Shown here: one piece after another, positions 1 through 64,000 of the stretch
Position numbering within the stretch: position 1 is the first letter of the stretch
Layout of the letters: each line of letters begins with the position of its first letter
Assembly (NCBI RefSeq): GCF_015710575.1
Contig: NZ_CP065373.1
Span: forward strand, 434,001-498,000
From: Mycolicibacterium mengxianglii
GTDB lineage: Bacteria > Actinomycetota > Actinomycetes > Mycobacteriales > Mycobacteriaceae
Reading direction: 5' to 3'
Length of the DNA: 64,000 nt
Program-made: the position numbers and the translations under genes
Notes under the pieces: generated by a model
Seen by the model: only the letters and a program-made list of their open reading frames with translations
Told to the model about the DNA's origin: nothing
Databases searched by the model: none

Positions 1-452
1 CCGGCATCACGGGCGGCGGCGATCAGCGTGTGGCCCATGACATTCGGGTCGGCGTACGGGGTGCCGCCGTGGTCGTGATGCAGGTAGTGGAACTCGCCGA
101 CCGAGGTGATACCGGCCAGAACCATTTCGCCGTACACACCGCGGGCGAGGCGGTAGTAGGCCTCAGGTGTCAGCCGGCCCGCCGCCTGATACATCACCGT
201 GCGCCATGTCCAGAACGTGCCGCGATCACGCTGGGTACGCGAGCGCAGCGCCCGGTGGAAGGCGTGGGAATGCGCATTCGCCAGCCCGGGCAGCACCAGG
301 CCGGCCAGCGTGAGGTCACCCTCGCGGCGGTCGGTGTCGGGGGTGACCGCGGTGATGTAACCGTCGGCCACCTCGATGGTGACCGCATCGGCAACGGTGT
401 CGCCACCGAGCCAGGCGTGCTCACACCAATAACGGTTCGGCTGTGCGGTCAC
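1..452 (-). CDS. hutF: Formimidoylglutamate deiminase HutF (3' end cut by window edge)
   Basis: The first 150 codons of an amidohydrolase-superfamily protein; the rest lies beyond the left edge. The product would deiminate N-formimidoyl-L-glutamate to N-formylglutamate in the five-step histidine degradation route. The metal-binding motif NAHSHAFHR is at residues 59-67, with His61 and His63 as the first zinc ligands, preceded by a VLPGLAN strand typical of the family. The GTG start overlaps the upstream hydrolase stop as GTGA, showing translational coupling. It is the last visible gene of the hutU operon. hutI (imidazolonepropionase) is not in the window and would be expected next, which is an inference. 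Confidence 0.9.
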   Translation of the reverse strand, partial: MTAQPNRYWCEHAWLGGDTVADAVTIEVADGYITAVTPDTDRREGDLTLAGLVLPGLANAHSHAFHRALRSRTQRDRGTFWTWRTVMYQAAGRLTPEAYYRLARGVYGEMVLAGITSVGEFHYLHHDHGGTPYADPNVMGHTLIAAARDA

Positions 453-1678
453 TGCGAAATCCAGTCGGCCATCACGTCGGCGAGCGCGTCGGCGCCGGTA
501 CGGCAATCGCTGATCTCGGCGTATTCGTCCGGCGAATGAGAGACGCCGGTGGGGTTGCGCACAAACAACATCGCCGTCGGCAGCACCGCCGACAGCACGC
601 CCGCGTCGTGGCCGGCCGCGGTGGGCAGCACCGGCAGCTCGCCGAACCGGGGTGTCAGGATGCGCTGAATGCGCTCGCGCGGTTCTCCCGGGAAGTGCAC
701 GGCCGGCGATACGGACTCGACGTCGATGTGTACCGAGGTGCTGTCGGCTCCGGCATTGCGGGCGGCGTCGGCGGTGATGTCCTCGACGAGGGCGCGCAGG
801 GTGTCCTCGTCGGCGGCGCGGGCATCGAGCCACGCCAGTACTTCGGAGGGAATCGCGTTGGCGCCGTTGGGGGTTACCCGAACCTTGCCGAACGTGGCGA
901 CGGCCTGATGGGCGGCCGCGCGGGTGCGGGCGTCGTGCACCGAGGTGGCGAAGGTGAGCATCGGATCGCGGCGGTCGACCAGCCGGGTGGCCCCGGCATG
1001 GTTGGCCTCCCCGCAGAATGAGAACCGCCAGCGGCCGTGCGGCCAGATCGCCGAGGCCACCGCGAGCGGTTTGTCCACCAGATCCAACGCGCGGCCCTGT
1101 TCCACATGCAGTTCGACGTAGACCCCCACCCGCTTGGTCAGCGTCGGATCCGCGCCGACGTGCTTGGGGTCGCGGCCTGCGGCGGCCATCGCCTCGGCCA
1201 GGGTGGTGCCATCGGCGTCACGCAACCCGAGGGCGCGTTCGGCGGTGACGGCCCCGGCCGAGAGCTGCGATCCGACACAGGCGACGCCGAAGCGGGCCCC
1301 CTCCTCGTCGGAGAACGCGGCCACGGCCACGGGGCGCTGCGGCGTCACGCCCCGGCCCTGCAACTGGTCGATGGCGGCGAAGGCGGTGATGATCCCCAGC
1401 GGGCCGTCGAAGGCGCCGCCGTCGGGAACCGAGTCCAGGTGCGAGCCGGTGACGAAGGCGTCCCGAGGGTCGCCGGTGTGGCCGGGTGGCAGCCACCAGG
1501 CCCAGAGGTTGCCGTTGCGGTCCTCGTCGACGCTCATGCCGCGCTGTCGGGCTTCGCCGGTGAACCATTCTCGCAACGTCAGATCTGCTGTGCTCCAAGC
1601 GAATCGACGATACCCACCGCTGGTGGGATCCCGGCCGACGTCGAGGATGGACTCCCACAACGAGTCGAACTTGCTCAC
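449..1678 (-). CDS. M20-family amidohydrolase (allantoate/N-carbamoyl amidohydrolase type), probable hut step
   Basis: A 409-residue zinc amidohydrolase of the allantoate amidohydrolase/N-carbamoyl-amino-acid hydrolase family. Metal-binding signatures are visible: GSHLDSV near residue 80, an Asp about ten residues later in [14 protein letters not shown] near 123-130, ELHVEQG near 195 and GHDAG near 357. It sits between hutU and hutF with ATGA/GTGA overlaps on both sides. Histidine degradation through HutF needs an N-formylglutamate deformylase (HutG) and no hutG is seen here, so this enzyme is the natural candidate for releasing glutamate from the N-formyl intermediate. That role is inferred from position; the family assignment is secure. 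Confidence 0.85.
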
Positions 1679-3345
1679 TTGGTGTCCTGCATGGGGATAC
1701 GTACTCCGCGCTCGACGGCGACCTCGGCGGCGTGCTCATAACCGGCGTCGACGTGACGGATGACGCCCATGGCCGGATCGTTGGTCAGGACGCGCTCCAG
1801 CTTGCGTGCGGCCAGCTCGGTGCCGTCGGCGACGCAGACCTGCCCGGCGTGAATGGAGCGCCCGATCCCGACGCCGCCGCCGTGGTGGATGGATACCCAG
1901 GAGGCGCCGGAGGCGGTGTTGACCAGCGCGTTGAGCAGCGGCCAGTCGGCGATTGCGTCGGAGCCGTCGGCCATGGCCTCGGTCTCGCGGTACGGGGAGG
2001 CCACCGACCCGGAATCCAGGTGGTCGCGGCCGATGACGATGGGCGCGGAGAGCTCGCCGCTGGCCACCATCTCGTTGAACTTCAGGCCGGCCTTGTGCCG
2101 CTCGCCGTAGCCCAGCCAGCAGATGCGGGCCGGCAAGCCTTCGAAGGCCACCTTTTCGCCGGCCATGGTGATCCAGCGTCGCAGGTGCTCGTTGTCGGGG
2201 AACAGTTCCAAGATGGCGCGGTCGGTGGCCTCGATGTCCTTGGGGTCACCCGAGAGCGCCACCCACCGGAACGGGCCGAGGCCCTCTTCGAACTGCGGCC
2301 GGATGTAGGCGGGCACGAATCCGGGGAAGTCGAACGCGCGGTCGTAACCGGCTTTTCGGGCCTCGTCGCGGATGGAGTTGCCGTAGTCGAACACCTCGGC
2401 ACCGCGGTCCTTGAACCCGACCATCGCCTCGACCTGGCGGGCCATCGAAGCCTGGGCCTGTTCGGTGAAGTAGCCCGGATCCTTGTCGGCCATCTTGGCC
2501 ATGTCCTCGAGGTCGATGCCGATGGGCAGATAGGACAGCGGATCGTGGGCCGAGGTCTGGTCGGTGACGATGTCGATGGGCGCCTGCCGGGCCAGAAGTT
2601 CGGGGAACACCTCGGCGGCGTTGCCGACGAGTCCGATCGACAGTGGTCGCTTGGCGTCGCGGGCCTCGATGGCCTGGCGCAGGGCGTCGTCGAGGTCAGC
2701 GGCTTTGGTGTCGAGGTAGCGGTGGGCGATGCGGCGGTCGATGCGGGTCTCGTCGCAGTCCACGCAGATGGCCACCCCCTCGTTCATGGTGACCGCCAGC
2801 GGCTGGGCGCCGCCCATGCCGCCGACGCCGGCGGTCAGGGTGATGGTGCCGGCCAGCGTGCCGCCGAAGCGTTTCTTGGCCACTGCGCCGAAGGTCTCGT
2901 ACGTGCCCTGCAGGATTCCCTGGGTGCCGATGTAGATCCACGACCCGGCCGTCATCTGGCCGTACATGATCAACCCGGCGGCCTCGAGTTCGCGGAAGTA
3001 CTCCCAGTTCGCCCAATCACCAACAAGATTGGAGTTGGCGATGAGTACCCGCGGGGACCACTCGCTGGTCCGCAGGATGCCGACCGGTTTGCCCGACTGC
3101 ACCAGCAGGGTCTCGTCGTCCTCGAGGTCGCGCAGGCTGGCCACGATCGCGTCGAAGGCCTCCCAGCTGCGCGCGGCCCGGCCGGTGCCGCCGTAGACGA
3201 CGAGTTTGTCGGGGTGTTCGGCAACCTCGGGGTCGAGGTTGTTGGACAGCATCCGCAGCACGGCTTCCTGCTGCCAGCCCTTGCAGGACAACGTGGTTCC
3301 GCGGGGGGCGCGCACGGGGCGCGGGCCTGAGATCTGCTCGGTCAT
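1675..3345 (-). CDS. hutU: Urocanate hydratase HutU
   Basis: A 556-residue protein, the usual urocanase length, converting urocanate to 4-imidazolone-5-propanoate with tightly bound NAD+. The family fingerprints [12 protein letters not shown] near the N-terminus, [19 protein letters not shown] and [10 protein letters not shown] are all present. The reading frame is open 17 codons further upstream, but the ATG at 3345 follows a GAAGGAAG ribosome-binding site and begins MTEQISG, so it is the likely start. It is first gene of a unit continuing into the M20 hydrolase and hutF, with ATGA overlap at the 3' end. A 16-bp palindrome lies about 95 bp upstream, in the region shared with the divergent iclR gene. 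Confidence 0.95.
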
Positions 3346-3439
3346 GATCTTCCTTCGCAAGGACGGGCCGGTGGTGGCGTTGTTGGGTCCCAGCACACCT
3401 CATCCGACCGCCTTGCCGCAGGCGTGCGTCGGCGATACC

Positions 3440-3455
3440 GTCTCGTATCCGAGAC
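3440..3455. promoter_or_regulatory. IclR-type palindromic operator between hutU and iclR1
   Basis: GTCTCG-TATC-CGAGAC, a perfect 6+6 inverted repeat; with flanking CC/GG the arms are 8 bp. It lies 16 nt upstream of the TTG start of iclR1 and about 95 bp from hutU. Close relatives occur upstream of hutH, the hisD-like gene, the ADH and iclR2. Autoregulation of iclR1 and control of hutU are inferred. Confidence 0.75.
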
Positions 3456-3470
3456 GGAAGGAATACCGCG

Positions 3471-4259
3471 TTGTCGAGTGCTTCCCCGGCCGTGGGCCGG
3501 GCACTGAATGTGCTGATGGCGCTGGCGGCGCGCACCGGACCGGTCAGCGCAGCGACACTGGCCCGCGAGCTGAACATCCCCCGGTCGACCGTGTACCACC
3601 TGCTGGAGGTCCTCGTCGATCACCACTTCGTGGTGCATCTACCCGAGCAGCGTGGCTACGGGCTCGGGGTGGCGGCCTTCGAGGTCGGTTCGGCCTACAT
3701 GCGCCACGAGCCCTTGGAGTTGCTCGCGCGGCCGATACTGCGGCGGATGGTCGACCAGATCGGCGAAACCGCCCATCTGGGGGTGCTTCACGGCGCCGAA
3801 ACCCTGTATCTCATCAAGGAACAGCCTGCCGTGGCGCGAGTGCCGGTGACGCTGGTGACCGACGTCGGCGTGCGGCTGCCGGCGCAGCTGACGGCAAGCG
3901 GGCGATCCATCCTGGCGCACCTGCCCGCCCCGCAGGTGCGCGCTCTGTTTCCCGGGAACACCGCGTTCGTGGTCCGGACCGGCCGCGGTCCGTCGTCCCT
4001 GCCGCAATTGCGGCAGCTGCTGGCTGCCGAACGAAGCCAGGGCTGGGCCGAAGAGGACGGCTTGATCACCGAGGGGCTGCATTCGGTGGCCGCCTGCGCG
4101 TTCGACCATTCCAGCCGCCCGGCGGCGGCGATCAGCGTGACGAGACGCGCTGACCGGTCCCCGGTGGCGGTGTCCGATATGGTGCGCGCGGTGCGCCATG
4201 CAGCCCAGCAGCTGACCTGGGCCATGTCGGGGGTGGCCCCGCCTGGCTTCTTCGATTGA
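3471..4259 (+). CDS. IclR-family transcriptional regulator (hut regulator 1)
   Basis: A 262-residue IclR protein: N-terminal winged helix-turn-helix (residues about 8-65, with the PRSTVYHLL recognition helix) followed by the IclR effector-binding domain (about 80-250). The start is TTG at 3471, chosen because GGAAGGAA lies just upstream and the first residues match the family. It is transcribed divergently from hutU, with a perfect palindrome between them. It is paralogous to the IclR protein at 12986-13795, which shares the motif pattern LGV-AFEVG-YMR. Probable role: sensing a histidine-pathway compound and controlling the surrounding operons. The effector is unknown; urocanate or histidine would be guesses. 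Confidence 0.9.
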   Translation: MSSASPAVGRALNVLMALAARTGPVSAATLARELNIPRSTVYHLLEVLVDHHFVVHLPEQRGYGLGVAAFEVGSAYMRHEPLELLARPILRRMVDQIGETAHLGVLHGAETLYLIKEQPAVARVPVTLVTDVGVRLPAQLTASGRSILAHLPAPQVRALFPGNTAFVVRTGRGPSSLPQLRQLLAAERSQGWAEEDGLITEGLHSVAACAFDHSSRPAAAISVTRRADRSPVAVSDMVRAVRHAAQQLTWAMSGVAPPGFFD

Positions 4260-4280
4260 TCCGGACAGCGCCGTGGCGAC

Positions 4281-5378
4281 TCAAAGCCCTTGCAAACCAG
4301 CAGCTTTGGCTGACTGCCAGTCAAGGCTGTCGATGGCGGTCAGCACGGCGTCCTCGGCATCACGGTCGCCGACGGTGACACGCACCCCCTCGCCTTCGAA
4401 GGCGCGTACCGAAACACCCTGTTCCACACAGGCATCGGCAAATTCGAGCGCACGTGACCCCACGGGGAACCAGACGAAGTTCGCGCCGCTGACCGGAGTC
4501 TTCAGTCCGCGCCTGGCGGCTTCTCGACGTAGGTACTCCCGGCCGTCGCACACTACCTTGACGATGTGATCGGTGTGGGTGATATCGCTCCAGGCAGCCC
4601 GGGCGCCGGCTTCGGCCAGCAGACTCAAACCGAATGGCGGTGCGGCAGCACGCACGTTGTCGGCGATGTCGGGGTGGGCGATCATGTAGCCCGCCCGCAG
4701 TCCGGCCAACCCGTAGGCCTTCGAGAAGGTACGGAACACAACAACATTGGGATGGTGGCGTACCAGGCCCAACCCGTCGACATCGGCGGTGGCGAATTCC
4801 TGATAGGCCTCGTCGAGCAACACCAGCACGTTGTCGGGCACCGAGGTGACGATCCGCTCGATCTCGGTGCGCGGCAGCTCGGTGCCCGTCGGGTTGTTGG
4901 GGTTACACACGATGATCGCCCGGGTGGCGGGGGTGACCGCGGCCAGCATGGCGTCGACGTCGTGGGTGTGGTCGGCGTCCAGGGCCACCGGGACCGCGGT
5001 GGCACCGACGACACCGATGAGGATCGGGTACGCCTCGTAACTGCGCCAGGCGTGCACCACCTGCGTTCCCGCCCCGGTATAGGCGGCCAGCGTGTGTTGC
5101 AGCAGGGCCAGCGATCCGCCACCGACGACGATCTGCTCGGGGGTGACCTGCAGGCGTTCGCTGAGGTCCTCGACGAGTTGGTCTCCTTGCAACGACGGGT
5201 ACAGGTTCGCGTGTGCAGCGGCGTCCACGATGGCCTTCTGCACCAGCGGAGACGGCGGCACCGTCGACTCGTTCGACGATGCCCGCCAACGGATTTGGCT
5301 CAGCCCGGCAGGGCGTGAATAGCGAGGCAACTCGGCCACCGTGGGGCGGGGCCGCACGGTGGGGACGGGGTTGGTCAC
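4281..5378 (-). CDS. HisC-like PLP aminotransferase (histidinol-phosphate/aromatic aminotransferase family), catabolic context
   Basis: A 365-residue fold-type I aminotransferase. The PLP-lysine region reads FSKAYGLAGLRAGY; the CNPNNPTG and LLDEAY motifs bind the cofactor. By similarity it resembles HisC and the mycobacterial aromatic aminotransferase Pat. It overlaps the hutH stop by ATGA and is not among his biosynthesis genes, so a catabolic role is likelier than histidine synthesis. A plausible reaction is interconversion of histidine and imidazolepyruvate, or use of another aromatic amino acid. It converges on iclR1 with a 21-bp gap. Family call firm, substrate unproven. Confidence 0.85.
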   Translation of the reverse strand: MTNPVPTVRPRPTVAELPRYSRPAGLSQIRWRASSNESTVPPSPLVQKAIVDAAAHANLYPSLQGDQLVEDLSERLQVTPEQIVVGGGSLALLQHTLAAYTGAGTQVVHAWRSYEAYPILIGVVGATAVPVALDADHTHDVDAMLAAVTPATRAIIVCNPNNPTGTELPRTEIERIVTSVPDNVLVLLDEAYQEFATADVDGLGLVRHHPNVVVFRTFSKAYGLAGLRAGYMIAHPDIADNVRAAAPPFGLSLLAEAGARAAWSDITHTDHIVKVVCDGREYLRREAARRGLKTPVSGANFVWFPVGSRALEFADACVEQGVSVRAFEGEGVRVTVGDRDAEDAVLTAIDSLDWQSAKAAGLQGL

Positions 5379-6942
5379 TGCAGCGCGCCGATCGCGGCCT
5401 CTGCAGCTGCCACCAGCGCCCCGCTGCGAGCCAGGTCGACGACAGCACTGATCTCCGGCGCCAGGTAGCGGTCGGTGCCGGGACCGGGAACATGCTCGCG
5501 GACCGCGGCCACGACGGCCCCGGTCGCCGGCGACGGAGCCAGCGGGGCGCGCAGGTCCAGGGCGCGGGCGGCGGTGAGCACCTCGATGGCCAGCACCCGG
5601 GTGAGCCCGTCGATCGCGCGCCGCAGCTTGCGTGCCGCTGACCAGCCCATCGACACGTGGTCCTCTTGCATGGCCGAGGACGGGATGGAATCCACGCTGG
5701 CAGGAGCGGCCAGGCGCTTGAGTTCGGAGACGATCCCGGCCTGCGTGTACTGGGCGATCATGTGGCCGCTGTCGACCCCCGGGTCATCGGCCAGAAAGGC
5801 ATTGAGGCCGTGGTTGCGCGCGGGGTCCAGGAACCGGTCGGTCCGCCGCTCGCTGATGGACGCCAGATCGGCCACCACGATCGCCAGGAAGTCGAGCACA
5901 TAGGCCACGGGAGCGCCGTGGAAGTTGCCGTTGGACTCGACGCGGCCGTCCAGCGTGACCACCGGGTTGTCGACGGCGCTGGCGAGTTCACGCTCGGCGA
6001 CCAGCCGGGCGTGCTCGGCGGTGTCTCGGGCAGCGCCGGCGACCTGGGGAGCGCAGCGCAGCGAATACGCGTCCTGGACGACGGTGCAGTCGTCGGTCTT
6101 GTGGCTGGCCACGATCTGCGAATCAGCCAGTAGCCGTGTCATATTCGCCGCGGCCAGCGCCTGCCCGGGGTGCGGGCGCAATGCCTGGAGGTCGGCTGCG
6201 AAGACCCGTTCGGTTCCCAACAGGCCCTCTACGCTCATGGCCGCGGCGACGTCGGCCAATCGCAACAGCACATCGAGGTCGGCGAGTGCGAGAACCAGCT
6301 GGCCGAGCATCCCGTCCGTGCCGTTGATCAGTGCCAGGCCCTCTTTCTCGGCCAGCACCAACGGTTGCAGTCCGTGCGCGGCCAGCGCGTCGGCCGCGGC
6401 GGTGAGTTCACCCTCGCGGGTGCGGACCTGCCCTTCACCGATCAGGGCCAGCGCCACGTGCGCCAGCGGGGCCAGGTCCCCGAGCAGCCCAGGCTGCCGT
6501 ATTCGTAGACCACCGGCGTGAGGCCGGCCGAGAGCAGCCCGGCATAGGCTGCCACCACCTCGGGGCGCACTCCGGTGCGGCCCGTGGCCAGGGTGGACAA
6601 CCGCAGCAGCATCAAAGCACGTACGACCTCGCGTTCGACCTCGCTGCCGGAACCGGCGGCGTGGCTGCGAATCAGGCTGCGCTGCAACTGAGTACGCCGC
6701 TCTTGGGGAATGTGACGCGTCGCCAGGGCGCCGAAGCCGGTGGACACCCCGTAGACCGGAGTCGGGTTGGCGGCCAGGGCGTCAATGCGCACGCGGCTGT
6801 GGGCGACGGCAGCCATTGCCTCGTCGGACACCTGCACCGCGGCATCGCCGCGGGCTACCGCGATGACGTCAGCAACGCTGACCGGACCAATGCCCACCGT
6901 GACAACGGAGTGCAGCGCGGCTGTCGGGGAGGTCGAAAGCAT
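5375..6942 (-). pseudogene. hutH: Histidine ammonia-lyase HutH, split by a one-base frameshift at the MIO triad
   Basis: Two overlapping reading frames (6942-6442 and 6457-5375) together make one histidine ammonia-lyase, which deaminates histidine to urocanate. The first frame reads to YEYGSLGCSG (residues 147-155), then goes out of frame. The second resumes with the expected DLAPLAH sequence. The Ser and Gly codons end in a run of four Gs (CCCC at 6478-6481 on the + strand). Adding one base restores a 522-residue protein, the normal length. The triad is Cys-Ser-Gly, a variant I recall from actinobacterial HutH, not Ala-Ser-Gly. Start ATG 6942 follows AGAAGG. Whether this is a true null mutation, a sequencing slip or a site rescued by -1 slippage cannot be decided here. 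Confidence 0.85.
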
Positions 6943-6959
6943 CGTGAACGTAACCTTCT

Positions 6960-6975
6960 GTCTTGTATTGCAGAC
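6960..6975. promoter_or_regulatory. IclR-type operator upstream of hutH (main site)
   Basis: GTCTTG-TATT-GCAGAC, 5 of 6 symmetrical positions, 18 nt upstream of the hutH ATG and touching the ribosome-binding region. It belongs to the same 16-bp family as the sites at 3440, 11131, 12939 and 13822. A weaker second site begins exactly 20 bp further out. Confidence 0.7.
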
Positions 6976-6979
6976 TCAA

Positions 6980-6995
6980 GTCTTGCATTTGAGGG
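6980..6995. promoter_or_regulatory. Secondary operator half-site upstream of hutH
   Basis: GTCTTG-CATT-TGAGGG: a perfect left arm with a degenerate right arm, 20 bp (two helical turns) from the main site at 6960. The same 20-bp spacing is seen upstream of the hisD-like gene. This suggests paired dimer binding on one face of the helix (inference). Confidence 0.5.
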
Positions 6996-7029
6996 TAGCG
7001 CTGGACTGGCCGTGTGACACAGGGTGACT

Positions 7030-8247
7030 TCAGCGAGGGCGGAGCAGGGTGCTGCCGCGTTCGCGGAGCTCGGCGACGCTGGTGACCCCCAGCAGCGCCA
7101 GGGTGCGGGTGAATTGCTCTGCGAGCAGCCCAATCACCTTGTCGACACCCGCCTCGCCCCCGGCCACGAGTCCCCAGAGATACGGCCGGCCGATGAAGGC
7201 GGCGTCGGCACCCAGGGCCAGTGCGGTGGCGATATCGGACCCATGCCGCACACCGGAGTCGACGAACACCGCGAAGTCCGGGCCGGCCGCGGCGCGCACG
7301 GGTGCTACCAGGTCGATGGGTGCCACGGTGCGATCCAGTTGGCGGCCGCCGTGGTTGGACAGGTGCACGCCGTCGATGCCGAGTTCGCGCGCGCGGGCAG
7401 CATCCTCGGGACCGACTGGCCCCTTGAGCACCACGGGGCCGGGCCACAGGTCACGGATGCGGGCCAGATCCTCCCAGTTGACCGAGGGGTCGAACTGTTT
7501 GGTGATGTTGTCGATGGTGTATCCGTCACCGCCGGAGCCGGCGGCGACATTGGCGAATTCCAAGGCGGGGCTGGTCAGCATCTTGGTCCAGTAACCCGGG
7601 CGCAGCCCGATGTCGACGAGGCCCTTGAGAGTCATCTGCGGGGGAATCGTCAGACCGTTGCGCACGTCTCGCACCCGGTATCCGGACACCGCGGTGTCGA
7701 CGGCGATCTCCAGCACTCGATAGCCCGCCGCCCAGGCGCGGCTCACCAGTCGCGCGGTGAGGTCACGGTCTTTCCAGATGTAGAGCTGAAACCACCGGTC
7801 GGTGCTGCCTGCGCCGTGGTGGCCGGCGAGCTCTTCCAGGGCGGTGGAGGCCATCGTGGACAGGACGTAGGGGATTCCGGCGCGGCCGGCGGCCCCCGCG
7901 ACTGCCGGCTCGCCGAGCGCTGAGATCATCCGCGTGTAGCCGGTGGGCGCCAGCCCCAGCGGCACTGCGGCGCGCTGGCCCAACAGCGTTGTGGCGGTGT
8001 CGACATGGGCCACATCCACCAGCACGCTCGGGGTGAACTGCCACTGACGGAACGCCGCAACGTTGTTGGCCAGGGTCAGTTCTTCGTCAGCGCCGCCGTC
8101 GACGTAATCGGCTACCGGGCGGGGCAGCCGCCTGCGGGCGAGCCGGTGCAGGTCCTCGACGGTCTTGCACGCCTCGAGCCGGGCGACGCGGCGATCGAGG
8201 CGGGGTGGCTTGACCTGAATCAGGGCGCGGACTTCACCGACTTTCAT
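7030..8247 (-). CDS. FMN-dependent alpha-hydroxy-acid oxidase/dehydrogenase (LldD family)
   Basis: A 405-residue TIM-barrel flavoprotein of the lactate/glycolate/mandelate oxidase family. The active-site segment LSNHGGRQLD carries the catalytic base His and the substrate-binding Arg. The barrel Lys lies in VVLKGPV, and VFVDSGVRHGSD and IGRPYLWG bind the FMN phosphate. The frame extends 48 codons upstream, but ATG 8247 overlaps the permease stop as ATGA and starts MKVGEVRALIQ, the usual family beginning. It is the last gene of a hisD-like/permease/oxidase unit. In this hut setting it might oxidise imidazole-lactate to imidazolepyruvate; that substrate is a guess, and other 2-hydroxy acids are possible. 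Confidence 0.85.
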   Translation of the reverse strand: MKVGEVRALIQVKPPRLDRRVARLEACKTVEDLHRLARRRLPRPVADYVDGGADEELTLANNVAAFRQWQFTPSVLVDVAHVDTATTLLGQRAAVPLGLAPTGYTRMISALGEPAVAGAAGRAGIPYVLSTMASTALEELAGHHGAGSTDRWFQLYIWKDRDLTARLVSRAWAAGYRVLEIAVDTAVSGYRVRDVRNGLTIPPQMTLKGLVDIGLRPGYWTKMLTSPALEFANVAAGSGGDGYTIDNITKQFDPSVNWEDLARIRDLWPGPVVLKGPVGPEDAARARELGIDGVHLSNHGGRQLDRTVAPIDLVAPVRAAAGPDFAVFVDSGVRHGSDIATALALGADAAFIGRPYLWGLVAGGEAGVDKVIGLLAEQFTRTLALLGVTSVAELRERGSTLLRPR

Positions 8248-9674
8248 GCAGGTGCTGATTCCGGCTCGTCGGCGTGCGGGTTCGCCGAGGACGGGATGGC
8301 GAAGGTGGGTTCCGGGTAGCCGGTGCGGTGGGGGTAGCGCTTCATCAGCGCGATGTAGAGGCCGCCGGCGACGAAGATGCCCAGGATCCACGAAATGTCC
8401 GCACCATCAAGCCAAGTCGCGATGGGTCCGGTGTAGAAGGGGCTGGCGATGAACGGGATCTCGACGACGATGCCCACGAGATAAGCGGTCATGGCACGCC
8501 AGTCGACGCCACCGTAATGGCCGCGCGGCTTGAACATGTCATCGATGCTGTAGCGCTCCTTGCGCACGACATAGAAGTCGGCCAGGTTGATCGAGGTCCA
8601 CGGGATCAGGAAGTAGGCCAGCAGCAGGATGAAGTTGCTGAAGTTGGTCAAGAAGTTGTCCTTGCCCGCGATGCCGATCGTGGTGGCGACCGCGGCGACG
8701 ACCACGATCAACCCGGCGCGCATCAGCGGGGACACCTTGATCTTGAAAACCGAGTTGAGCACCGTGGTGGTGGACATGAACATGCCGTAGAGGTTCAACG
8801 AGTTCACGCCGATGACGCCGGCGATGATGATCAGGAAGAACAGCGCATGGAACCCGACGGCCTGGTCGACGATGAAGTCCACGGATCCACCCGCGAAGGC
8901 GTCGGCGGCGACGGCGGTGGCGGCGGCACCGAAAGCGAACATGAACATCGTCGACAGCACGGCGCCGGCGTAGGTGAACCAGAACGACGCACGCACCGAA
9001 GTGTCCGCGGGCAGGTAGCGCGAGTAGTCGGCAACGTAGGGCGCATAGGTCAGCTGCCAGGTCGCCGCGATCGCAGTCGCCGCCAGGAACAGCGCCCACG
9101 AGAAGTTGTCGGTATTCCAGGCCGCCGCAAAGTCATTGGTGCTCACCAGGCGGTAGCTCAGGTAGACAAACGCCAGCCCGCTGATCACCGAGAGCCATTT
9201 CTCGGAGGCGTGGATGAGCCGGTATCCGAAGATGGCGAGTACCACGGTGAGCGCGACGACGATGATGATCGAGGCGTCGATGTTGACTCCGGTCAGGCTG
9301 GAGAACGCCGCACCGCCCTGCACGCCGGTGGTGGCGAAGTACCCGAGGTACATCAGGATCACCAGGATCAACGGCAGCACGGCGCCGTAGAAGCCGAACT
9401 GTGCGCGGGACTGAATCATCTGCGGGATCCCGAGGATCGGCCCCTGCGCCGAGTGCAGAGCCATGAAGACCGCACCGATGAGATTGCCGACCAGGCTGGC
9501 CAACAATGCCCACGGCAGCGAGAGTCCGATGCTCACCGAGATGGCGCCGGCGGCGATGGCGGTGACTTGAAGGTTGGCGCCGAACCACAGCGTGAACAGG
9601 CTGCGGGCGCGGCCGTGGCGCTCAGCGTGCGGTACGTACTCGATCGAGCGTTGTTCGGGATTGAGCACAGACAT
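8244..9674 (-). CDS. NCS1-family nucleobase/heterocycle:cation symporter
   Basis: A 476-residue membrane protein with about twelve hydrophobic segments, resembling purine-cytosine permeases. The N-terminus ERHGRARSLFTLWFGAN is the NCS1 signature before the first helix, and GYFATTGVQGG and APYVADYSRYLP are further family segments. NCS1 carriers import heterocyclic nitrogen compounds (cytosine, allantoin, hydantoins, purines). The gene follows the hisD-like dehydrogenase by 62 bp with no operator in between and overlaps the oxidase gene by ATGA. Its cargo is therefore probably the substrate of this cluster, perhaps an imidazole compound (inference). A paralogue sits at 25516-26925. Confidence 0.88.
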   Translation of the reverse strand: MSVLNPEQRSIEYVPHAERHGRARSLFTLWFGANLQVTAIAAGAISVSIGLSLPWALLASLVGNLIGAVFMALHSAQGPILGIPQMIQSRAQFGFYGAVLPLILVILMYLGYFATTGVQGGAAFSSLTGVNIDASIIIVVALTVVLAIFGYRLIHASEKWLSVISGLAFVYLSYRLVSTNDFAAAWNTDNFSWALFLAATAIAATWQLTYAPYVADYSRYLPADTSVRASFWFTYAGAVLSTMFMFAFGAAATAVAADAFAGGSVDFIVDQAVGFHALFFLIIIAGVIGVNSLNLYGMFMSTTTVLNSVFKIKVSPLMRAGLIVVVAAVATTIGIAGKDNFLTNFSNFILLLAYFLIPWTSINLADFYVVRKERYSIDDMFKPRGHYGGVDWRAMTAYLVGIVVEIPFIASPFYTGPIATWLDGADISWILGIFVAGGLYIALMKRYPHRTGYPEPTFAIPSSANPHADEPESAPA

Positions 9675-9736
9675 GGTTGGTTTCCTTTGGTGGACCCTGG
9701 AAAGAGGTTGAGCTGCTGAGCTTTTGGTCGACCAGA

Positions 9737-11074
9737 CTAGCGCTGTTCGAGCCGGCGGGTGACCGCGAACTCGTGGGCGGGGAAGCCCTCGTGTCGGGTG
9801 AAGGCAATGACGGTGTCCGACATCCGCTTGAGCGCCTCGGGGGTGGACTTGGCGACGGCGGTCCGCTTGCGGAAGGCATCGGCGGTCACGCCGCTGCTGA
9901 CTTTGGCGTAGCCGCTGGTGGGCAGCGCCGCGGGGCAGCCGATGATGAAGTTGGCCATGGACACTGTGGTGTGCTGACCGATCAGGATCTCGCCGGCGTC
10001 GACGAGGAGGTCCAGCACGTGGTCTTCATCGCGGACCGCGATCTGCATGTGCTCGGGGGCAAAGGCGTTGGCGACTTCGGCAGACTCGTCGACGGAGGTC
10101 GTCAGAACCGCGCCGCCGTTCTTGCCCAGCGCTTGACGGGCGTACTCGGCGCGGTTGTCGGGCAGGTCGAGCAACTGCTTGGCGACCTCGACCTGGACGG
10201 CGTCGATGAGGGCCTGGCTGTCGGTGACCAGGACACTGGTCGAATCCGCGCCGTGTTCGGCCTCATTGAGCAGATCCGCCGCGAGCAGGTAGGGGTCGGC
10301 CGAGTCGTCAGCCAGGATCAGTGACTCGCTGGGGCCCAGCAGCATGACGCTGACGGTGCCGTAGCGCTGTACCTCGACCTGTGCGCAGGTGACCGGCGGG
10401 CTGCCGGGTCCACAGACCTTGCGGACTTGCGGGACGCTCTCGGTACCGAACGCCAACGCCGCGATACCGGCCGGGCCGTTGGCCCGGAAGACGTCGTGGA
10501 TACCCAGCTCATCGGCCACGACCAAGACAGCGGGGTCGACCTCGCCGTCGCCACCTGGGATCGGCGGCACCACAACGGCGATCTTCTGCACACCGGCCAC
10601 TACGGCAGGGGTGCCCAGCTGAGCCATCACCGACGGGTAGGAACCCTTGCCGCTGGGCACGAACAACCCGGCGCTGGCGATCGGGGACACCTTCTCGCCG
10701 ACGGTCAGACCCGGCTCGCTCTCGAAGCTCCAGTCGCCATGCTTGGTCAGCTGCTCGTTGAAGGACTTCAGGTGCGCCAACAGATCGCGGATCGCCGCGA
10801 GTAGTTCCGGGCTGATCTTCTCGCGTGCGGCGGCGAACTCCTCGGCCGAGACGCGGATGCGATCCGGGGTGATCGAGATCTTGTCGAACTTCTCCAGCGC
10901 GCGGATCAGGCCGGCGTCACCGTTGAGGCGCACGTCTTCGATGATCTCGAGCACGCCTTCACGCAGACTGGGATCGAAGATGTTCGCGCTGCCGCGGTCG
11001 ATCAGGTCAGCGCGATCGGCGGCCGACATCGCCTGCCAGAGGCCGCGCTCGAGGATGGGGCGGTCGGTTGACAT
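9737..11074 (-). CDS. HisD-like dehydrogenase (divergent histidinol dehydrogenase family), catabolic
   Basis: A 445-residue member of the histidinol dehydrogenase family, which oxidises an alcohol through an aldehyde to a carboxylate with two NAD+. The catalytic Glu-His pair is kept (E341-H342 in FAPEHMQ), as are H274 (NEAEHGADS) and H434 (PAHEFAV). Against E. coli HisD the metal and substrate residues differ: Gln259 becomes Glu271, Asp360 becomes Asn375 and His367 becomes Ala382 (GTNHVLPT reads GCPAALPT). It is therefore unlikely to be the biosynthetic enzyme and may use another substrate; the sulfopropanediol dehydrogenase HpsN is a known precedent for such divergence. ATG 11074 is preferred over 11080 because GGGAG is then about 8 nt upstream. 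Confidence 0.85.
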   Translation of the reverse strand: MSTDRPILERGLWQAMSAADRADLIDRGSANIFDPSLREGVLEIIEDVRLNGDAGLIRALEKFDKISITPDRIRVSAEEFAAAREKISPELLAAIRDLLAHLKSFNEQLTKHGDWSFESEPGLTVGEKVSPIASAGLFVPSGKGSYPSVMAQLGTPAVVAGVQKIAVVVPPIPGGDGEVDPAVLVVADELGIHDVFRANGPAGIAALAFGTESVPQVRKVCGPGSPPVTCAQVEVQRYGTVSVMLLGPSESLILADDSADPYLLAADLLNEAEHGADSTSVLVTDSQALIDAVQVEVAKQLLDLPDNRAEYARQALGKNGGAVLTTSVDESAEVANAFAPEHMQIAVRDEDHVLDLLVDAGEILIGQHTTVSMANFIIGCPAALPTSGYAKVSSGVTADAFRKRTAVAKSTPEALKRMSDTVIAFTRHEGFPAHEFAVTRRLEQR

Positions 11075-11130
11075 GTCCATGGCTCCCAGTGGTTCGGTCT
11101 GACGGTGAGGTAGGCATCACATTCGCCGTG

Positions 11131-11146
11131 GTCTTGTATACGAGAC
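11131..11146. promoter_or_regulatory. IclR-type operator upstream of the hisD-like gene (main site)
   Basis: GTCTTG-TATA-CGAGAC, close to the full consensus, 57 nt upstream of the ATG at 11074. Member of the five-site family. Probably controls the hisD-like/permease/oxidase unit. Confidence 0.75.
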
Positions 11147-11150
11147 TTTG

Positions 11151-11166
11151 ATCTCCAGTGCAAGAC
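11151..11166. promoter_or_regulatory. Secondary operator half-site upstream of the hisD-like gene
   Basis: Read on the minus strand, GTCTTG-CACT-GGAGAT: perfect arm on one side, weak on the other, exactly 20 bp from the main site. It matches the paired layout upstream of hutH. Confidence 0.5.
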
Positions 11167-11200
11167 TTTAATAACGGTGGACCTGAATGTCGACGGCAGA

Positions 11201-11929
11201 TCAGAGGTTGCTCGCTCCTGCGACCGGTATCAGCGCCCCAGTGAGGAACGGGGCCTGATTGGACAGCAGGAAGGCGACGGTGGTGCCGATGTCGGCGGCC
11301 TCGCCGAACCGGCCGGCCGGAATCCGGGCGAGCAGTTCGCGGCGGATCTGCGGATCGTCGAGGTATTGGGCGGTCATATTGCTGCGGAAGTATCCGGGGC
11401 AGACACACGTGACAGCCAGCCCTTCTGCACTCCACTCCATGGCCAACGTGCTGGCCAGCGCGGCCGCCGCCGCCTTGCTGGCGTTGTAGTCGGCGAAGTG
11501 TGTTTCGGGGCGCACGGCATTCACCGAGGCGTTGACCACGATTGCACCGGGTCGATCGAGGGTGCGGTGCGCGGCCTGCGCACCGTTGAGGATCCCGACC
11601 ACATTGACGTCGAGCACGCGGCGGAACGTAGCGGGATCGAGCTGCTCGGCAGGTTTGCCTTCGCCGTCGATGCCGGCGTTGAGAAACACGCCGTCGAGCC
11701 CGTCGAGCGCGGCAACGGCGTCGTCAAAAGCCTGATTCACCGAGTCGGCATCGGCGGCTTCGCACACACTGCCCCCGACGGCGACGCCACGGTCGACAGC
11801 GGCAGCGACGGACTGCTCCCGGGTGCCGGTGACCCACACGTGATGGCCCTCGGCGGTGAGGTGCCGTGCGCACATGTCTCCGATTCCGCTGGTTCCGCCC
11901 GTGATCAGATACCGGCGCGGCGTCGTCAT
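11201..11929 (-). CDS. Short-chain dehydrogenase/reductase
   Basis: A 242-residue classical SDR. The cofactor loop TGGTSGIG is at about residues 9-16, LNAG near 85, and the catalytic Tyr-x-x-x-Lys reads YNASK near 145, with a conserved Ser (ASVNA) before it. ATG 11929 overlaps the stop of the upstream zinc-type dehydrogenase by ATGA, so the two are one operon controlled from the operator at 12939. It probably oxidises a hydroxyl intermediate of the same pathway as the adjacent ADH; the substrate cannot be read from sequence. Confidence 0.85.
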   Translation of the reverse strand: MTTPRRYLITGGTSGIGDMCARHLTAEGHHVWVTGTREQSVAAAVDRGVAVGGSVCEAADADSVNQAFDDAVAALDGLDGVFLNAGIDGEGKPAEQLDPATFRRVLDVNVVGILNGAQAAHRTLDRPGAIVVNASVNAVRPETHFADYNASKAAAAALASTLAMEWSAEGLAVTCVCPGYFRSNMTAQYLDDPQIRRELLARIPAGRFGEAADIGTTVAFLLSNQAPFLTGALIPVAGASNL

Positions 11930-12936
11930 CGGCCACACCTGATCAGGACCTTGATGGCCTCGCGGATACCGCCGCCGGACATGAATTCCGGGATCTCGGC
12001 GAGGTCGACGGTGTGGGTGACGATGGCGTTGTATCGGCCCGGTTCAGTGGCCAGTGCGGCCAGGGCTTCGTCGACATGACGGTCGTCGAAGCCCACGCTG
12101 CCCACGACATGCAGGCTGTGTTCCACGATGGTCGCCGGCATGACGGTGGCCGATGCGTGCCCCAGCGCGATGAGCAAGATGGATCCGCCGAACTCGGCGG
12201 CGTCGATCGCGGCGTTCAACGAGCCGGGGTAGCCGGCGGCGTCCACCACCACCGAGTACCGCGTCCCTTCGGCCAGTGCGCCGACGCTGGCGCCCTGGGC
12301 GCGGGCGAGGTCGGCGCGCCGGGGATTCGGTTCGGCGACGGTGAACGCGGTTGCGGGCCATCGGCGGGACATCTCGGCATGTGCGAGGGCGCCGATCGGG
12401 CCGTAACCGAGGATGGCGACCGTCTCGGGATGCTGGACGGCAAGCTGGTCGACGGCGCACATGACCACGGCCAGGGGCTCGGCCAGTACCGCATCGGCGG
12501 CGTCGAGGTCGGCCGGCACGCGGTAGAGGCTGTCGCCCGGAATCGCCATCGCTCCCGCGTAACCACCCGGGCGGGCCTCGCCGAGCCATTGCAGGTCCTG
12601 GGCGAGCCGGTCGGCCTCCTTGCGTCCATCCACGACGCGGCACGGAATTCGCGAATCGGCGACCACCCGGTCCCCGGCTGCGAACTGCGGGTGCCGCGAT
12701 TGGCGAACTCGGCCGGCGACCTCATGGCCCAGCGTGGCCGGCCAGTAGGCCACCCAGTCGCCGGTCTGCAGAACGTGCAGGTCGGACCCGCAGATCCCGG
12801 CGTAGTCGACGTCGACGAGAACGTCGCCGTCGGCAAGTTCGCTGAGCTCCCGGGTGCCGACGGTCAGCGATAAATCCTCGCCCAGCAGCAAGGCGGTCGT
12901 GTGAACCGGCCCGCCCGGTTCTGTGATGCTAGACAT
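11926..12936 (-). CDS. Zinc-type medium-chain alcohol dehydrogenase (sorbitol/threonine dehydrogenase-like)
   Basis: A 336-residue MDR protein. Catalytic zinc ligands are visible as Cys in GICGSDLH, His-Glu in LGHEVAG and Glu in LAEPLAV. The NAD-binding loop reads ILGYGPIGALAH. The four-cysteine structural zinc lobe is missing; only one Cys remains around IPCRVVDG. The frame is open further upstream, but ATG 12936 begins a normal N-terminus. No ribosome-binding site is visible, and the operator GTCTTGAATACCAGAC starts 3 nt upstream, which suggests a leaderless mRNA. First gene of the ADH-SDR operon. Confidence 0.85.
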   Translation of the reverse strand: MSSITEPGGPVHTTALLLGEDLSLTVGTRELSELADGDVLVDVDYAGICGSDLHVLQTGDWVAYWPATLGHEVAGRVRQSRHPQFAAGDRVVADSRIPCRVVDGRKEADRLAQDLQWLGEARPGGYAGAMAIPGDSLYRVPADLDAADAVLAEPLAVVMCAVDQLAVQHPETVAILGYGPIGALAHAEMSRRWPATAFTVAEPNPRRADLARAQGASVGALAEGTRYSVVVDAAGYPGSLNAAIDAAEFGGSILLIALGHASATVMPATIVEHSLHVVGSVGFDDRHVDEALAALATEPGRYNAIVTHTVDLAEIPEFMSGGGIREAIKVLIRCGR

Positions 12937-12938
12937 AA

Positions 12939-12954
12939 GTCTTGAATACCAGAC
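12939..12954. promoter_or_regulatory. IclR-type operator at the ADH start
   Basis: GTCTTG-AATA-CCAGAC, 5 of 6 symmetric positions, ending 3 nt from the ADH ATG. The position would block the promoter or the start of a leaderless transcript. Member of the five-site family. Confidence 0.7.
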
Positions 12955-12985
12955 GTTGTGGTGCTGGGGACTGGCGGGACGCCCC

Positions 12986-13795
12986 TCAGGCGATGCCCAG
13001 GGCGTCTTCGTCGCCGTGCGCCTCGTCGACCCGCGCGCCGAAGCTGGCCGAGAACTCCGCCGCCGTCGAAACCACGGCCCGGGCCATCTCTTTGGTCTGT
13101 TCGGCGGTCTTGGTTGCCGACATGTAGGCGACACCGAGGGCAGCGACGGCACGACCGTCCCGGGTCAGCACAGGACTGGCGATGCAGTCGATGCCCGAGG
13201 TGGTGGTGCCTCGCTCGTAGGCGTAACCGTTGTCGCGCACCGCCCCGAGCACCTCACGCAGCGCCGACAACGAGGACGGGCCTTCGCCCGTGCGCGACGT
13301 CCAGGAGTAGCCGTCGTAGAGCGCGGAGAGCTGCTCGAAGTCCAGTCGGCTCAGGATGGCGCGGCCGACGGCGGTCAAATGTGCAGGTAGGCGCGACCCC
13401 ACCTCGGTCACCAGACGTACGCCGGGTGTCAGCGGCTCCCGTTTGTCCAAATAGATGACATCGGTGCCCTGCAAGACTGCGAGATGCGACGTTTCATTGG
13501 TGGCATTCGTCAGGGCCAACATGTAGCGCTGACCGGCGCGATGCAACGGCCCCGAGCGCATGTATGACGCGCCGACTTCGAAGGCCGACACCCCCAATGT
13601 CCACGCCCGCTGATCGGGCCAATACGACACGAACCGGCGTTCCCGCATCACATTGAGCAGATGATGGGTGGTGCTCTTCGGCAGGGTGAGCGTCTCGGCG
13701 ATCTCCATGGTCGCCATCGGGACTCCGCGGCGCGCCAACAAGTCCAGCACGTCCATGACGCGCTCCGCCGACTTCACACGACTCGCAGTCGCCAC
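12986..13795 (-). CDS. IclR-family transcriptional regulator (regulator 2)
   Basis: A 269-residue IclR protein with an N-terminal winged HTH (recognition helix PKSTTHHLL) and a C-terminal effector domain. GTG 13795 is preferred because GGAGAGG lies about 8 nt upstream; the frame is open 13 codons further. It is clearly paralogous to the regulator at 3471-4259. It lies upstream of the ADH-SDR operon on the same strand and has its own copy of the shared palindrome 27 nt upstream, consistent with autoregulation. Which paralogue acts at which site cannot be told from sequence. Confidence 0.9.
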   Translation of the reverse strand: MATASRVKSAERVMDVLDLLARRGVPMATMEIAETLTLPKSTTHHLLNVMRERRFVSYWPDQRAWTLGVSAFEVGASYMRSGPLHRAGQRYMLALTNATNETSHLAVLQGTDVIYLDKREPLTPGVRLVTEVGSRLPAHLTAVGRAILSRLDFEQLSALYDGYSWTSRTGEGPSSLSALREVLGAVRDNGYAYERGTTTSGIDCIASPVLTRDGRAVAALGVAYMSATKTAEQTKEMARAVVSTAAEFSASFGARVDEAHGDEDALGIA

Positions 13796-13821
13796 AGCCG
13801 CACCTCTCCCGCACCGCGCCC

Positions 13822-13837
13822 GTCTCGCATACAAGAC
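13822..13837. promoter_or_regulatory. IclR-type operator upstream of iclR2
   Basis: GTCTCG-CATA-CAAGAC, 5 of 6 symmetric positions, 27 nt upstream of the GTG start at 13795. Fifth member of the operator family; autoregulation is inferred. Confidence 0.72.
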
Positions 13838-14032
13838 AACAATCTGTGATTGAGGGTAACCGACCCCGGAATCGAGCCGATTTGTCCTGGCAAAGATGTC
13901 CGCGCATCCGCGGTGCGTTCGCTCTGCTGCCGAGATGCCGCAGGTGGAATTACTGGCGCCATCCGTGGTCAGAATCCGGCAAAGCCGCAGCTAGTGCCAC
14001 ATGACGGGCTACGGGAGGCCTACGATGCAGAT

Positions 14033-15103
14033 ATGGCCGAGGATCTCGCGATCGCAGATGTTCCGTTCACTCATGACCCTTGGGTAGCGGCCCGGGACCG
14101 GTATGACGCGATGCCGTACCGGCGGGTGGGAACCTCGGGTCTGCTGTTGCCGGCGATCTCGCTGGGCCTCTGGTACAACTTCGGCGACAACCGGCCATTC
14201 GACGTGCAACGAGAAGTGCTACGGCACGCGTTCGACCGGGGGATCACCCACTTCGACCTGGCGAACAACTACGGGCCGCCCTACGGTTCCGCCGAGGAGA
14301 ACTTCGGCCGGATGCTCCGACGTGACTTCAAGCCCTACCGCAATGAGTTGATCATCTCCACCAAAGCAGGGTGGGACATGTGGCCCGGTCCGTACGGCCA
14401 ACTCGGTGGACGCGTGTATGTGCTTGCCAGCCTTGATGAGTCGTTGGATCGCCTCGGCCTCGACTACGTCGACATTTTCTACTCCCATCGCATCGATCCG
14501 GTGACGCCGCTCGAGGAGACCATCGGCGCACTCGACACCGCTGTGCGCGCCGGAAAGGCGCGCTACGTAGGTATCTCGTCGTACTCGGCGACCAAAACCC
14601 GTGAAGCGGCGGCGATCGCGCAGCGACTGGGCACACCCCTGGTGATTCATCAGCCGTCCTACTCGCTTCTCAACCGGTGGATCGAGGGCGGCCTCACCAC
14701 CGAGCTCACCGATGCCGGGATGGGTGCGATCGCGTTCACCGCGCTCGCCCAGGGGCTCCTGACGAATCGTTACCTGCAGCAGCCCGCTGGCGACATCGGG
14801 CGCGCCACCGCGCGGCCGACCTTCGACGACGATCTGGTCACCGATCAGGTTCGTGACCAACTCCGCGGTCTCGCCGGCATCGCAGAGCGTCGGGGTCAGA
14901 CGCTGGCGCAGTTGGCACTTGCCTGGGTGCTCCGCGACCCGGCAGTGGCCTCGACACTGGTGGGCGCATCGAGTGTCGCCCAGCTCGACGAGAACCTCGG
15001 AGCCCTCGACAATCTGGACTTCACGCCGGAAGAGCTGACCGAAATCGACCAGTACGCATCGGATTCCGGTATCGACCTGTGGCGGGAGAGCTCCGACATC
15101 TAG
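14033..15103 (+). CDS. Aldo/keto reductase (YghZ/Gpr-like, shaker-beta subfamily)
   Basis: A 356-residue NADPH-dependent aldo/keto reductase resembling E. coli YghZ (L-glyceraldehyde-3-phosphate reductase). Catalytic residues are visible as Asp-x4-Tyr in FDLANNYGPPYG, Lys in STKAGWDMWPG and His in FYSHRIDP. The long insertion GWDMWPGPYGQLGG is typical of the YghZ branch. The ATG at 14033 has GGGAGG about 15 nt upstream; the frame is open for 61 further codons that do not look like coding sequence. It ends one base before the stop of the convergent XRE regulator gene. Probable role: detoxifying reactive aldehydes. Confidence 0.85.
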   Translation: MAEDLAIADVPFTHDPWVAARDRYDAMPYRRVGTSGLLLPAISLGLWYNFGDNRPFDVQREVLRHAFDRGITHFDLANNYGPPYGSAEENFGRMLRRDFKPYRNELIISTKAGWDMWPGPYGQLGGRVYVLASLDESLDRLGLDYVDIFYSHRIDPVTPLEETIGALDTAVRAGKARYVGISSYSATKTREAAAIAQRLGTPLVIHQPSYSLLNRWIEGGLTTELTDAGMGAIAFTALAQGLLTNRYLQQPAGDIGRATARPTFDDDLVTDQVRDQLRGLAGIAERRGQTLAQLALAWVLRDPAVASTLVGASSVAQLDENLGALDNLDFTPEELTEIDQYASDSGIDLWRESSDI

Positions 15104-15904
15104 TCACGATCGGAGCAGCCGGGCGAGCTTGTCGGCGGTATCGGTACCGGGGAGTGCGTGGTAGATCTGCAGATGCTGGCCGTCGGAGTCGGGCACGGTG
15201 AGTCGATTCCGGCGAAGGTGCAGCTCGCCGACTCGGGGGTGGTGCATGTGGCTGGCTCCTGCCGGCCGATAGCCGATATCGGCTCGCTCCCATAACATTT
15301 CGAATCGCGGGCTGCTGGCGCAGAGCTCCTCGACGAGGGCGTGCAGGCGTGGATCCGTGGTTTCGCCGCCGGCGACTTGGCGGAGACCGCTGACCACGCC
15401 CGCGGTGGCGTCGTCCCAGTCGGCATGGAGTTCACGCTCGGCCGGGTCCAGGAAGAGTTGTCGCAGGAGATTGCGTCCGGGCGTGAAGTTCGGGGAAAGT
15501 GCTCGCGCCAGTGGGTTGGAGGCCAGGCAGTCCAGGCACCTGCCCGCCACGAAGGCTGGCATCGGAAGCTGGTCGATCAGGGTCAGGATGTCGTCGCTGA
15601 CGACCTCGGGATCGCTGTAGGTCGCCCGGTTGTCCCGGGCGAGTTCGTGCAGGTGTGCGGTAGCGGCAGCGTCAAGTCGGAGAACCCGGGCAAGCGCCTC
15701 CAGGATCTGCAGGGACGGATTCGCATTGCGGCCCTGCTCGATACGGAGGTAGTAGTCGGCGCTCATACCGGCCAGAGCGGCCAGTTCTTCCCGGCGCAGT
15801 CCCTCGACGCGGCGTCGCGACCCACGGATGAGGCCCACATCTTCTGGTCGGACCTGGCCCCGGCGCCGCCTGAGGTACTCGCCGAGTGCGTTGTCGCCGG
15901 TCAC
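15104..15904 (-). CDS. XRE-family regulator with MmyB-like ligand-binding domain
   Basis: A 266-residue regulator. The N-terminal helix-turn-helix (about residues 25-85, with GLRREELAALAGMSADYYLRIEQG split across helices) is followed by a PAS-like MmyB domain, a layout common in actinobacterial regulators of short-chain or aldo/keto reductases. Its stop abuts that of the aldo/keto reductase, so it may control that neighbour (inference). No clear operator was found. Confidence 0.85.
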   Translation of the reverse strand: MTGDNALGEYLRRRRGQVRPEDVGLIRGSRRRVEGLRREELAALAGMSADYYLRIEQGRNANPSLQILEALARVLRLDAAATAHLHELARDNRATYSDPEVVSDDILTLIDQLPMPAFVAGRCLDCLASNPLARALSPNFTPGRNLLRQLFLDPAERELHADWDDATAGVVSGLRQVAGGETTDPRLHALVEELCASSPRFEMLWERADIGYRPAGASHMHHPRVGELHLRRNRLTVPDSDGQHLQIYHALPGTDTADKLARLLRS

Positions 15905-15956
15905 CGACCCAGGTTAACCAACCGCGGGTGGGCCGACACCCAGGATTGGACGGCGG

Positions 15957-16838
15957 TCAGGCCCTGACGCCGACTGCGAAGATCCGCAAGGCCCCGAAGA
16001 TACCGTGGCCACCGATATAGAGCCGCTTGGTGTCAAAGCCGGCAACGTCCTTCATGGTCTCCGCCCCGAAGCGCGCCGGTGCCTGGCTGCCGACAATGGT
16101 GACGTCCGCGCCGAGAAGCGCATGCCTGACCCCGGTTCGCTCGTCTCCGGTGGCGGTCGCCACCACTTCACCGATGCTGCGTTGACCCCCTGATGCGGGG
16201 ACGGCGCTGCAGGTGAGGTGATTCTCGTCGAGATAGTTGCTGAGCTGGTCGACGGAGACGTCGGCGCCGACGACCAGGCTCAGATTGCCGAGATTGACGG
16301 TGATGTCGGTGTTGCCTCCGGTGGTGAGCGCGGCGTCGGGATCGGGTCGCATGTCACCGGCGAGGGCCGCTCGGACGGCAGCGCCGAACACCTCGGTGTC
16401 GGGCTCATCCAGAGATTGCTCGGGCAGCATGATGCCCGGGTTGAGCAGCCCGGCCGGGTCGAACGCCTTCTTGATCGAACGTTGCGCGGCGATCTCGACC
16501 GGCGTGAAACGCTGGGTCATGAACTGGATCTTCTCGGTGCCCACACCGTGCTCGCCGGTGATGGTCCCGCCCAAACGCAGTGCCGCTTCGATGATCTCGT
16601 TGTTGGCCGCCGCCAGCGCTGCAGCAGCCTTCGGATTGTCTTTGTCGTAGAAGGTGGTGGGGTGTAGATCCCCGTCACCCGCGTGGCCGCACACCGCGAT
16701 GAACAGCAATCCGTCCCGGTGCCGGGTAGCGGTGGCTTGAATCGCCTCCTGCATCTCGGGGATCCGATTGCGCGGAACAGTGACGTCGCCGATGAAGAAA
16801 CCCTTACCGCTGGCCACCAGGGAGTCGGGCGCGTGCAA
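15957..16838 (-). pseudogene. Truncated glycolate/D-lactate oxidase-like remnant (GlcD C-terminal half joined to a GlcE-like domain)
   Basis: The first 140 residues match the C-terminal domain of FAD-linked GlcD-type oxidases: VCGHAGDGDLHP near 50, GGTITGEHGVGTEK near 91 and a FDPAGLLNPG end. The remainder (about 165-293) resembles a GlcE-type FAD-binding segment. The N-terminal FAD-binding domain of GlcD is missing. Upstream the frame stays open to about 16892, where a TGA ends it, and no flavin-binding N-terminus is found there. The TTG at 16838 is only a nominal start. A decayed or truncated gene is the simplest reading; a genuine short protein is less likely. It borders a gene-poor stretch. 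Confidence 0.65.
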
Positions 16839-16898
16839 GCGGCCGTACCACAGTGCGGCAGTGGACCGGAAGCCGCGGTGAGCAGGCGGCAGTCACAC

Positions 16899-17769
16899 GA
16901 CAAGAAAGCTGGGGCTAAGGCGCGTCGCCGGACTACTGGCCGGTTGTGACAACCGCGTGACAACTCTTCTCCCCTTAGGCACGCTCAAATCGTGGCCGAC
17001 GTACGTCACTCGTGTAGTGGTCAGCTCCACGACGACTACGACTTCCGGCGGGCGACCTCGCTACCCGCGAGCGGCCACAGGTGTGAACCGTGAAGTGGTC
17101 CAAGAGCGGCGGCCGGATGCGGGCACCCAATTCGGTGCAGCCCTCATCGAACCGGTACGCAAACTGACGTTGAACCTGCTGCAGATGCTGCGGCGGGTCC
17201 GAGAAGTGTCGACGGGTGCTCGCAAAGGTCGGGTTCGACCGAAAATTATGAAACCGCCAGGTGGTTGTCGACCATGCTGGCAAAGGGTCACGTAATCTCG
17301 CCGAATCACACAGAGGGGACAGCGGAGTGGCTTCTGTCACGACCTACAGCAATCAGACCCCGCGCAGTGTGCCTATCAACGTCAAGTTCGACGGGGACAA
17401 CATGATTTGGCAATCTGAGCCGGGCGCATTCCTGTTCCTGATGCAGGACGCGATGGCGGGGTCGTGACCCGCGCGGCAGCCTAGCGGCGATATCCCGTCA
17501 TGATTCTTTGGCGACCTCCGGCCAGGGGCGGCCGCCACACAGTCCGCCGGCGGCAGGTGGTACGCCACCGCTGCGGTACGGCATAGATCCTCGATCCGGA
17601 GGGAGGGGACACTCACCGGCTGACGCACTGCGCGTCGTCGTCAAGAACAGTGCGATGGGCGTGCCGGTGATCGGAAAGTTCTCCAGCGCTGGCGCAGTGC
17701 GCCCTGTAAATGAACCGTCGGCACCTCGAAGTCCCGAGCAGATCGTGTTCTTCCGTGGTTCGATCGAGT
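16899..17769. other. Gene-poor stretch with no recognised gene
   Basis: About 870 bp between the truncated oxidase and the M20 hydrolase. Frames on both strands give only short products of poor composition that I do not recognise. The one candidate with a plausible ribosome-binding site is a 46-codon frame at 17327-17467. Together with the broken oxidase next to it, the stretch looks like a decayed or recombined junction. Confidence 0.5.
17327..17467 (+). CDS. Possible 46-residue protein of unknown function
   Basis: A short frame starting at GTG 17327 after GAGGGGAC, with 9 nt spacing, and ending in TGA. The product has no membrane segment or signal peptide; the second half reads KFDGDNMIWQSEPGAF followed by a short hydrophobic run. 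It is not recognised. A remnant of a larger phage or accessory gene is possible. It stands alone in a gene-poor stretch. Confidence 0.3.
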   Translation: MASVTTYSNQTPRSVPINVKFDGDNMIWQSEPGAFLFLMQDAMAGS

Positions 17770-18942
17770 TCACACCGAGCTGCTCGCGCCGAGCATCAGA
17801 TGTTGTCGGGTACCTGGGTCCAGCGCCGCATCCAGCAGAGTCAGCGCCAACGCGCGTGCACCTTCGACTGCCGCGCGGTCGGCCGCGGCAGATATTGCGG
17901 CAGCGGCGAATTCGGGCTGGTGGTTGACCGCGGGCAGCGAGTCGATTCCGATGTAGGGATGAATGGCCGCCACCCACTGCGAAACGTTGCCCATATCGGT
18001 GGAGGCGCGGTTCATCAGCGAGTCAGACCCCGTCTCGAAGCGTCTGCCTTGCTGCTCGGCGCGGTGCACGTAGTGGTCGAGCAGGCGGTCGTCGGTGCGG
18101 AACTCGGAGTAGGGCTTGCTTTCCGGGGTGATCGTCAGCTCGCAGCCGGTCGCCAGGGCACCGGCCTCGAAGCAACGGTTAACCTTCGGCTCGAAGGCGT
18201 CGAGGTCGGCGAGCGATCGAGCGCGGACGTACCAGCGTCCCTCGGTGCGCTGCGGAATGGCGTTGGGCGCGTCGCCCCCGTTCGTCATGATCCCGTGTAC
18301 GCGGGTGTCGGGCGGAAAATGCTGGCGCAGAAGACCGATGGCGACCTGCGCGATAGTAAAGGCGTCCGCGGCGTTGATGCCGCGGTCGGGGTAGGCCGCA
18401 GCATGAGCGGACTTGCCGGCATAGCGAATATGGCTATGCGACACCGCGTACGGTTCGGCAAGGGCCACGTCGACCGGGCCGGGATGCACCATCGCGGCGG
18501 CGTGTACTCCGCCGAACCCGCCGCGGTCGAGCATTTCGATCTTGCCACCACCTCCCTCCTCGGCGGGCGTGCCGAACACCGATAGCGTGATTCCGAGGTC
18601 GTCGACATAAGGCGTGAGCGCGATCGCCGCCCCTGTCGAGATGGCCGCGATGATGTTGTGCCCGCAGGCATGTCCCACTCCAGGCAGTGCGTCATACTCG
18701 GCGCATACCGCCAGATGCAAGGGGCCGGTGCCCCGGCGCGCCAGGAACGCTGTCGGCAGATCCGTGAAGCTCTCCTGCACGGTGAATCCGGCGTCAGCAA
18801 GATCAGCAGCGACGCGGGCACAGGACCGAACTTCCTCCCAGGCGATTTCGGGGTGTGCGTGCAGGTCGTGCGACAGCGCAAGGATCCCGTCGACCGCCCG
18901 GTCGCCGGTAGTGCGGATGGCGTCTTCCAGAGTTGTGCTCAC
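17770..18942 (-). CDS. M20D-family amidohydrolase (aminobenzoyl-glutamate hydrolase/PM20D2-like)
   Basis: A 390-residue metallohydrolase. Visible signatures are HDLHAHPEIAWEE near residue 26, the metal-binding GHACGHN near 94 and TPAEEGGGGK near 126, with an internal dimerisation domain beginning VSHSHIRYAGKSAHAA. The family cleaves amide bonds of N-acyl amino acids, p-aminobenzoyl-glutamate or dipeptides. GTG 18942 overlaps the DUF1028 stop as GTGA; a longer 634-codon frame is an upstream artefact. Last gene of the monooxygenase-RidA-DUF1028-M20 operon, so it probably performs a late amide-cleavage step. Confidence 0.88.
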   Translation of the reverse strand: MSTTLEDAIRTTGDRAVDGILALSHDLHAHPEIAWEEVRSCARVAADLADAGFTVQESFTDLPTAFLARRGTGPLHLAVCAEYDALPGVGHACGHNIIAAISTGAAIALTPYVDDLGITLSVFGTPAEEGGGGKIEMLDRGGFGGVHAAAMVHPGPVDVALAEPYAVSHSHIRYAGKSAHAAAYPDRGINAADAFTIAQVAIGLLRQHFPPDTRVHGIMTNGGDAPNAIPQRTEGRWYVRARSLADLDAFEPKVNRCFEAGALATGCELTITPESKPYSEFRTDDRLLDHYVHRAEQQGRRFETGSDSLMNRASTDMGNVSQWVAAIHPYIGIDSLPAVNHQPEFAAAAISAAADRAAVEGARALALTLLDAALDPGTRQHLMLGASSSV

Positions 18943-19607
18943 AAATCCCCCGGTACTCCGTAGGACGGGGCGGCGGTGGGGTCGAGGCCGCGGACGCGGT
19001 AGTCCGCCTTCTGCGGTTCCCACACTGCCCACAGCCGGTGCAATTCTCCGATTGGGGCGTCGTGCCAGTCGACGCGCAGGTCGGTGACGGGCCACGGCAC
19101 GTCCTCGGTCACCTGCAGCCCGGCGGAGTGCACCGGGCCGGCTTCCCCACCGGCGGCGAGTGCCGCATCCAGACCGTTGAGCAGACGCCGCTCCAGCGCC
19201 GGTGCGTTCGAAGTCGAATACCCGTCGACTAGGGCTTGAATGACACCTTCGTGGCGGAGCATGTTGCCGGCTGCCGCAACGTTTTCCGCGCGCACTTCGT
19301 GGCGAATGCCCAACGCTTGGGCGCCGGTGTGGATCGCGGTGCCACCGGTGCGGTCGACGACGATCAGCTGGCGGTATTGCGGATGCTGTTCGGCGGCGAC
19401 CGCGGCCTTGAGTGCTGCCAGGGCGTCCGCACCGCCGGCCAACGCCTCCAACGCGATGAGGCCCAGATTTGGGTTCGTGACGTTCTGGCTCGCCACCGCT
19501 CCGACCCCGGCCCGCAGGTGTACGCACCGCGACGCCACTGCGGGACTCGACGAGCACACGATCATGCCGAAGGCATCCCCGTCGCGGACGACGAGTGAGA
19601 ACGTCAC
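18939..19607 (-). CDS. DUF1028 family protein (Ntn-hydrolase-like fold)
   Basis: A 222-residue protein beginning TFSLVVRD after its GTG start, typical of DUF1028, with VGAVASQNVTNPNLG near residue 36 and a conserved core around YRQLIVVDRTGG. DUF1028 is predicted to have an N-terminal-nucleophile hydrolase fold, but its substrate is not established. GTG 19607 overlaps the ridA stop as GTGA, and its own stop overlaps the M20 gene in the same way, so the three proteins are translationally coupled. Confidence 0.85.
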   Translation of the reverse strand: MTFSLVVRDGDAFGMIVCSSSPAVASRCVHLRAGVGAVASQNVTNPNLGLIALEALAGGADALAALKAAVAAEQHPQYRQLIVVDRTGGTAIHTGAQALGIRHEVRAENVAAAGNMLRHEGVIQALVDGYSTSNAPALERRLLNGLDAALAAGGEAGPVHSAGLQVTEDVPWPVTDLRVDWHDAPIGELHRLWAVWEPQKADYRVRGLDPTAAPSYGVPGDL

Positions 19608-20053
19608 GACAGGTCCGCGGGTTGGCTGAGCACGGCGGTGGCGTCGATCTCCACCAGCCATTCGGGACGGGCAAGGGCGTCGACCACCAACCCGGTGGAC
19701 GCCGGGTAGACGCCCTTGAGCCAGCGGCCCATGACCCGGTAGACCACTTCGCGGTAGCGAATATCGGTAAGGTACACAGTCACTTTGACGATGTCCCTGA
19801 GGCTGCTGCCCACTTCGTCGAGCAGCATCGCGATGTTGGCCATCGCCTTGTCTGCTTGTGCTTCGACATCGCCGATGCCGACCGATTCCCTGGTGTCGAG
19901 GTCTTGACCGATTTGGCCGCGCAAGTACACCACACCGCCGGCAACGACGGCCTGGCAAAGGTCGTTATCGAGGTTCTGTTCGGGGTAGGTGGCCTTGGTG
20001 TTGAAGGGCCGGATCCGACGGTGAGTCGCCCCTGGGGGTGTCGCGTCGCTCAC
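19604..20053 (-). CDS. RidA/YjgF-family protein (enamine/imine deaminase-like)
   Basis: A 149-residue RidA-superfamily protein. Core elements are VAGGVVYLRGQIGQDL, QADKAMANIAMLLDEVGS and VKVTVYLTDIRYRE. The GTG at 20053 follows GAAAGGAGCG at good spacing; the longer upstream frame is not coding. RidA proteins hydrolyse reactive enamines and imines, and relatives act in pathways such as pyrimidine ring opening (RutC) or 2-aminomuconate deamination. Placed between a flavin monooxygenase and a DUF1028 hydrolase, it probably clears a reactive amino intermediate of the same pathway. Confidence 0.88.
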   Translation of the reverse strand: MSDATPPGATHRRIRPFNTKATYPEQNLDNDLCQAVVAGGVVYLRGQIGQDLDTRESVGIGDVEAQADKAMANIAMLLDEVGSSLRDIVKVTVYLTDIRYREVVYRVMGRWLKGVYPASTGLVVDALARPEWLVEIDATAVLSQPADLS

Positions 20054-20072
20054 GTTCTGACGCTCCTTTCTG

Positions 20073-21338
20073 TCAGCGCTCGGCGAGTGCCGGCGCGTCG
20101 TAGGCCAGGTAGCTACGCTGAATCGCGATCTGGTCGGCGAGGTATTTGGCGTCGTGCCAGACACCCCAAATGAAACTAGATCCGCGTCGGGACTGCCAGG
20201 GCAGACCGAGGAAATAGATTCCGGGTTCGCTCGAGACGCCCCGCTGGTGTACCGGCTTGCCGCGTTCGTCGAACGCATCGACCTCCAGCCAGTCATAGTC
20301 AAAGCCGAAGCCGGTCGCCCAGATGATCGAGGTGACGCCGGCGGCGGCGAGGTCGAGTTCGCGCAGCGGATCGGTGAGGCAGTCCGGATCCGGCAAGAAT
20401 TCGCGGGCCTGCGGTTCCTCCGGCAGTTCGAGTCCGTTGCGCAGGACGTAGGCGTCCGCCTCGTCGAGCATGGACAGGTAGTTCGCGTCGCCGTTGTCGA
20501 TGTTGGTGCGGAGGTCGTCGGCGAAGTGCATGATCCCGTCGACGAACGGCCCGGCCAGCCCCGTCAGCGTCACGCCGGTGGCCGCGAGTTCGCGAAAGTC
20601 GACCGTGTGTCCACCGTGGGCTCCGCTGACAGCGATCGTCACATGCTCGGCGCCCAGCGGCGGCGCGGCCAGGTCCCATTTACCCAAAACCCCCAACCAC
20701 CAACAGAAGTCACGACCACGGTAGCTGCGCGGCGGGCGATCGTGGGCGCCCACGGCCAGGTAGACGCGCCGGCCCGCTCGGCGGAGTTCGTCGGCGATCT
20801 GGACACCGGAGGATCCCGCGCCCACGACCAGCACCGCCCCGTCGGGCAACTGCTGCGGATTGTGATAACCGCTGGAGTGGATCTGATGCAGACCCGATGC
20901 GTCGGGGACGACCGGCGGGATGATCGGCTTCTGGAACGCACCGGTCGCGGCAACGACGTAGCGAGCGTCGATCGTGCCTTTAGATGTCTCAACCCGGAAA
21001 CCGGGGCGGCCATTGACCTTTCGCGCCGAGGTCACGGCAATGCCGGTGCGGATGGGGGCGTCGATACGGTCTGCGTACGAGACCAAGTAGTCAGCGACTT
21101 CATCTTTGGTGGGGAAGCCGTCGGGGTCGGTGTTGAAATCCTGGCCGGGGAAGCGGTCGTGCCAGGCAGGCCCGTTGGCCACCAGGGAGTCCCAGCGCCA
21201 TGAGCGCCAGCGCTCGGCAACGCGGTCACGTTCCACTACGAGATGCGGGATGCCCTTCGATCCGAGGTGCTCACTCATCGCGATCCCAGCTTGACCGGCG
21301 CCGACGATGAGCACCTCGACTGTTGGATCGGACAACAT
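20073..21338 (-). CDS. Flavin-containing monooxygenase (FAD/NAD(P)H, CzcO/Baeyer-Villiger-like)
   Basis: A 421-residue two-dinucleotide-binding flavoprotein. The FAD-binding GxGxxG reads VGAGQAGIAMS near the N-terminus, the NAD(P)H-binding motif VVGAGSSGVQIADEL is near the middle, and ATGFGFDYDW near 330 closes the FAD site. First gene of the four-gene operon; 19 bp separates it from ridA. ATG 21338 has GGAGG very close; a GTG at 21347 is the alternative start. Substrate unknown; oxygenation of an N-heterocycle or amine would suit the downstream RidA and amidohydrolase (inference). Confidence 0.85.
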   Translation of the reverse strand: MLSDPTVEVLIVGAGQAGIAMSEHLGSKGIPHLVVERDRVAERWRSWRWDSLVANGPAWHDRFPGQDFNTDPDGFPTKDEVADYLVSYADRIDAPIRTGIAVTSARKVNGRPGFRVETSKGTIDARYVVAATGAFQKPIIPPVVPDASGLHQIHSSGYHNPQQLPDGAVLVVGAGSSGVQIADELRRAGRRVYLAVGAHDRPPRSYRGRDFCWWLGVLGKWDLAAPPLGAEHVTIAVSGAHGGHTVDFRELAATGVTLTGLAGPFVDGIMHFADDLRTNIDNGDANYLSMLDEADAYVLRNGLELPEEPQAREFLPDPDCLTDPLRELDLAAAGVTSIIWATGFGFDYDWLEVDAFDERGKPVHQRGVSSEPGIYFLGLPWQSRRGSSFIWGVWHDAKYLADQIAIQRSYLAYDAPALAER

Positions 21339-21407
21339 GACCTCCACAAGCTAGGCAGTGTTACTCGCTCCTCCATCGTTCAACGATGATTTACATCTGT
21401 ACAACCC

Positions 21408-21444
21408 GTAGATCCGATGTACGGCATGGGTAAAATCGATCTAC
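21408..21444. promoter_or_regulatory. Inverted repeat between LysR and monooxygenase genes
   Basis: GTAGATCCGAT (21408-21418) and ATCGATCTAC (21435-21444) are inverted with one extra base and a 16-bp spacer, in the 100-bp gap between the lysR stop and the monooxygenase start. It could be an operator for the operon or a lysR terminator; no T-run follows. Confidence 0.4.
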
Positions 21445-21449
21445 GCGTG

Positions 21450-22361
21450 TCAGCTATTGGGTGGGCTCGCGAACAAGCTGCGGCACAGTTCAGCCACCAC
21501 ACTGGCGCGCCGGGTGGGCCTGGCTGCGATCGCATCGAGCAGGACGACGGTCAGACTCGGCACGTCACCACTTATCGGAACGACCGAGACGGCGTGGCCG
21601 TCCAGCGCCGTGGAGACGGCCGCGCGCAGGTTGAGCACGCAGTAGGCGAGGCCACGGCCCACTAGGGCGCGGCAGGTTTCGACGGTCGTGGACCGATAGC
21701 GAATGTTCGGCGTGACCCCTGCGGCGGTGAACACGCTCTGGAAGTAGTCGCGACTGTGCGGCAGATCGAGCAGCACCATCGGCTCCTTGGTCAGTTCGGC
21801 CAAATCGATGTGTTCGCGATTCGCGAAGGGGTGCGATCCGGCCACCAGCACGTAGGGCGGCAGGCTGAACAACGGCCACCGCCGCAGCCGTACATCGTCG
21901 ACCAGGTCGTAGCCGATTCCGAGCTCGAAGGTTCCGTTGGCGACGCCTTCGGCGAGCTCGGCGAGATCGGCTTCGGTGGTGTGCAGGTATAGCTTCGGCA
22001 GTTTCTCGGCGGCGGCGGCCAGCAGTTCCGGCAGCAGGTAGGGTGCCACCACCTGAAAGCAGCCGACCGACAGCGTTCCACTCAACGAGGTACCCAACCC
22101 CTGCGCGGCCGCACGCAGATCCGCAGCCGAGGCCAGCAGCCGACGACTCTCCACGAGCAGCTCCCGACCTGCCGGCGTCAGGCTGATACCCCGGGCATGG
22201 TGGCGAACCAGCAGTTGTACCGACAACGCATTCTCCAGATCTGCCAACGCTGCCGACATCGCCGACTGCGACAGATGCACCGCCGCGGCGGCCTTGGTGA
22301 CGCTGCCTGCCTCAGCGACCGCGACAAAGTACTCGAGTTGCCTGAGCGTGTAATCCGGCAT
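21450..22361 (-). CDS. LysR-family transcriptional regulator
   Basis: A 303-residue LysR protein: N-terminal winged HTH (RQLEYFVAVAEAGSVTKAAA, then LSQSAMSAALADLE) and a substrate-binding domain from about residue 95. It lies between the monooxygenase operon (same strand, downstream) and an aldehyde dehydrogenase gene (divergent), and could control either. The 86-bp divergent gap holds the AT-rich core TTGAGAAAACTGATCTTAAG, a reasonable place for a LysR box. Confidence 0.9.
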   Translation of the reverse strand: MPDYTLRQLEYFVAVAEAGSVTKAAAAVHLSQSAMSAALADLENALSVQLLVRHHARGISLTPAGRELLVESRRLLASAADLRAAAQGLGTSLSGTLSVGCFQVVAPYLLPELLAAAAEKLPKLYLHTTEADLAELAEGVANGTFELGIGYDLVDDVRLRRWPLFSLPPYVLVAGSHPFANREHIDLAELTKEPMVLLDLPHSRDYFQSVFTAAGVTPNIRYRSTTVETCRALVGRGLAYCVLNLRAAVSTALDGHAVSVVPISGDVPSLTVVLLDAIAARPTRRASVVAELCRSLFASPPNS

Positions 22362-22447
22362 GTGACCTCCGGTGCATTGAGAAAACTGATCTTAAGGTTC
22401 GGAAACACCGGCTGTACAGGTGCGTGCTGGAGCGGCAGGGTAAGGCC

Positions 22448-23950
22448 GTGACCTCTTCCGAAGCCACCCCGGCCACGCTGCACGACTGGACCCGCCACGC
22501 GAGCGCTCTGCAGCCACGCGACGGAATCTTCGTCGATGGATCGTTTCGTCCGGCCCGATCCGGCGCGACGTTCGACTCCCTGGATCCCGCGACGGGCCGC
22601 GTGCTGGCGGCGGTGGCATCGGGGCAGTCTGAAGACGTCGACGTAGCAGTCACGTCTGCCCGCCGGGCCTTCGACGGCGGCGACTGGTCACAGGCCGCGG
22701 TGTCCGAGCGCAAAGAGGTTCTGCTGAGGCTCGCACAGTTGATCAACGACCACGGGGTTGAACTGGCACTGCTGGATTCTCTGGACATGGGCAAGCTCGT
22801 CACCGAGGCGCACACCGTCGACGTGCCCTCAGGGGCAGGCCTGTTCGCGTACTACGGCGAAGCCCTGGACAAGATCAATGGCGAGATCGCCCCCACCGAA
22901 CCCGGCAACCTGGCGCTGGTCACGCGCGAGCCACTGGGCGTCGTCGGAGCCGTTACACCGTGGAACTTCCCGTTCGATCTGGCTATCTGGAAGGTCGCGC
23001 CCGCTCTTGCCGCCGGGAACTCTGTGGTCCTCAAACCCTCTGAGCGCGCCCCTCTTTCGTCATTGAGGCTCGCCGAACTGGCGACCGAGGCCGGCCTGCC
23101 CGATGGCGTCCTCAACGTCGTCCCCGGCTTCGGCGACACCGCGGGCGCCGCCCTCGGACTGCACCCTGACGTCGACGTCCTGGCATTCACCGGTTCCACC
23201 GCCACCGGTCGACGGTTCCTTCGCTACGCTTCGGAATCGAATCTCAAGCAGGTGTGGCTGGAATGCGGCGGCAAGAGCCCCAATTTGGTGTTCGCCGACG
23301 CCGAACTGGATCAAGCGATCGACATGGCCGCCTTCGGCGCGTTCTACAACCAAGGCGCGGTCTGTTCGTCGAATTCCCGCCTTCTGGTGCACACTTCGAT
23401 CGCCGAGCAATTCATCGCCGCGCTCGTCGAACGCGCCGCCGCCATGCTCCCGGGCAACCCGCTGGACCCGAACGCGACCCAGGGCGCCATCGTAGACGAA
23501 GCCCACACCGCGCACGTCCTCGGCTTCATCGACCGGGCGCGAGAGAACGGTGAGATCCGCGTAGGCGGACAGCGCAGCACCGTCGACGGACGCGGCTGCT
23601 TCATCGAGCCGACTATCGTCACCGGGCTTGGCCCCTACGCCGAACTCATCACTGACGAGGTGTTCGGTCCCGTTCTCGCGGTCCAGACCTTCGATGACGA
23701 GGACGAGGCCATCGGCATGGCGAACAACAGCGTCTACGGCCTGGCGGCCTCGGTATGGACCAACGACCTGCGACGGGCACACCGGGTCTCCGCCGCGCTC
23801 CGCGCCGGGACTGTCTCGGTGAACACCGTCGACGCCCTGAGTGCACAAACCCCGTTCGGCGGCTTCAAGCAGTCCGGCTTCGGGCGCGACCTCTCGTTGC
23901 ACGCGCTGGACAAGTACACCGGCCTGAAAACCACCTGGATTAGGCTGTAG
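22448..23950 (+). CDS. NAD(P)+-dependent aldehyde dehydrogenase (PuuC/BetB-like)
   Basis: A 500-residue aldehyde dehydrogenase. Oxyanion and cofactor motifs are visible: VTPWNFPFDLAIWKVAPALA, FTGSTATGR, the general base Glu in LECGGKSPN and the nucleophile Cys in NQGAVCSSNSRL. The C-terminus has PFGGFKQSGFGRD. Closest to gamma-glutamyl-gamma-aminobutyraldehyde and betaine aldehyde dehydrogenases. GTG 22448 is a better start than the upstream 22424 codon. It converges with the GMC oxidoreductase (stops adjacent), suggesting an alcohol to aldehyde to acid sequence catalysed by the two enzymes (inference). Confidence 0.88.
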   Translation: MTSSEATPATLHDWTRHASALQPRDGIFVDGSFRPARSGATFDSLDPATGRVLAAVASGQSEDVDVAVTSARRAFDGGDWSQAAVSERKEVLLRLAQLINDHGVELALLDSLDMGKLVTEAHTVDVPSGAGLFAYYGEALDKINGEIAPTEPGNLALVTREPLGVVGAVTPWNFPFDLAIWKVAPALAAGNSVVLKPSERAPLSSLRLAELATEAGLPDGVLNVVPGFGDTAGAALGLHPDVDVLAFTGSTATGRRFLRYASESNLKQVWLECGGKSPNLVFADAELDQAIDMAAFGAFYNQGAVCSSNSRLLVHTSIAEQFIAALVERAAAMLPGNPLDPNATQGAIVDEAHTAHVLGFIDRARENGEIRVGGQRSTVDGRGCFIEPTIVTGLGPYAELITDEVFGPVLAVQTFDDEDEAIGMANNSVYGLAASVWTNDLRRAHRVSAALRAGTVSVNTVDALSAQTPFGGFKQSGFGRDLSLHALDKYTGLKTTWIRL

Positions 23951-25519
23951 TCAGACGCGCTGCGTTGCAGCCGCTTTCACAGGGTTGTGACGGTCAGCGC
24001 GGATGAGGTCGCTTGCACGTTCGGCAACCGTCATGATCGTTCCCACGGGGTTGACCGAAGGAATGGTCGGGAAGATCGACGCGTCGACGATTCGAAGACC
24101 GTCAACACCGCGCACCCGCAGTTCAGGGTCGCACACTGCCATTGGGTCGTCGCCGGCCCCCATCCGGCAGGTTCCCGAGACGTGATAGACGGTCTGATGT
24201 GTCGCCCGCAGCGCCACCGAGAGCTCGTCGTCGGACGTCAGATCCGGCCCGGGAAACACCTCCGGTCCGATCCACTGCGACATCGGCGATTCGGCGGCAA
24301 TTCGACGGGCCAACCGGACGCCTGCGATCAAGGTCGCCTCGTCGGCCCCTTCGGCGTCGGTGAAGTAGCGGTAGTCGATGTTGGGCGCCGCGGTGGGATC
24401 CTTCGACGTGATCCAGACCCGCCCACGGCTTTTCGGCTTGGCGACATTGGGAGCGATCGAGACGATCCGGTCCGGAAGCTCGGCACCGTAGGTGACCGCG
24501 TGATCGGCAACCGCCTCAACCGGGAAGTGCATCAAGACATCCGGCCGGGCCGGGCCGTCCTCATGCAAGCGCACCGCGGCGCCGGCATCCCATCCTGTTG
24601 CACAGGTCTCGGGGACCTCACGCACCGCCTGCCACACAATCAAGCCCTCGGCATGGTCCATCAGGTTCTCCCCCACGCCGGGGCTGTCGACGACGACCTC
24701 GACGCCTGCGTCCGACAGCAACCGGCGGGGCCCGATACCGGAGAGCTGAAGCAGCTTCGGGGTGTCGATCGCGCCGCAGCAGACGATCACTTCGCGCGTA
24801 GCGTCGAACCGGTGCTCGGTTCCGTCGCCGCCCGCGGCCAGCACGCCTACCGCGGACCCGTTGTCGATGAGCACTTGGTTGGCGTGCATACCGTGGCGGA
24901 CACTGAGGTTGTCGCGCGTGCGGATCGCCTCGTGAAGGTAATGCACCGACGTCGACGATCGGAGATGACTGTCGGGGGTATAGCCGATCTCGAAGAATCC
25001 TGCTCCCCTGCCTGTTTCAGCGAAGTCGGCGTCGCTGTTCCAGTGTGTGCGGGCGGGCAGGTCCAGGGCTCGTCGCGCCGACTTGACGACGTCGGCGACG
25101 TAGGGGTTTTGGTCCTTCTCGGCCACCGGCGCGATCGGGGTGGCCAGCCGGTCGTAGTAGGGATGGACCGTCGAAGCATCCCAGCCCTGGGCGCCGAGAC
25201 CGACCCATTCGTCGAGATCGGCGGGGAGGGGTCGCCACGTGATCATGGTGTTGGCAGTCGAGCAGCCACCCAGAATCCGCATCCGTGCCTGCCGGATGTT
25301 CGAATTGCCCCGTCCCTGCGTGACGCTGCGGTAGTCGAGGTCGTACTCCCCTTCGAGCATCTCCGCCCAGCGACGGATGTCCAGCGCACGGGGTTCGCCG
25401 GCGTCGGAAGGGCCAGGCTCCAGCACCGTCACCGTGACATCAGGATCCTCCGAGAGCCGGGCGGCCACAATACATCCCGCAGTTCCACCGCCGACGATGA
25501 CATAGTCGGCCGTCGTCAT
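23951..25519 (-). CDS. GMC-family FAD oxidoreductase (choline dehydrogenase-like)
   Basis: A 522-residue GMC flavoprotein. The FAD motif VIVGGGTAGCIVAARLSE opens the protein; RILGGCSTANTMI is the flavin attachment region, GAIDTPKLLQLSGIG is the second GMC signature, and the catalytic His and Asn sit in YHVSGTCRMG and SVNPVGTI. ATG 25519 overlaps the stop of the NCS1 gene as ATGA; the longer upstream frame is antisense noise. Likely oxidises an alcohol brought in by the neighbouring carrier. Confidence 0.88.
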   Translation of the reverse strand: MTTADYVIVGGGTAGCIVAARLSEDPDVTVTVLEPGPSDAGEPRALDIRRWAEMLEGEYDLDYRSVTQGRGNSNIRQARMRILGGCSTANTMITWRPLPADLDEWVGLGAQGWDASTVHPYYDRLATPIAPVAEKDQNPYVADVVKSARRALDLPARTHWNSDADFAETGRGAGFFEIGYTPDSHLRSSTSVHYLHEAIRTRDNLSVRHGMHANQVLIDNGSAVGVLAAGGDGTEHRFDATREVIVCCGAIDTPKLLQLSGIGPRRLLSDAGVEVVVDSPGVGENLMDHAEGLIVWQAVREVPETCATGWDAGAAVRLHEDGPARPDVLMHFPVEAVADHAVTYGAELPDRIVSIAPNVAKPKSRGRVWITSKDPTAAPNIDYRYFTDAEGADEATLIAGVRLARRIAAESPMSQWIGPEVFPGPDLTSDDELSVALRATHQTVYHVSGTCRMGAGDDPMAVCDPELRVRGVDGLRIVDASIFPTIPSVNPVGTIMTVAERASDLIRADRHNPVKAAATQRV

Positions 25520-26925
25520 GCAGCGCTTCCTGCGCGGTGGGTCTCGGGAACGATCTGAGTGCGCATCTTGGGCTTCATCAGCACGTAGTACAGCGGGCAG
25601 ATCACCGCCAGCCCGACGATCCAGGAGATGTCTACCTTGCCCATTCTCTCGGCGATGAAGCCGGTGAACAGGGTGGTGGACAAGAACGGGATCTGCACCA
25701 GGATGCCGGCGAAGTAACAGCCGATCGCGATCCAATTGAACCGGCCGTAGCGTCCGCCGTCACGCTCGAACAGAGCGTCGATGTCATAGTCGCCGTGCCG
25801 CAGCAGGTAAAAGTCGACCAGATTGACGGCCGTCCACGGGATCAGCACACACAGCAGCAGAGCCAGGAAGTTCGCGTAGTTGGCCAGGAAGTCCTCGGCA
25901 CTGAGCAACGCGGGAAACAGCGTAATCGCGAACAGCGCTATCGACACCACGGCACGGCCGCTGGCACGGGCTTTCCAGCGCGGGAAGAAAGTCTGCCCGA
26001 CGGTGATCGTCGACAGCGTCCCGCAGTACAGGTTCATCGCGTTGGTGGCCGTGATACCGATTGCGAAGACCGCAAAAATCCCGGTGCTGACACCGTGAGT
26101 CAGCGTGGACAACCCGTCCAACGTGTCGTCGTCGGGCAGGGCGGCGCCGACGAGAACGCCGAGCAGCATCGGCAGGACCGACCCGAGCACGCACCCGGAG
26201 TACGTGCCCCAGAAGGCTGCCCGCTGACCGGTATCGCGCGGCATGTACCGGGTGTAGTCCGAAACGTAGGGGGCATAGGCGATTTGCCACAATGCAGCCA
26301 CCGATAGCGTGGCCATGAACCCCGCCCACGTGAACCCACCGGAATGCCACGTCGCCGCCGGAACACCGTTGACGCCGATCATCCAGACGAACGCGACGAC
26401 GAGCGCCACACCGGCGACCACCGACAGCACGGCAGTCACCTTGTGGATCAGCCGGTATCCGACGATCGTGGCGACCACGCTGATCACGCCGATTACCACG
26501 ATGGCGATATTGGTCGGCAGTCCGGTGACCTGCGCCAGCGCCTGGCCACCCAGGACCGCGTTGGAGGCGAAGAAGCCCAGGTACATGAACACCACGAGGA
26601 CGACGACCAGCAGGCTGCCGTAGGACCCGAACTGGGCGCGGGTCTGCAGCATCTGCGGGACGCCCATCTGCGGGCCCTGGGCAGCGTGCAGGGCCATCAC
26701 GACCGCGCCAATGACGTTGCCGAGCACCACCGACGCAGCGCCGGCCCACAGTGGCAGACCGAACACCGTGGTGGACAGGGCGCCCGTGATGATCGTCAGC
26801 AGCATGATGTTAGAGCCGAACCACACCGTGAACAGATCACGCGCACGACCATGCCGTTCGTCGAGCGGTATGTGCTCGATGGTTCGACGCTCGATGGAAT
26901 CCTCGGATGCAACGGGTTCGGTCAT
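25516..26925 (-). CDS. NCS1-family permease, second copy
   Basis: A 469-residue NCS1 symporter with about twelve membrane segments. It is clearly paralogous to the protein at 8244-9674: both have a DERHGRAR/AERHGRAR N-terminus, ALHAAQGP/ALHSAQGP and APYVSDYTRYMP/APYVADYSRYLP. ATG 26925 is favoured by a GGAAG 9 nt upstream; GTG 26931 is an alternative. It forms an operon with the GMC oxidoreductase, so the imported compound may carry an oxidisable hydroxyl (inference). Confidence 0.88.
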   Translation of the reverse strand: MTEPVASEDSIERRTIEHIPLDERHGRARDLFTVWFGSNIMLLTIITGALSTTVFGLPLWAGAASVVLGNVIGAVVMALHAAQGPQMGVPQMLQTRAQFGSYGSLLVVVLVVFMYLGFFASNAVLGGQALAQVTGLPTNIAIVVIGVISVVATIVGYRLIHKVTAVLSVVAGVALVVAFVWMIGVNGVPAATWHSGGFTWAGFMATLSVAALWQIAYAPYVSDYTRYMPRDTGQRAAFWGTYSGCVLGSVLPMLLGVLVGAALPDDDTLDGLSTLTHGVSTGIFAVFAIGITATNAMNLYCGTLSTITVGQTFFPRWKARASGRAVVSIALFAITLFPALLSAEDFLANYANFLALLLCVLIPWTAVNLVDFYLLRHGDYDIDALFERDGGRYGRFNWIAIGCYFAGILVQIPFLSTTLFTGFIAERMGKVDISWIVGLAVICPLYYVLMKPKMRTQIVPETHRAGSAA

Positions 26926-27498
26926 GGGCACCAGCTTCCGTGGTGGTTCATATGGCTGGGTGGCAGCGAGACCTCAGTATTGGATCTTCCGTAGCACAGG
27001 TAAATCGCGAAGATCCGGCTTTTTGGATCGTTTCTGTCGATCTAGTGTCCGAGAGCGTCTGACGCTGCAGGACGGCACGATCGAGCGCGACGGGACCTAC
27101 CCGGACCTGTCTCAATGGCCCTCGCGCTGCTGACAGGCAAGGCGATCGAACAACTCGGGTCCGAAGCCGAAGCGACCCCTACCTGGCTTGGCTGCAGTGG
27201 TCGTTCAACGGTGCTCGCGTGCAAGATCAGCCGACTGCGCCGAACGCTGAAACCAGCCCGCCAAGGCAACCCGAATCGATGTCGCCACCTAGGATCCTCA
27301 GGAGCACAGACATCAAAACCTCCAGGGAACTTCGTGGCCATGACCGGCGCGAGTCCGGCAACTACACCCGCATCGACCGCATCCTGCCCCACCACGCGGC
27401 ACAGGACATGTTCGTCTACACCCAGCCCGGTTGACGTCACGCCGGGAGTTGCGCCGCCACGCCGAGTAGTGCCGGGGCCGAGGCTTCGCACTGCCAGA
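26926..27498. other. Gene-free stretch upstream of NCS1 copy 2
   Basis: About 570 bp holding the control region of the NCS1-GMC operon (inverted repeat at 26982-27016). There is also a weak 71-codon frame at 27219-27434 (+) whose last 40 residues, ending MFVYTQPG, look protein-like. I do not recognise it, and it may be the tail of a lost gene. Nothing else is supported. Confidence 0.4.
26982..27016. promoter_or_regulatory. Inverted repeat upstream of NCS1 copy 2
   Basis: GGATCTTC (26982-26989) and GAAGATCC (27009-27016) form perfect 8-bp arms 19 bp apart, 57 bp upstream of the permease start. Probably an operator. A short T-run follows on the + strand, but no + strand gene ends here, so a terminator is less likely. 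Confidence 0.45.
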
Positions 27499-28254
27499 TC
27501 AGCGCAGCCGCATCGAGAGTTCGTGTGCCTGGTCGAGCAGGAGTTTCCCCAACTCGAGCCGCCGCTCGGCACGGAACCGCGTTTCCACCCCGGTGAGGCT
27601 GAGTGCCCACGCAGGCCGGCCTCCGCGGTCGAAGACGGCTGCACCCATGCCCCAGCTGCCCTCAACCAGGAGGCCGGGATTGACCGCGTAACCATTGCGC
27701 CGGGTGGCCGTGATCCTCTTCCGGACGGATTTCTCGGAATGTTCTGTACCCCAGCGAGATACCAAGTCGGTACGGGCAAGGTAACCGGAGATGTCGTTGT
27801 CCGGCAGGTGACTGAGAATGACGAGCCCGGCTGAGGCCACCCCCAGCGGAAGTCGGATGCCGACGTGCAGCACGTGCGAGCGCAACGGAAAGCTGCCCTC
27901 CTGGCTGTACACGCACACCGTTTCGTCCCCTCGCCGGGCAGACAGAAACGCGCTCTCGCCGGATTCGCGGGCCAGCCGGTCGATGATGTCTCGGGACTGC
28001 TCGGTGATGTCGTAGCGGTCCGCTGCACCGGCGCCGAGCAGATACAGTTCCGGCCCCAGCGACCACTGCCCCGTGGTGTGCTCGCGATCGATCAGGCCTT
28101 CCTCGGCCAGGGCGCTGAGTAGACGATGCGCTGTCGGACGCGGTATCCCGGCCTGGCGGGCGAGTTCGGTGGTGGAGGCTCCGGAATCAGCAGAGCCGAT
28201 AGCCCGCAACAGCGCTGCCGCCCGGGCGATCACCTGAGTCCCTTGCTCCTCCAC
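27499..28254 (-). CDS. IclR-family transcriptional regulator (regulator 3)
   Basis: A 251-residue IclR protein: winged HTH with TTELARQAGIPRPTAHRLL and effector domain from about residue 75. It is divergent from the CoA-transferase genes. A perfect 8+8-bp palindrome lies 15 nt upstream of its ATG, in the shared 168-bp gap. It differs from the two hut-region IclR proteins, and so does the palindrome. Probable role: control of scoAB and of itself, like PcaR/PobR-type regulators of aromatic catabolism (inference). Confidence 0.9.
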   Translation of the reverse strand: MEEQGTQVIARAAALLRAIGSADSGASTTELARQAGIPRPTAHRLLSALAEEGLIDREHTTGQWSLGPELYLLGAGAADRYDITEQSRDIIDRLARESGESAFLSARRGDETVCVYSQEGSFPLRSHVLHVGIRLPLGVASAGLVILSHLPDNDISGYLARTDLVSRWGTEHSEKSVRKRITATRRNGYAVNPGLLVEGSWGMGAAVFDRGGRPAWALSLTGVETRFRAERRLELGKLLLDQAHELSMRLR

Positions 28255-28268
28255 ACGGTCCAGCCTAG

Positions 28269-28287
28269 GCGTTCACACAGTGAACGC
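28269..28287. promoter_or_regulatory. Perfect palindromic operator between iclR3 and scoA
   Basis: GCGTTCAC-ACA-GTGAACGC, perfect 8-bp arms with a 3-bp centre, 15 nt upstream of iclR3 and 136 nt from scoA. The best inverted repeat seen in the window and the likely binding site of IclR regulator 3. Confidence 0.75.
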
Positions 28288-28422
28288 ACCTGACCGGTTC
28301 GACCACCATCTGAGCAATCGCACCGGATCGGGGACGGATTATTGCGTCGGCGACGTGCTCGGATGCACTATCGGTGCGATCGGCGGGCGCGTCTGGCAGG
28401 CGAACGTCAGGTGAGGAGAGGG

Positions 28423-29190
28423 ATGTCCAGCAAGGTGTACGACACGCCGGAACACGCAGTCGCCGATATCGGCACGGGTGCCACCCTTGCGGTGGGCGGC
28501 TTCGGTTTGTGCGGGATTCCGGATGCGCTGATCGCAGCGCTCGCCGACACGCCGGTCACCGACCTGAAGGTGTTCTCGAACAACTGCGGCGTCGATGATC
28601 ACGGCCTGGGCATTCTGCTGTCGCTGGGAAGGATCGCGCGGGTCACCGCCTCTTACGTCGGTGAGAACAAGGAGTTCGCGCGCCAGTATCTGGCCGGTGA
28701 ACTGGAGGTCGAATTGATCCCACAGGGCACCCTCGCGGAACGCCTGCGCGCAGGCGGGACCGGAATCCCGGCGTTTTTCACCCCGGCCGGTGTCGGCAGT
28801 CCCATTGCCGAGGGCGGAATGCCGTGGCGCTACGCCCCTGACGGTTCGGTCGCAATTGCCTCACCGCCCAAGGAGACTCGAGTCTTCGGCGAGAAGCGCT
28901 ACGTGCTGGAGGAGGCGATCACCACCGACTTCGCCCTGGTTCACGCCAGGCTCGGGGACACCGACGGCAACCTCGTGTTCGAGAAGACCGCCATGAACTT
29001 CAACCCGCTCGCAGCCATGGCGGGGCGGATCACCATCGCACAGGTCGAAGAACTCGTCGAACCCGGCGCCATCGATCCCGGCCGCGTCCACCTGCCCGGT
29101 GTCTTCGTGCAGCGGGTCGTGCATACCGGCCCGCAAGCCAAGCGGATCGAGAAACGAACCGTCACTGCATCCGAGGGAGCCGATCGATGA
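28423..29190 (+). CDS. scoA: 3-oxoacid CoA-transferase subunit A
   Basis: A 255-residue alpha subunit of a family I CoA-transferase (succinyl-CoA:3-oxoacid or 3-oxoadipate). The glycine loop [10 protein letters not shown] near residue 23, [26 protein letters not shown] and [13 protein letters not shown] are family hallmarks. ATG 28423 follows a GGAGAGGG site; upstream codons in frame are non-coding. It overlaps subunit B by ATGA. The other A subunit at 32282-33076 is strongly similar. The exact acid (acetoacetate or 3-oxoadipate) cannot be decided from sequence. Confidence 0.9.
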
Positions 29191-29849
29191 CCGCCACCAG
29201 CACCACGCCCGGTTGGTCGCGTCACCAAATGGCCGCTCGGGCGGCTGCCGACATGAAAGACGGCGACTACGTCAACCTCGGCATCGGCCTGCCCACCCTG
29301 ATTCCGAATTATCTGCATGCCGGGGTGCGGGTGATCCTGCACTCCGAGAACGGGATCCTCGGAACAGGGCCGTATCCCAGCGAAGAGACCATTGACGCCG
29401 ACCTGATCAACGCCGGGAAAGAAACGGTCACCGTGAACCCGGGTGCCGCTTATTTCGATTCCGCGTTGTCGTTCGGGATGATCCGCGGCGGCCACATCGA
29501 CACCGCGGTCCTGGGGGGCATGCAGGTGTCGCGGATGGGTGACCTGGCCAACTGGATGGTTCCGGGAAAAATGGTCAAGGGTATGGGCGGGGCGATGGAT
29601 CTGGTACATGGTGCCGCGCGGGTGATCGTCCTGATGGAACACACCGACCGCAGCGGGGGGCCGAAAATCCTCGATGCGTGCACGTTGCCACTGACCGGCC
29701 AGGGTGTCATCGACCGGATCATCACCAACCTCGGCGTCATCGATGTGGTGGGTGATGGCACCTTGCTGCTGCGTGAGCTCGCTCCCGGGGTCCGCGCCGA
29801 TGACGTGATCGCGGCCACTGCAGCCACTCTCACGATCAGCCTGGCCTGA
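29187..29849 (+). CDS. scoB: 3-oxoacid CoA-transferase subunit B
   Basis: A 220-residue beta subunit. The catalytic Glu that forms the CoA thioester lies in HSENGILG near residue 52; [12 protein letters not shown] and the GIGLPTLIP loop are diagnostic. ATG 29187 overlaps scoA as ATGA, giving a 1:1 translationally coupled pair. Likely transfers CoA from succinyl-CoA to a 3-oxoacid, feeding thiolysis. Confidence 0.9.
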
Positions 29850-29857
29850 CAGCCCCA

Positions 29858-29881
29858 CGCCGCGGACGCCGCTCCGTGGCG
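29858..29881 (+). terminator. Candidate hairpin terminator after scoB
   Basis: CGCCGCGGA, a 6-nt loop, then TCCGTGGCG: a 9-bp stem with one G-T pair, 9 nt after the scoB stop, with no T-tract. This would fit the tailless hairpins often proposed for mycobacteria. Confidence 0.35.
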
Positions 29882-29996
29882 GGGCGTAGGCTGGACCGCA
29901 GGAGATCCGGAGGGCCACTGCCGCGGACGGTGCGGGGCCGAAACGGAGATTGCTGACCTTCTGCGCTCTCGCTGAACCGCGACGGAAGGTCAGGCC

Positions 29997-30860
29997 ATGA
30001 CGGCGAGCACGCCAGTCCCAGATGAATCGCTGAGCGTCAGACTCTGGCGAAAAGCGTTGAGTCGCACCGCAGACAGCGCGGCTCCGCTGATGAGTCTGTC
30101 CAAGCCCTACGTCGACGGTCTGGAGACTCTCCCGCGGGACGGGCGGTTCCTATTGGTAGGCAACCACACCCAGTCAGGTGTGGAGATCATCCTCATCTCG
30201 TACTACGTCCGGCACGCCATCGGCCATCGGGTGCGCCCGTTGGCAGACCGCAGATTCGGCGACATGAGGGGACCTCAGGCCGATGTCTTCACCGCCTACG
30301 GCGCGTTGGTGGGTTCGCATGACAACGCCGATGTGTTGATGCAGGCCGACGAGCCCGTCCTGGTCTTCCCGGGAGGGGGCAGCGAGATCGCCAAGTTCAA
30401 GGGGGAGGAATACGGCCTGCGCTGGGGCAACCGCACCGGATTCGCCCGTGCCGCCATCCGGCACGAGTATCCGATCGTGACGGCTGCCCAGGTCGGCGGC
30501 GACGACCTGTACACGAGCTTCACCAGCCGTGACGGCACGTGGGGGCGGTTCAGCCAGAAATTGGCTGAACGCTTCAGTGGCAGAACAGATATGGCTCTTC
30601 CGCTGGTTCGCGGGATCGGCCCTACGCTGGTGCCGCGTCCACAGCGGATGTACCTGCGCTTCGGCGCTCCCATCGAGACCACTGGGCGGGGCGACATCTC
30701 CCAGGACGAATGGGCCGAAACCATTCGGGACCGCGTCCAGGCTCAGCTCGCCAGAGATCTGGCCGACCTGCAGCAGCTTCGCGACGAGGACCCCTACCGC
30801 CATCTCAACCCGCTGGCGTGGCGGGCGGCCACCATGCCCCCGAGTGCCCCAGTCCGGTGA
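29997..30860 (+). CDS. Lysophospholipid acyltransferase-family protein (TMEM68/phytyl-ester-synthase-like)
   Basis: A 287-residue acyltransferase. The catalytic block reads GNHTQSGVEI near residue 54, so the acidic residue (Glu) is five residues after His rather than the usual HX4D with Asp; this spacing occurs in the TMEM68/plant DAGAT-like branch. FPGGGSEIAKFKGEEYGL near 121 matches the same branch, and YPIVTAAQVGGDD follows. No clear signal peptide. Probably esterifies a lipid alcohol from acyl-CoA. It stands alone between the two CoA-transferase copies. Confidence 0.8.
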   Translation: MTASTPVPDESLSVRLWRKALSRTADSAAPLMSLSKPYVDGLETLPRDGRFLLVGNHTQSGVEIILISYYVRHAIGHRVRPLADRRFGDMRGPQADVFTAYGALVGSHDNADVLMQADEPVLVFPGGGSEIAKFKGEEYGLRWGNRTGFARAAIRHEYPIVTAAQVGGDDLYTSFTSRDGTWGRFSQKLAERFSGRTDMALPLVRGIGPTLVPRPQRMYLRFGAPIETTGRGDISQDEWAETIRDRVQAQLARDLADLQQLRDEDPYRHLNPLAWRAATMPPSAPVR

Positions 30861-30870
30861 CCGGGCGGGG

Positions 30871-31035
30871 TCAGCGTGGTGGCTGTTCCGCCTTCACATC
30901 GGAAGGGTGCGTCGCCAGGGGAGTCACTTGGATGTCCATGTAGGGGAATAGCGGCAGGTTCGAAAGTATCTGATGTAGAACGTCATTGGACTCCACATCG
31001 AGGATCGAGTAGTTGGCGTACTCGCCCACCACCTC
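30871..31035 (-). pseudogene. catC: Muconolactone isomerase CatC, 3' remnant
   Basis: The last 55 or so codons of muconolactone delta-isomerase: VVGEYANYSILDVESNDVLH and LFPYMDIQVTPLATHPSD match the C-terminal half of CatC, which is about 92 residues when complete. The N-terminal half is absent; upstream the frame runs into a LuxR-type sequence on the other strand. It points to a former catechol branch of the beta-ketoadipate pathway here, agreeing with the nearby CoA-transferase and thiolase genes. Confidence 0.8.
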
Positions 31036-31059
31036 ACTGATGGAACCCGGGTGCTGGCC

Positions 31060-31653
31060 GTGGCCGGATCTGCAGGCCAACGCGCTGGTGCTCGACGGGC
31101 AACTGGACGCGGCCGATGGATTCCTGCAACCGCACGAAGAACGTGCCCGGGCGCGGGGACACCACTCGGCGCTGGCTCGGCTCGGGTATGCCCGCGGTCG
31201 CCTCCACGGCGCGCTCGGCGACATCCACGCCGCCCGCCGGTCCTTCGAGAATCGCTGGAGTTGCTGTCCGGGTTGCCCTTGCGGTATGACACCGCGCGGG
31301 TGAACTTCGCCTTCGGGCAGACGCTGCGGCGCGCCGGTAAGCGGCGCCAGGCCGATGCGGTGATCAGCACGGCCAGGGAAATCTACCTGTCGCTGGGAGC
31401 GCACACTTACGTCGCCCGGTGTGACCGCGAATTAAAAGCCGGTGGCCTGCACCAAACCCGCGGGTCCCGCGACGACGAGGGTCTGACGCCGCAGGAAGAG
31501 GCAGTGGCCACCCTTGTCGCCCAGGGTCTTTCGAACCGTGAGGTGGCCGCCGAGTTGTACGTGTCCCCGAAGACCGTGCAGTACCACCTCACCCGCATCT
31601 ACGCCAAGCTCGGGGTGCGATCCGGCTCGGAGCTCGCCGCGCTGCGGCGTTGA
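31060..31653 (+). pseudogene. LuxR/LAL-type regulator remnant (truncated and frameshifted)
   Basis: The C-terminal part of a large ATP-binding LuxR regulator. TPR-like text (LVLDGQLDAADGFLQPHEE, then LHGALGDIHAARRSFE) runs in one frame to about 31250. It then continues in another frame as LELLSGLPLRYDTARVNFAF, which a one-base deletion near 31248-31251 explains. The end is a clear LuxR HTH: LTPQEEAVATLVAQGLSN, REVAAELYVSPKTVQYHL. The N-terminal ATPase is missing; the sequence starts at the junction with the catC remnant. Confidence 0.75.
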
Positions 31654-32285
31654 CGGCCGTCGGTCACCGGGGCGGCGGTCTTGGCCACCACGTCGTCGTA
31701 GGCCACGCCGTCAGCAAGTTCGACGACGTCGAAACCCGCCCCGGTCACATCGAAGACGCCGAGATCGGTGATCACCCGGCTGACCACCGCTTTGCCGGTC
31801 AGGGGCAGGTCGCAGTCGCGAACGAGTTTCGCCGCACCGGATTTGGACGCGTGGTCCATCAGCACGATGACCCGCCCGGCACCGCTGACCAGGTCCATCG
31901 CGCCGCCCATCCCCTTGACCATGGATCCCGGCACCATCCAGTTGGCCAGGTCACCGTTGGCGGCCACCTGCATGCCGCCCAGAACCGCGACGTCGACGTG
32001 GCCACCGCGGATCATCGCGAAGCTGGTCGCGGAGTCGAAATACGACGCCCCCTCGACCACCGACACGGTCTGCTTGCCCGCGTTCACCAGGTCGGGGTCC
32101 ACCTCGTCGTCGTAGGGGAACGGCCCCACTCCGAGGATGCCGTTCTCGGAGTGCAACGTGACATCCGAGCCTTCGGGTAGATGGTCGGGAATCAAGGTGG
32201 GAAGCCCGATCCCGAGGTTCACGTAGTCGCCGTCGTGTAGTTCCCGGGCCGCGCGGGCCGCCATCTGGTCACGGGTCCAGCTCAT
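31599..32285 (-). CDS. 3-oxoacid (probably 3-oxoadipate) CoA-transferase subunit B, copy 2
   Basis: A 228-residue beta subunit, strongly similar to the one at 29187-29849. The catalytic Glu is in [13 protein letters not shown] near residue 47; [12 protein letters not shown] is present. It overlaps subunit A by ATGA. About 18 residues at the C-terminus (after AAPVT) are read antisense through the LuxR remnant, so its natural 3' end was probably lost in the same rearrangement. The neighbouring thiolase and catC remnant make a PcaJ role likely. Confidence 0.85.
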
Positions 32286-33076
32286 GACAGTGCCTCCTGT
32301 GGTTGTTGCGCCGGCCGCGCGCGGGTGGTCCGCTTCTCAATTCCCTTGCGCGCCGCCTGTTCCGGAGTCAGTTCGACAACACGCTGGACGAAGATCCCCG
32401 GCAGGTGCACTTCGTCGGGGCCGAGTTCGCCGACCTGCACCACTTTCTCTGCCTCCACGACGGTCAACCGGCCGGCCATTGCGGCCGGGGGGTTGAAGTT
32501 CCTTGCCGCGGCGTGGAATACGCAGTTGCCTGCGGTATCGACCACAGCGGCGCGCACCAACGCGTAATCGGTGACGATCGACTCTTCGAGCAGCATCTGA
32601 CGCCCGGCGAACGCGCGCACCTCCTTGGGAGGTGACGCCAGTGCCACGCTGCCGTCGGGGTGGTAGCGCCACGGCAGTCCGCCGTCGGCGACCAGGGTCC
32701 CGACGCCGGTCGGAGTGAAGAACGCGCCGATGCCGCTGCCACCGGCACGCAGCCGTTCGGCGAGGGTGCCCTGCGGGGTCAGCTCAACCGTCAGTTCGCC
32801 GGACAGATACTGGCGGGCGAACTCCTTGTTCTCCCCGACGTAGGACGCGATCACGCGGCTGATCCTCTTGCCCTCCAACAACAGTCCCAGCCCGCCGCCG
32901 TCGACACCACAGTTGTTGCTGACGATCGTCAGATCTGCCGCACCCTGTTCCAGTAGTGCGTCGATGAGGAACCAGGGAATGCCTGCCAGACCGAATCCGC
33001 CCACTGCCAGACTGGCTCCGTCGGGGATATCGTTCACCGCATCGGCCGGTGACGCCACGACCTTGTTCACAGTCAT
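32282..33076 (-). CDS. 3-oxoacid (probably 3-oxoadipate) CoA-transferase subunit A, copy 2
   Basis: A 264-residue alpha subunit with [10 protein letters not shown] near residue 27, [26 protein letters not shown] and [16 protein letters not shown] 33076 follows GGAGAA; the longer frame overlaps the thiolase antisense and is discarded. It is 13 bp downstream of the thiolase stop, giving a thiolase-A-B operon matching the last two steps of the beta-ketoadipate pathway (CoA activation and cleavage to succinyl-CoA and acetyl-CoA). PcaI is the likely role. Confidence 0.85.
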
Positions 33077-33089
33077 TGTTTCTCCAGAA

Positions 33090-34301
33090 TCATCGCGGTA
33101 CCTCGAACACCGCCGCCAGGCCCTGGCCGCCACCGATGCACATGGTCTCCAGGACGGTGCGCGCACCGCGCCGGTGCGCCTCGTAGGCGGCGGTGGCCAG
33201 TACACGGGCTCCGGTCGCGCCGATCGGGTGGCCCAGCGAGATGCCGGAACCGTTCGGGTTCAGCCGCTCGTCGAGCGGGTCGACCTTCCATTCGGCCAGC
33301 ACCGCCAGCACCTGCGCGGCGAACGCCTCGTTGAGCTCGATGAGATCGATGTCGTCGATGGTGAGCCCGGCCCGTTCGAGCGCGGCAGCTGAGGCGCTCA
33401 CCGGACCGATCCCCATGGTTTCGGGCCGGCAGCCGGTCACTGCCCAGGAGCGCAGGCTCAGCATCGGCGTCAGCCCCAGCCGCCCGGCGGCTGCCGCGGT
33501 GGTGACAACACACATCGCCGCGCCGTCGTTCTGCCCGGAAGCGTTACCCGCGGTCACGGTGGCGTCGGGGTCGACCTTCGCCCGCACCGCCCGTAACGCC
33601 GCCAGCTTCTCGACACTGATGTCGGCGCGCGGATGTTCGTCGCGGTCCACCACCACGTCGGGCTTGCCGCGTTTCCCGGTGACCGTGACCGGCACCAGTT
33701 CGTCGGCGAATCGGCCGGACTCATGTGCGGCGATTGCACGCTGATGGGAGCGTACGGACAGCTCGTCCTGCTCGGTTCGCGAGATGCCGTACTCCCGCCG
33801 TAGATTCTCTGCGGTCTCGATCATCCCGCCGCTGATGGGATGTGTTGCACCGCCGGCAGTTTCGCGCGCCCGGTCCAGCCGGTCCAGCATTGTGATGCCA
33901 CCCTGCCGGACCCCGGTGCGCAGGCCGAGGGCGTAGTGCTCGACGTTGGACATCGATTCGGTGCCGCCGGCGATGACTACCGAAGCGGCGCCGGTGGCCA
34001 CCTGGCCCGCGGCGTAGAGCACCGCCTGCAGTCCGGAACCGCAGCGTCGGTCGATCTGCAGACCGGGCACGCCGGTGCCCAGTCCGGCGTCGAGTGCGGC
34101 GACCCGCCCGATCGCGGGCGCTTCCCCGCTGGGGTAGCCGTTGCCCAGCACCACGTCGTCGACGTCAGCTTCACCGAGGCCGGTCCGCTCGAGGAGCGCC
34201 CGCAAGGTGGCGGTGGCGAGGTCGGTGGCCGTGAGCGTCGAGAGGGCGCCGCCCATTCGGCCGACCGGGGTACGGACCGGAGTGCAGATCACCACATCCA
34301 T
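33090..34301 (-). CDS. Thiolase (acetyl-CoA acetyltransferase/3-oxoadipyl-CoA thiolase)
   Basis: A 403-residue thiolase. The nucleophilic Cys lies in DRRCGSGLQAV near residue 89, the catalytic His in GHPIGATGAR near 361 and the second Cys in MCIGGGQG near 391; LNEAFAAQVL is also present. ATG 34301 starts MDVVICTPVRTPVG; 46 extra upstream codons in frame are in the AT-rich control region. It leads the thiolase-CoA-transferase operon and is divergent from a LysR gene. PcaF-like function is inferred from context; a general acetoacetyl-CoA thiolase is the alternative. Confidence 0.88.
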   Translation of the reverse strand: MDVVICTPVRTPVGRMGGALSTLTATDLATATLRALLERTGLGEADVDDVVLGNGYPSGEAPAIGRVAALDAGLGTGVPGLQIDRRCGSGLQAVLYAAGQVATGAASVVIAGGTESMSNVEHYALGLRTGVRQGGITMLDRLDRARETAGGATHPISGGMIETAENLRREYGISRTEQDELSVRSHQRAIAAHESGRFADELVPVTVTGKRGKPDVVVDRDEHPRADISVEKLAALRAVRAKVDPDATVTAGNASGQNDGAAMCVVTTAAAAGRLGLTPMLSLRSWAVTGCRPETMGIGPVSASAAALERAGLTIDDIDLIELNEAFAAQVLAVLAEWKVDPLDERLNPNGSGISLGHPIGATGARVLATAAYEAHRRGARTVLETMCIGGGQGLAAVFEVPR

Positions 34302-34388
34302 GTCTTCGACGGTAGGCCGCGCAACCGATATTCTGAAATACTTAAATAGGGTCGATTGATATGTAGAAACTCTTAGTGTCAGGTGCCC

Positions 34389-35276
34389 ATGGAACTGCGT
34401 CATCTCCGGTATTTCCGGGCCGTCGCCGAAGAATTGCACTTCGGCCGCGCCGCGGAGCGGCTGCTCATCGCACAGCCGCCACTGTCACAGCAGATCCGCC
34501 AACTCGAACGCGAGCTCGGCGCCCCTCTGCTGATCCGCTCCACTCGTAGCGTCCAGCTCACTCCCGCCGGTCAGGCCTTTCTCGCCCGGACGGTCACGAT
34601 CCTCGAAGCGGTGGACGAGGCCGCCGAACAGGTCCGCCGGATCGCTGAGGGGGTCGAGGGGCGGCTGGTCATCGGCTGTGTCGGATCTGCCACCTACTCG
34701 CTGCTGCCGCGGCTGGTCCGCGAACTCCGACAAGCCCTGCCGAATGTCGACCTGAGTGTGCGCGGCGAGATGCTGGTCCCGGCTCAGTTGGCCGCCCTGC
34801 ACGCGGGCGAGATCGACATCGGACTGCTGCGGCCGCCGGTGCTGGACCCCGACATCACCGTCGAGGTGATCCGGCGCGACCGACTGCTGGTGGCCCTGCC
34901 CGTCGGACATCGGCTGGCCCAGCGGGCGGAGCTCGATATCGTGGACCTGCGCGACGAAGACTTCATCAGCCATGCCGGTCGCGGTCGTTCCCGGATGGGC
35001 ACACTGCTGACCACGTTGTGTTCCGATGCCGGATTCACACCGCGAATCCGGCACGACGTGGCGGAGACCTCCACCTTGGTCACCTTGGTCGCCGCCGGAC
35101 TCGGGGTTGCCGTGGTCCCGGAACCGACGTCGGCACTCGATATCGCCGGCGTCTGCTACCGGCCGCTGTCTGCGGCGGCGGCCATCGAGCTGGTGGCCGC
35201 GTACCGCAGCCCCAGTGTGTCGCCGCTGATCGGCAACGTCCTCGCCGTGCTCGGCGAAATCACCTCAGCCGACTGA
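34389..35276 (+). CDS. LysR-family regulator (CatR/BenM-like)
   Basis: A 295-residue LysR protein opening ELRHLRYFRAVAEELHFGRA with LLIAQPPLSQQIRQLERELG, the signature of CatR/BenM/CbnR regulators of aromatic catabolism. It is divergent from the thiolase operon. The 87-bp gap is markedly AT-rich (34322-34377) and is the probable binding site. Likely inducer: a muconate or oxoadipate-type acid (inference). Confidence 0.88.
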   Translation: MELRHLRYFRAVAEELHFGRAAERLLIAQPPLSQQIRQLERELGAPLLIRSTRSVQLTPAGQAFLARTVTILEAVDEAAEQVRRIAEGVEGRLVIGCVGSATYSLLPRLVRELRQALPNVDLSVRGEMLVPAQLAALHAGEIDIGLLRPPVLDPDITVEVIRRDRLLVALPVGHRLAQRAELDIVDLRDEDFISHAGRGRSRMGTLLTTLCSDAGFTPRIRHDVAETSTLVTLVAAGLGVAVVPEPTSALDIAGVCYRPLSAAAAIELVAAYRSPSVSPLIGNVLAVLGEITSAD

Positions 35277-35300
35277 CCCGCGGCGTCCGGGTGCGGCAGC

Positions 35301-36020
35301 TCAGACCGGCGCATCGCTGGGGGCCGCGGCTGCGCCGAGCGCCTTGGCTACGAAATCGGCTGCCTGGTCGGTCATTCCATTGGTCTTGTAGGAGCTGTGG
35401 GACGCCCGGTCGAGACCACCGGGGGAGCACACCGGATCCCCGGGCGCGCACAACTGGATGGTCTTGGCCGAGTACAGCGGACCGACCGCGATCGGGGGTG
35501 CACTGTGGTCGACGAGGTTCAGGAACCAATTGTCCGGGGTGCCGAACAGTGCCACGGCGGCCACATGGGAGGCGACCGCGGGCGGCATCGGCCCGGTGAG
35601 GCCCGGCGGCAATGCCAGGCCGGCCGGCACCGCGTCGAATGTGGTGTAGGCAGCCACCGCTGCGCCCTGCGAGTAGCCACCCAGCACGATCTTGGTGTCC
35701 GGGCAGCTGGCCGCGATGGACTCGACCTTGTTGCTGGCGTCCAGCACACCGTTGGCGGCTGCCTGGAAGTCCAATGAGGCCGGGTAGTTCACCGGGTAGA
35801 CCTCGGCCGGCGTACCTCCCAGGCGCGCGTTGAGTGCGTCGACGAAGACCTGCCCGGTCTCGCCGATGCCGGGTGCTTCGAACGTGCCCCTGGCGAACAC
35901 CACCTCGACGTCCGGACACCCCGGGGCAGGGGCGGCTGACGCCACACCTGCGGCCTGGGGACCGACCACGGCGGCTCCGAGAATGGCTAGGGCTACGGCA
36001 CTGGATCGAGTGATGTTCAT
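35301..36020 (-). CDS. Secreted cutinase-family esterase
   Basis: A 239-residue serine esterase with an N-terminal signal peptide (MNITRSSAVALAILGAAVVG, cleaved near VASA-APAPG). The mature enzyme has VVFARGTFE, the nucleophile in GGYSQGAAV, the catalytic Asp in GDPVCSPGGLD and His in SHSSYK; paired cysteines fit the cutinase disulfides. ATG 36020 is preceded by GAGAGG. Mycobacterial cutinase-like proteins hydrolyse lipid esters at the cell surface. Confidence 0.9.
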   Translation of the reverse strand: MNITRSSAVALAILGAAVVGPQAAGVASAAPAPGCPDVEVVFARGTFEAPGIGETGQVFVDALNARLGGTPAEVYPVNYPASLDFQAAANGVLDASNKVESIAASCPDTKIVLGGYSQGAAVAAYTTFDAVPAGLALPPGLTGPMPPAVASHVAAVALFGTPDNWFLNLVDHSAPPIAVGPLYSAKTIQLCAPGDPVCSPGGLDRASHSSYKTNGMTDQAADFVAKALGAAAAPSDAPV

Positions 36021-36144
36021 GGCTACGAGCCTCTCGCGGCCGGTACCGCAGCACATCGCCGCTGGCGCCAACGACTGCTACCGGCTAGCAGGAAGTGCAC
36101 ACCGGATTGCGAGGAAACCGGGAACGGCGACCATACTTTCCCGA

Positions 36145-36759
36145 ATGGACAGGGAGCGCAGTGCCGACGGCAGATTTGCCGTCACGCCCGGTGATCTGAC
36201 CCAGGCAGCGGTGTTCGCCGCGTTGATCGCCGCGCTCGGGTTGCCGGGGACCATCACCCTCGGTCCCAGCGGGGTGCCGATCACCTTGCAGACCCTCGGG
36301 GTGATGCTCGCCGGGTCGATTCTCGGCCCCCGTAAAGGCGCGCTCGCGGTCGGGCTGTTCGCGATCCTGGCAATCGCCGGCCTGCCCATCCTGGCCGGCG
36401 CCCGTACCGGGCTGGTGTCTCTGGCGTCCCCGACCGCCGGGTTCTTCCTCGGCTGGCTGCCCGCGGTGCTCGTGATCGGTGCGCTGACGGCGACGATGAT
36501 GCCGCGGTACCGGGTCCTGTGGGGGATCGTGATCAACATCGTCGGCGGGATGGTGCTGATCTACGCATTTGGCACCGCCGGCCTGATGATCCGGACCGAC
36601 ATGTCGTGGTGGGCCGCGTTGTCGACGAACGGCATCTATGTCCCCGGGGACATCGCCAAAGCGGTGATGACCGCGTTCGTCGCCGCGCAGGTGCACCGTG
36701 CCCGGCCCGGTCTCATCGCCCCGTGGCGGTGGCGCCGCGCCGGAGCAGTGGATGGCTGA
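36145..36759 (+). CDS. bioY: Biotin ECF transporter S component BioY
   Basis: A 204-residue membrane protein with about six hydrophobic segments. The BioY signature region GPSGVPITLQTLGVMLAGSI and the GPRKGALAVGLF loop bind biotin in this family; GIYVPGDIAKA follows near the C-terminus. ATG 36145 begins MDRERSADGRF; further upstream the frame overlaps the cutinase gene antisense. First gene of bioY-bioM-bioN, overlapping bioM by 8 nt. Confidence 0.92.
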   Translation: MDRERSADGRFAVTPGDLTQAAVFAALIAALGLPGTITLGPSGVPITLQTLGVMLAGSILGPRKGALAVGLFAILAIAGLPILAGARTGLVSLASPTAGFFLGWLPAVLVIGALTATMMPRYRVLWGIVINIVGGMVLIYAFGTAGLMIRTDMSWWAALSTNGIYVPGDIAKAVMTAFVAAQVHRARPGLIAPWRWRRAGAVDG

Positions 36760-37444
36760 CGACCCTGCCGATGTCGTTTTCGACGGGGTCAGCCACTCCT
36801 TCGGCGAACGCGCTGTCCTGCAAGATATCTCGCTGATCCTGACCGAACGGCGGATCGCCGTTGTCGGTGCCAACGGCAGCGGGAAATCCACACTGGCGCG
36901 GATGATCAACGGATTGGTGGTGCCGGACCGCGGGACGGTACGTGTGCACGGCCTCGACACCCGCCGCGCCGCGCGCGCAGTCCGTCGCCTCGTGGGTTTC
37001 GTCTTCACCGACCCCGACCGGCAGATCCTGATGCCGACCGTGGCCGAGGACATCGAGTTGTCGCTGGCCCGCCACGGCCTGAGCCGTGCCGAACGTGGTG
37101 CCCGCGCCCGCCGGGTGCTGACGCGGTTCGGTCTCGCAGATCACGCCGAGCACCCGGCCCATCTGCTCTCGGGGGGTCAGAAACAACTCCTGGCGTTGGC
37201 CGCGGTGCTGGTCACCGAGCCCCGCATCGTGGTCGCCGATGAACCGACAACCCTGCTGGATCTGCGCAATACCCGGATGCTGCGGCAAGCCTTCGCGACG
37301 CTGGACAATCAGCTCATCGTGGTGACCCATGACCTGGACCTGGTCGACGATTTCGATCGGGTCATCGTCGTCGATGGCGGCCGGATCCGGTCCGATGACG
37401 TCCCGGCGGTGGCGTTGGCCGACTACCGGCGGCTGATGACATGA
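36752..37444 (+). CDS. bioM: Biotin ECF transporter ATPase BioM
   Basis: A 230-residue ABC ATPase. Walker A is GANGSGKST near residue 38, Q-loop FVFTDPDRQILMPTV, signature LLSGGQKQLLALA, Walker B IVVADEPT and the switch His in VVTHD. ATG 36752 overlaps the bioY stop; bioN follows with ATGA overlap. Couples ATP hydrolysis to biotin uptake through BioN and BioY. Confidence 0.92.
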   Translation: MADDPADVVFDGVSHSFGERAVLQDISLILTERRIAVVGANGSGKSTLARMINGLVVPDRGTVRVHGLDTRRAARAVRRLVGFVFTDPDRQILMPTVAEDIELSLARHGLSRAERGARARRVLTRFGLADHAEHPAHLLSGGQKQLLALAAVLVTEPRIVVADEPTTLLDLRNTRMLRQAFATLDNQLIVVTHDLDLVDDFDRVIVVDGGRIRSDDVPAVALADYRRLMT

Positions 37445-38043
37445 CGGTGCTCGGGATCTACCAGCGGGGAACATCGCCCGTGCACCGACTGCCCGCCGGG
37501 CTCAAACTGCTGGGGCTGGGCGCGTTGATCGTGCTGATGTCCGTCCTCGTCACCACACCGGCCCGGCTCGGCATCGCCGCACTCGTCGTCGTCGCGCTGT
37601 GGGCGTTGGCGCGTATCGGCCTGCGGACCGCGATAGCGCAGTTGCGTCCCGTGCTCTGGGTGGTGGTGTTCATCTTCGGCTTCCAGCTGTTGTTCACCGA
37701 CTGGCAGCGCGCGCTGGTGGTCTGCGGGATCTTGCTGCTGTCGGTGGCTCTGGCCGCGGTCGTCACCGTCACCACCCGCACCACCGACATGCTGGATGCG
37801 CTCACCACGGCGATGCGACCATTGGCCCGGATCGGCGTGCCGGTTGATCAGGTGGCGCTCGCTCTGGCCCTTGCCATCCGGTCTATTCCGCTGATGGTCG
37901 AAACGGTGCGCCAGGTCGATGAGGCCCGCCGGGCCCGTGGATTGCGTTTCTCGCCCAGGATTGTCGTTGCACCCGTGGTGGTTTCGGCCTTGCGCACCGC
38001 CGACGGTTTCGCCGAGGCGCTCATCGCCCGGGGACTCGACTGA
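37441..38043 (+). CDS. bioN: Biotin ECF transporter transmembrane component BioN
   Basis: A 200-residue T component with four to five membrane helices. The C-terminal coupling motif EARRARGLRFS corresponds to the Ala-Arg-Gly signature that contacts the ATPase. Coupled to bioM by ATGA. Completes the BioMNY energy-coupling factor complex. Confidence 0.92.
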   Translation: MTVLGIYQRGTSPVHRLPAGLKLLGLGALIVLMSVLVTTPARLGIAALVVVALWALARIGLRTAIAQLRPVLWVVVFIFGFQLLFTDWQRALVVCGILLLSVALAAVVTVTTRTTDMLDALTTAMRPLARIGVPVDQVALALALAIRSIPLMVETVRQVDEARRARGLRFSPRIVVAPVVVSALRTADGFAEALIARGLD

Positions 38044-38062
38044 GCAGAATCCGAGACGGCGC

Positions 38063-38674
38063 TCAGGTGTGCCGGTTCGCCCAGCCGTCGTCGTTGCGGG
38101 CCAGCAGTTGCAACTCGCGCTCCCAGGACGTGGCACGAAACCGGTCCAAGCCCTTGCGGAGTGCCCACACCATCAGGACCGCCAGCACCACCGCCGCACT
38201 CCAGACAGTCCAGGAGCGTCCGGCGGCAACGGCGCTCGCGGTCTGTGGGGTGTCCGGGGCGGCCACGACCTTGCCCGTGCTGTCCAGCCACACCGTCACC
38301 GGCTCGCCCTTGGCGGCCGCCGTGGGGTTGGGCACCACCTCGGTACGGACTTCGTCGCCCTCTCGCCACTGGGCGCGCGTTGGTCCGGTGCGGGTGTAAC
38401 GCCCGGCGACCGGGGTCACCGAGGAGTCGGCCGCGGGAACCACGACAGCCTCCACCGAGTGCCGCGTCCGCAACTGCTCGTCGATGAGACGCATATGGGC
38501 GTCGTAGGCGTTGTCACCAGCCTGCGAGGCGAACGGGATCGCCAGCAGAGCGACAACGAACACCATCACGATCGCCAGCGCCTCCAACCGATCGCTGGTC
38601 CGGATCAAGGGGTTGCGACGCCCCAATGCGCGCAGCACCCACCGGCAACGCGAAACGAACGGCATCTGGCTCAT
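38063..38674 (-). CDS. Rv1733c-like membrane protein
   Basis: A 203-residue protein with two membrane segments (near residues 35-55 and 155-180) flanking an extracytoplasmic domain, as in M. tuberculosis Rv1733c. The N-terminal RCRWVLRALGRRNPLIRTSDRLEA-type region is the family hallmark. ATG 38674 (MSQMPFV) is preferred over the upstream 38731. Rv1733c belongs to the dormancy regulon, but I see no DosR box here. Function unknown. Confidence 0.82.
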   Translation of the reverse strand: MSQMPFVSRCRWVLRALGRRNPLIRTSDRLEALAIVMVFVVALLAIPFASQAGDNAYDAHMRLIDEQLRTRHSVEAVVVPAADSSVTPVAGRYTRTGPTRAQWREGDEVRTEVVPNPTAAAKGEPVTVWLDSTGKVVAAPDTPQTASAVAAGRSWTVWSAAVVLAVLMVWALRKGLDRFRATSWERELQLLARNDDGWANRHT

Positions 38675-38873
38675 CAGTTCGATCCAGAGCAGTGACCGAG
38701 CCTTGTTACAGACATGTTTCGATGCTGTCACCGGTGCATTAGGTGGTGCCAGTTCTGCAGGTCAGAGGCGACGAATCTCACAACGCCGAGCACGCCGACG
38801 CGGATCGAGCCGGCGGATTCGATCCCCGATCCGCGGGTAGTCAGCCGTGGAGACGACACGGGAGGACCCACTG

Positions 38874-39431
38874 ATGCCGAACGAATTGCAGGGCCGCAAG
38901 ATCGCTTTTCTGGCCGCCGACGGAGTTGAAAAGGTCGAATTCGAGCAGCCGCGCACGGCAGTCCTGGACGCCGGCGGACAGGTCGAACTGTTGTCGGTGC
39001 AGCCGGGTGAGATCCAGGCGCGCAACCACGATCTGGAACCCGCCGGCACCATCCCGGTGGACCGCGTCGTCAGCGACGCCACCGTCGAGGAGTTCGACGG
39101 ACTCGTGCTGCCAGGCGGCACCGTCAACCCCGACAAACTGCGAATCGACGCATCGGCAGTGGCGTTCGTCCGCGAATTCGTGCGCTCCGGTAAACCCGTC
39201 GCCGCCATCTGCCACGGGCCGTGGACCTTGGTCGAAGCCGACGTGGTGCGGGACCGGACGCTGACGTCGTACCCGAGCATCCGCACCGACCTGCGCAACG
39301 CCGGTGCGACCGTCGTCGACGAGGAGGTGTGCGTCGACGGGAACCTGATCACCAGCCGCTCGCCGAAGGACCTGCCGGCGTTCTGCCAGGCTCTCACCGA
39401 ACAGATCGCGAGCACCCCCGCCCACGCTTGA
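38874..39431 (+). CDS. DJ-1/PfpI-family protein
   Basis: A 185-residue type 1 glutamine-amidotransferase-like protein. The nucleophilic Cys is in AAICHGPW near residue 112, preceded by the acidic residue in VEKVEFEQP near 20. ATG 38874 follows a GGGAGGA site; the longer frame is an artefact. Family members act as deglycases, chaperones or proteases under stress; which applies here is unknown. Next downstream on the strand is whiB. Confidence 0.88.
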   Translation: MPNELQGRKIAFLAADGVEKVEFEQPRTAVLDAGGQVELLSVQPGEIQARNHDLEPAGTIPVDRVVSDATVEEFDGLVLPGGTVNPDKLRIDASAVAFVREFVRSGKPVAAICHGPWTLVEADVVRDRTLTSYPSIRTDLRNAGATVVDEEVCVDGNLITSRSPKDLPAFCQALTEQIASTPAHA

Positions 39432-39534
39432 GGGGTGCCAGATTCACGGCGAGCAGATCTGTGGGCCCGCGTGTTGGTGGCGACGACGATGGGTACAACC
39501 TCAATTGCAGAAACGAGGCTGGGGAGGACATTCG

Positions 39535-39888
39535 TTGAGCATTGATCAGGGACGAGACGACGGGGGGTTGCCCCCGGCTTTGGAATCGAATTGGGAGTGG
39601 CAGCTACACGGTCGCTGCCGGACTCATCCAGACCAGGATTTTTTTCCCGACGAGCACCGCGGGCAAGCGCTGCGGGAACGCGAGGAGCAGGCCAAACGGA
39701 TCTGCCGGGCGTGCCCGGTCGTGACAGCGTGCCGAAGCCACGCACTGCAGGTACCCGAACGGTTCGGCGTCTGGGGCGCAATGACCGCCCGGGAACGGGC
39801 ACGGCTGCTCCGGTCGGGCCTGCTCGAGCGGGTTCGTGACACCAGTTCACTGATCGGTAGCGCAGTTTCGCGCCCGCACCTGTCCTAA
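39535..39888 (+). CDS. WhiB-family iron-sulfur transcription factor
   Basis: A 117-residue WhiB-like protein. The four cluster cysteines are Cys in GRCRTH, the pair in CRACPVVTAC and the last Cys of that motif; GVWGAMT is the glycine-rich turn. Start is TTG 39535, supported by GGGGAGGA about 8 nt upstream. The C-terminus has no WhiB7-type AT hook. WhiB proteins bind the principal sigma factor and respond to redox or nitric oxide; the subtype is not assigned. Confidence 0.88.
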   Translation: MSIDQGRDDGGLPPALESNWEWQLHGRCRTHPDQDFFPDEHRGQALREREEQAKRICRACPVVTACRSHALQVPERFGVWGAMTARERARLLRSGLLERVRDTSSLIGSAVSRPHLS

Positions 39889-40865
39889 CGGGCCGTCACG
39901 AAACCCTGCGTAACCATCCAGTCGCGGGCGACCACACTCGGGTCGCGACCTTCCACATCCACCTGCTTGTTCATCTCGATGATCGCCTCGTTGGTCAGCG
40001 CGGCTGTCACCGGCGCCGTCACCTCGGCGATTTCGGGGTGGGCATCGAAGAAGTCGCGCTTCATCGTGACCGACGGGTTGTAGTGCGCGAAGAACTGCTT
40101 GTCGTCGGTCAGCACCACCAGATCGAGCGCGGCGATGCGGCCGTCGGTGGTGAAGACCTCGCCGAAGTCACATTGATCGCCATCGGCGGTTGCCTGGTAG
40201 ATGATGCCGACCTGCAGGATGGGGGTCTGCGCCCGCGAGGGATCGAAGCCGTAGGCGGCGGCCATCCCGGGGAAGCCGTCCTGGCGGGCGCGGAACTCGG
40301 TGTCGACGCAGGTCTTCGCCGCCGCAGGGTCGCCTTTGACCAGGTCGGTGTACTGGGACAACGTTCGCACACCGGTCCGTTCGACGGTCTGTCTACTGGC
40401 CGCCAATGCGTACGTGTCGTCCATCGGACCCGGAGCCAGCCACACCATGTCGTTGCGCTCGAGGTCCTCGGCGCGTACCGCCTCGTACTGTTCACGGGAA
40501 TCCGGGATGGGCTTTTCGTGGCCGAGGTAATTGATCCAGGCGTTGCCCGTGAATTCGTAGGCGATGTCCACTTGCCCGGACAGTTGCGCTTCCCGGGTGC
40601 TGCGGGAGCCGACGATGCCGGTCAGATCCCGCACGTCAGCCCCGGCCGCGGTGAGGGTGTACTCCAGGATGTAGCCCATGATCACCTGCTCGGTGTACTC
40701 CTTGGAGCCCACGGTGACTGCGACCCCTTCCAGCCCCGGGGTGGGGGTGACCGACCCCGGTCCGACTTCGAGTGGCACCGTGCCACCGGCGCCGAGACCG
40801 CACCCGGACACGACCACTGCACAGATGACCGCTGCCGGCCAACGCAGGACGTGTGCGGCCCACAT
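39885..40865 (-). CDS. proX: Osmoprotectant ABC transporter substrate-binding lipoprotein (ProX/OpuCC-like)
   Basis: A 326-residue lipoprotein with a lipobox VVVSGC near residue 22. The ligand domain has VGSKEYTEQVIMG and AYEFTGNAWINYL, as in glycine-betaine-binding OpuC/ProX proteins. ATG 40865 shares one base with the permease stop (TGATG). Last gene of the four-gene osmoprotectant operon; its stop overlaps that of whiB by 4 bp, convergently. Confidence 0.88.
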   Translation of the reverse strand: MWAAHVLRWPAAVICAVVVSGCGLGAGGTVPLEVGPGSVTPTPGLEGVAVTVGSKEYTEQVIMGYILEYTLTAAGADVRDLTGIVGSRSTREAQLSGQVDIAYEFTGNAWINYLGHEKPIPDSREQYEAVRAEDLERNDMVWLAPGPMDDTYALAASRQTVERTGVRTLSQYTDLVKGDPAAAKTCVDTEFRARQDGFPGMAAAYGFDPSRAQTPILQVGIIYQATADGDQCDFGEVFTTDGRIAALDLVVLTDDKQFFAHYNPSVTMKRDFFDAHPEIAEVTAPVTAALTNEAIIEMNKQVDVEGRDPSVVARDWMVTQGFVTAR

Positions 40866-41632
40866 CAGCGCAGGCCTTTGGGGCCGAGGTAGAACTCGGC
40901 GAGTCCACCGAACCAGTCGACGAGCAGGGCCAGGCACACCGCCAGCACACTGCCCAGGATCAGCGTCACATTGTCCTGCAGTTTGTAACCGGTATCGATC
41001 AGGATCCCCAACCCGCCTGCATTCACCAGAAACGACAACGTCGCCGTACCGACCGCCAGCACCAACGACGTGCGTAGGCCGGCCAGGATGAACGGAACGG
41101 CAAGGGGCAGTTCAACTCTGAGCAGCAGCGCCCGCCGGGACATGCCCTGGCCCAGTCCGGCGTCGATCAAGGCGCGGTCCACCTCGCTGATGCCCAGAAT
41201 GGTGCTCGACAACACGGGCAGCAGCGAGTAGAGCGCGATCGGGAGCACCCCGATCCAGAATCCGGTCTTGGCGGTCCACAGGAACAGCAGCACCAGCAAG
41301 CCGATGGCCGGCGCCGCCTGCCCGACGTTGGCGATACCGACGAACAACGGGCGCAGCGCTTTTGCACCCGGGCGGGTGACCAGAACTCCCAACGGAACCC
41401 CCACCCCCAGCACGATCGCCGTGACGGCAGCGGTGATCACCAGGTGCTGCCAGATCAGGGTCGCCACATTGCCGGGGTTGATGTTCTCCTGCTGCGTCGC
41501 GGTCAGGTCGCGGTGAAAGGCCCAGAAGACCACGGCCGCAGCGGTGATGAGCACCAGGGCCGGCTGTACCAACAGCCGGAGCCGCTCACCCGGCGTGTTC
41601 GTCGGCGCGGCCGCCTCGATGGTGCTGGTCAC
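40865..41632 (-). CDS. Osmoprotectant ABC transporter permease, second copy
   Basis: A 255-residue permease with five to six membrane segments and the BPD coupling loop around LIDAGLGQGMSRRALLLRVELP. Start is GTG 41632, two bases after the ATPase stop. Forms the channel with the permease encoded at 42821-43468. Confidence 0.88.
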   Translation of the reverse strand: MTSTIEAAAPTNTPGERLRLLVQPALVLITAAAVVFWAFHRDLTATQQENINPGNVATLIWQHLVITAAVTAIVLGVGVPLGVLVTRPGAKALRPLFVGIANVGQAAPAIGLLVLLFLWTAKTGFWIGVLPIALYSLLPVLSSTILGISEVDRALIDAGLGQGMSRRALLLRVELPLAVPFILAGLRTSLVLAVGTATLSFLVNAGGLGILIDTGYKLQDNVTLILGSVLAVCLALLVDWFGGLAEFYLGPKGLR

Positions 41633-41633
41633 C

Positions 41634-42824
41634 TCAGCCGTTCCCGTCGCGGGTCTTGGCGTCGGCGTCCGCGCGGATACCGGTGATGGTGTCGATCAGC
41701 GTGTCCAGGGTGACCACGCCGACGTAACGGTTGCCGCCCCCGGTGACGACCGCCGAGGCGTGTTGTTGCGCCAGAATGGCTTCCAGTGCGTCCTCGAGCG
41801 TCGACTGCGTGCTCACCACATCCAAAGCCTCCACGGCGTCGCTGAGCTCGGCTGCCTGCGCAAGCCGGCTCTTGCGCACCCAGCTCACCGGACGGTCGCG
41901 GTCATCGAGTACCACAGCCCAATCGAACTCGCTGCTCGCCAGCGTGGTTCGCGCCTGCGCCGCGGTGTCGTGGACATGCACCGCGGGGTGTGGACGCAGC
42001 TCGACATCCTTGACGCGCATCAGACCCAGTTGCCGCAGCGACGCTCCGGAACCCACGAAGCCGGCTACGGTGTCATCGGCGGGGCTGGCCAGAATCGTTT
42101 GCGGAGTGTCATATTGCAGGATCTTGGAACGTTCGCTCAGCACCGCGATCCGGTCACCGAGCTTGACTGCCTCACCGAAGTCATGGGTGACGAAGACGAT
42201 GGTCTTGTGCAGTTCGTCCTGCAACCGGAGGAGTTCATCCTGCAGCGTGCTCCGGGTGATGGGGTCGACGGCCCCGAACGGTTCGTCCATCAACAGCACC
42301 GGCGGGTCGGCTGCCAGGGCCCGCGCCACGCCGACACGCTGCTGTTGACCGCCGGACAGTTGCCGTGGATAGCGCTCGGCGTACTGCGCCGGCTCCAGCC
42401 CGACAAGATCGAGCAGTTCGTCGACCCGGGCGGCGATGCGTTTGCGATCCCACCGCAGCAGGCCCGGTACCAGGCCGATGTTCTGGCGAATCGTCATGTG
42501 CGGGAACAGCCCCGCCTGCTGGATCGAGTAGCCGATGGACCGCCGCAGGGTGGTGGGTTTGATCGACAGCGCGTCGACGTCACCGACCAGGATCCGACCC
42601 GAGGTGGGTTCGCTGAGTCGGTTGATCATCCGCATCGTGGTGGTCTTGCCGCACCCCGATGGACCGACGAGGACCACGATCTCACCGGCGGGGATCTCCA
42701 GGGACACGTTTTCGACGGCCGGCTGAGCCGACCCCGGGTAAACCTTGGACACGTTGTCCAACACGATCCGGACTCCGGTGGGGTCATGCCCGGTCTTCCG
42801 GGTTGCCTCGGATTGGATTGTCAT
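41634..42824 (-). CDS. Osmoprotectant ABC transporter ATPase with CBS domains (OpuCA/ProV-like)
   Basis: A 396-residue ATPase. Walker A GPSGCGKTT near residue 55, signature LSGGQQQRVGVARAL, Walker B VLLMDEPFGAVD and switch FVTHDF are complete. Two CBS domains (about 270-385) follow, which in OpuA-type transporters sense ionic strength. ATG 42824 is 4 bp inside the upstream permease stop (ATGA) and has AAAGGTG before it. The longer frame upstream is rejected. Confidence 0.9.
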   Translation of the reverse strand: MTIQSEATRKTGHDPTGVRIVLDNVSKVYPGSAQPAVENVSLEIPAGEIVVLVGPSGCGKTTTMRMINRLSEPTSGRILVGDVDALSIKPTTLRRSIGYSIQQAGLFPHMTIRQNIGLVPGLLRWDRKRIAARVDELLDLVGLEPAQYAERYPRQLSGGQQQRVGVARALAADPPVLLMDEPFGAVDPITRSTLQDELLRLQDELHKTIVFVTHDFGEAVKLGDRIAVLSERSKILQYDTPQTILASPADDTVAGFVGSGASLRQLGLMRVKDVELRPHPAVHVHDTAAQARTTLASSEFDWAVVLDDRDRPVSWVRKSRLAQAAELSDAVEALDVVSTQSTLEDALEAILAQQHASAVVTGGGNRYVGVVTLDTLIDTITGIRADADAKTRDGNG

Positions 42825-43468
42825 CGAACACCTTTCGATGTCGTCAGGCGCCCGATGAGCACCAGGATAGCGTCCAGCGCAAGCGCAAGGACGATGATCA
42901 GCAGGGTCCCGGTGAGCGCCATCGGAAGCGCGGTGGGGCTGCCGACGCGGGCCAGACCGGCGAAAATGAGGTTGCCCAGGCCGGGGCCTTTGACGTAGGC
43001 GGCGATGGCCAGCACACCCATCGACATCTGAGTACTGATCCGCATCGCCGACAGGATCGCCGGCCACACCAGGCGCAGCTCGATCCGGCTCAACGTCGCC
43101 ACCCGGCCCATACCGAGACCGCGGGCCGCATCGATCAGGGCGGGGTCCACGGCGTCTAGTCCGACGATGGTGTTCCGGACGATCGGTAGCAGTGAATAGA
43201 GCGCCAACGCCGCGATGCTCGGCACCACGCCGAGGCCGAACAGCGGGATCAGCAGGCCCAGCAGCGCGAAGGCGGGAATCGTCAGGATCACGCTGGAAGT
43301 GGCGGTTGCCAGGTTGGCCGCGACGGGGTTGCGGTAGGTGAGAACCCCGATGGCGACGCCGACGATCGTGGCGATGACGACGCTCTGGATGACGGCGCTG
43401 ACGTGCTGATAGGAGTCGAACAGCAGCTGGGAGTGGTGGGCGGTGACGTAGTCCCATAGCGCCTGCAC
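42821..43468 (-). CDS. Osmoprotectant ABC transporter permease, first copy
   Basis: A 215-residue permease, first gene of the operon. The coupling loop reads LIDAARGLGMGRVATLSRIELR, and IPAFALLGLLIPLFG is the central membrane segment. GTG 43468 (VQALWDYV) is the first reasonable start; longer frames begin in non-coding text. The 150-bp gap to the hemophore gene must hold the promoter; no clear osmotic or sigma signature is visible. Confidence 0.85.
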   Translation of the reverse strand: MQALWDYVTAHHSQLLFDSYQHVSAVIQSVVIATIVGVAIGVLTYRNPVAANLATATSSVILTIPAFALLGLLIPLFGLGVVPSIAALALYSLLPIVRNTIVGLDAVDPALIDAARGLGMGRVATLSRIELRLVWPAILSAMRISTQMSMGVLAIAAYVKGPGLGNLIFAGLARVGSPTALPMALTGTLLIIVLALALDAILVLIGRLTTSKGVR

Positions 43469-43619
43469 GGCCGCACCCCATCTGTTTTTCTGCAGCGGGC
43501 CCACGCCGGTGTGCGCCCCCCGGCCAGTACCCGCAGCCCGCGGAAACGAAACGCCGGGCCCGGAAGCAGGCGGCCCGCCACCGTGGAGTGCGGTGACGGG
43601 CCGTCGCTGTCGCTGGTGT

Positions 43620-44015
43620 TTAGCCGGCCACGAACTCGTTGTAGGCGGTGGCCAGATACGGCGGCAGCACAGTGGTGTTGCAGGCGCGCTGGGTATCGCC
43701 GATCGGGGCCAGAATGCCGCGCAGCTCGTAGTACTCCGACGGGTTGGCCGTGAAGTAGTTCCGGATGTTGGCAGATGCCACATCCCGGGGCTGCGTGATC
43801 GCGGCCGAAACCACTCCGCCGGCGCCCGGATGGCTGACCAGGTACTGCTGGGCGGCCACGGTCACCGAGTCAACGGTGCCGTCGATAGCTGCCGGGCTGC
43901 AGTCGGGAGCCGCCGAGGCCGTCGGGGCGACCAGCGTTGCTGCCATGCCCCCAAAGAGGCAGCTGGCCGCGGCTGCGGCGATGCGCCGACGCGTGGAGAT
44001 GCCACTGAAATTCAT
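43620..44015 (-). CDS. Secreted hemophore-related protein
   Basis: A 131-residue exported protein. Signal peptide to about residue 36 (ending PTASA-APDCS); the mature part has two cysteines and the pattern ANIRNYFTANPSEYYELRGI, typical of the mycobacterial hemophore-related family (Rv0203 relatives). ATG 44015 starts MNFSGIST. Haem binding is inferred from family. No iron box was found in the 278-bp upstream gap. Confidence 0.82.
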   Translation of the reverse strand: MNFSGISTRRRIAAAAASCLFGGMAATLVAPTASAAPDCSPAAIDGTVDSVTVAAQQYLVSHPGAGGVVSAAITQPRDVASANIRNYFTANPSEYYELRGILAPIGDTQRACNTTVLPPYLATAYNEFVAG

Positions 44016-44293
44016 GATCACTTCTCTTTCACATTGCGGATGTCGCGAATTCCCCGTACCCGAAAACCAAAGTACCCATGAGGAACCCACCGTCAATCAC
44101 GCTGAAAACGCCGAATTCCCGCTGTCGGTGAGCGTTACACCGAAGGGCAGTGATGTTGGCCGCAATCCAGGGTCGGCGGCTACGCCACGGGCGAAGAAAG
44201 CTCCACTTGATTGAGACTTCTCAGAGTTCGCCCGCGATCCTTAGGCATTTGCGAATGTCGATTGTGACCGAGTTGTGATCAGATTGGACGTTG

Positions 44294-45181
44294 ATGGCCC
44301 CGAAATTCGAGAGTCGGCTGGGAGCCGACCAGTTGGCGGCACTGTCGGCAGTGATCGAGTTCGGCAGCTTCGACGCCGCCGCCCAGCGGTTGCATGTGAC
44401 TCCCTCGGCGGTGAGCCAGCGCATCAAAGCTCTGGAACAGCGGGTCGGTCAAGTGCTGGTGGTTCGGGAGAAGCCCTGCCGGCCCACCGCGGCGGCGGTG
44501 CCGCTGCTGCGGCTGGCGGCGCAGCTGGCCGTGCTGGAGGCCGAAGCCCTCGCGGAGACGGCCGGGGGCTCGACTCAGCGCACCCGGGTGGCCGTCGCCG
44601 TCAATGCCGATTCGATGTCGACGTGGTTCACCTCGGTACTGCAGCGTTTGCCGCCGGTCCTGCTCGACATCCGCATCGAAGATCAAGACCATTCGGCCCA
44701 GCTGCTACGGGAGGGCGCGGTGATGGGAGCCGTCACCACCGAGCGTGCGCCGGTGCCCGGTTGTCGGGTGCAGGCCTTGGGGGTGATGCGCTATGTGCCG
44801 GTGGCCAGTCCGCGGTTCCGTCAGGAGTACCTACCGGAGGGCTTCACCCGCGAGGCCGCGGCGCAGGCGCCGTCGTTGGCCTGGAACCGTGACGACGCCC
44901 TGCAGGACATGCTGGTCCGCAAGATCTTCCGCCGCTCCGTACCGCGGCCGGTGCACTATGTCCCGACCGCCGACGGGTTCGGCGCGGCCGCGCGGGCCGG
45001 TTTGGGCTGGGGCATGTACCCCGAACAGCTGGCCGCGGCCGCGCTGGACGACGGATCGTTTGTACGGGTCTCGGACGCCTATCTCGATGTCCCGCTGTAC
45101 TGGCAATGCTGGAAGCTCGACAGCCCGACGGTCGCCGAGATCACCGCGGCGGTACGTGACGCGGCAGCGGTCCTGCGCTGA
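44294..45181 (+). CDS. ArgP/LysG-type LysR regulator
   Basis: A 295-residue LysR protein: HTH LSAVIEFGSFDAAAQRLHVT with PSAVSQRIKALEQRVGQVLV, and an effector domain with TTERAPVPGCRV. This matches the ArgP/LysG/IciA branch (Rv1985c type), which normally controls a LysE amino-acid exporter. No lysE gene is adjacent here, so its target is unclear. ATG 44294 without a ribosome site suggests a leaderless transcript; TTG 44291 is the alternative. Confidence 0.85.
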   Translation: MAPKFESRLGADQLAALSAVIEFGSFDAAAQRLHVTPSAVSQRIKALEQRVGQVLVVREKPCRPTAAAVPLLRLAAQLAVLEAEALAETAGGSTQRTRVAVAVNADSMSTWFTSVLQRLPPVLLDIRIEDQDHSAQLLREGAVMGAVTTERAPVPGCRVQALGVMRYVPVASPRFRQEYLPEGFTREAAAQAPSLAWNRDDALQDMLVRKIFRRSVPRPVHYVPTADGFGAAARAGLGWGMYPEQLAAAALDDGSFVRVSDAYLDVPLYWQCWKLDSPTVAEITAAVRDAAAVLR

Positions 45182-46123
45182 TCAGTCGGTGTGTTTCTGG
45201 TGCTTGCCGAAGGGCAGCACGTGAACGACGGCGACGACGACGGCGCCGACCACCAGCCCGATCACCGCCGAGGCTGCCGTGTTGGCCAGCCAGGCCAGCA
45301 CGCCGCCCACGCCCGCGACGTCGTGGACGTACTCCTCGGCGTGATGTACCAGGCCGTAGGGCCCGTGCCAGCCGAGCTCGTCAGTGCCGACGAGCAGGAT
45401 GTGCCCGCCGACCCACAACATCGCCACGGTGCCGATCAACGACAGGGCGGCCAGTAACTTCGGCATCGCGGTGACCAGGCCGCGGCCGATTTTCTGCACG
45501 AATTTCGAGGTGCGCCGGGCCAGATGCAGGCCGATGTCGTCCATTTTCACGATGCCGGCGACCACGCCGTACACCACCGCGGTGATGACCACGGCCACGA
45601 TCGCCAGAATGATCAACCGCGGCAAGAACGCCTGGTCGGCAACCTCGTTGAGCGCGATGACCATGATCTCGGCGGACAGGATGAAGTCGGTGCGGACCGC
45701 GCTGGACACCATGCTCTTCTCGGCGTCCGCCCCGCTCACAGCCACCGGCGCGGCGTCGGTGTCGTGTCCGCGAATGCGGCCCCACACCTTCTCGGCGCCC
45801 TCGAAGCACAGGTAGGTGGCGCCGAGCATCAGGATCGGGGTCAACAACCACGGGACGAACTGACTGAGCAGCAGTGCCGCCGGCAGGATGAACACCAGCT
45901 TGTTACGCAGCGAGCCGATCGCGATGCGCTTGATGATGGGCAGCTCGCGGGCCGGCTCGATGCCCTGGACGTACTGCGGGGTGACGGCGGTGTCGTCGAT
46001 CACCACACCTGCGGCCTTGGCTGTCGCGCGCCCGGTCGCGGCGCCGATGTCGTCGATGGAGGCCGCCGCCATCCTGGCGATCACCGCAACATCGTCGAGA
46101 AGTCCGAACAGGCCGGCGCTCAC
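45182..46123 (-). CDS. DUF808 family membrane protein (YedI-like)
   Basis: A 313-residue protein with about seven hydrophobic segments, opening SAGLFGLLDDVAVIARMAAA, the DUF808 signature, followed by DDIGAATGRATAKAAGVVID. Start GTG 46123. Function unknown; the family is widespread in actinobacteria and enterobacteria. Stop abuts the stop of the convergent lysG-like gene. Confidence 0.88.
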   Translation of the reverse strand: MSAGLFGLLDDVAVIARMAAASIDDIGAATGRATAKAAGVVIDDTAVTPQYVQGIEPARELPIIKRIAIGSLRNKLVFILPAALLLSQFVPWLLTPILMLGATYLCFEGAEKVWGRIRGHDTDAAPVAVSGADAEKSMVSSAVRTDFILSAEIMVIALNEVADQAFLPRLIILAIVAVVITAVVYGVVAGIVKMDDIGLHLARRTSKFVQKIGRGLVTAMPKLLAALSLIGTVAMLWVGGHILLVGTDELGWHGPYGLVHHAEEYVHDVAGVGGVLAWLANTAASAVIGLVVGAVVVAVVHVLPFGKHQKHTD

Positions 46124-46222
46124 TGCGTCTTCCTCATGACACGTAGGCTACCGGCCGCATCTGGCTGACCGGCGGCTCCATTCCGCCACGGCGGGTAGAC
46201 AGTTCTCCTAGTGTGTCTACAC

Positions 46223-48412
46223 ATGTCGATTGCGCCGGCCGAGGCAACGCAGCGAGTCACCTACTGTCGAATCTGCGAGCCGATGTGCGGACTGATCGCC
46301 ACGGTGTCCGACGGCCGACTGGTGTCCTTGCGCCCGGACCAAGACCACCCGTTGTCCCGGGGCCGGGCGTGCCCCAAAGGCATCGCCTTCACCGACATCC
46401 AGAACGATCCGGACCGGGTGCTGGAACCGCTTCGCAAGCGTGCGGACGGCACCTTCGACAAAGTCAGCTGGGACGTCGCGCTCGCCGACATCGCGGCCCG
46501 CCTGGGCGCCGTCATCACCGCGCACGGCGGCCAGAGTGTCGGCCAGTACTTCGGCAACCCCGCTGCATTCGGATATGCCACCAGCCTGTGGCCGGGCGTG
46601 TTCATGGCGCGCATCGGATCGCGGCACCTGTATTCGGCGGGCTCACAAGACATCAACAGCCGCTTCGTCGCCAGCAAGTTGCTCTACGGTGCCGCCAGCC
46701 AACTTCCGTTCCCGGATCTGCCCCGCACCCACTTCCTGCTGATGCTGGGCGCCAATCCTCTTGTCTCGCATGGCAGCGCGCTGCGCGCACCCCGCATCAA
46801 AGACGATCTGGCCGACATCGTGCGCCGTGGCGGTCGGGTCGTCGTCATCGACCCCCGGCGCACCGAAACTGCCCGGCTGTACGAGCATCTGCCGATCACA
46901 CCGGATTCCGACGCCTGGCTGCTGCTGTCGATGCTGCACGTCATCTTCGACGAAGACCTACACGACACGAATGCCATTGCGGCCCAAGCGAGCGGGGCGG
47001 CCGGGTTACGCGCGTTGTGCGCCGGTTTCCCTCCTGAAGTGGCGGCGCCCCGCACCGGCATCGACGCCGACGCCATCCGCGGGCTGGCCCGTGATTTCGC
47101 TGCTGCGCCTTCGGCTTCGGCGTATGGGCGAACGGGCGCCTGTCTGGGCCGGCACGGCACCCTGGTGAGTTTTCTGCTCGACGCGCTGACGCTGGTCACC
47201 GGTAATCTCGACCGTCCCGGCGGCACGCTGATGTCGCACCCCGTCATCCCGCTGGAGGCCATGGGGGAGCGTCTCGGCAGCTTCAGCTACGACACCATGC
47301 GCTCGCGGGTCGGTGACCTGCCTGATGTCAACGGCACCTTTCCGGCCGCGGTGATGGCCGACGAGATCAGCACCCCCGGACCCGGCCAGATGCGCGCGCT
47401 GTTCATCATCGCCGGAAATCCGGTGCTGTCGGTGCCCAACAGCGCCGCGTTGGAATCCGCTCTGCGCCAACTCGACCTGTTCGTCGCGTTCGACCTGTAC
47501 GTCAACGAGACGAACCGGCACGCAGACTACATCCTGCCGGGCACCACGATGCTCGAACGCGATGATCTGCCCATCGCGTTCGCCGCGTGCTCGCCCACCT
47601 TGTTCGCCCAGTCCACCGAGGCGGTACTGCAGCCCTACGGCCAGGCGCGGCAGGAGTGGCAGGTTTATGCCGAGATCGCCCGCCGGATGGGGCTCTCGCT
47701 GTTCGCCACCGGACCGCTGGAACGGCTCAACCGGGGGCTGGCGTGGCTGGAACGGCGCGGAGTGCTCCGGGTGACTCCGCAGGCGATGATGGGCCTGCTA
47801 CTGCGGGCAGGGCCCTATGGGGACCGCTTCGGGCTGCGCCGCTCGGGGTTGAACCTGCGCAAACTGCGCGCCCACCCACACGGCGTCGTGCTCGCCGACC
47901 ATGCGCCCACGGGCGTGCTCGGCGATGTGGTGCGGCTACCGGGCGGCAAGGTGTGTCTGGATCCCGCGGAGATCGTCGCCGACGTGAAACGACTTGACGG
48001 TCATGCCGACCGGGATCCCGCTTTCCCGTTGCTGCTCATCGGGATTCGTGAAATGCGGTCGCAGAACAGCTGGATGCACAACAGCCCGACCCTGATGAAG
48101 GGCGATCGACAGCACCGGGCCCGGATCAACCCTGCCGACGCCGCAGCCGCAGGTATCACGGGCGAACGAGTGCGAATCGTCTCGGCTCAGGGTGCGATCG
48201 AGACGGGTGTACTGATCACCGACGAGGTGGTCTTGGGCACGATCGCCGTGCCGCAGGGGTGGGGACACCGGGGTGGGGGCTGGCAGCTGGCGAACGCCGT
48301 ACCGGGTGCCAACGTCAACGAGCTGACTTCGAACCGACCCGAAGACCTCGAACGTCTCGCCGGGATGTCGGTACTCAACGGCGTTCCGGTGCGCCTCGAA
48401 CCCGCTGGTTGA
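46223..48412 (+). CDS. Molybdopterin oxidoreductase (Mo-bis-PGD family, Rv0197-like)
   Basis: A 729-residue oxidoreductase. The N-terminal 4Fe-4S domain has CRICEPMC and ACPKG; the Mo/bis-MGD domains run from about residue 55 to 560 (GANPLVSHGSALR, VVVIDPRRTETA, RTGACLGRHGT) and the C-terminal cofactor-binding domain begins near 610 (REMRSQNSWMHN). At the place where formate dehydrogenases have the Mo-ligating Cys or Sec, the sequence reads LYSAGSQDINS, so the ligand may be Asp or Ser. No twin-arginine signal is seen; probably cytoplasmic. Substrate unknown. ATG 46223 is preferred to GTG 46211. Confidence 0.85.
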   Translation: MSIAPAEATQRVTYCRICEPMCGLIATVSDGRLVSLRPDQDHPLSRGRACPKGIAFTDIQNDPDRVLEPLRKRADGTFDKVSWDVALADIAARLGAVITAHGGQSVGQYFGNPAAFGYATSLWPGVFMARIGSRHLYSAGSQDINSRFVASKLLYGAASQLPFPDLPRTHFLLMLGANPLVSHGSALRAPRIKDDLADIVRRGGRVVVIDPRRTETARLYEHLPITPDSDAWLLLSMLHVIFDEDLHDTNAIAAQASGAAGLRALCAGFPPEVAAPRTGIDADAIRGLARDFAAAPSASAYGRTGACLGRHGTLVSFLLDALTLVTGNLDRPGGTLMSHPVIPLEAMGERLGSFSYDTMRSRVGDLPDVNGTFPAAVMADEISTPGPGQMRALFIIAGNPVLSVPNSAALESALRQLDLFVAFDLYVNETNRHADYILPGTTMLERDDLPIAFAACSPTLFAQSTEAVLQPYGQARQEWQVYAEIARRMGLSLFATGPLERLNRGLAWLERRGVLRVTPQAMMGLLLRAGPYGDRFGLRRSGLNLRKLRAHPHGVVLADHAPTGVLGDVVRLPGGKVCLDPAEIVADVKRLDGHADRDPAFPLLLIGIREMRSQNSWMHNSPTLMKGDRQHRARINPADAAAAGITGERVRIVSAQGAIETGVLITDEVVLGTIAVPQGWGHRGGGWQLANAVPGANVNELTSNRPEDLERLAGMSVLNGVPVRLEPAG

Positions 48413-48413
48413 G

Positions 48414-49487
48414 TCACGGCTCTCGGCGCGACGAGATCAGCCCGTCAGAAATGCTGCGGCGCAGCAGGTCAACCGCCGACCGTCGGCGTAGCGGGGCGCT
48501 GTCGGTGTGGGCCCGCGCGGCAATCCCGTCGAGTACATCGGCCAGGGCTTCGGTCGACGACCAGGTGGGCTTCCACTGCAATTCCGTGCGCGCCCGGGTG
48601 CAATCCAGCAGCGGGACCGAGAACGCCATGTCGAGCCAGCCACGATCCACAGGTTGCAGTCGCAGCCGCCAGCTCAGGTCCACCAGCCGGCCCAGTGCCG
48701 ACGAGGGGAGATGCACCGCTCGTGCGTGCAGCGCGTGGGCGACGTCGTCGCGATTCACCGGGGGTTCGGCGGCCAGGTTGAATGGGCCGACCGCCCGTCG
48801 CTCGATCATCCGCGCGAGTCCGTCGGCGACGTCGTCGGCGTGGATCAGCGGAATACACAGGCTGTGGTCCAGCGGTAACAGCGGGAGCAGGGGAACCAGG
48901 CGCATCGGCACGTAGGCGGGCAACGAGTACCGCATCAGTCCGCTGGCGGCGGCCCGTTGGACGATGAATCCAGGCCGGGCCCGCGCGATGGGGACCGCGT
49001 TGTCACCGTGCTGGCGTTCGTACCGGTCGAGCATCGCCTCCGCCGCCGACTTGTGCCGACTGTACGGCGACGTCGGTATCCCCGCCGTCGACCACGATTC
49101 GTCGACGCGGTGGCAGTACCGACCTGCGGCATAGGTGCCCACCGACGACATGTGCACCAACTGGCCGACCCCGCAGTGGTGCGCGGCGTCCAGCACGGCT
49201 TTGGTCCCGCCGAGCGCGAGCTGGCGGAGGTAGTCGATGTTGTGGGTCGGCTGGAAACCCCATGCCAGGTGGACAACAGCATCGGCGCCCTCGAACAGGC
49301 GCTCGAGCTCTGCGGTCGCGGTGAGTGCGGCCAAGTCCAGGGACTGCCAGTCAACGTGCTGGTAGACACCCTCGGGCGGAGGAGGCCGCCGGACGATGCC
49401 GACGAGTTCGTGGCCACCGGCTGCGGTCAGCGTGTGCAGCAGCGCGGTTCCTACATTGCCACTGGCGCCGGTGATCACGATGCGCAT
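48414..49487 (-). CDS. NAD-dependent epimerase/dehydratase (extended SDR)
   Basis: A 357-residue extended SDR. The cofactor motif TGASGNVG is at residues 6-13 and VVHLAWG near 69; SSVGTY carries the catalytic Ser, with the catalytic Tyr and Lys in SPYSRHKSAAE. It faces the molybdopterin oxidoreductase tail-to-tail. Typical substrates are nucleotide sugars or steroid-like ketones; none can be chosen. Confidence 0.85.
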   Translation of the reverse strand: MRIVITGASGNVGTALLHTLTAAGGHELVGIVRRPPPPEGVYQHVDWQSLDLAALTATAELERLFEGADAVVHLAWGFQPTHNIDYLRQLALGGTKAVLDAAHHCGVGQLVHMSSVGTYAAGRYCHRVDESWSTAGIPTSPYSRHKSAAEAMLDRYERQHGDNAVPIARARPGFIVQRAAASGLMRYSLPAYVPMRLVPLLPLLPLDHSLCIPLIHADDVADGLARMIERRAVGPFNLAAEPPVNRDDVAHALHARAVHLPSSALGRLVDLSWRLRLQPVDRGWLDMAFSVPLLDCTRARTELQWKPTWSSTEALADVLDGIAARAHTDSAPLRRRSAVDLLRRSISDGLISSRREP

Positions 49488-49548
49488 GGGACAGGGCTAC
49501 CCACCCCGTACGCACGTGAACCGGGTGCGGATCAGATCCGCGTGGTGC

Positions 49549-49626
49549 TCAGATCGTGTCGAGCTGTGCGGCGGCCTTGTTGCGACCCTTGACGAGGAAT
49601 GCGAGCCAGCGAACGTCGATCAACAT
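49549..49626 (-). CDS. Possible 25-residue protein downstream of the STAS gene
   Basis: A short frame starting ATG 49626 with AAAGGA 9 nt upstream, 17 bp after the STAS gene stop, same strand. The product opens MLIDVRWLAFLV and ends with a basic then polar tail (KGRNKAAAQLDTI), so it could be a small membrane-associated peptide. It is below normal gene-calling limits. Real expression is unproven; a chance frame is possible. Confidence 0.4.
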   Translation of the reverse strand: MLIDVRWLAFLVKGRNKAAAQLDTI

Positions 49627-49643
49627 GAGTGAGAATCCTTTAC

Positions 49644-50057
49644 TTAGGCGGACTTGGCGAGCATGGGCAGGAGCTGACGACGTTCGGTCATCGCATCCGA
49701 GAAGCAGTGCAGCGCATCGGGAACCGATGACGCGGTGGGGAAGTCGCCCTCCAGTTCCCAGGAGACCGTCTCGCTGGGAACCAGCAGCCATTCGTCGGCG
49801 GTCCGGCGGCAGGCCTCGTCGACGGCGGTCAACAGGGCCGTCGCGATGGGCGCGAACGACGCCACCCCGCTGAGATCGAGAATGAACGGCTTCTCCCTGA
49901 TGATGGACCGGGTGACGTGGCGAATGAGCAGGTCGACATTGTTGCTGTCGATGTCACCCACCACTGTCACCACCGTCGCGAGCTGCCGGCACTGGGAACG
50001 CACCTGTGCGCCAGCGAATTCGACAACCGGATTGCCATAGCGGAAAGCAGTGGCCAT
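49644..50057 (-). CDS. STAS-domain protein (anti-anti-sigma factor-like)
   Basis: A 137-residue STAS protein. VVTVVGDIDSNNVDLLIRHV is the first strand and helix; DLSGVASFAPIATALL holds the usual phosphorylation-site region. The C-terminal part (after about residue 95) is an extra segment. Family members bind anti-sigma kinases or act in stress signalling. It is isolated except for the 25-codon frame downstream; direct repeats of AGTAAGGAC lie upstream. Confidence 0.82.
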   Translation of the reverse strand: MATAFRYGNPVVEFAGAQVRSQCRQLATVVTVVGDIDSNNVDLLIRHVTRSIIREKPFILDLSGVASFAPIATALLTAVDEACRRTADEWLLVPSETVSWELEGDFPTASSVPDALHCFSDAMTERRQLLPMLAKSA

Positions 50058-50162
50058 GTGACGGCTCCCATCGGGACTCGGTGAATCAACTTCACGTGTC
50101 TTTGACAGTAAGGACCGTTTGTAAGGCCCCGGGGAGTAAGGACTAACGCTTCACTAAGAACT

Positions 50163-51368
50163 TCAGCGCTTGAACTGCGCGCCGCCGTAGTTCTCCCATG
50201 GTGAATAGTCGGCGATCAGCTCTTCCTGCGGCGGGCGCTGTCCCTCCGGCACGTGCTGGAGGTTGATCCGGATGCGGTACCAGATGGAACTGGGCCCCCG
50301 CATGCCGTCGACCAGAACATCTATCGGCTGCAGCCGCTCGGCCACCGTCGGATACCGCGCCTTCCACGTGTCCAATGCCGCCATCGCCTCGTCCTTGGTC
50401 TTGGTGCGGGCGATCTCGATGAGGGGCATCTTGCGGGCACCCTTGGGCGCCTTTTCCGGCGGGCCCAGCTCTTCGGCCAGCGTCAGCAAGGCGGTCAGAT
50501 CCCCTGGCGAGTCATCCATCCCCGCCCAGGGATCGCCGATCTCGGCGAACCGGTCCGGCACGGTGGCGACGGTGAACTCCTCGGGCCGGCAGCCAGGGAC
50601 CTCGGCCCAGTGCAGCGGCGTCGAGACCCGGGCGTCGGGGCGTGAACGCACGGAGTAGGCCGACGCCACGGTGCGGTCCTTGGCGTTCTGGTTGAAGTCG
50701 ACGAACACGCCTTCGCGTTCTTCCTTCCACCATCGGCTGGTGGCGAGGTGCGGCGCACGCTGTTCTACCGCCCGGGCCACCGTCTCGGCGGCCAGGCGCA
50801 CCTGTTTGTAGGGCCACTGCGGGTGGATGCGCGCATAGATGTGAAAGCCCCGCGATCCGGAGGTCTTGGGCCACGGCGTCAACCCGTGATCTTCGAGGAC
50901 CTCCTTAACGACCAGCGCCACGTCGATGATCTGCGGCCAGGTCACGCCGGGCATCGGGTCCAGGTCGACGCGCAGTTCATCGGGGTGGTCCAGGTCTCCG
51001 GAGCGCACGGGGTGCGGATTGAGGTCCACGCAACCGAGGTTGACCGCCCACGCCAGGCCGGCCGCGTCGTGCAGTACCGCCTCTCTCGCCGAGGTGCCCG
51101 AGGCGTATTTCAGTTCGGCGACGTCGATCCAGTCGGGGCGGTTCTCCGGTGCCCGTTTCTGGAAGACCGCCTCTTCGGTGATGCCCTTGACGAACCGTTT
51201 GAGGATCATCGGCCGGTCATAGACACCACGCAGCGCCCCGTCGGCAACGGCCAGGTAGTAGTGGATCAAGTCCAGCTTGGTCACCGAGGCCTCCGGGAAA
51301 ACCACCTTGTCCGGGTTCGTGACGGCGACCGCGCGGCCGGCCACCTCCAGTGACTGTGGGCGGGCCAT
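50163..51368 (-). CDS. LigD-like primase-polymerase (PolD2-type)
   Basis: A 401-residue stand-alone archaeo-eukaryotic primase-type polymerase like mycobacterial PolD proteins (Rv0269c/PolD2). Catalytic acids are in LRVDLDPMPG; SGSRGFHIYARI and TVASAYSVRSRPDARVSTPL are nucleotide-binding segments of the LigD polymerase family. ATG 51368 (MARPQSLEV) is preferred to the upstream 51398. Probable role in gap filling during DNA repair. It is divergent from fadD2, as in M. tuberculosis. Confidence 0.88.
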   Translation of the reverse strand: MARPQSLEVAGRAVAVTNPDKVVFPEASVTKLDLIHYYLAVADGALRGVYDRPMILKRFVKGITEEAVFQKRAPENRPDWIDVAELKYASGTSAREAVLHDAAGLAWAVNLGCVDLNPHPVRSGDLDHPDELRVDLDPMPGVTWPQIIDVALVVKEVLEDHGLTPWPKTSGSRGFHIYARIHPQWPYKQVRLAAETVARAVEQRAPHLATSRWWKEEREGVFVDFNQNAKDRTVASAYSVRSRPDARVSTPLHWAEVPGCRPEEFTVATVPDRFAEIGDPWAGMDDSPGDLTALLTLAEELGPPEKAPKGARKMPLIEIARTKTKDEAMAALDTWKARYPTVAERLQPIDVLVDGMRGPSSIWYRIRINLQHVPEGQRPPQEELIADYSPWENYGGAQFKR

Positions 51369-51433
51369 GAGCTCATGGTAATTGCGTCGTAGTTTCAAAC
51401 CGGGATGCGACGGCAGTCACATAAGGTGTGGCC

Positions 51434-53119
51434 ATGCCTAACCTCACTGACCTCCCGTTCCAGGCGGCAGCCAAAGTCCAGCAACTGGCTGAGCGTGGTT
51501 CGGCCGAGTTGCATTACGCGCGCAAGATGTTCGAGGCCGGGGCACTCAAGCTCGATCCGCAGATCATGATCACGATGCTGGCCGACATCCGCCGCTGGGG
51601 TGAGTTCGGCATGATCCCGGCGCTCAATGCCCGCCGGTCCCCGGGCCGCACCGCCATCATCGACGACGACGGCGAGATCACGTTCAAGGAACTCGACGAG
51701 GCCGCGCACGCGGTGGCCAACGGCCTGCTGGCCAAGGGGGTCAAGGGTGGCGACGGGGTGGCCCTGCTCATCCGCAACCACCGTTGGTTCCTGATCGCAC
51801 TGTATGGCGCCGCGCGTGTCGGTGCGCGGTTGATCCTGCTCAACAGCGAGTTCTCCGGCCCGCAGATCAAAGAGGTCTCCGAGCGCGAGGGCGCCAAGGT
51901 CATCATCTACGACGACGAGTACACCTCCGCCGTCGCGGCATCCGAACCACCGCTGGGCAAACTGCGGGCGCTGGCCACCAACCCCGACAGTGACGAACCG
52001 TCGGGGTCCGCGGATGAGACGTTGACGGACCTGATCGCGCGCAACGCGAAGACTCCGGCGCCCAAGGCGACCCAGCACTCCAAGATCATCATCCTGACCA
52101 GCGGCACCACCGGCACCCCCAAGGGAGCCAATCGCAGCACCCCACCGTCACTGGCGCCGGTCGGCGGGGTGCTCTCGCATGTGCCGTTCAAAGCGGGGGA
52201 AGTGACCTCGCTGCCCGCACCGATGTTCCACGCCCTGGGCTTCCTGCACGCCACCATCGCAATGATGCTGGGCTGCACCCTGGTGCTGCGCCGCAAGTTC
52301 AAGCCGGCGACGGTGTTGGCGGACCTCGAGAAGTACCAGGTCACAGCGATCGTCGTGGTACCGGTGATGCTGTCACGTCTGCTCGACGAGCTGGAGAAGA
52401 CCGAACCGAAACCCGACCTGTCCAAGCTGCGGATCGTGTTCGTCTCCGGCTCTCAGCTGGGCGCCGAGCTCGCCACCCGCGCCTTGAAGGATCTGGGCCC
52501 GGTGGTCTACAACCTGTACGGCTCCACCGAAATCGCGTTCGCCTCGATCGCCCGCCCCGAGGACCTGCAGAAGAACCCGTCGACCGTCGGCCCGGTGGTC
52601 AAGGGCATCACGGTCAAGCTGCTCGACGACAACGGCAACGAAGTGCCCCGCGGCGAGGTCGGCCGGATCTTCGTGCGGAACACCTTCCCGTTCGAGGGCT
52701 ACACCGGTGGCGGCGGGAAGGCCATCATCGACGGGATGATGTCCTCCGGTGACGTCGGCTACTTCGATGAGCACGGATTGCTCTACGTGAGCGGCCGCGA
52801 TGACGAGATGATCGTCTGCGGTGGGGAGAACGTGTTCCCGGCTGAGGTCGAGGACCTGATCAGCGGGCATCCCGAGGTGGTCGAGGCCACCGCGATCGGC
52901 GTCGAGGACAAGGAGTGGGGACACCGGCTACGGGCCTTCGTCGTCAAGATCGAGGGCGCCAGCGTCGACGAAGACGCCATCAAGCGGTACGTGAAGGAAA
53001 ATCTGGCCCGCTACAAGGTGCCCCGCGAGGTGGTCTTTCTGGAGGAGTTGCCCCGCAACCCCACCGGCAAGATCCTCAAGCGCGAACTGAAGGACATGAC
53101 CGTCGGCGGGGCGGAATAG
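51434..53119 (+). CDS. fadD2: Fatty-acid-CoA ligase FadD2
   Basis: A 561-residue adenylate-forming enzyme. The P-loop ILTSGTTGTPKGA near residue 218, YGSTEIAF near 357, SGDVGYFDEHG near 437 and the lysine-containing NPTGKILKREL at the C-terminus are complete. The position beside polD2 and fadE6 matches Rv0270. Activates fatty acids to acyl-CoA, feeding the neighbouring dehydrogenase. ATG 51434 is preferred to GTG 51428. Confidence 0.9.
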   Translation: MPNLTDLPFQAAAKVQQLAERGSAELHYARKMFEAGALKLDPQIMITMLADIRRWGEFGMIPALNARRSPGRTAIIDDDGEITFKELDEAAHAVANGLLAKGVKGGDGVALLIRNHRWFLIALYGAARVGARLILLNSEFSGPQIKEVSEREGAKVIIYDDEYTSAVAASEPPLGKLRALATNPDSDEPSGSADETLTDLIARNAKTPAPKATQHSKIIILTSGTTGTPKGANRSTPPSLAPVGGVLSHVPFKAGEVTSLPAPMFHALGFLHATIAMMLGCTLVLRRKFKPATVLADLEKYQVTAIVVVPVMLSRLLDELEKTEPKPDLSKLRIVFVSGSQLGAELATRALKDLGPVVYNLYGSTEIAFASIARPEDLQKNPSTVGPVVKGITVKLLDDNGNEVPRGEVGRIFVRNTFPFEGYTGGGGKAIIDGMMSSGDVGYFDEHGLLYVSGRDDEMIVCGGENVFPAEVEDLISGHPEVVEATAIGVEDKEWGHRLRAFVVKIEGASVDEDAIKRYVKENLARYKVPREVVFLEELPRNPTGKILKRELKDMTVGGAE

Positions 53120-53622
53120 TCGCCGCGCGCACCTACCTGCCTGGCATGGTCGAAAAGGGTTGGGGCAGAGCGATTCAGATCGCCAGCGACTCGGCGTTGG
53201 TGACGCCGACGGAGATGATCCACTACGGGGTGTCGAAGACTGCACTGCTGGCGGTGACACGTGGCTTCGCCAAGGATGCGGCGGGCACCGGCGTGACGGT
53301 CAACTCGGTGATCGCCGGCCCCACCCATACCGCGGGCGTGGAGGACTTCGTCTACCAGTTGGTCGACAAGTCCATGCCGTGGGATGCGGCCCAGCGCGAG
53401 TTCATGAAACTGCACCGGCCGCAATCACTTCTGCAGCGCCTCATCGAGCCAGAAGAGATCGCCAACATGGTGGTGTATCTCGCCTCGCCGCTGGCGTCAG
53501 CGACGACAGGTGGCGCACTGCGAGTCGACGGCGGTTACGTCGACTCGCAGTGCCCTAGATATCCAGTCCGGCTACCGAGGCCTACGGGTCGCGGGGGAGC
53601 CCGAGCAGCCGCTCGGCGATGA
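53119..53622 (+). pseudogene. Short-chain dehydrogenase 3' remnant
   Basis: Starting directly at the fadD2 stop, this frame gives the second half of a classical SDR: WGRAIQIASDSALV (catalytic Ser), YGVSKTALLAVTRG (catalytic Tyr and Lys), GVTVNSVIAGPTHT and GGALRVDGGYVDS at the C-terminus. The Rossmann N-terminal half (GxxxGxG) is absent, so it cannot be functional. The last codons run antisense into fadE6. A deletion next to fadD2 is the simplest cause. Confidence 0.75.
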
Positions 53623-55774
53623 TGTTGAGCTGCACCTCGGTGGTACCGCCGTAAATGGTGGTGGCACGGCTGTACAGCAGCATGTCGTCCCACTTGCCGG
53701 TGAGCTGCCCGGGGTCGCCGACCGCGGCGTCGGTGCCGAACGAGGACACCGCGAACTCGGCATAGCCCTGCCCGGTCTTCATGGACAGCAGCTTCGAGAT
53801 CGCAGCGGCAGGCATCGGATCGCCACCGGCCAGGGTCAGCAGCGTGGAACGCATGTTGAGGATCTTGGCGGCGTGGCCCTCGGCGATCAGTCGGCCGGCC
53901 TCGTTCTGTTCGATCTGATCGAACTGGCCGTCGCGGAGGAAATCCACGAAGCCGTCCAGGCTGGCCATGCCGGGGGGCTCGCTGCTGCCGATGGACACCC
54001 GCTCATTGGTCAGCGTGTTGCGGCTGACCTCCCAGCCGCGGTTCACCTCGCCGAGGACCATCTCGTCGGGCACGAACACGTCATCGATGAAGACGGTGTT
54101 GAACATCGCATTGCCGGTCAGCTCGCGCAGCGGCTGCACCTGCACTCCCTCGCTCTTCATATCGAGCAGGAAGTACGTGATGCCACCGTGTTTCGGTGCA
54201 CTCGGATCGGTACGCGCCAGCAGTGCGCCCCATTGCGAGAAGTGCGCACCCGTCGTCCAGATCTTCTGGCCGGTGATACGCCAGCCGCCGTCGACCTTCG
54301 TCGCCTTGGTGGTCAGGCTGGCCAGATCAGATCCGGCACCCGGCTCGGAAAACAGCTGGCACCAGATCATCTCGCCGCGGAAGGTGGGCGGCAGGAAGCG
54401 TTGCTGCTGCTCGTCGGTGCCGTACGCGACGATGGACGGGATGATCCACGCCGCAATGCCCATCGCCGGCCGCTTGACCTTGCCGGAGGCGAACTCCTGG
54501 GCGATGATGATCTGCTCGATCGGATTGGACGCCCGGCCCCACGGCTTGGGCAGATGCGGCTGAACCCACCCGCCCTCGGCGATCGCGACGGTGCGCTCCT
54601 CGCGTGGAATCGCCTTCAGCCCAGCCACTTCGGCGCGGATCTCTGCACGCAGCTTCTCGGTCTCGGGATCGAGATCGATATTGAGCGACCGCATTCCGGT
54701 GGTGGTGGCGGTGTCGACCACGAGCTGTGCATAGTCGGCGACGCGACCGAAGGACGCAGCCAGCACCAGGGCCCGCCGGTAGTACACGTTGGTGTCGTGC
54801 TCCCAGGTGAAGCCGATACCTCCGTGCACCTGGATGCAGTCCTGGGCGCAGTGCTGCACCGCGGCGGGAGCCAGGGTGGCCGCCACCGCCGCTGCGAACT
54901 CGAAAGCCTGGTCAGCAGAACTGTTCTCGCGTACTTCGTCGATGGCGCGGGCGGCGTCCCACACTGCCGCGGTGGCACGCTCGGTTTCCGCCGCCATCTG
55001 CGCGCACTTGTGCTTGATCGCCTGGAACTGTCCGATCGGCCGGCCGAACTGTTCGCGGATCTTGGCATAGGCCGCCGCGGTGTCGGTGGCCCAGCGCGCG
55101 ACGCCGACGGACTCCGCCGCCAGCAGGGTGGTGATCAACGCGCGCGCCATCGGCCTGGTGAGGTTGCCCAGCACCCGGTCGTCGGCGATCTCGACGGCGT
55201 TGGCACGCACGTGCGCTACCGGTCGCAGTGGGTCCAGGCTCTGCACCGGCTCGACTTCGAGCTGGTCGGCGTCGAACACCACCCACTCTTCGCCGCTTTC
55301 GATCGCGACGGGCAGCACCAGCACCGATGCCTGGGCGGCGGCGGGCACCGCACGCACCTCGCCGCGGATCACCAATGAGTCACCCTGGCGGGTGGCGGTC
55401 AGCCCGGAATCGATTGCGTACGCGGCGATCACCTCGCCGGAGGCCAGGCCGGCGAGCTGCTCGGCCTCCGGGTCGTGCGCCGAGATGAGGGCACTGGCGA
55501 TGGCTGACGGCACGAACGGGCCCGGCACCGCGCCGTAGCCGAATTCGGCGAGCACGATGGCGAGTTCGAGAATGCCGAAGCCCTGACCGCCGACAGTCTC
55601 GGCGAGGTGCAGACCCGGCAGTCCCTGGTCGGCGGCGGCCTTCCAGTAAGGCGGCGGATTCTGCAGCGGCGTCTCCAGGGCTTCGTGCAGCACCTCTGAG
55701 GGCGCCACCCGGGACACCAGAGAACGCACCGAATCGGCCAGGTCTACATGCTCAGGGTTGATCGCAATCGGCAT
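53582..55774 (-). CDS. fadE6: Acyl-CoA dehydrogenase FadE6 (fused double-domain)
   Basis: A 730-residue protein with two acyl-CoA dehydrogenase units in tandem, as in Rv0271c. The first unit (residues 1 to about 370) includes REQFGRPIGQFQAIKH and QVHGGIGFTWEHD; the second (about 380-730) includes WCQLFSEPGAGSDLA and ITGQKIWTTGAH, and ends near ATTIYGGTTEVQLNI. Oxidises acyl-CoA (or a steroid side-chain CoA) with FAD. A 20-bp palindrome begins 19 bp upstream of the ATG. Confidence 0.92.
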   Translation of the reverse strand: MPIAINPEHVDLADSVRSLVSRVAPSEVLHEALETPLQNPPPYWKAAADQGLPGLHLAETVGGQGFGILELAIVLAEFGYGAVPGPFVPSAIASALISAHDPEAEQLAGLASGEVIAAYAIDSGLTATRQGDSLVIRGEVRAVPAAAQASVLVLPVAIESGEEWVVFDADQLEVEPVQSLDPLRPVAHVRANAVEIADDRVLGNLTRPMARALITTLLAAESVGVARWATDTAAAYAKIREQFGRPIGQFQAIKHKCAQMAAETERATAAVWDAARAIDEVRENSSADQAFEFAAAVAATLAPAAVQHCAQDCIQVHGGIGFTWEHDTNVYYRRALVLAASFGRVADYAQLVVDTATTTGMRSLNIDLDPETEKLRAEIRAEVAGLKAIPREERTVAIAEGGWVQPHLPKPWGRASNPIEQIIIAQEFASGKVKRPAMGIAAWIIPSIVAYGTDEQQQRFLPPTFRGEMIWCQLFSEPGAGSDLASLTTKATKVDGGWRITGQKIWTTGAHFSQWGALLARTDPSAPKHGGITYFLLDMKSEGVQVQPLRELTGNAMFNTVFIDDVFVPDEMVLGEVNRGWEVSRNTLTNERVSIGSSEPPGMASLDGFVDFLRDGQFDQIEQNEAGRLIAEGHAAKILNMRSTLLTLAGGDPMPAAAISKLLSMKTGQGYAEFAVSSFGTDAAVGDPGQLTGKWDDMLLYSRATTIYGGTTEVQLNIIAERLLGLPRDP

Positions 55775-55793
55775 TCGTTGCCATCCTTCCGCG

Positions 55794-55813
55794 CCAATTA
55801 ACCGGTCGGTTGG
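55794..55813. promoter_or_regulatory. Palindromic operator upstream of fadE6
   Basis: CCAATTAACCGGTCGGTTGG: inverted CCAA/TTGG ends and an AACCG-GT-CGGTT core. It lies between fadE6 and the hydroxyacid dehydrogenase gene and looks like a TetR-family site; the TetR gene at 56849 is a candidate binder (inference). Confidence 0.6.
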
Positions 55814-55828
55814 GACGAGCGTACCCGG

Positions 55829-56791
55829 CTATTTGGCCCCGTTGACGACGGAGTAGAGCCACTTGCCCTCGCGCAGTCGGCGGCAGTTCCGCACAGCCAT
55901 GGTCAGATACCGGGTCACGGTGTCAGCGGTATAGAAGCTGACGTGCGGCATCAGCAGGACGTTGTCGAGTGCCAACAGGGGGTTGTCGGCGGGCACCGGC
56001 TCTTCGGCGTAGACGTCGAGGCCGGCGGCGGCGAGCTGGCCGCTGCGCAGCGCCTCGACCATTGCGGCTTCGTCGACGACCTGTCCGCGTGAGGTGTTCA
56101 CCAGGATGGCACCCGGCTTCATCTTGGCGATCGCGTCGGCGTCGAGCAGGCCCTCGGTGTCGGAGTTGAGCGGCACGTGCACCGAGATGATGTCGCTGGT
56201 TTTGAGCAGTTCGTTCAGCGATCTCCAGTTCACGTTGTGCTCATCGCGGCGACTGCTCGTGTGCAGTACCGGGGTGCCCATCGAGCGCAGGATCTGCTCG
56301 ACACGTTTGGCCACACTGCCGTACCCGATCAGCCCGACGGTGCAGCTGCCGAGGTCGCGGACGGTGTCGCCCAGGCTGGGATCAGCGGGCCAGCCCCGCC
56401 CCTCGCGGGTGGCTCGATCCTGTTCGAGCAGTCGACGCATCGCGGCCAGCATCAGCATGATCGTCGCTTCGGCCACCGCGGGGGCATTGGCGCCCGGAGT
56501 GTTGGCCACGGAAATTCCGCGCTGCGTGGCGGCGTCCACGTCGATGGTGTTGACTCCCGATCCCAGCTTGTGAATCAGCTTGAGCTTCGGGGCCTTGGCG
56601 ATGTCGTCGGCGCTCAGCGGCCGCAGGTTGTGCCAGATGACCTCGGCTTCGGGAAGCTCCCGGTAGAACGTCTCGTCATCGTCTTCAGCCACCCAGTGCA
56701 CATCGAGCCACTCGGATTCTTGGGCGACCTGTTCGGCGGCTTTGCTGCTGGGCTTGAAATGCGCGAGAACTCTCACCGTTTCGTTATCCAC
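55829..56791 (-). CDS. D-2-hydroxyacid dehydrogenase
   Basis: A 320-residue NAD-dependent dehydrogenase. The cofactor motif GLIGYGSVAKRV is near residue 154, the catalytic Arg in NTSRGQVVDE near 234, Glu in VYAEEP and His in MPHVSFYT near 285. All catalytic residues are present. Start GTG 56791. Reduces 2-keto acids or oxidises D-hydroxy acids; substrate not assignable. It sits between fadE6 and the TetR gene on the same strand. Confidence 0.88.
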   Translation of the reverse strand: MDNETVRVLAHFKPSSKAAEQVAQESEWLDVHWVAEDDDETFYRELPEAEVIWHNLRPLSADDIAKAPKLKLIHKLGSGVNTIDVDAATQRGISVANTPGANAPAVAEATIMLMLAAMRRLLEQDRATREGRGWPADPSLGDTVRDLGSCTVGLIGYGSVAKRVEQILRSMGTPVLHTSSRRDEHNVNWRSLNELLKTSDIISVHVPLNSDTEGLLDADAIAKMKPGAILVNTSRGQVVDEAAMVEALRSGQLAAAGLDVYAEEPVPADNPLLALDNVLLMPHVSFYTADTVTRYLTMAVRNCRRLREGKWLYSVVNGAK

Positions 56792-56848
56792 GGGGCGATC
56801 GTATCGGCCCGCCCCCTCCGGGCTGTCGGAACGCCGCCCCGCGCCGCG

Positions 56849-57478
56849 TCACGCCCGGAACAGTCGGGGCTCATTGAGCTGATCGAGGATTGCCTGCAGC
56901 TGATCCACCAGTTCCTCGGGCGACAGCGCGATCTCCCCGGACAACCACGCCGACAACGTCTGCGCCACCCCGCCGACCACGAAGTGCGCAGTCGCGCTGA
57001 TGCGGCTGTTGCCGGGGATTTGCAGCGCGGCCTGGATGTGCTCGCGGGACAACATCGCGAAGATGCCGCCCTGTTCGGCGCGTTTGCGCAGGAGCACGCC
57101 GTTGGACAGTCGGGTGCTGAACAGCAATCGGCCCACCCGCCGGTCCGCGGAGATGATCCGCACGATATTGGTGATGCCCGCCCGGTTCTGTTCGGCCCAC
57201 GGGGCCGCGGCGACGGCCGCCTGCGTGGTGGCGGCCAGGTGGGCGGTCACCGAGTCGAAGACAGCGGCGACGAATTCGTCTTTGTCGGAGAAGTATTCAT
57301 AGAAGTAGCGCACGGTCAGACCCGCTTGTCGGCAAATGGCGCGCACGGTGAGGTCGTCGGGAGTGTCGCCGCTGCCCAGTAGATCCAGGCCGGCATCGAT
57401 GAACCGCTGCCGGCGGTCCGCGTCGCGAACGCGGGCCTCGATGCCGCGGTAGGGACGTACCTGAGCCACGAAGACCAT
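56849..57478 (-). CDS. TetR-family regulator (Rv0275c-like)
   Basis: A 209-residue TetR protein: HTH LTVRAICRQAGLTVRYFYEYFSDKD split as VRAICRQAGLTVRYFYEYF, and a helical ligand domain. ATG 57478 (MVFVAQVRPYRG) is preferred to the upstream frame start. It is divergent from the DUF2236 gene, with palindromic elements in the 68-bp gap. The pairing equals Rv0275c/Rv0276 in M. tuberculosis. Confidence 0.88.
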   Translation of the reverse strand: MVFVAQVRPYRGIEARVRDADRRQRFIDAGLDLLGSGDTPDDLTVRAICRQAGLTVRYFYEYFSDKDEFVAAVFDSVTAHLAATTQAAVAAAPWAEQNRAGITNIVRIISADRRVGRLLFSTRLSNGVLLRKRAEQGGIFAMLSREHIQAALQIPGNSRISATAHFVVGGVAQTLSAWLSGEIALSPEELVDQLQAILDQLNEPRLFRA

Positions 57479-57514
57479 CTTGACGCGTGTCGGCCCGTGG
57501 AGGCAAGATCGGGA

Positions 57515-57524
57515 AACGCGCGTT
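57515..57524. promoter_or_regulatory. Palindrome between tetR and the DUF2236 gene
   Basis: AACGCGCGTT, a perfect 10-bp palindrome, with a near-palindrome GACGCGTGTC at 57482-57491, both in the divergent 68-bp gap. Candidate TetR site for both genes. Confidence 0.45.
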
Positions 57525-57546
57525 CTCACATTTAGCTGGCAGGTGG

Positions 57547-58458
57547 ATGATGACGATCACCGATCCCGTGGACACCGTTGAACGCCCCGTGAGTGACGCC
57601 TCCGGCGCCGTTGGCTTCCCCCGGCCCAGGTGGGCGCGCCGTGCGGGCGGCATTGACGAGGGCCTGATGGGAATCGCACTGCTGCTCGGTCCTGCGAACG
57701 TGATCATGCAGCTGGCCCGGCCCGGCGTCGGTTACGGAGTGATGGAAAGCCGGGTCGAGAGCGGCCGAGTGGACTTACATCCGATCAAGCGGGCGCGCAC
57801 CACGTTTACCTACCTGGCGGTGGCCGGCTGGGGTAGTGACGACCAGAAGGCCGCATTCCGGCGGGCGGTGAACCGTGCGCACGCACAGGTGTATTCGACG
57901 GACGAAAGCCCGGTGAAGTACAACGCCTTCGATACCGACCTGCAGCTGTGGGTCGCGGCGTGCCTCTACAAAGGATCTGTCGACGCCTACCGGACCTTCG
58001 TCGGTGAGATGGACGAGGTGACCGCCGACCAGCACTACGCCGACAGCGTGACCCTGGGCACCACCCTGCAGGTGCCGGCCGAGAAGTGGCCGGCCGATCG
58101 GGCGGCATTCGACAAGTACTGGCAGGAATCCCTGGACAAGGTCCACATCGACGACGCGGTGCGCGAGTACCTGTATCCGATCGCCGCCAACCGCATCAAG
58201 GGAGTGCGGCTGCCGCGGCCGATTCAGCAGCGTTCGGAGGATCTGGCCGTCCTCATCACCACCGGGTTCCTGCCCCAGCGATTTCGTGAGGAGATGCGTC
58301 TGCCCTGGGACGTGCAGCGGCAGCGCCGATTCCACCGGATCATGCGGGGGCTGCGGGTGGTCAACAGCGCCCTGCCGCGGCCGATCCGGCAATTCCCCTT
58401 CAACGTGCTGCTCAAGGACGTGGACTGGCGGATCCGGACGGGTCGCCCGCTGGTGTGA
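57547..58458 (+). CDS. DUF2236 (MpaB-like/latex-clearing oxygenase domain) protein, Rv0276-like
   Basis: A 303-residue DUF2236 protein. LLLGPANVIMQLARPGVGYG and the following HPIKRARTTFTYLAV form the first conserved block; a haem-ligand-like His occurs in VNRAHAQVY, and FDTDLQLWVAACLY is the second block. DUF2236 includes b-type haem oxygenases such as latex-clearing protein and fungal MpaB. ATG 57547 begins MMTITD; codons upstream are not coding-like. Function unknown; lies directly upstream of the ESX-3 cluster. Confidence 0.82.
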   Translation: MMTITDPVDTVERPVSDASGAVGFPRPRWARRAGGIDEGLMGIALLLGPANVIMQLARPGVGYGVMESRVESGRVDLHPIKRARTTFTYLAVAGWGSDDQKAAFRRAVNRAHAQVYSTDESPVKYNAFDTDLQLWVAACLYKGSVDAYRTFVGEMDEVTADQHYADSVTLGTTLQVPAEKWPADRAAFDKYWQESLDKVHIDDAVREYLYPIAANRIKGVRLPRPIQQRSEDLAVLITTGFLPQRFREEMRLPWDVQRQRRFHRIMRGLRVVNSALPRPIRQFPFNVLLKDVDWRIRTGRPLV

Positions 58459-58539
58459 CGCGATGGCTCCCTGATTGACCCGCGCCCAGCAGGGACATGG
58501 TCCAGCGGGACCCTGGGTGCCGTACCAGCGTCTCGACAG

Positions 58540-58558
58540 TTAGCTTATGCAATGCTAA
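58540..58558. promoter_or_regulatory. IdeR-like iron box 1 upstream of eccA3
   Basis: TTAGCTTATGCAATGCTAA: by my count about 14 of 19 positions match the mycobacterial iron box TTAGGTTAGSCTAACCTAA. It lies about 80 nt before eccA3. ESX-3 is known to be repressed by IdeR in mycobacteria. Confidence 0.75.
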
Positions 58559-58569
58559 CTTCAGCCAAG

Positions 58570-58588
58570 TTAGCTTAGGCAATACTGA
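58570..58588. promoter_or_regulatory. IdeR-like iron box 2 upstream of eccA3
   Basis: TTAGCTTAGGCAATACTGA, again about 14 of 19 matches, exactly 30 bp from box 1 so the two form a tandem repeat. Two IdeR dimers on one promoter are plausible. Confidence 0.7.
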
Positions 58589-58637
58589 CTTGAGAAGACG
58601 GCGGGGGTGGTCGCGTGCTGCGCCCGAACAGGAGCCC

Positions 58638-60464
58638 ATGAATATTCGTGTTGACACCCTGCGTGTGGACGGCGACATCGTCAGTCGTTTCGCCACGTGC
58701 TGCAAAGGGCTGGGTCTGGCGGTTTACGACCGGCGACGGCCGGCCGACTTGGCCGCTGCGCGTTCGGGTTTCGTCGCGCTGACCCGAGTGGCGCACGACC
58801 AGTGCGACGCCTGGACCGGGCTCGCCGCCGCCGGCGACAGCTCTCTGCCGGTCCTGCAGGCGGTTTCGTCGACCGTCGAGACCGCGGGTGTGTTACAGCA
58901 GAAGGTGGAGTTGGCGCCCAAGGCGCTGGGGTTCGACTACGACACCGGTCTGTACCTTCAGTTCCGCGCCACTGAGCCCGACGAATTCCATCTGGCCTAT
59001 GCCGCTGCGCTGGTCGGCGCAGGACACTTCGTCGAAGCCGACGCGCTGCTGGCCCAAGTGGTCGCCCGCCGGCCGCAGTGGCCCGAGGCACGTTGGGTGG
59101 GGGCGGCGCTGCATTTCCGCGCACAGCGCTGGTCCGACGTCATCAAACTCCTCAATCCGATCGTCAATGACTCCAGCTTGGACCCGGTGTTCGGCCACGC
59201 CGCAAAGGTCACTCTCGGCACTGCGCTGGCGCGCCTGGGGATGTTCGCACCCGCGCTGTCCTATCTGGAGGAGCCCGAGGGACCCTGCGAGTTGGCCGCG
59301 ACCGACGGCGCGCTGGCCAAGGCGCTGGCGCTGCGGGCGCACGGTGAGGAAGCAGCCGCCGCGGAGACACTGCAGGATCTCTATGCCGCGCACCCGGAGA
59401 ACGCGCAGGTCGAAATAGCCCTGTCGGACCCCAGCTTCCACATCGTCACCACCACCGCCGCCCGGATCGAGGCCCGTACCGATCCGTGGGATGTCGACAC
59501 CGAGCCCGGCGAGGCCGACTTCGTCGACCCCGATGCCCACGAACGCAAGGCCGAGCTACTCGCCGAAGCCGAGCAGCAACTGGGCGAGTTCATCGGCCTC
59601 GACGAGGTCAAGGACCAGGTCGCCCGGCTGAAGAGCTCCGTCGCCATGGCACTGCTGCGGCAGGAACGCGGCCTGGCCGTCGCCCAGCGCTCGCACCACC
59701 TGGTGTTCGCCGGCCCACCCGGGACGGGAAAGACCACCATTGCGCGCGTGGTCGCCAAGATCTACTGCGGTCTGGGCCTTTTGCGTAAAGAGAACGTCCG
59801 TGAGGTGCATCGCGCCGACCTGATCGGTCAGCACATCGGCGAGACCGAGGCCAAGACCAACGCCGTCATCGACAGCGCCCTCGACGGCGTGCTGTTCCTC
59901 GACGAGGCGTACGCATTGGTGGCGACCGGCGCCAAGAACGACTTCGGGCTCGTGGCCATCGACACGCTGCTCGCACGCATGGAGAACGACCGTGACCGGC
60001 TCGTTGTCATCATCGCCGGATACCGCGCGGACCTCGACCGGTTTCTGGACACCAACGAAGGTCTGCGTTCGCGCTTCACCCGCAGCATCGACTTCCCGTC
60101 GTATACCGCCGCCGAACTCGTCGAGATCGCCAATTCGATGGCCAAGCAGCGCGACAGCCTGTTCGAGCAGGCCGCACTCGACGACATGCAAGGCCTGTTC
60201 AGCCAGCTGGCGACGTCGTCGAGTCCCGACGCGCTCGGGGTGGAACGCCGCAAGCTCGACATCGCAGGCAACGGCCGCTTCGTGCGCAACGTGGTGGAAC
60301 GGTCCGAGGAGGAGCGCGAGTTCCGCCTCGACCACACCGAACATTCGGGGCAGGCGGCCGCTCATCACTTCACCGACGAGGAGCTGATGACGATCACTGC
60401 CGGCGACGTCCGTAGTTCAGTGGTGCCGCTGCTGCGCGGACTGGGCCTGACGGTGCCGTCATGA
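58638..60464 (+). CDS. eccA3: ESX-3 AAA+ ATPase EccA3
   Basis: A 608-residue cytosolic ATPase. The N-terminal TPR-like region runs to about residue 290; the CbbX-type AAA+ domain follows, with Walker A FAGPPGTGKTT near 358, Walker B GVLFLDEAYAL near 422 and sensor/arginine-finger text LRSRFTRSIDFP. ATG 58638 is preceded by AGGAG; the longer frame crosses the iron boxes and is rejected. First gene of the ESX-3 operon, which supports siderophore-mediated iron acquisition; eccB3 overlaps by ATGA. Confidence 0.93.
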   Translation: MNIRVDTLRVDGDIVSRFATCCKGLGLAVYDRRRPADLAAARSGFVALTRVAHDQCDAWTGLAAAGDSSLPVLQAVSSTVETAGVLQQKVELAPKALGFDYDTGLYLQFRATEPDEFHLAYAAALVGAGHFVEADALLAQVVARRPQWPEARWVGAALHFRAQRWSDVIKLLNPIVNDSSLDPVFGHAAKVTLGTALARLGMFAPALSYLEEPEGPCELAATDGALAKALALRAHGEEAAAAETLQDLYAAHPENAQVEIALSDPSFHIVTTTAARIEARTDPWDVDTEPGEADFVDPDAHERKAELLAEAEQQLGEFIGLDEVKDQVARLKSSVAMALLRQERGLAVAQRSHHLVFAGPPGTGKTTIARVVAKIYCGLGLLRKENVREVHRADLIGQHIGETEAKTNAVIDSALDGVLFLDEAYALVATGAKNDFGLVAIDTLLARMENDRDRLVVIIAGYRADLDRFLDTNEGLRSRFTRSIDFPSYTAAELVEIANSMAKQRDSLFEQAALDDMQGLFSQLATSSSPDALGVERRKLDIAGNGRFVRNVVERSEEEREFRLDHTEHSGQAAAHHFTDEELMTITAGDVRSSVVPLLRGLGLTVPS

Positions 60465-61963
60465 GCGAGCGGCAGTCCTTTTCCTCACGCACTCCGGAGA
60501 ACTCCAATCCCGACCGGGTGACCTACCGGCGGGGTTTCGTCACCCGCCATCAGGTCACCGGGTGGCGCTTCGTGATGCGCCGCATCGCCTCCGGGGTGGC
60601 GATGCACGACACCAGAATGCTGGTGGATCCGCTGCGCTCGCAGTCACGGGCAGTGCTGATGGGAGTCCTGCTCCTGATCACCGGCGTGCTGGGCTGCTTC
60701 GTGTTCTCGTTCATCCGTCCCAGTGGCGCCGCGGGCAACGACGCGGTGCTCGCCGACCGGGACACCGCTGCGCTTTACATCCGGGTCAACGACGAGCTGC
60801 ACCCGGTGCTCAATCTGACCTCGGCCCGGCTGATCGCCGGGCAGCCGGTCAACCCAACCCAGGTGAAAAGCGCAGAGCTGGACCGTTTTCCGCGCGGCGG
60901 CCTGATCGGCATCCCCGGCGCACCGGAACGTATGGTGCAGGCGCGGGAGCAGGGCGCGAGCTGGACGGTGTGCCAGGGCAACGATTCGGTGGCACCGGGA
61001 GTCACCGTCATCGCGGGCGCGCCCGCCCAGGGTGGCGAGCGGGCCGGGACCTTGGCCGAGGATCGCGCCGTACTGGTGGACACGGGTTCAGGCACCTGGC
61101 TGCTGTGGGGCGGACGCCGCAGCCCGATCGATCTCGCAGACCGCGCCGTCACCGGCGCGCTGGGATTCGGTGCGAATATCCCTGCGCCGCGGCCAATCTC
61201 GTCAGGACTGTTCAATGCCATCCCCGAGGGCGTGGCGTTGCGTGCACCGCAGATCGCCGGCGCGGGCGAGTGGGCGCAGTTCCCGCTGCCGGTGGGCGCA
61301 CCGGTCGGTTCTGTGATCGTGGCCTACGGCGCCGACAACACGATGCTCTACTACGCGGTGTTGCCGGACGGTCTGCAGCAGATCTCACCGGTGCTGGCGG
61401 CGTTGCTGCGTAACACCGATTCCTATGGCCTGCAACAGCCTCCGCGGTTGGGTGCCGACGAGATCGCCGCACTACCGGTGTCGCAGATGCTCGACGCCGA
61501 CGCTTACCCCGACCGCCAACTCGACCTGGTGGACGCCCAGAGCTCACCGGTGACCTGCGCCAGTTGGGCCAAGCCCGCTGATGCGAGCACGAGCTCACTG
61601 ACCCTGCTCTCGGGCGCGGCGCTGCCGGTATCCGAGGCGACCAGCACCGTCGAGCTGGTCAACGGCGGCACGGCCACCCGGGTGGCGATCCCCGCCGGCA
61701 GCGGGTACCTGGTGCAGACCGTCGGGTCCGAACCGACGGCACCGCCGGCCGGCGCGCTGTTCTGGGTGTCTGACACCGGCGTCCGTTACGGCCTCGAGGG
61801 TGACGGTGATCTGTCCAAAACCGTTGCCGCACTGGGATTGAATGAGCCGGCAACTCCGATCCCGTGGTCGGTGCTGTCGCTGTTGACGCCGGGCCCGGCG
61901 TTGTCGAGGGACGGCGCACTGACCGCCTACACGTCTGCGAGCGGTCTGGAGACCACCCGATGA
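60461..61963 (+). CDS. eccB3: ESX-3 membrane core protein EccB3
   Basis: A 500-residue component with a short cytosolic N-terminus ([15 protein letters not shown], family hallmark), one membrane helix near residue 65-85 ([20 protein letters not shown]) and a long periplasmic repeat domain. A cysteine pair (VCQGND, VTCASW) should form the conserved disulfide. Starts ATGA over eccA3 and ends ATGA over eccC3. Confidence 0.93.
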
Positions 61964-64000
61964 GCCGGTTGATTTTCGAGTCGCGCCGACGGCTGCCGCG
62001 ACCGACCTCCCACAAGGGCACCATCACCATCGAGGCACCGCCGGAATTGCCCCGGGTGGTGCCGCCGTCACTGCTGCGCCGGGCGCTGCCCTATCTGATC
62101 GTGCTGCTGATCGTCGGCATGATCGTCGCCCTGGTGGCCACCGGTATGCGGTTGATCTCGCCGACGACCCTGTTCTTCCCGTTCGTCCTGCTGTTGGCCG
62201 CCACCGCCCTCTACCGCGGTAACGACAACAAGATGCGCACCGAAGAGGTCGACGCCGAGCGTGCCGACTACCTGCGATATCTGTCGGTGGTCCGGGACAA
62301 CGTGCGCGCGCAGGCCGAGGCGCAACGGGCGGCGCTGCAGTGGTCGCATCCCGAACCGGCTGTGCTGGCGCAGATCCCGGGTTCTCGGCGGCAGTGGGAG
62401 CGTGACCCGCAGGATTCCGACTTCCTGGTATTGCGCGCCGGCCTGGCCGACGTGGCGCTGGACACCACCCTGCGCGTCAAGGACGCCGCCGACGAGATCG
62501 ATCTCGAACCGGTGTCCTACAGCGCGCTCCGCGCCCTGCTCGACACCCAGCGGACCGTGTCCGATGCGCCAGTGGGCATCGACCTGACGAAGGTCTCCCG
62601 CATCACCGTGGTGGGCGACCCCCACGAGGCCCGGGCCGCAGTGCGGGCGTGGATCGCACAGGCGGTCACCTGGCATGACACCGGCGTGTTGGGTGTCGCC
62701 CTGGCCAGCCCGCAGCTGGAGCAGCCGGACTGGTCCTGGTTGAAGTGGTTGCCGCACACCGACATTCCCGGTGAGGTCGACGGCACCGGGCCGGCCCGTT
62801 TTCTGGCCGCCAACACCGACGAGCTGATCGCGAAAATCGGACCGGCGCTGGCCGACCGCCCGCTCTTCAAAGGGTCGACCCGATCCCACGACGAGGCCTT
62901 GCGGCACCTGGTCATCATCGTCGACGACCCGGGCTATGACCTGAGCGGCTCGGTGCTCTCAGCCGGACTGGCCGGTGTCACGGTGGTGCAGATCGCCGAC
63001 ATCGAACCGGCCGGCGATCAGTATCCCGACCCCGAACGCCCGCAGCTGCTGGTGCGCGACGGGCGTATCCAGCGGTGGTTGACCGGCGGTTGGCAGCCGT
63101 ACGTGGATCGTGCCGATGTGATGGGGACCGCCGAAGCCAACCACCTGGCACGTCAGTTGTCGCGGTGGGATTCCAACCCGACCCACGCAGGGCTGCGGTC
63201 GGCCGCCACCCGGGGTGCCTCCTTCACGACATTGCTCGACATCGCCGATGCCTCGCAGCTGGACGTGCCCACACTGTGGGCGCCGCGTCGCCGCGAGGAC
63301 GAGCTGCGGGTTCCCATCGGGGTGACGGCCACCGGCGAACCGTTGTACTTCGACCTCAAGGACGAAGCCGAAGGCGGGATGGGACCGCACGGTCTGATGA
63401 TCGGCATGACGGGCTCCGGAAAGTCCCAGACCCTGATGTCGATCCTGCTGTCGCTGTTGACAACCCACTCCGCCGACCGACTCATCGTGATCTACGCCGA
63501 CTTCAAGGGCGAGGCCGGCGCCGACATCTTCCGCAACTTCCCGCAGGTCGTCGCGGTCATCTCCAACATGGCGGAGAAGAAGTCGCTCGCCGATCGGTTC
63601 GCCGACACGCTGCGCGGCGAGGTGGCCAGGCGCGAGACGCTGCTGCGTGAAGCGGGGCGACGGATCCAGGGCAGCGCGTTCAACTCGGTCACCGAGTACG
63701 AGGCGGCGGTCGACGCGGGTCATGACCTGGCACCGATACCGACGTTGTTCGTCGTGGCCGACGAATTCACGCTGATGCTCGCCGACCATCCCGAGTACGC
63801 TGAGCTGTTCGATTACGTTGCCCGCAAGGGTCGTTCGTTCCGCATCCACATCCTGTTCGCGTCGCAGACCCTCGACGTCGGCAAGATCAAGGACATCGAC
63901 AAGAACACGTCGTACCGGATCGGTCTGAAGGTGGCCAGCCCGTCGGTGTCACGGCAGATCATCGGTGTCGAAGACGCCTACCACATCGAATCCGGTAAGG
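61960..64000 (+). CDS. eccC3: ESX-3 FtsK/SpoIIIE ATPase EccC3 (3' end cut by window edge)
   Basis: The first 680 or so codons of EccC3. Two membrane helices near residues 45-90 ([35 protein letters not shown]) precede the DUF domain and the first ATPase, with Walker [11 protein letters not shown] near 485 and Walker [13 protein letters not shown] near 600. Starts ATGA over eccB3. The second and third ATPase domains lie past position 64000. Confidence 0.93.

Follow-up and report, generated by a model that had tools for sequence, protein, structure and literature searches.

Five near-identical palindromes lie among the histidine utilization (hut) genes of this Mycolicibacterium mengxianglii locus, together with genes for two IclR-type regulators, and the question is whether they mark a single enlarged hut regulon or two regulons built on one operator core. 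We addressed this in the window (the whole stretch of 64,000 nucleotides), in the 5.96-Mb genome and in related genomes. The genes concerned are as follows, with the names hutF and hutI being probable assignments from gene order.

Next gene, outside the window: second amidohydrolase, probably hutI (Pfam Amidohydro_1; L054 7898-9076)
1..503, minus strand: amidohydrolase, probably hutF, running off the window (Pfam Amidohydro_1; L054 9073-10503)
449..1678, minus strand: allantoate-amidohydrolase-like hydrolase, downstream of hutU (NF006770, 634.2 bits, cut-off 372)
1675..3345, minus strand: hutU, urocanate hydratase (TIGR01228, 917.9 bits, cut-off 375; scanned as 1675-3396)
3471..4259, plus strand: iclR1, hutR orthologue, with a TTG start (Pfam IclR_C and HTH_IclR)
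4281..5378, minus strand: HisC/Pat-like aminotransferase, overlapping the hutH stop (NF002878, 374.2 bits, cut-off 374; among solved relatives the best is 4r2n, a putative phenylalanine aminotransferase)
5375..6457, minus strand: C-terminal piece of hutH (TIGR01225 match from model position 150)
6442..6942, minus strand: N-terminal piece of hutH (match ending just past a GSLGCSG stretch, which we take to be the MIO motif)
7030..8247, minus strand: FMN-dependent 2-hydroxyacid dehydrogenase (Pfam FMN_dh; among solved relatives the best is 6bfg, (S)-mandelate dehydrogenase)
8244..9674, minus strand: NCS1-family permease (Pfam Transp_cyt_pur; TIGR00800 at 146.3 bits, below the cut-off of 353.1)
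9737..11080, minus strand: variant histidinol dehydrogenase, HisD (TIGR00069, 373.9 bits, cut-off 243.8)
11201..11938, minus strand: SDR dehydrogenase (Pfam adh_short_C2)
11926..12936, minus strand: zinc-type alcohol dehydrogenase (ADH), overlapping the SDR gene (Pfam ADH_N; scanned as 11926-13152)
12986..13795, minus strand: iclR2, second IclR-type regulator (Pfam IclR_C and HTH_IclR; a GTG start is preferred, a longer TTG frame begins inside the operator, and relatives share the start region)

All five palindromes of the initial annotation, at 3440, 6960, 11131, 12939 and 13822, were recovered, with four matching GTCTYGNATNCNAGAC exactly and the one at 6960 carrying one mismatch. Searching the genome for the core GTCTNNNATNNNAGAC returned five occurrences, every one of them among these sites, and its backward control returned one, such that the motif does not occur at random density genome-wide. 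Allowing one mismatch added two places (backward control, 2 forward and 3 reverse), which were set aside as intragenic, one falling in a FAD_binding_2 gene and the other in an MFS gene by Pfam match. At up to three mismatches to GTCTYGNATNCNAGAC the window held 31 matches, a count that does not exceed chance as judged from dinucleotide shuffles (mean 26.98, sd 6.90), and the signal thus resides only in near-exact sites. Across 118 genomes of the genus, a hand tally gave 55 places with GTCTNNNATNNNAGAC, of which 5 were in the studied genome, 8 adjoined hutR in five further genomes, and the remaining 42 were scattered over the 117 other genomes at about 0.36 per genome. A matrix built from the five sites scored them at 22.4-27.2 in the window, followed by 11.3 (11151), 10.0 (6980), 9.0 (10966) and 8.9 (12919), and for three of these four next-best matches the distance to a primary site is precisely 20 bp. 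The initial annotation, which noticed no further sites in the window by eye, overlooked these 20-bp partners. Its proposals that the sites mark five promoters and resemble IclR-type operators agree with our results, including palindromes at the same promoters in relatives that hold the genes.

Evaluating arm sequence and pairing revealed two classes of predicted operator:

3440..3455: Class 1 (HutR) predicted operator GTCTCGTATCCGAGAC, a single palindrome between hutU and hutR
6960..6975: Class 2 predicted operator of hutH-aminotransferase
6980..6995: 20-bp partner of the hutH operator
11131..11146: Class 2 predicted operator of hisD-permease-FMN
11151..11166: 20-bp partner of the hisD operator
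12919..12934: partner site 20 bp from the ADH operator, overlapping the opening codons of ADH
12939..12954: Class 2 predicted operator of ADH-SDR
13822..13837: Class 2 predicted operator of iclR2, without a 20-bp partner in the window

The hutR/hutU site is a single palindrome with GTCTCG in both arms, as are the arms of 10/10 hutR/hutU sites (the window's included), whereas the other four promoters, which we call the module, have GTCTTG in one arm and, in most cases, another site at a distance of exactly 20 bp. Among mycobacteria the GTCTTG arm is found in 22 of 23 module sites (the 23rd reads ATCTTG) versus 0/12 HutR sites, and with Nocardia and Streptomyces added in 26/30 versus 0/13; the exceptions are the Nocardia iclR2 and hutH sites, the Streptomyces iclR2/ADH site and the one ATCTTG. 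Over the wider order, 2/24 HutR sites have the arm, and most other HutR sites there have arms of GTCTGG or GTCTGA. The 20-bp partner is present at hisD in 8/8, ADH in 7/7, hutH in 7/7 (IclR2-type) and iclR2 in 4/7 genomes, and at HutR sites in 0/10, 0/3 and 1/24. Under a stricter test, in which 20 bp had to beat every other offset, hutH kept 5/7 and iclR2 1/7; the partner at iclR2 is weak. Fisher tests were extreme on the strict tally, but neither the related genomes nor the sites are independent samples, and we do not rely on these tests.

The two classes appear to follow two distinct regulators. Of 397 genomes of the order, 115 encode a HutR relative, and in the window as in all five HutR-only genomes of the genus the hutR gene (68-71% identical in these relatives) adjoins hutU. 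The HutR and IclR2 groups share a mean identity of 36.9%, have group-specific residues and are encoded by separate genes in one genome, on which grounds IclR2 was rejected as a HutR orthologue. In the HutR-only relatives (n=5) a palindrome lies just before hutR in 5/5, always as a single site with no GTCTTG arm. The IclR2-only relatives (n=3) keep the module sites (4, 4 and 2 exact matches to the core) and show no palindrome within about 1.5 kb of their hutU. The same promoters also retain module sites in Nocardia, in Streptomyces and in five other mycobacteria (hutH lies outside the DL99 stretch in this comparison). Because the site classes follow HutR and IclR2 separately in single-regulator relatives, two regulons seem likelier than one, and we consider it probable that the locus comprises two linked regulons on one operator core, together with a histidine-funnelling module.

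The initial annotation instead had HutR and IclR2 both binding all five sites, sharing or competing for them, as one enlarged hut regulon. All sites do have GTCTNNNATNNNAGAC in common within 10.4 kb, and the recognition helices of the two proteins are similar in outline, although they differ consistently between the groups (PRS-S/T-x-YHLL in HutR, PKSTTHHLL in IclR2). Set against this are the division of the mycobacterial sites by arm and 20-bp pairing and the bare hutU of the three IclR2-only genomes, such that we judge a single regulon unlikely.

Under the preferred reading of two regulons, HutR would control hutU, the genes following it and its own gene from the single palindrome, while IclR2 would control its own gene and three units (ADH-SDR, hisD-permease-FMN and hutH-aminotransferase). 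IclR2 would read the altered palindrome with GTCTTG in one arm, in most cases together with another site at a distance of two helical turns, and would probably bind there as dimers lying side by side that may form tetramers. It most likely represses, with an inducer releasing it, because its sites overlap the ADH start codon region and shortly precede the hutH and iclR2 start codons; a scan for consensus promoters did not exceed chance (1 found, 0.8 expected), so this suggestion comes from site position.

The module most likely imports histidine-like compounds and oxidises them to histidine. Here the HisD-like protein is a variant histidinol dehydrogenase, which from its sequence would oxidise histidinol: its zinc-ligand Gln and Asp are replaced by Glu and Asn and the His preceding VLPT by Ala, and the catalytic Glu-His pair is retained (APEH). 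The idea that the replaced ligands preclude a histidinol dehydrogenase was dropped, since 14 of 21 genomes searched turned out to have this variant and no other HisD; the variant also lies inside his operons at four loci (L038-L040 and L044). The FMN enzyme would convert imidazole-lactate to imidazole-pyruvate for amination by the aminotransferase, and HutH would pass the resulting histidine to the HutU pathway. The site at 6960 is indeed present at hutH, as first annotated, but the gene is broken into two frames in this assembly, compared with one continuous open frame in 11/11 relatives tested, and a genome search found no second copy. That the HutH required by the proposed route is frame-split here counts against it.

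Alternatively, the module might handle another 2-hydroxy acid or alcohol, with the substrates of HutH and HisD shifted and the link to histidine being one of shared ancestry only. The missing zinc-ligand residues would fit this, as would Pseudoclavibacter, where ADH-SDR-HisD-FMN adjoins a thiamine-diphosphate enzyme with no hutH in that stretch. The his-operon occurrences and sole-HisD genomes argue against it, as does the order hutH then aminotransferase in the module of the window and of 6/7 module relatives, and we regard this explanation as improbable. Chance palindromes or a repeat artefact, which the chance-level count at three mismatches might suggest, can be dismissed as extremely improbable given that core sites are confined to the cluster and that orthologous promoters keep them across genera.

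The genomes that encode only HutR, only IclR2 or both regulators offer a natural set for studying how operator specificity diverges between related regulators, and the module genes are candidates for the use of histidinol or imidazole-lactate as nutrients. The altered zinc site of the HisD variant is also of interest for histidine biosynthesis, because so many genomes have the variant as their only HisD. More tentatively, and with somewhat less than even confidence, we propose that IclR2 and its four promoters form an undescribed, horizontally scattered histidinol/imidazole-lactate utilization regulon, in which a HutR-like regulator would have evolved an operator dialect of its own (GTCTTG in one arm, 20-bp tandem) that keeps the sister repressors unconfused and the swapped-ligand HisD would serve breakdown, not synthesis.

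The palindrome itself is not new, its core being that of a published operator: the available part of PMC8222616 cites Schroder et al. 2012 for Corynebacterium resistens HutR, an IclR-type hut regulator with the operator GTCTGWWATWCCAGAC. Both systems place an IclR-type regulator beside hut genes and share the core GTCT-NNNATNNN-AGAC; the arms differ, the window's hutR/hutU site reading GTCTCG. The split into two site classes looks new. The accessible portion of PMC3350403 names hutH, U, I, G and R in C. resistens, and a figure legend there mentions unnamed additional genes in the corresponding regions of other species; compared with this regulon as described, the window adds a second regulator and the HisD-permease-FMN-ADH-SDR genes. 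That gene set was not found in the literature searched, which included few subscription papers, nor was any paper on histidinol or imidazole-lactate catabolic genes or such a cluster.

Relative to histidinol dehydrogenase, the window protein exceeds the TIGR00069 cut-off and keeps the Glu-His pair, and differs in its zinc ligands and the Ala before VLPT. DHPS 3-dehydrogenase HpsN likewise is a HisD-fold dehydrogenase serving catabolism, but from the part of PMC11382572 available the window HisD lacks the G-R-Y-A/S-H motif, reading GKGSY; an HpsN-type diol dehydrogenase, for which ADH-SDR-HisD was likened to the Hps set, was ruled out by this motif and the his-operon context. IclR-family tandem operators have palindrome centres 18-22 nt apart, taken as consistent with tetramer binding in the consulted part of PMC8222616, and the window's pairs, at 20 bp, resemble them, with the difference that here pairing separates the sites of one regulator from those of the other.

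All five palindromes that the initial annotation had placed in the window were found, at 3440 (hutU/iclR1), 6960 (hutH), 11131 (hisD-like), 12939 (ADH) and 13822 (iclR2), and a genome-wide scan returned five copies of the core GTCTNNNATNNNAGAC in the M. mengxianglii genome (one contig, 5.96 Mb, with the window at 434001-498000), every one of them a noted site. Two more places in the genome carried one-mismatch palindromes, both within coding frames, and at three mismatches the window held 31 palindromes versus 26.98 expected, which is chance level. A hand count of GTCTNNNATNNNAGAC across 118 genomes of the genus gave 55 places, of which 5 are in the own genome and 8 adjoin HutR genes in five others, leaving 42 elsewhere. 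The genes around the five sites are as follows.

1-503, minus strand, probable hutF, after hutU
449-1678, minus strand, hydrolase, after hutU
1675-3345, minus strand, hutU
3471-4259, plus strand, iclR1 (product HutR)
4281-5378, minus strand, aminotransferase
5375-6457 and 6442-6942, minus strand, hutH in two frames
7030-8247, minus strand, FMN enzyme
8244-9674, minus strand, NCS1 permease
9737-11080, minus strand, HisD variant (HisD-like enzyme with altered zinc-ligand residues)
11201-11938, minus strand, SDR
11926-12936, minus strand, ADH
12986-13795, minus strand, iclR2 (second IclR-type regulator)

Because hutH and the aminotransferase gene, permease and FMN genes, and ADH and SDR overlap, we suggest three operons, the ADH-SDR, hisD-permease-FMN and hutH-aminotransferase units, which with iclR2 make up the module.

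Genomes with one regulator only provide natural swaps. Five genus genomes possessed HutR (68-71% identical) with no IclR2 match, and these had a palindrome directly upstream of hutR in all five cases and a second one preceding hutH in three. Three genomes (M. aquaticum, P1-18 and S. shenzhenensis) possessed IclR2 only, as a HutR search (E up to 1e-30) returned nothing there except their IclR2 at 38-40%; their exact core sites (four, four and two, respectively) all lay inside the module, and their hutU genes, located elsewhere, had no palindrome within about 1.5 kb. Site class therefore follows the regulator. The recognition helix within the HTH region also differed consistently between 11 HutR-type and 8 IclR2-type sequences.

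Two features distinguish the site classes. Counted over related genomes, which are not independent samples and so make test values look more certain than they are, a GTCTTG arm was present in 22 of 23 mycobacterial module sites (the predicted operators of the module units; the remaining site reads ATCTTG) and in none of 12 HutR sites (nine hutR/hutU plus three hutH of HutR-only genomes). Adding Nocardia and Streptomyces gave 26/30 module sites versus 0/13 HutR sites, and 2 of 24 HutR sites in the wider order had the arm. A partner site, offset by exactly 20 bp and agreeing in 5 or more of the 8 outer letters, accompanied the hisD (8/8), ADH (7/7), hutH (7/7) and iclR2 (4/7, the window's iclR2 being without one) sites, where the single Streptomyces site common to iclR2 and ADH was excluded from the counts for those two genes. 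At HutR-type sites the partner was found at 0/10 hutR/hutU, 0/3 hutH and 1/24 wider-order sites. Requiring that 20 bp score better than all other offsets left hisD at 8/8, ADH at 7/7, hutH at 5/7 and iclR2 at 1/7.

The primary hutH site of the window lies 17 bases upstream of the start codon, the iclR2 site 26 bases upstream of GTG, and the hisD and hutU gaps are 50 and 94 bases, while the ADH partner site overlaps the first codons. The positions close to start codons would suit repression as a mode of action; a consensus promoter scan supported neither side on this. At 12919-12954 the ADH start codon sits between two tandem predicted operators, whose letters double as codons of the first ADH residues.

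Using the HisD protein as query against named genomes gave 33 loci, seven of which held iclR2-ADH-SDR-HisD-permease-FMN (Mycobacterium sp. DL99, M. frederiksbergense, M. aquaticum, M. komossense, Mycolicibacterium sp. P1-18, Nocardia jiangxiensis and Streptomyces shenzhenensis), with hutH and the aminotransferase gene next in six, the exception being the DL99 stretch. IclR2 was found solely in the own genome among both 118 genus genomes (E up to 1e-70) and 397 order genomes (six candidates scored per genome), so these named relatives fall outside those samples. Pseudoclavibacter helvolus had ADH-SDR-HisD-FMN and lacked the motif, and a scan of its locus with a matrix from the five sites gave a single match, a weak one scoring 10.9 within the ADH gene. 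That locus (L019, 8220-16156) adjoins an ABC transporter and continues with a gene for a thiamine-diphosphate enzyme and one that is cysteine-desulfhydrase-like.

In all 33 loci HisD has the zinc-ligand Gln replaced by Glu, the zinc-ligand Asp by Asn or Ser, and Ala where E. coli has the His preceding VLPT, and the catalytic Glu-His pair is intact in the variant (residue roles as given in PMC11382572). A copy search in 21 of the 33 genomes found the variant as sole HisD match in 14, many of them MAGs whose completeness is not known, and alongside a canonical HisD (QAEH and GDY...NHVLPT) in seven. The variant lies within his operons at four loci, L038-L040 from Bacillota and L044 from Armatimonadetes, with neighbours by family of hisB, hisA-like and hisF at L038 and hisC, hisB and hisF at L044, some scoring below curated cut-offs, and context at L039 and L040 judged by likeness alone. 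It adjoins hisG at L021 and stands between hutU and hutH in three Chloroflexi hut clusters (L030, L034, L035). Searches of the L021, L038, L040 and L044 genomes gave no HisD match besides the variant. Because the catalytic pair is kept, the variant is often the sole HisD and its neighbours are his-operon, hisG or hut genes, it is most likely a working histidinol dehydrogenase, placed in the window in a breakdown setting. Besides the variant, the own genome encodes a canonical HisD and a further copy with a GDK stretch.

The FMN enzyme is mandelate-dehydrogenase-like and the aminotransferase is of aromatic type. The co-occurrence of these two with HisD and HutH suggests that the module converts histidinol and imidazole-lactate or imidazole-pyruvate to histidine and then urocanate, steps that the HisD variant, FMN enzyme, aminotransferase and HutH would carry out; roles for ADH, SDR and permease are guesses. 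In Pseudomonas, a similar route through imidazolyl-lactate was reportedly described at the biochemical level by Coote and Hassall in 1969. The sole hutH copy of the genome has a frame break directly behind the MIO motif (window 5375-6942), which is either a real mutation or loss or an assembly error, and intact copies exist, as hutH was one open frame in 11 of 11 relatives tested. Further along, a glcD-like gene (glycolate oxidase GlcD; 15957-16892) has its C-terminal part only, continuing into a stretch weakly resembling GlcE, and the six upstream frames examined gave no Pfam match.

HutR relatives (E up to 1e-65) were present in 115 of 397 genomes of the order, own included, and 36 of 85 genera. 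Among the 30 best loci returned, the window included, a palindrome lay at most 200 bp upstream of hutR in 23 and 464 bp from it in one, with none in the stretch compared in six. Among known systems, hutR is described within corynebacterial hut clusters (PMC3350403), and HutR of C. resistens is listed with the operator GTCTGWWATWCCAGAC, credited to Schroder et al. 2012, in PMC8222616, which also gives tandem sites of IclR-family regulators as spaced 18-22 nt.
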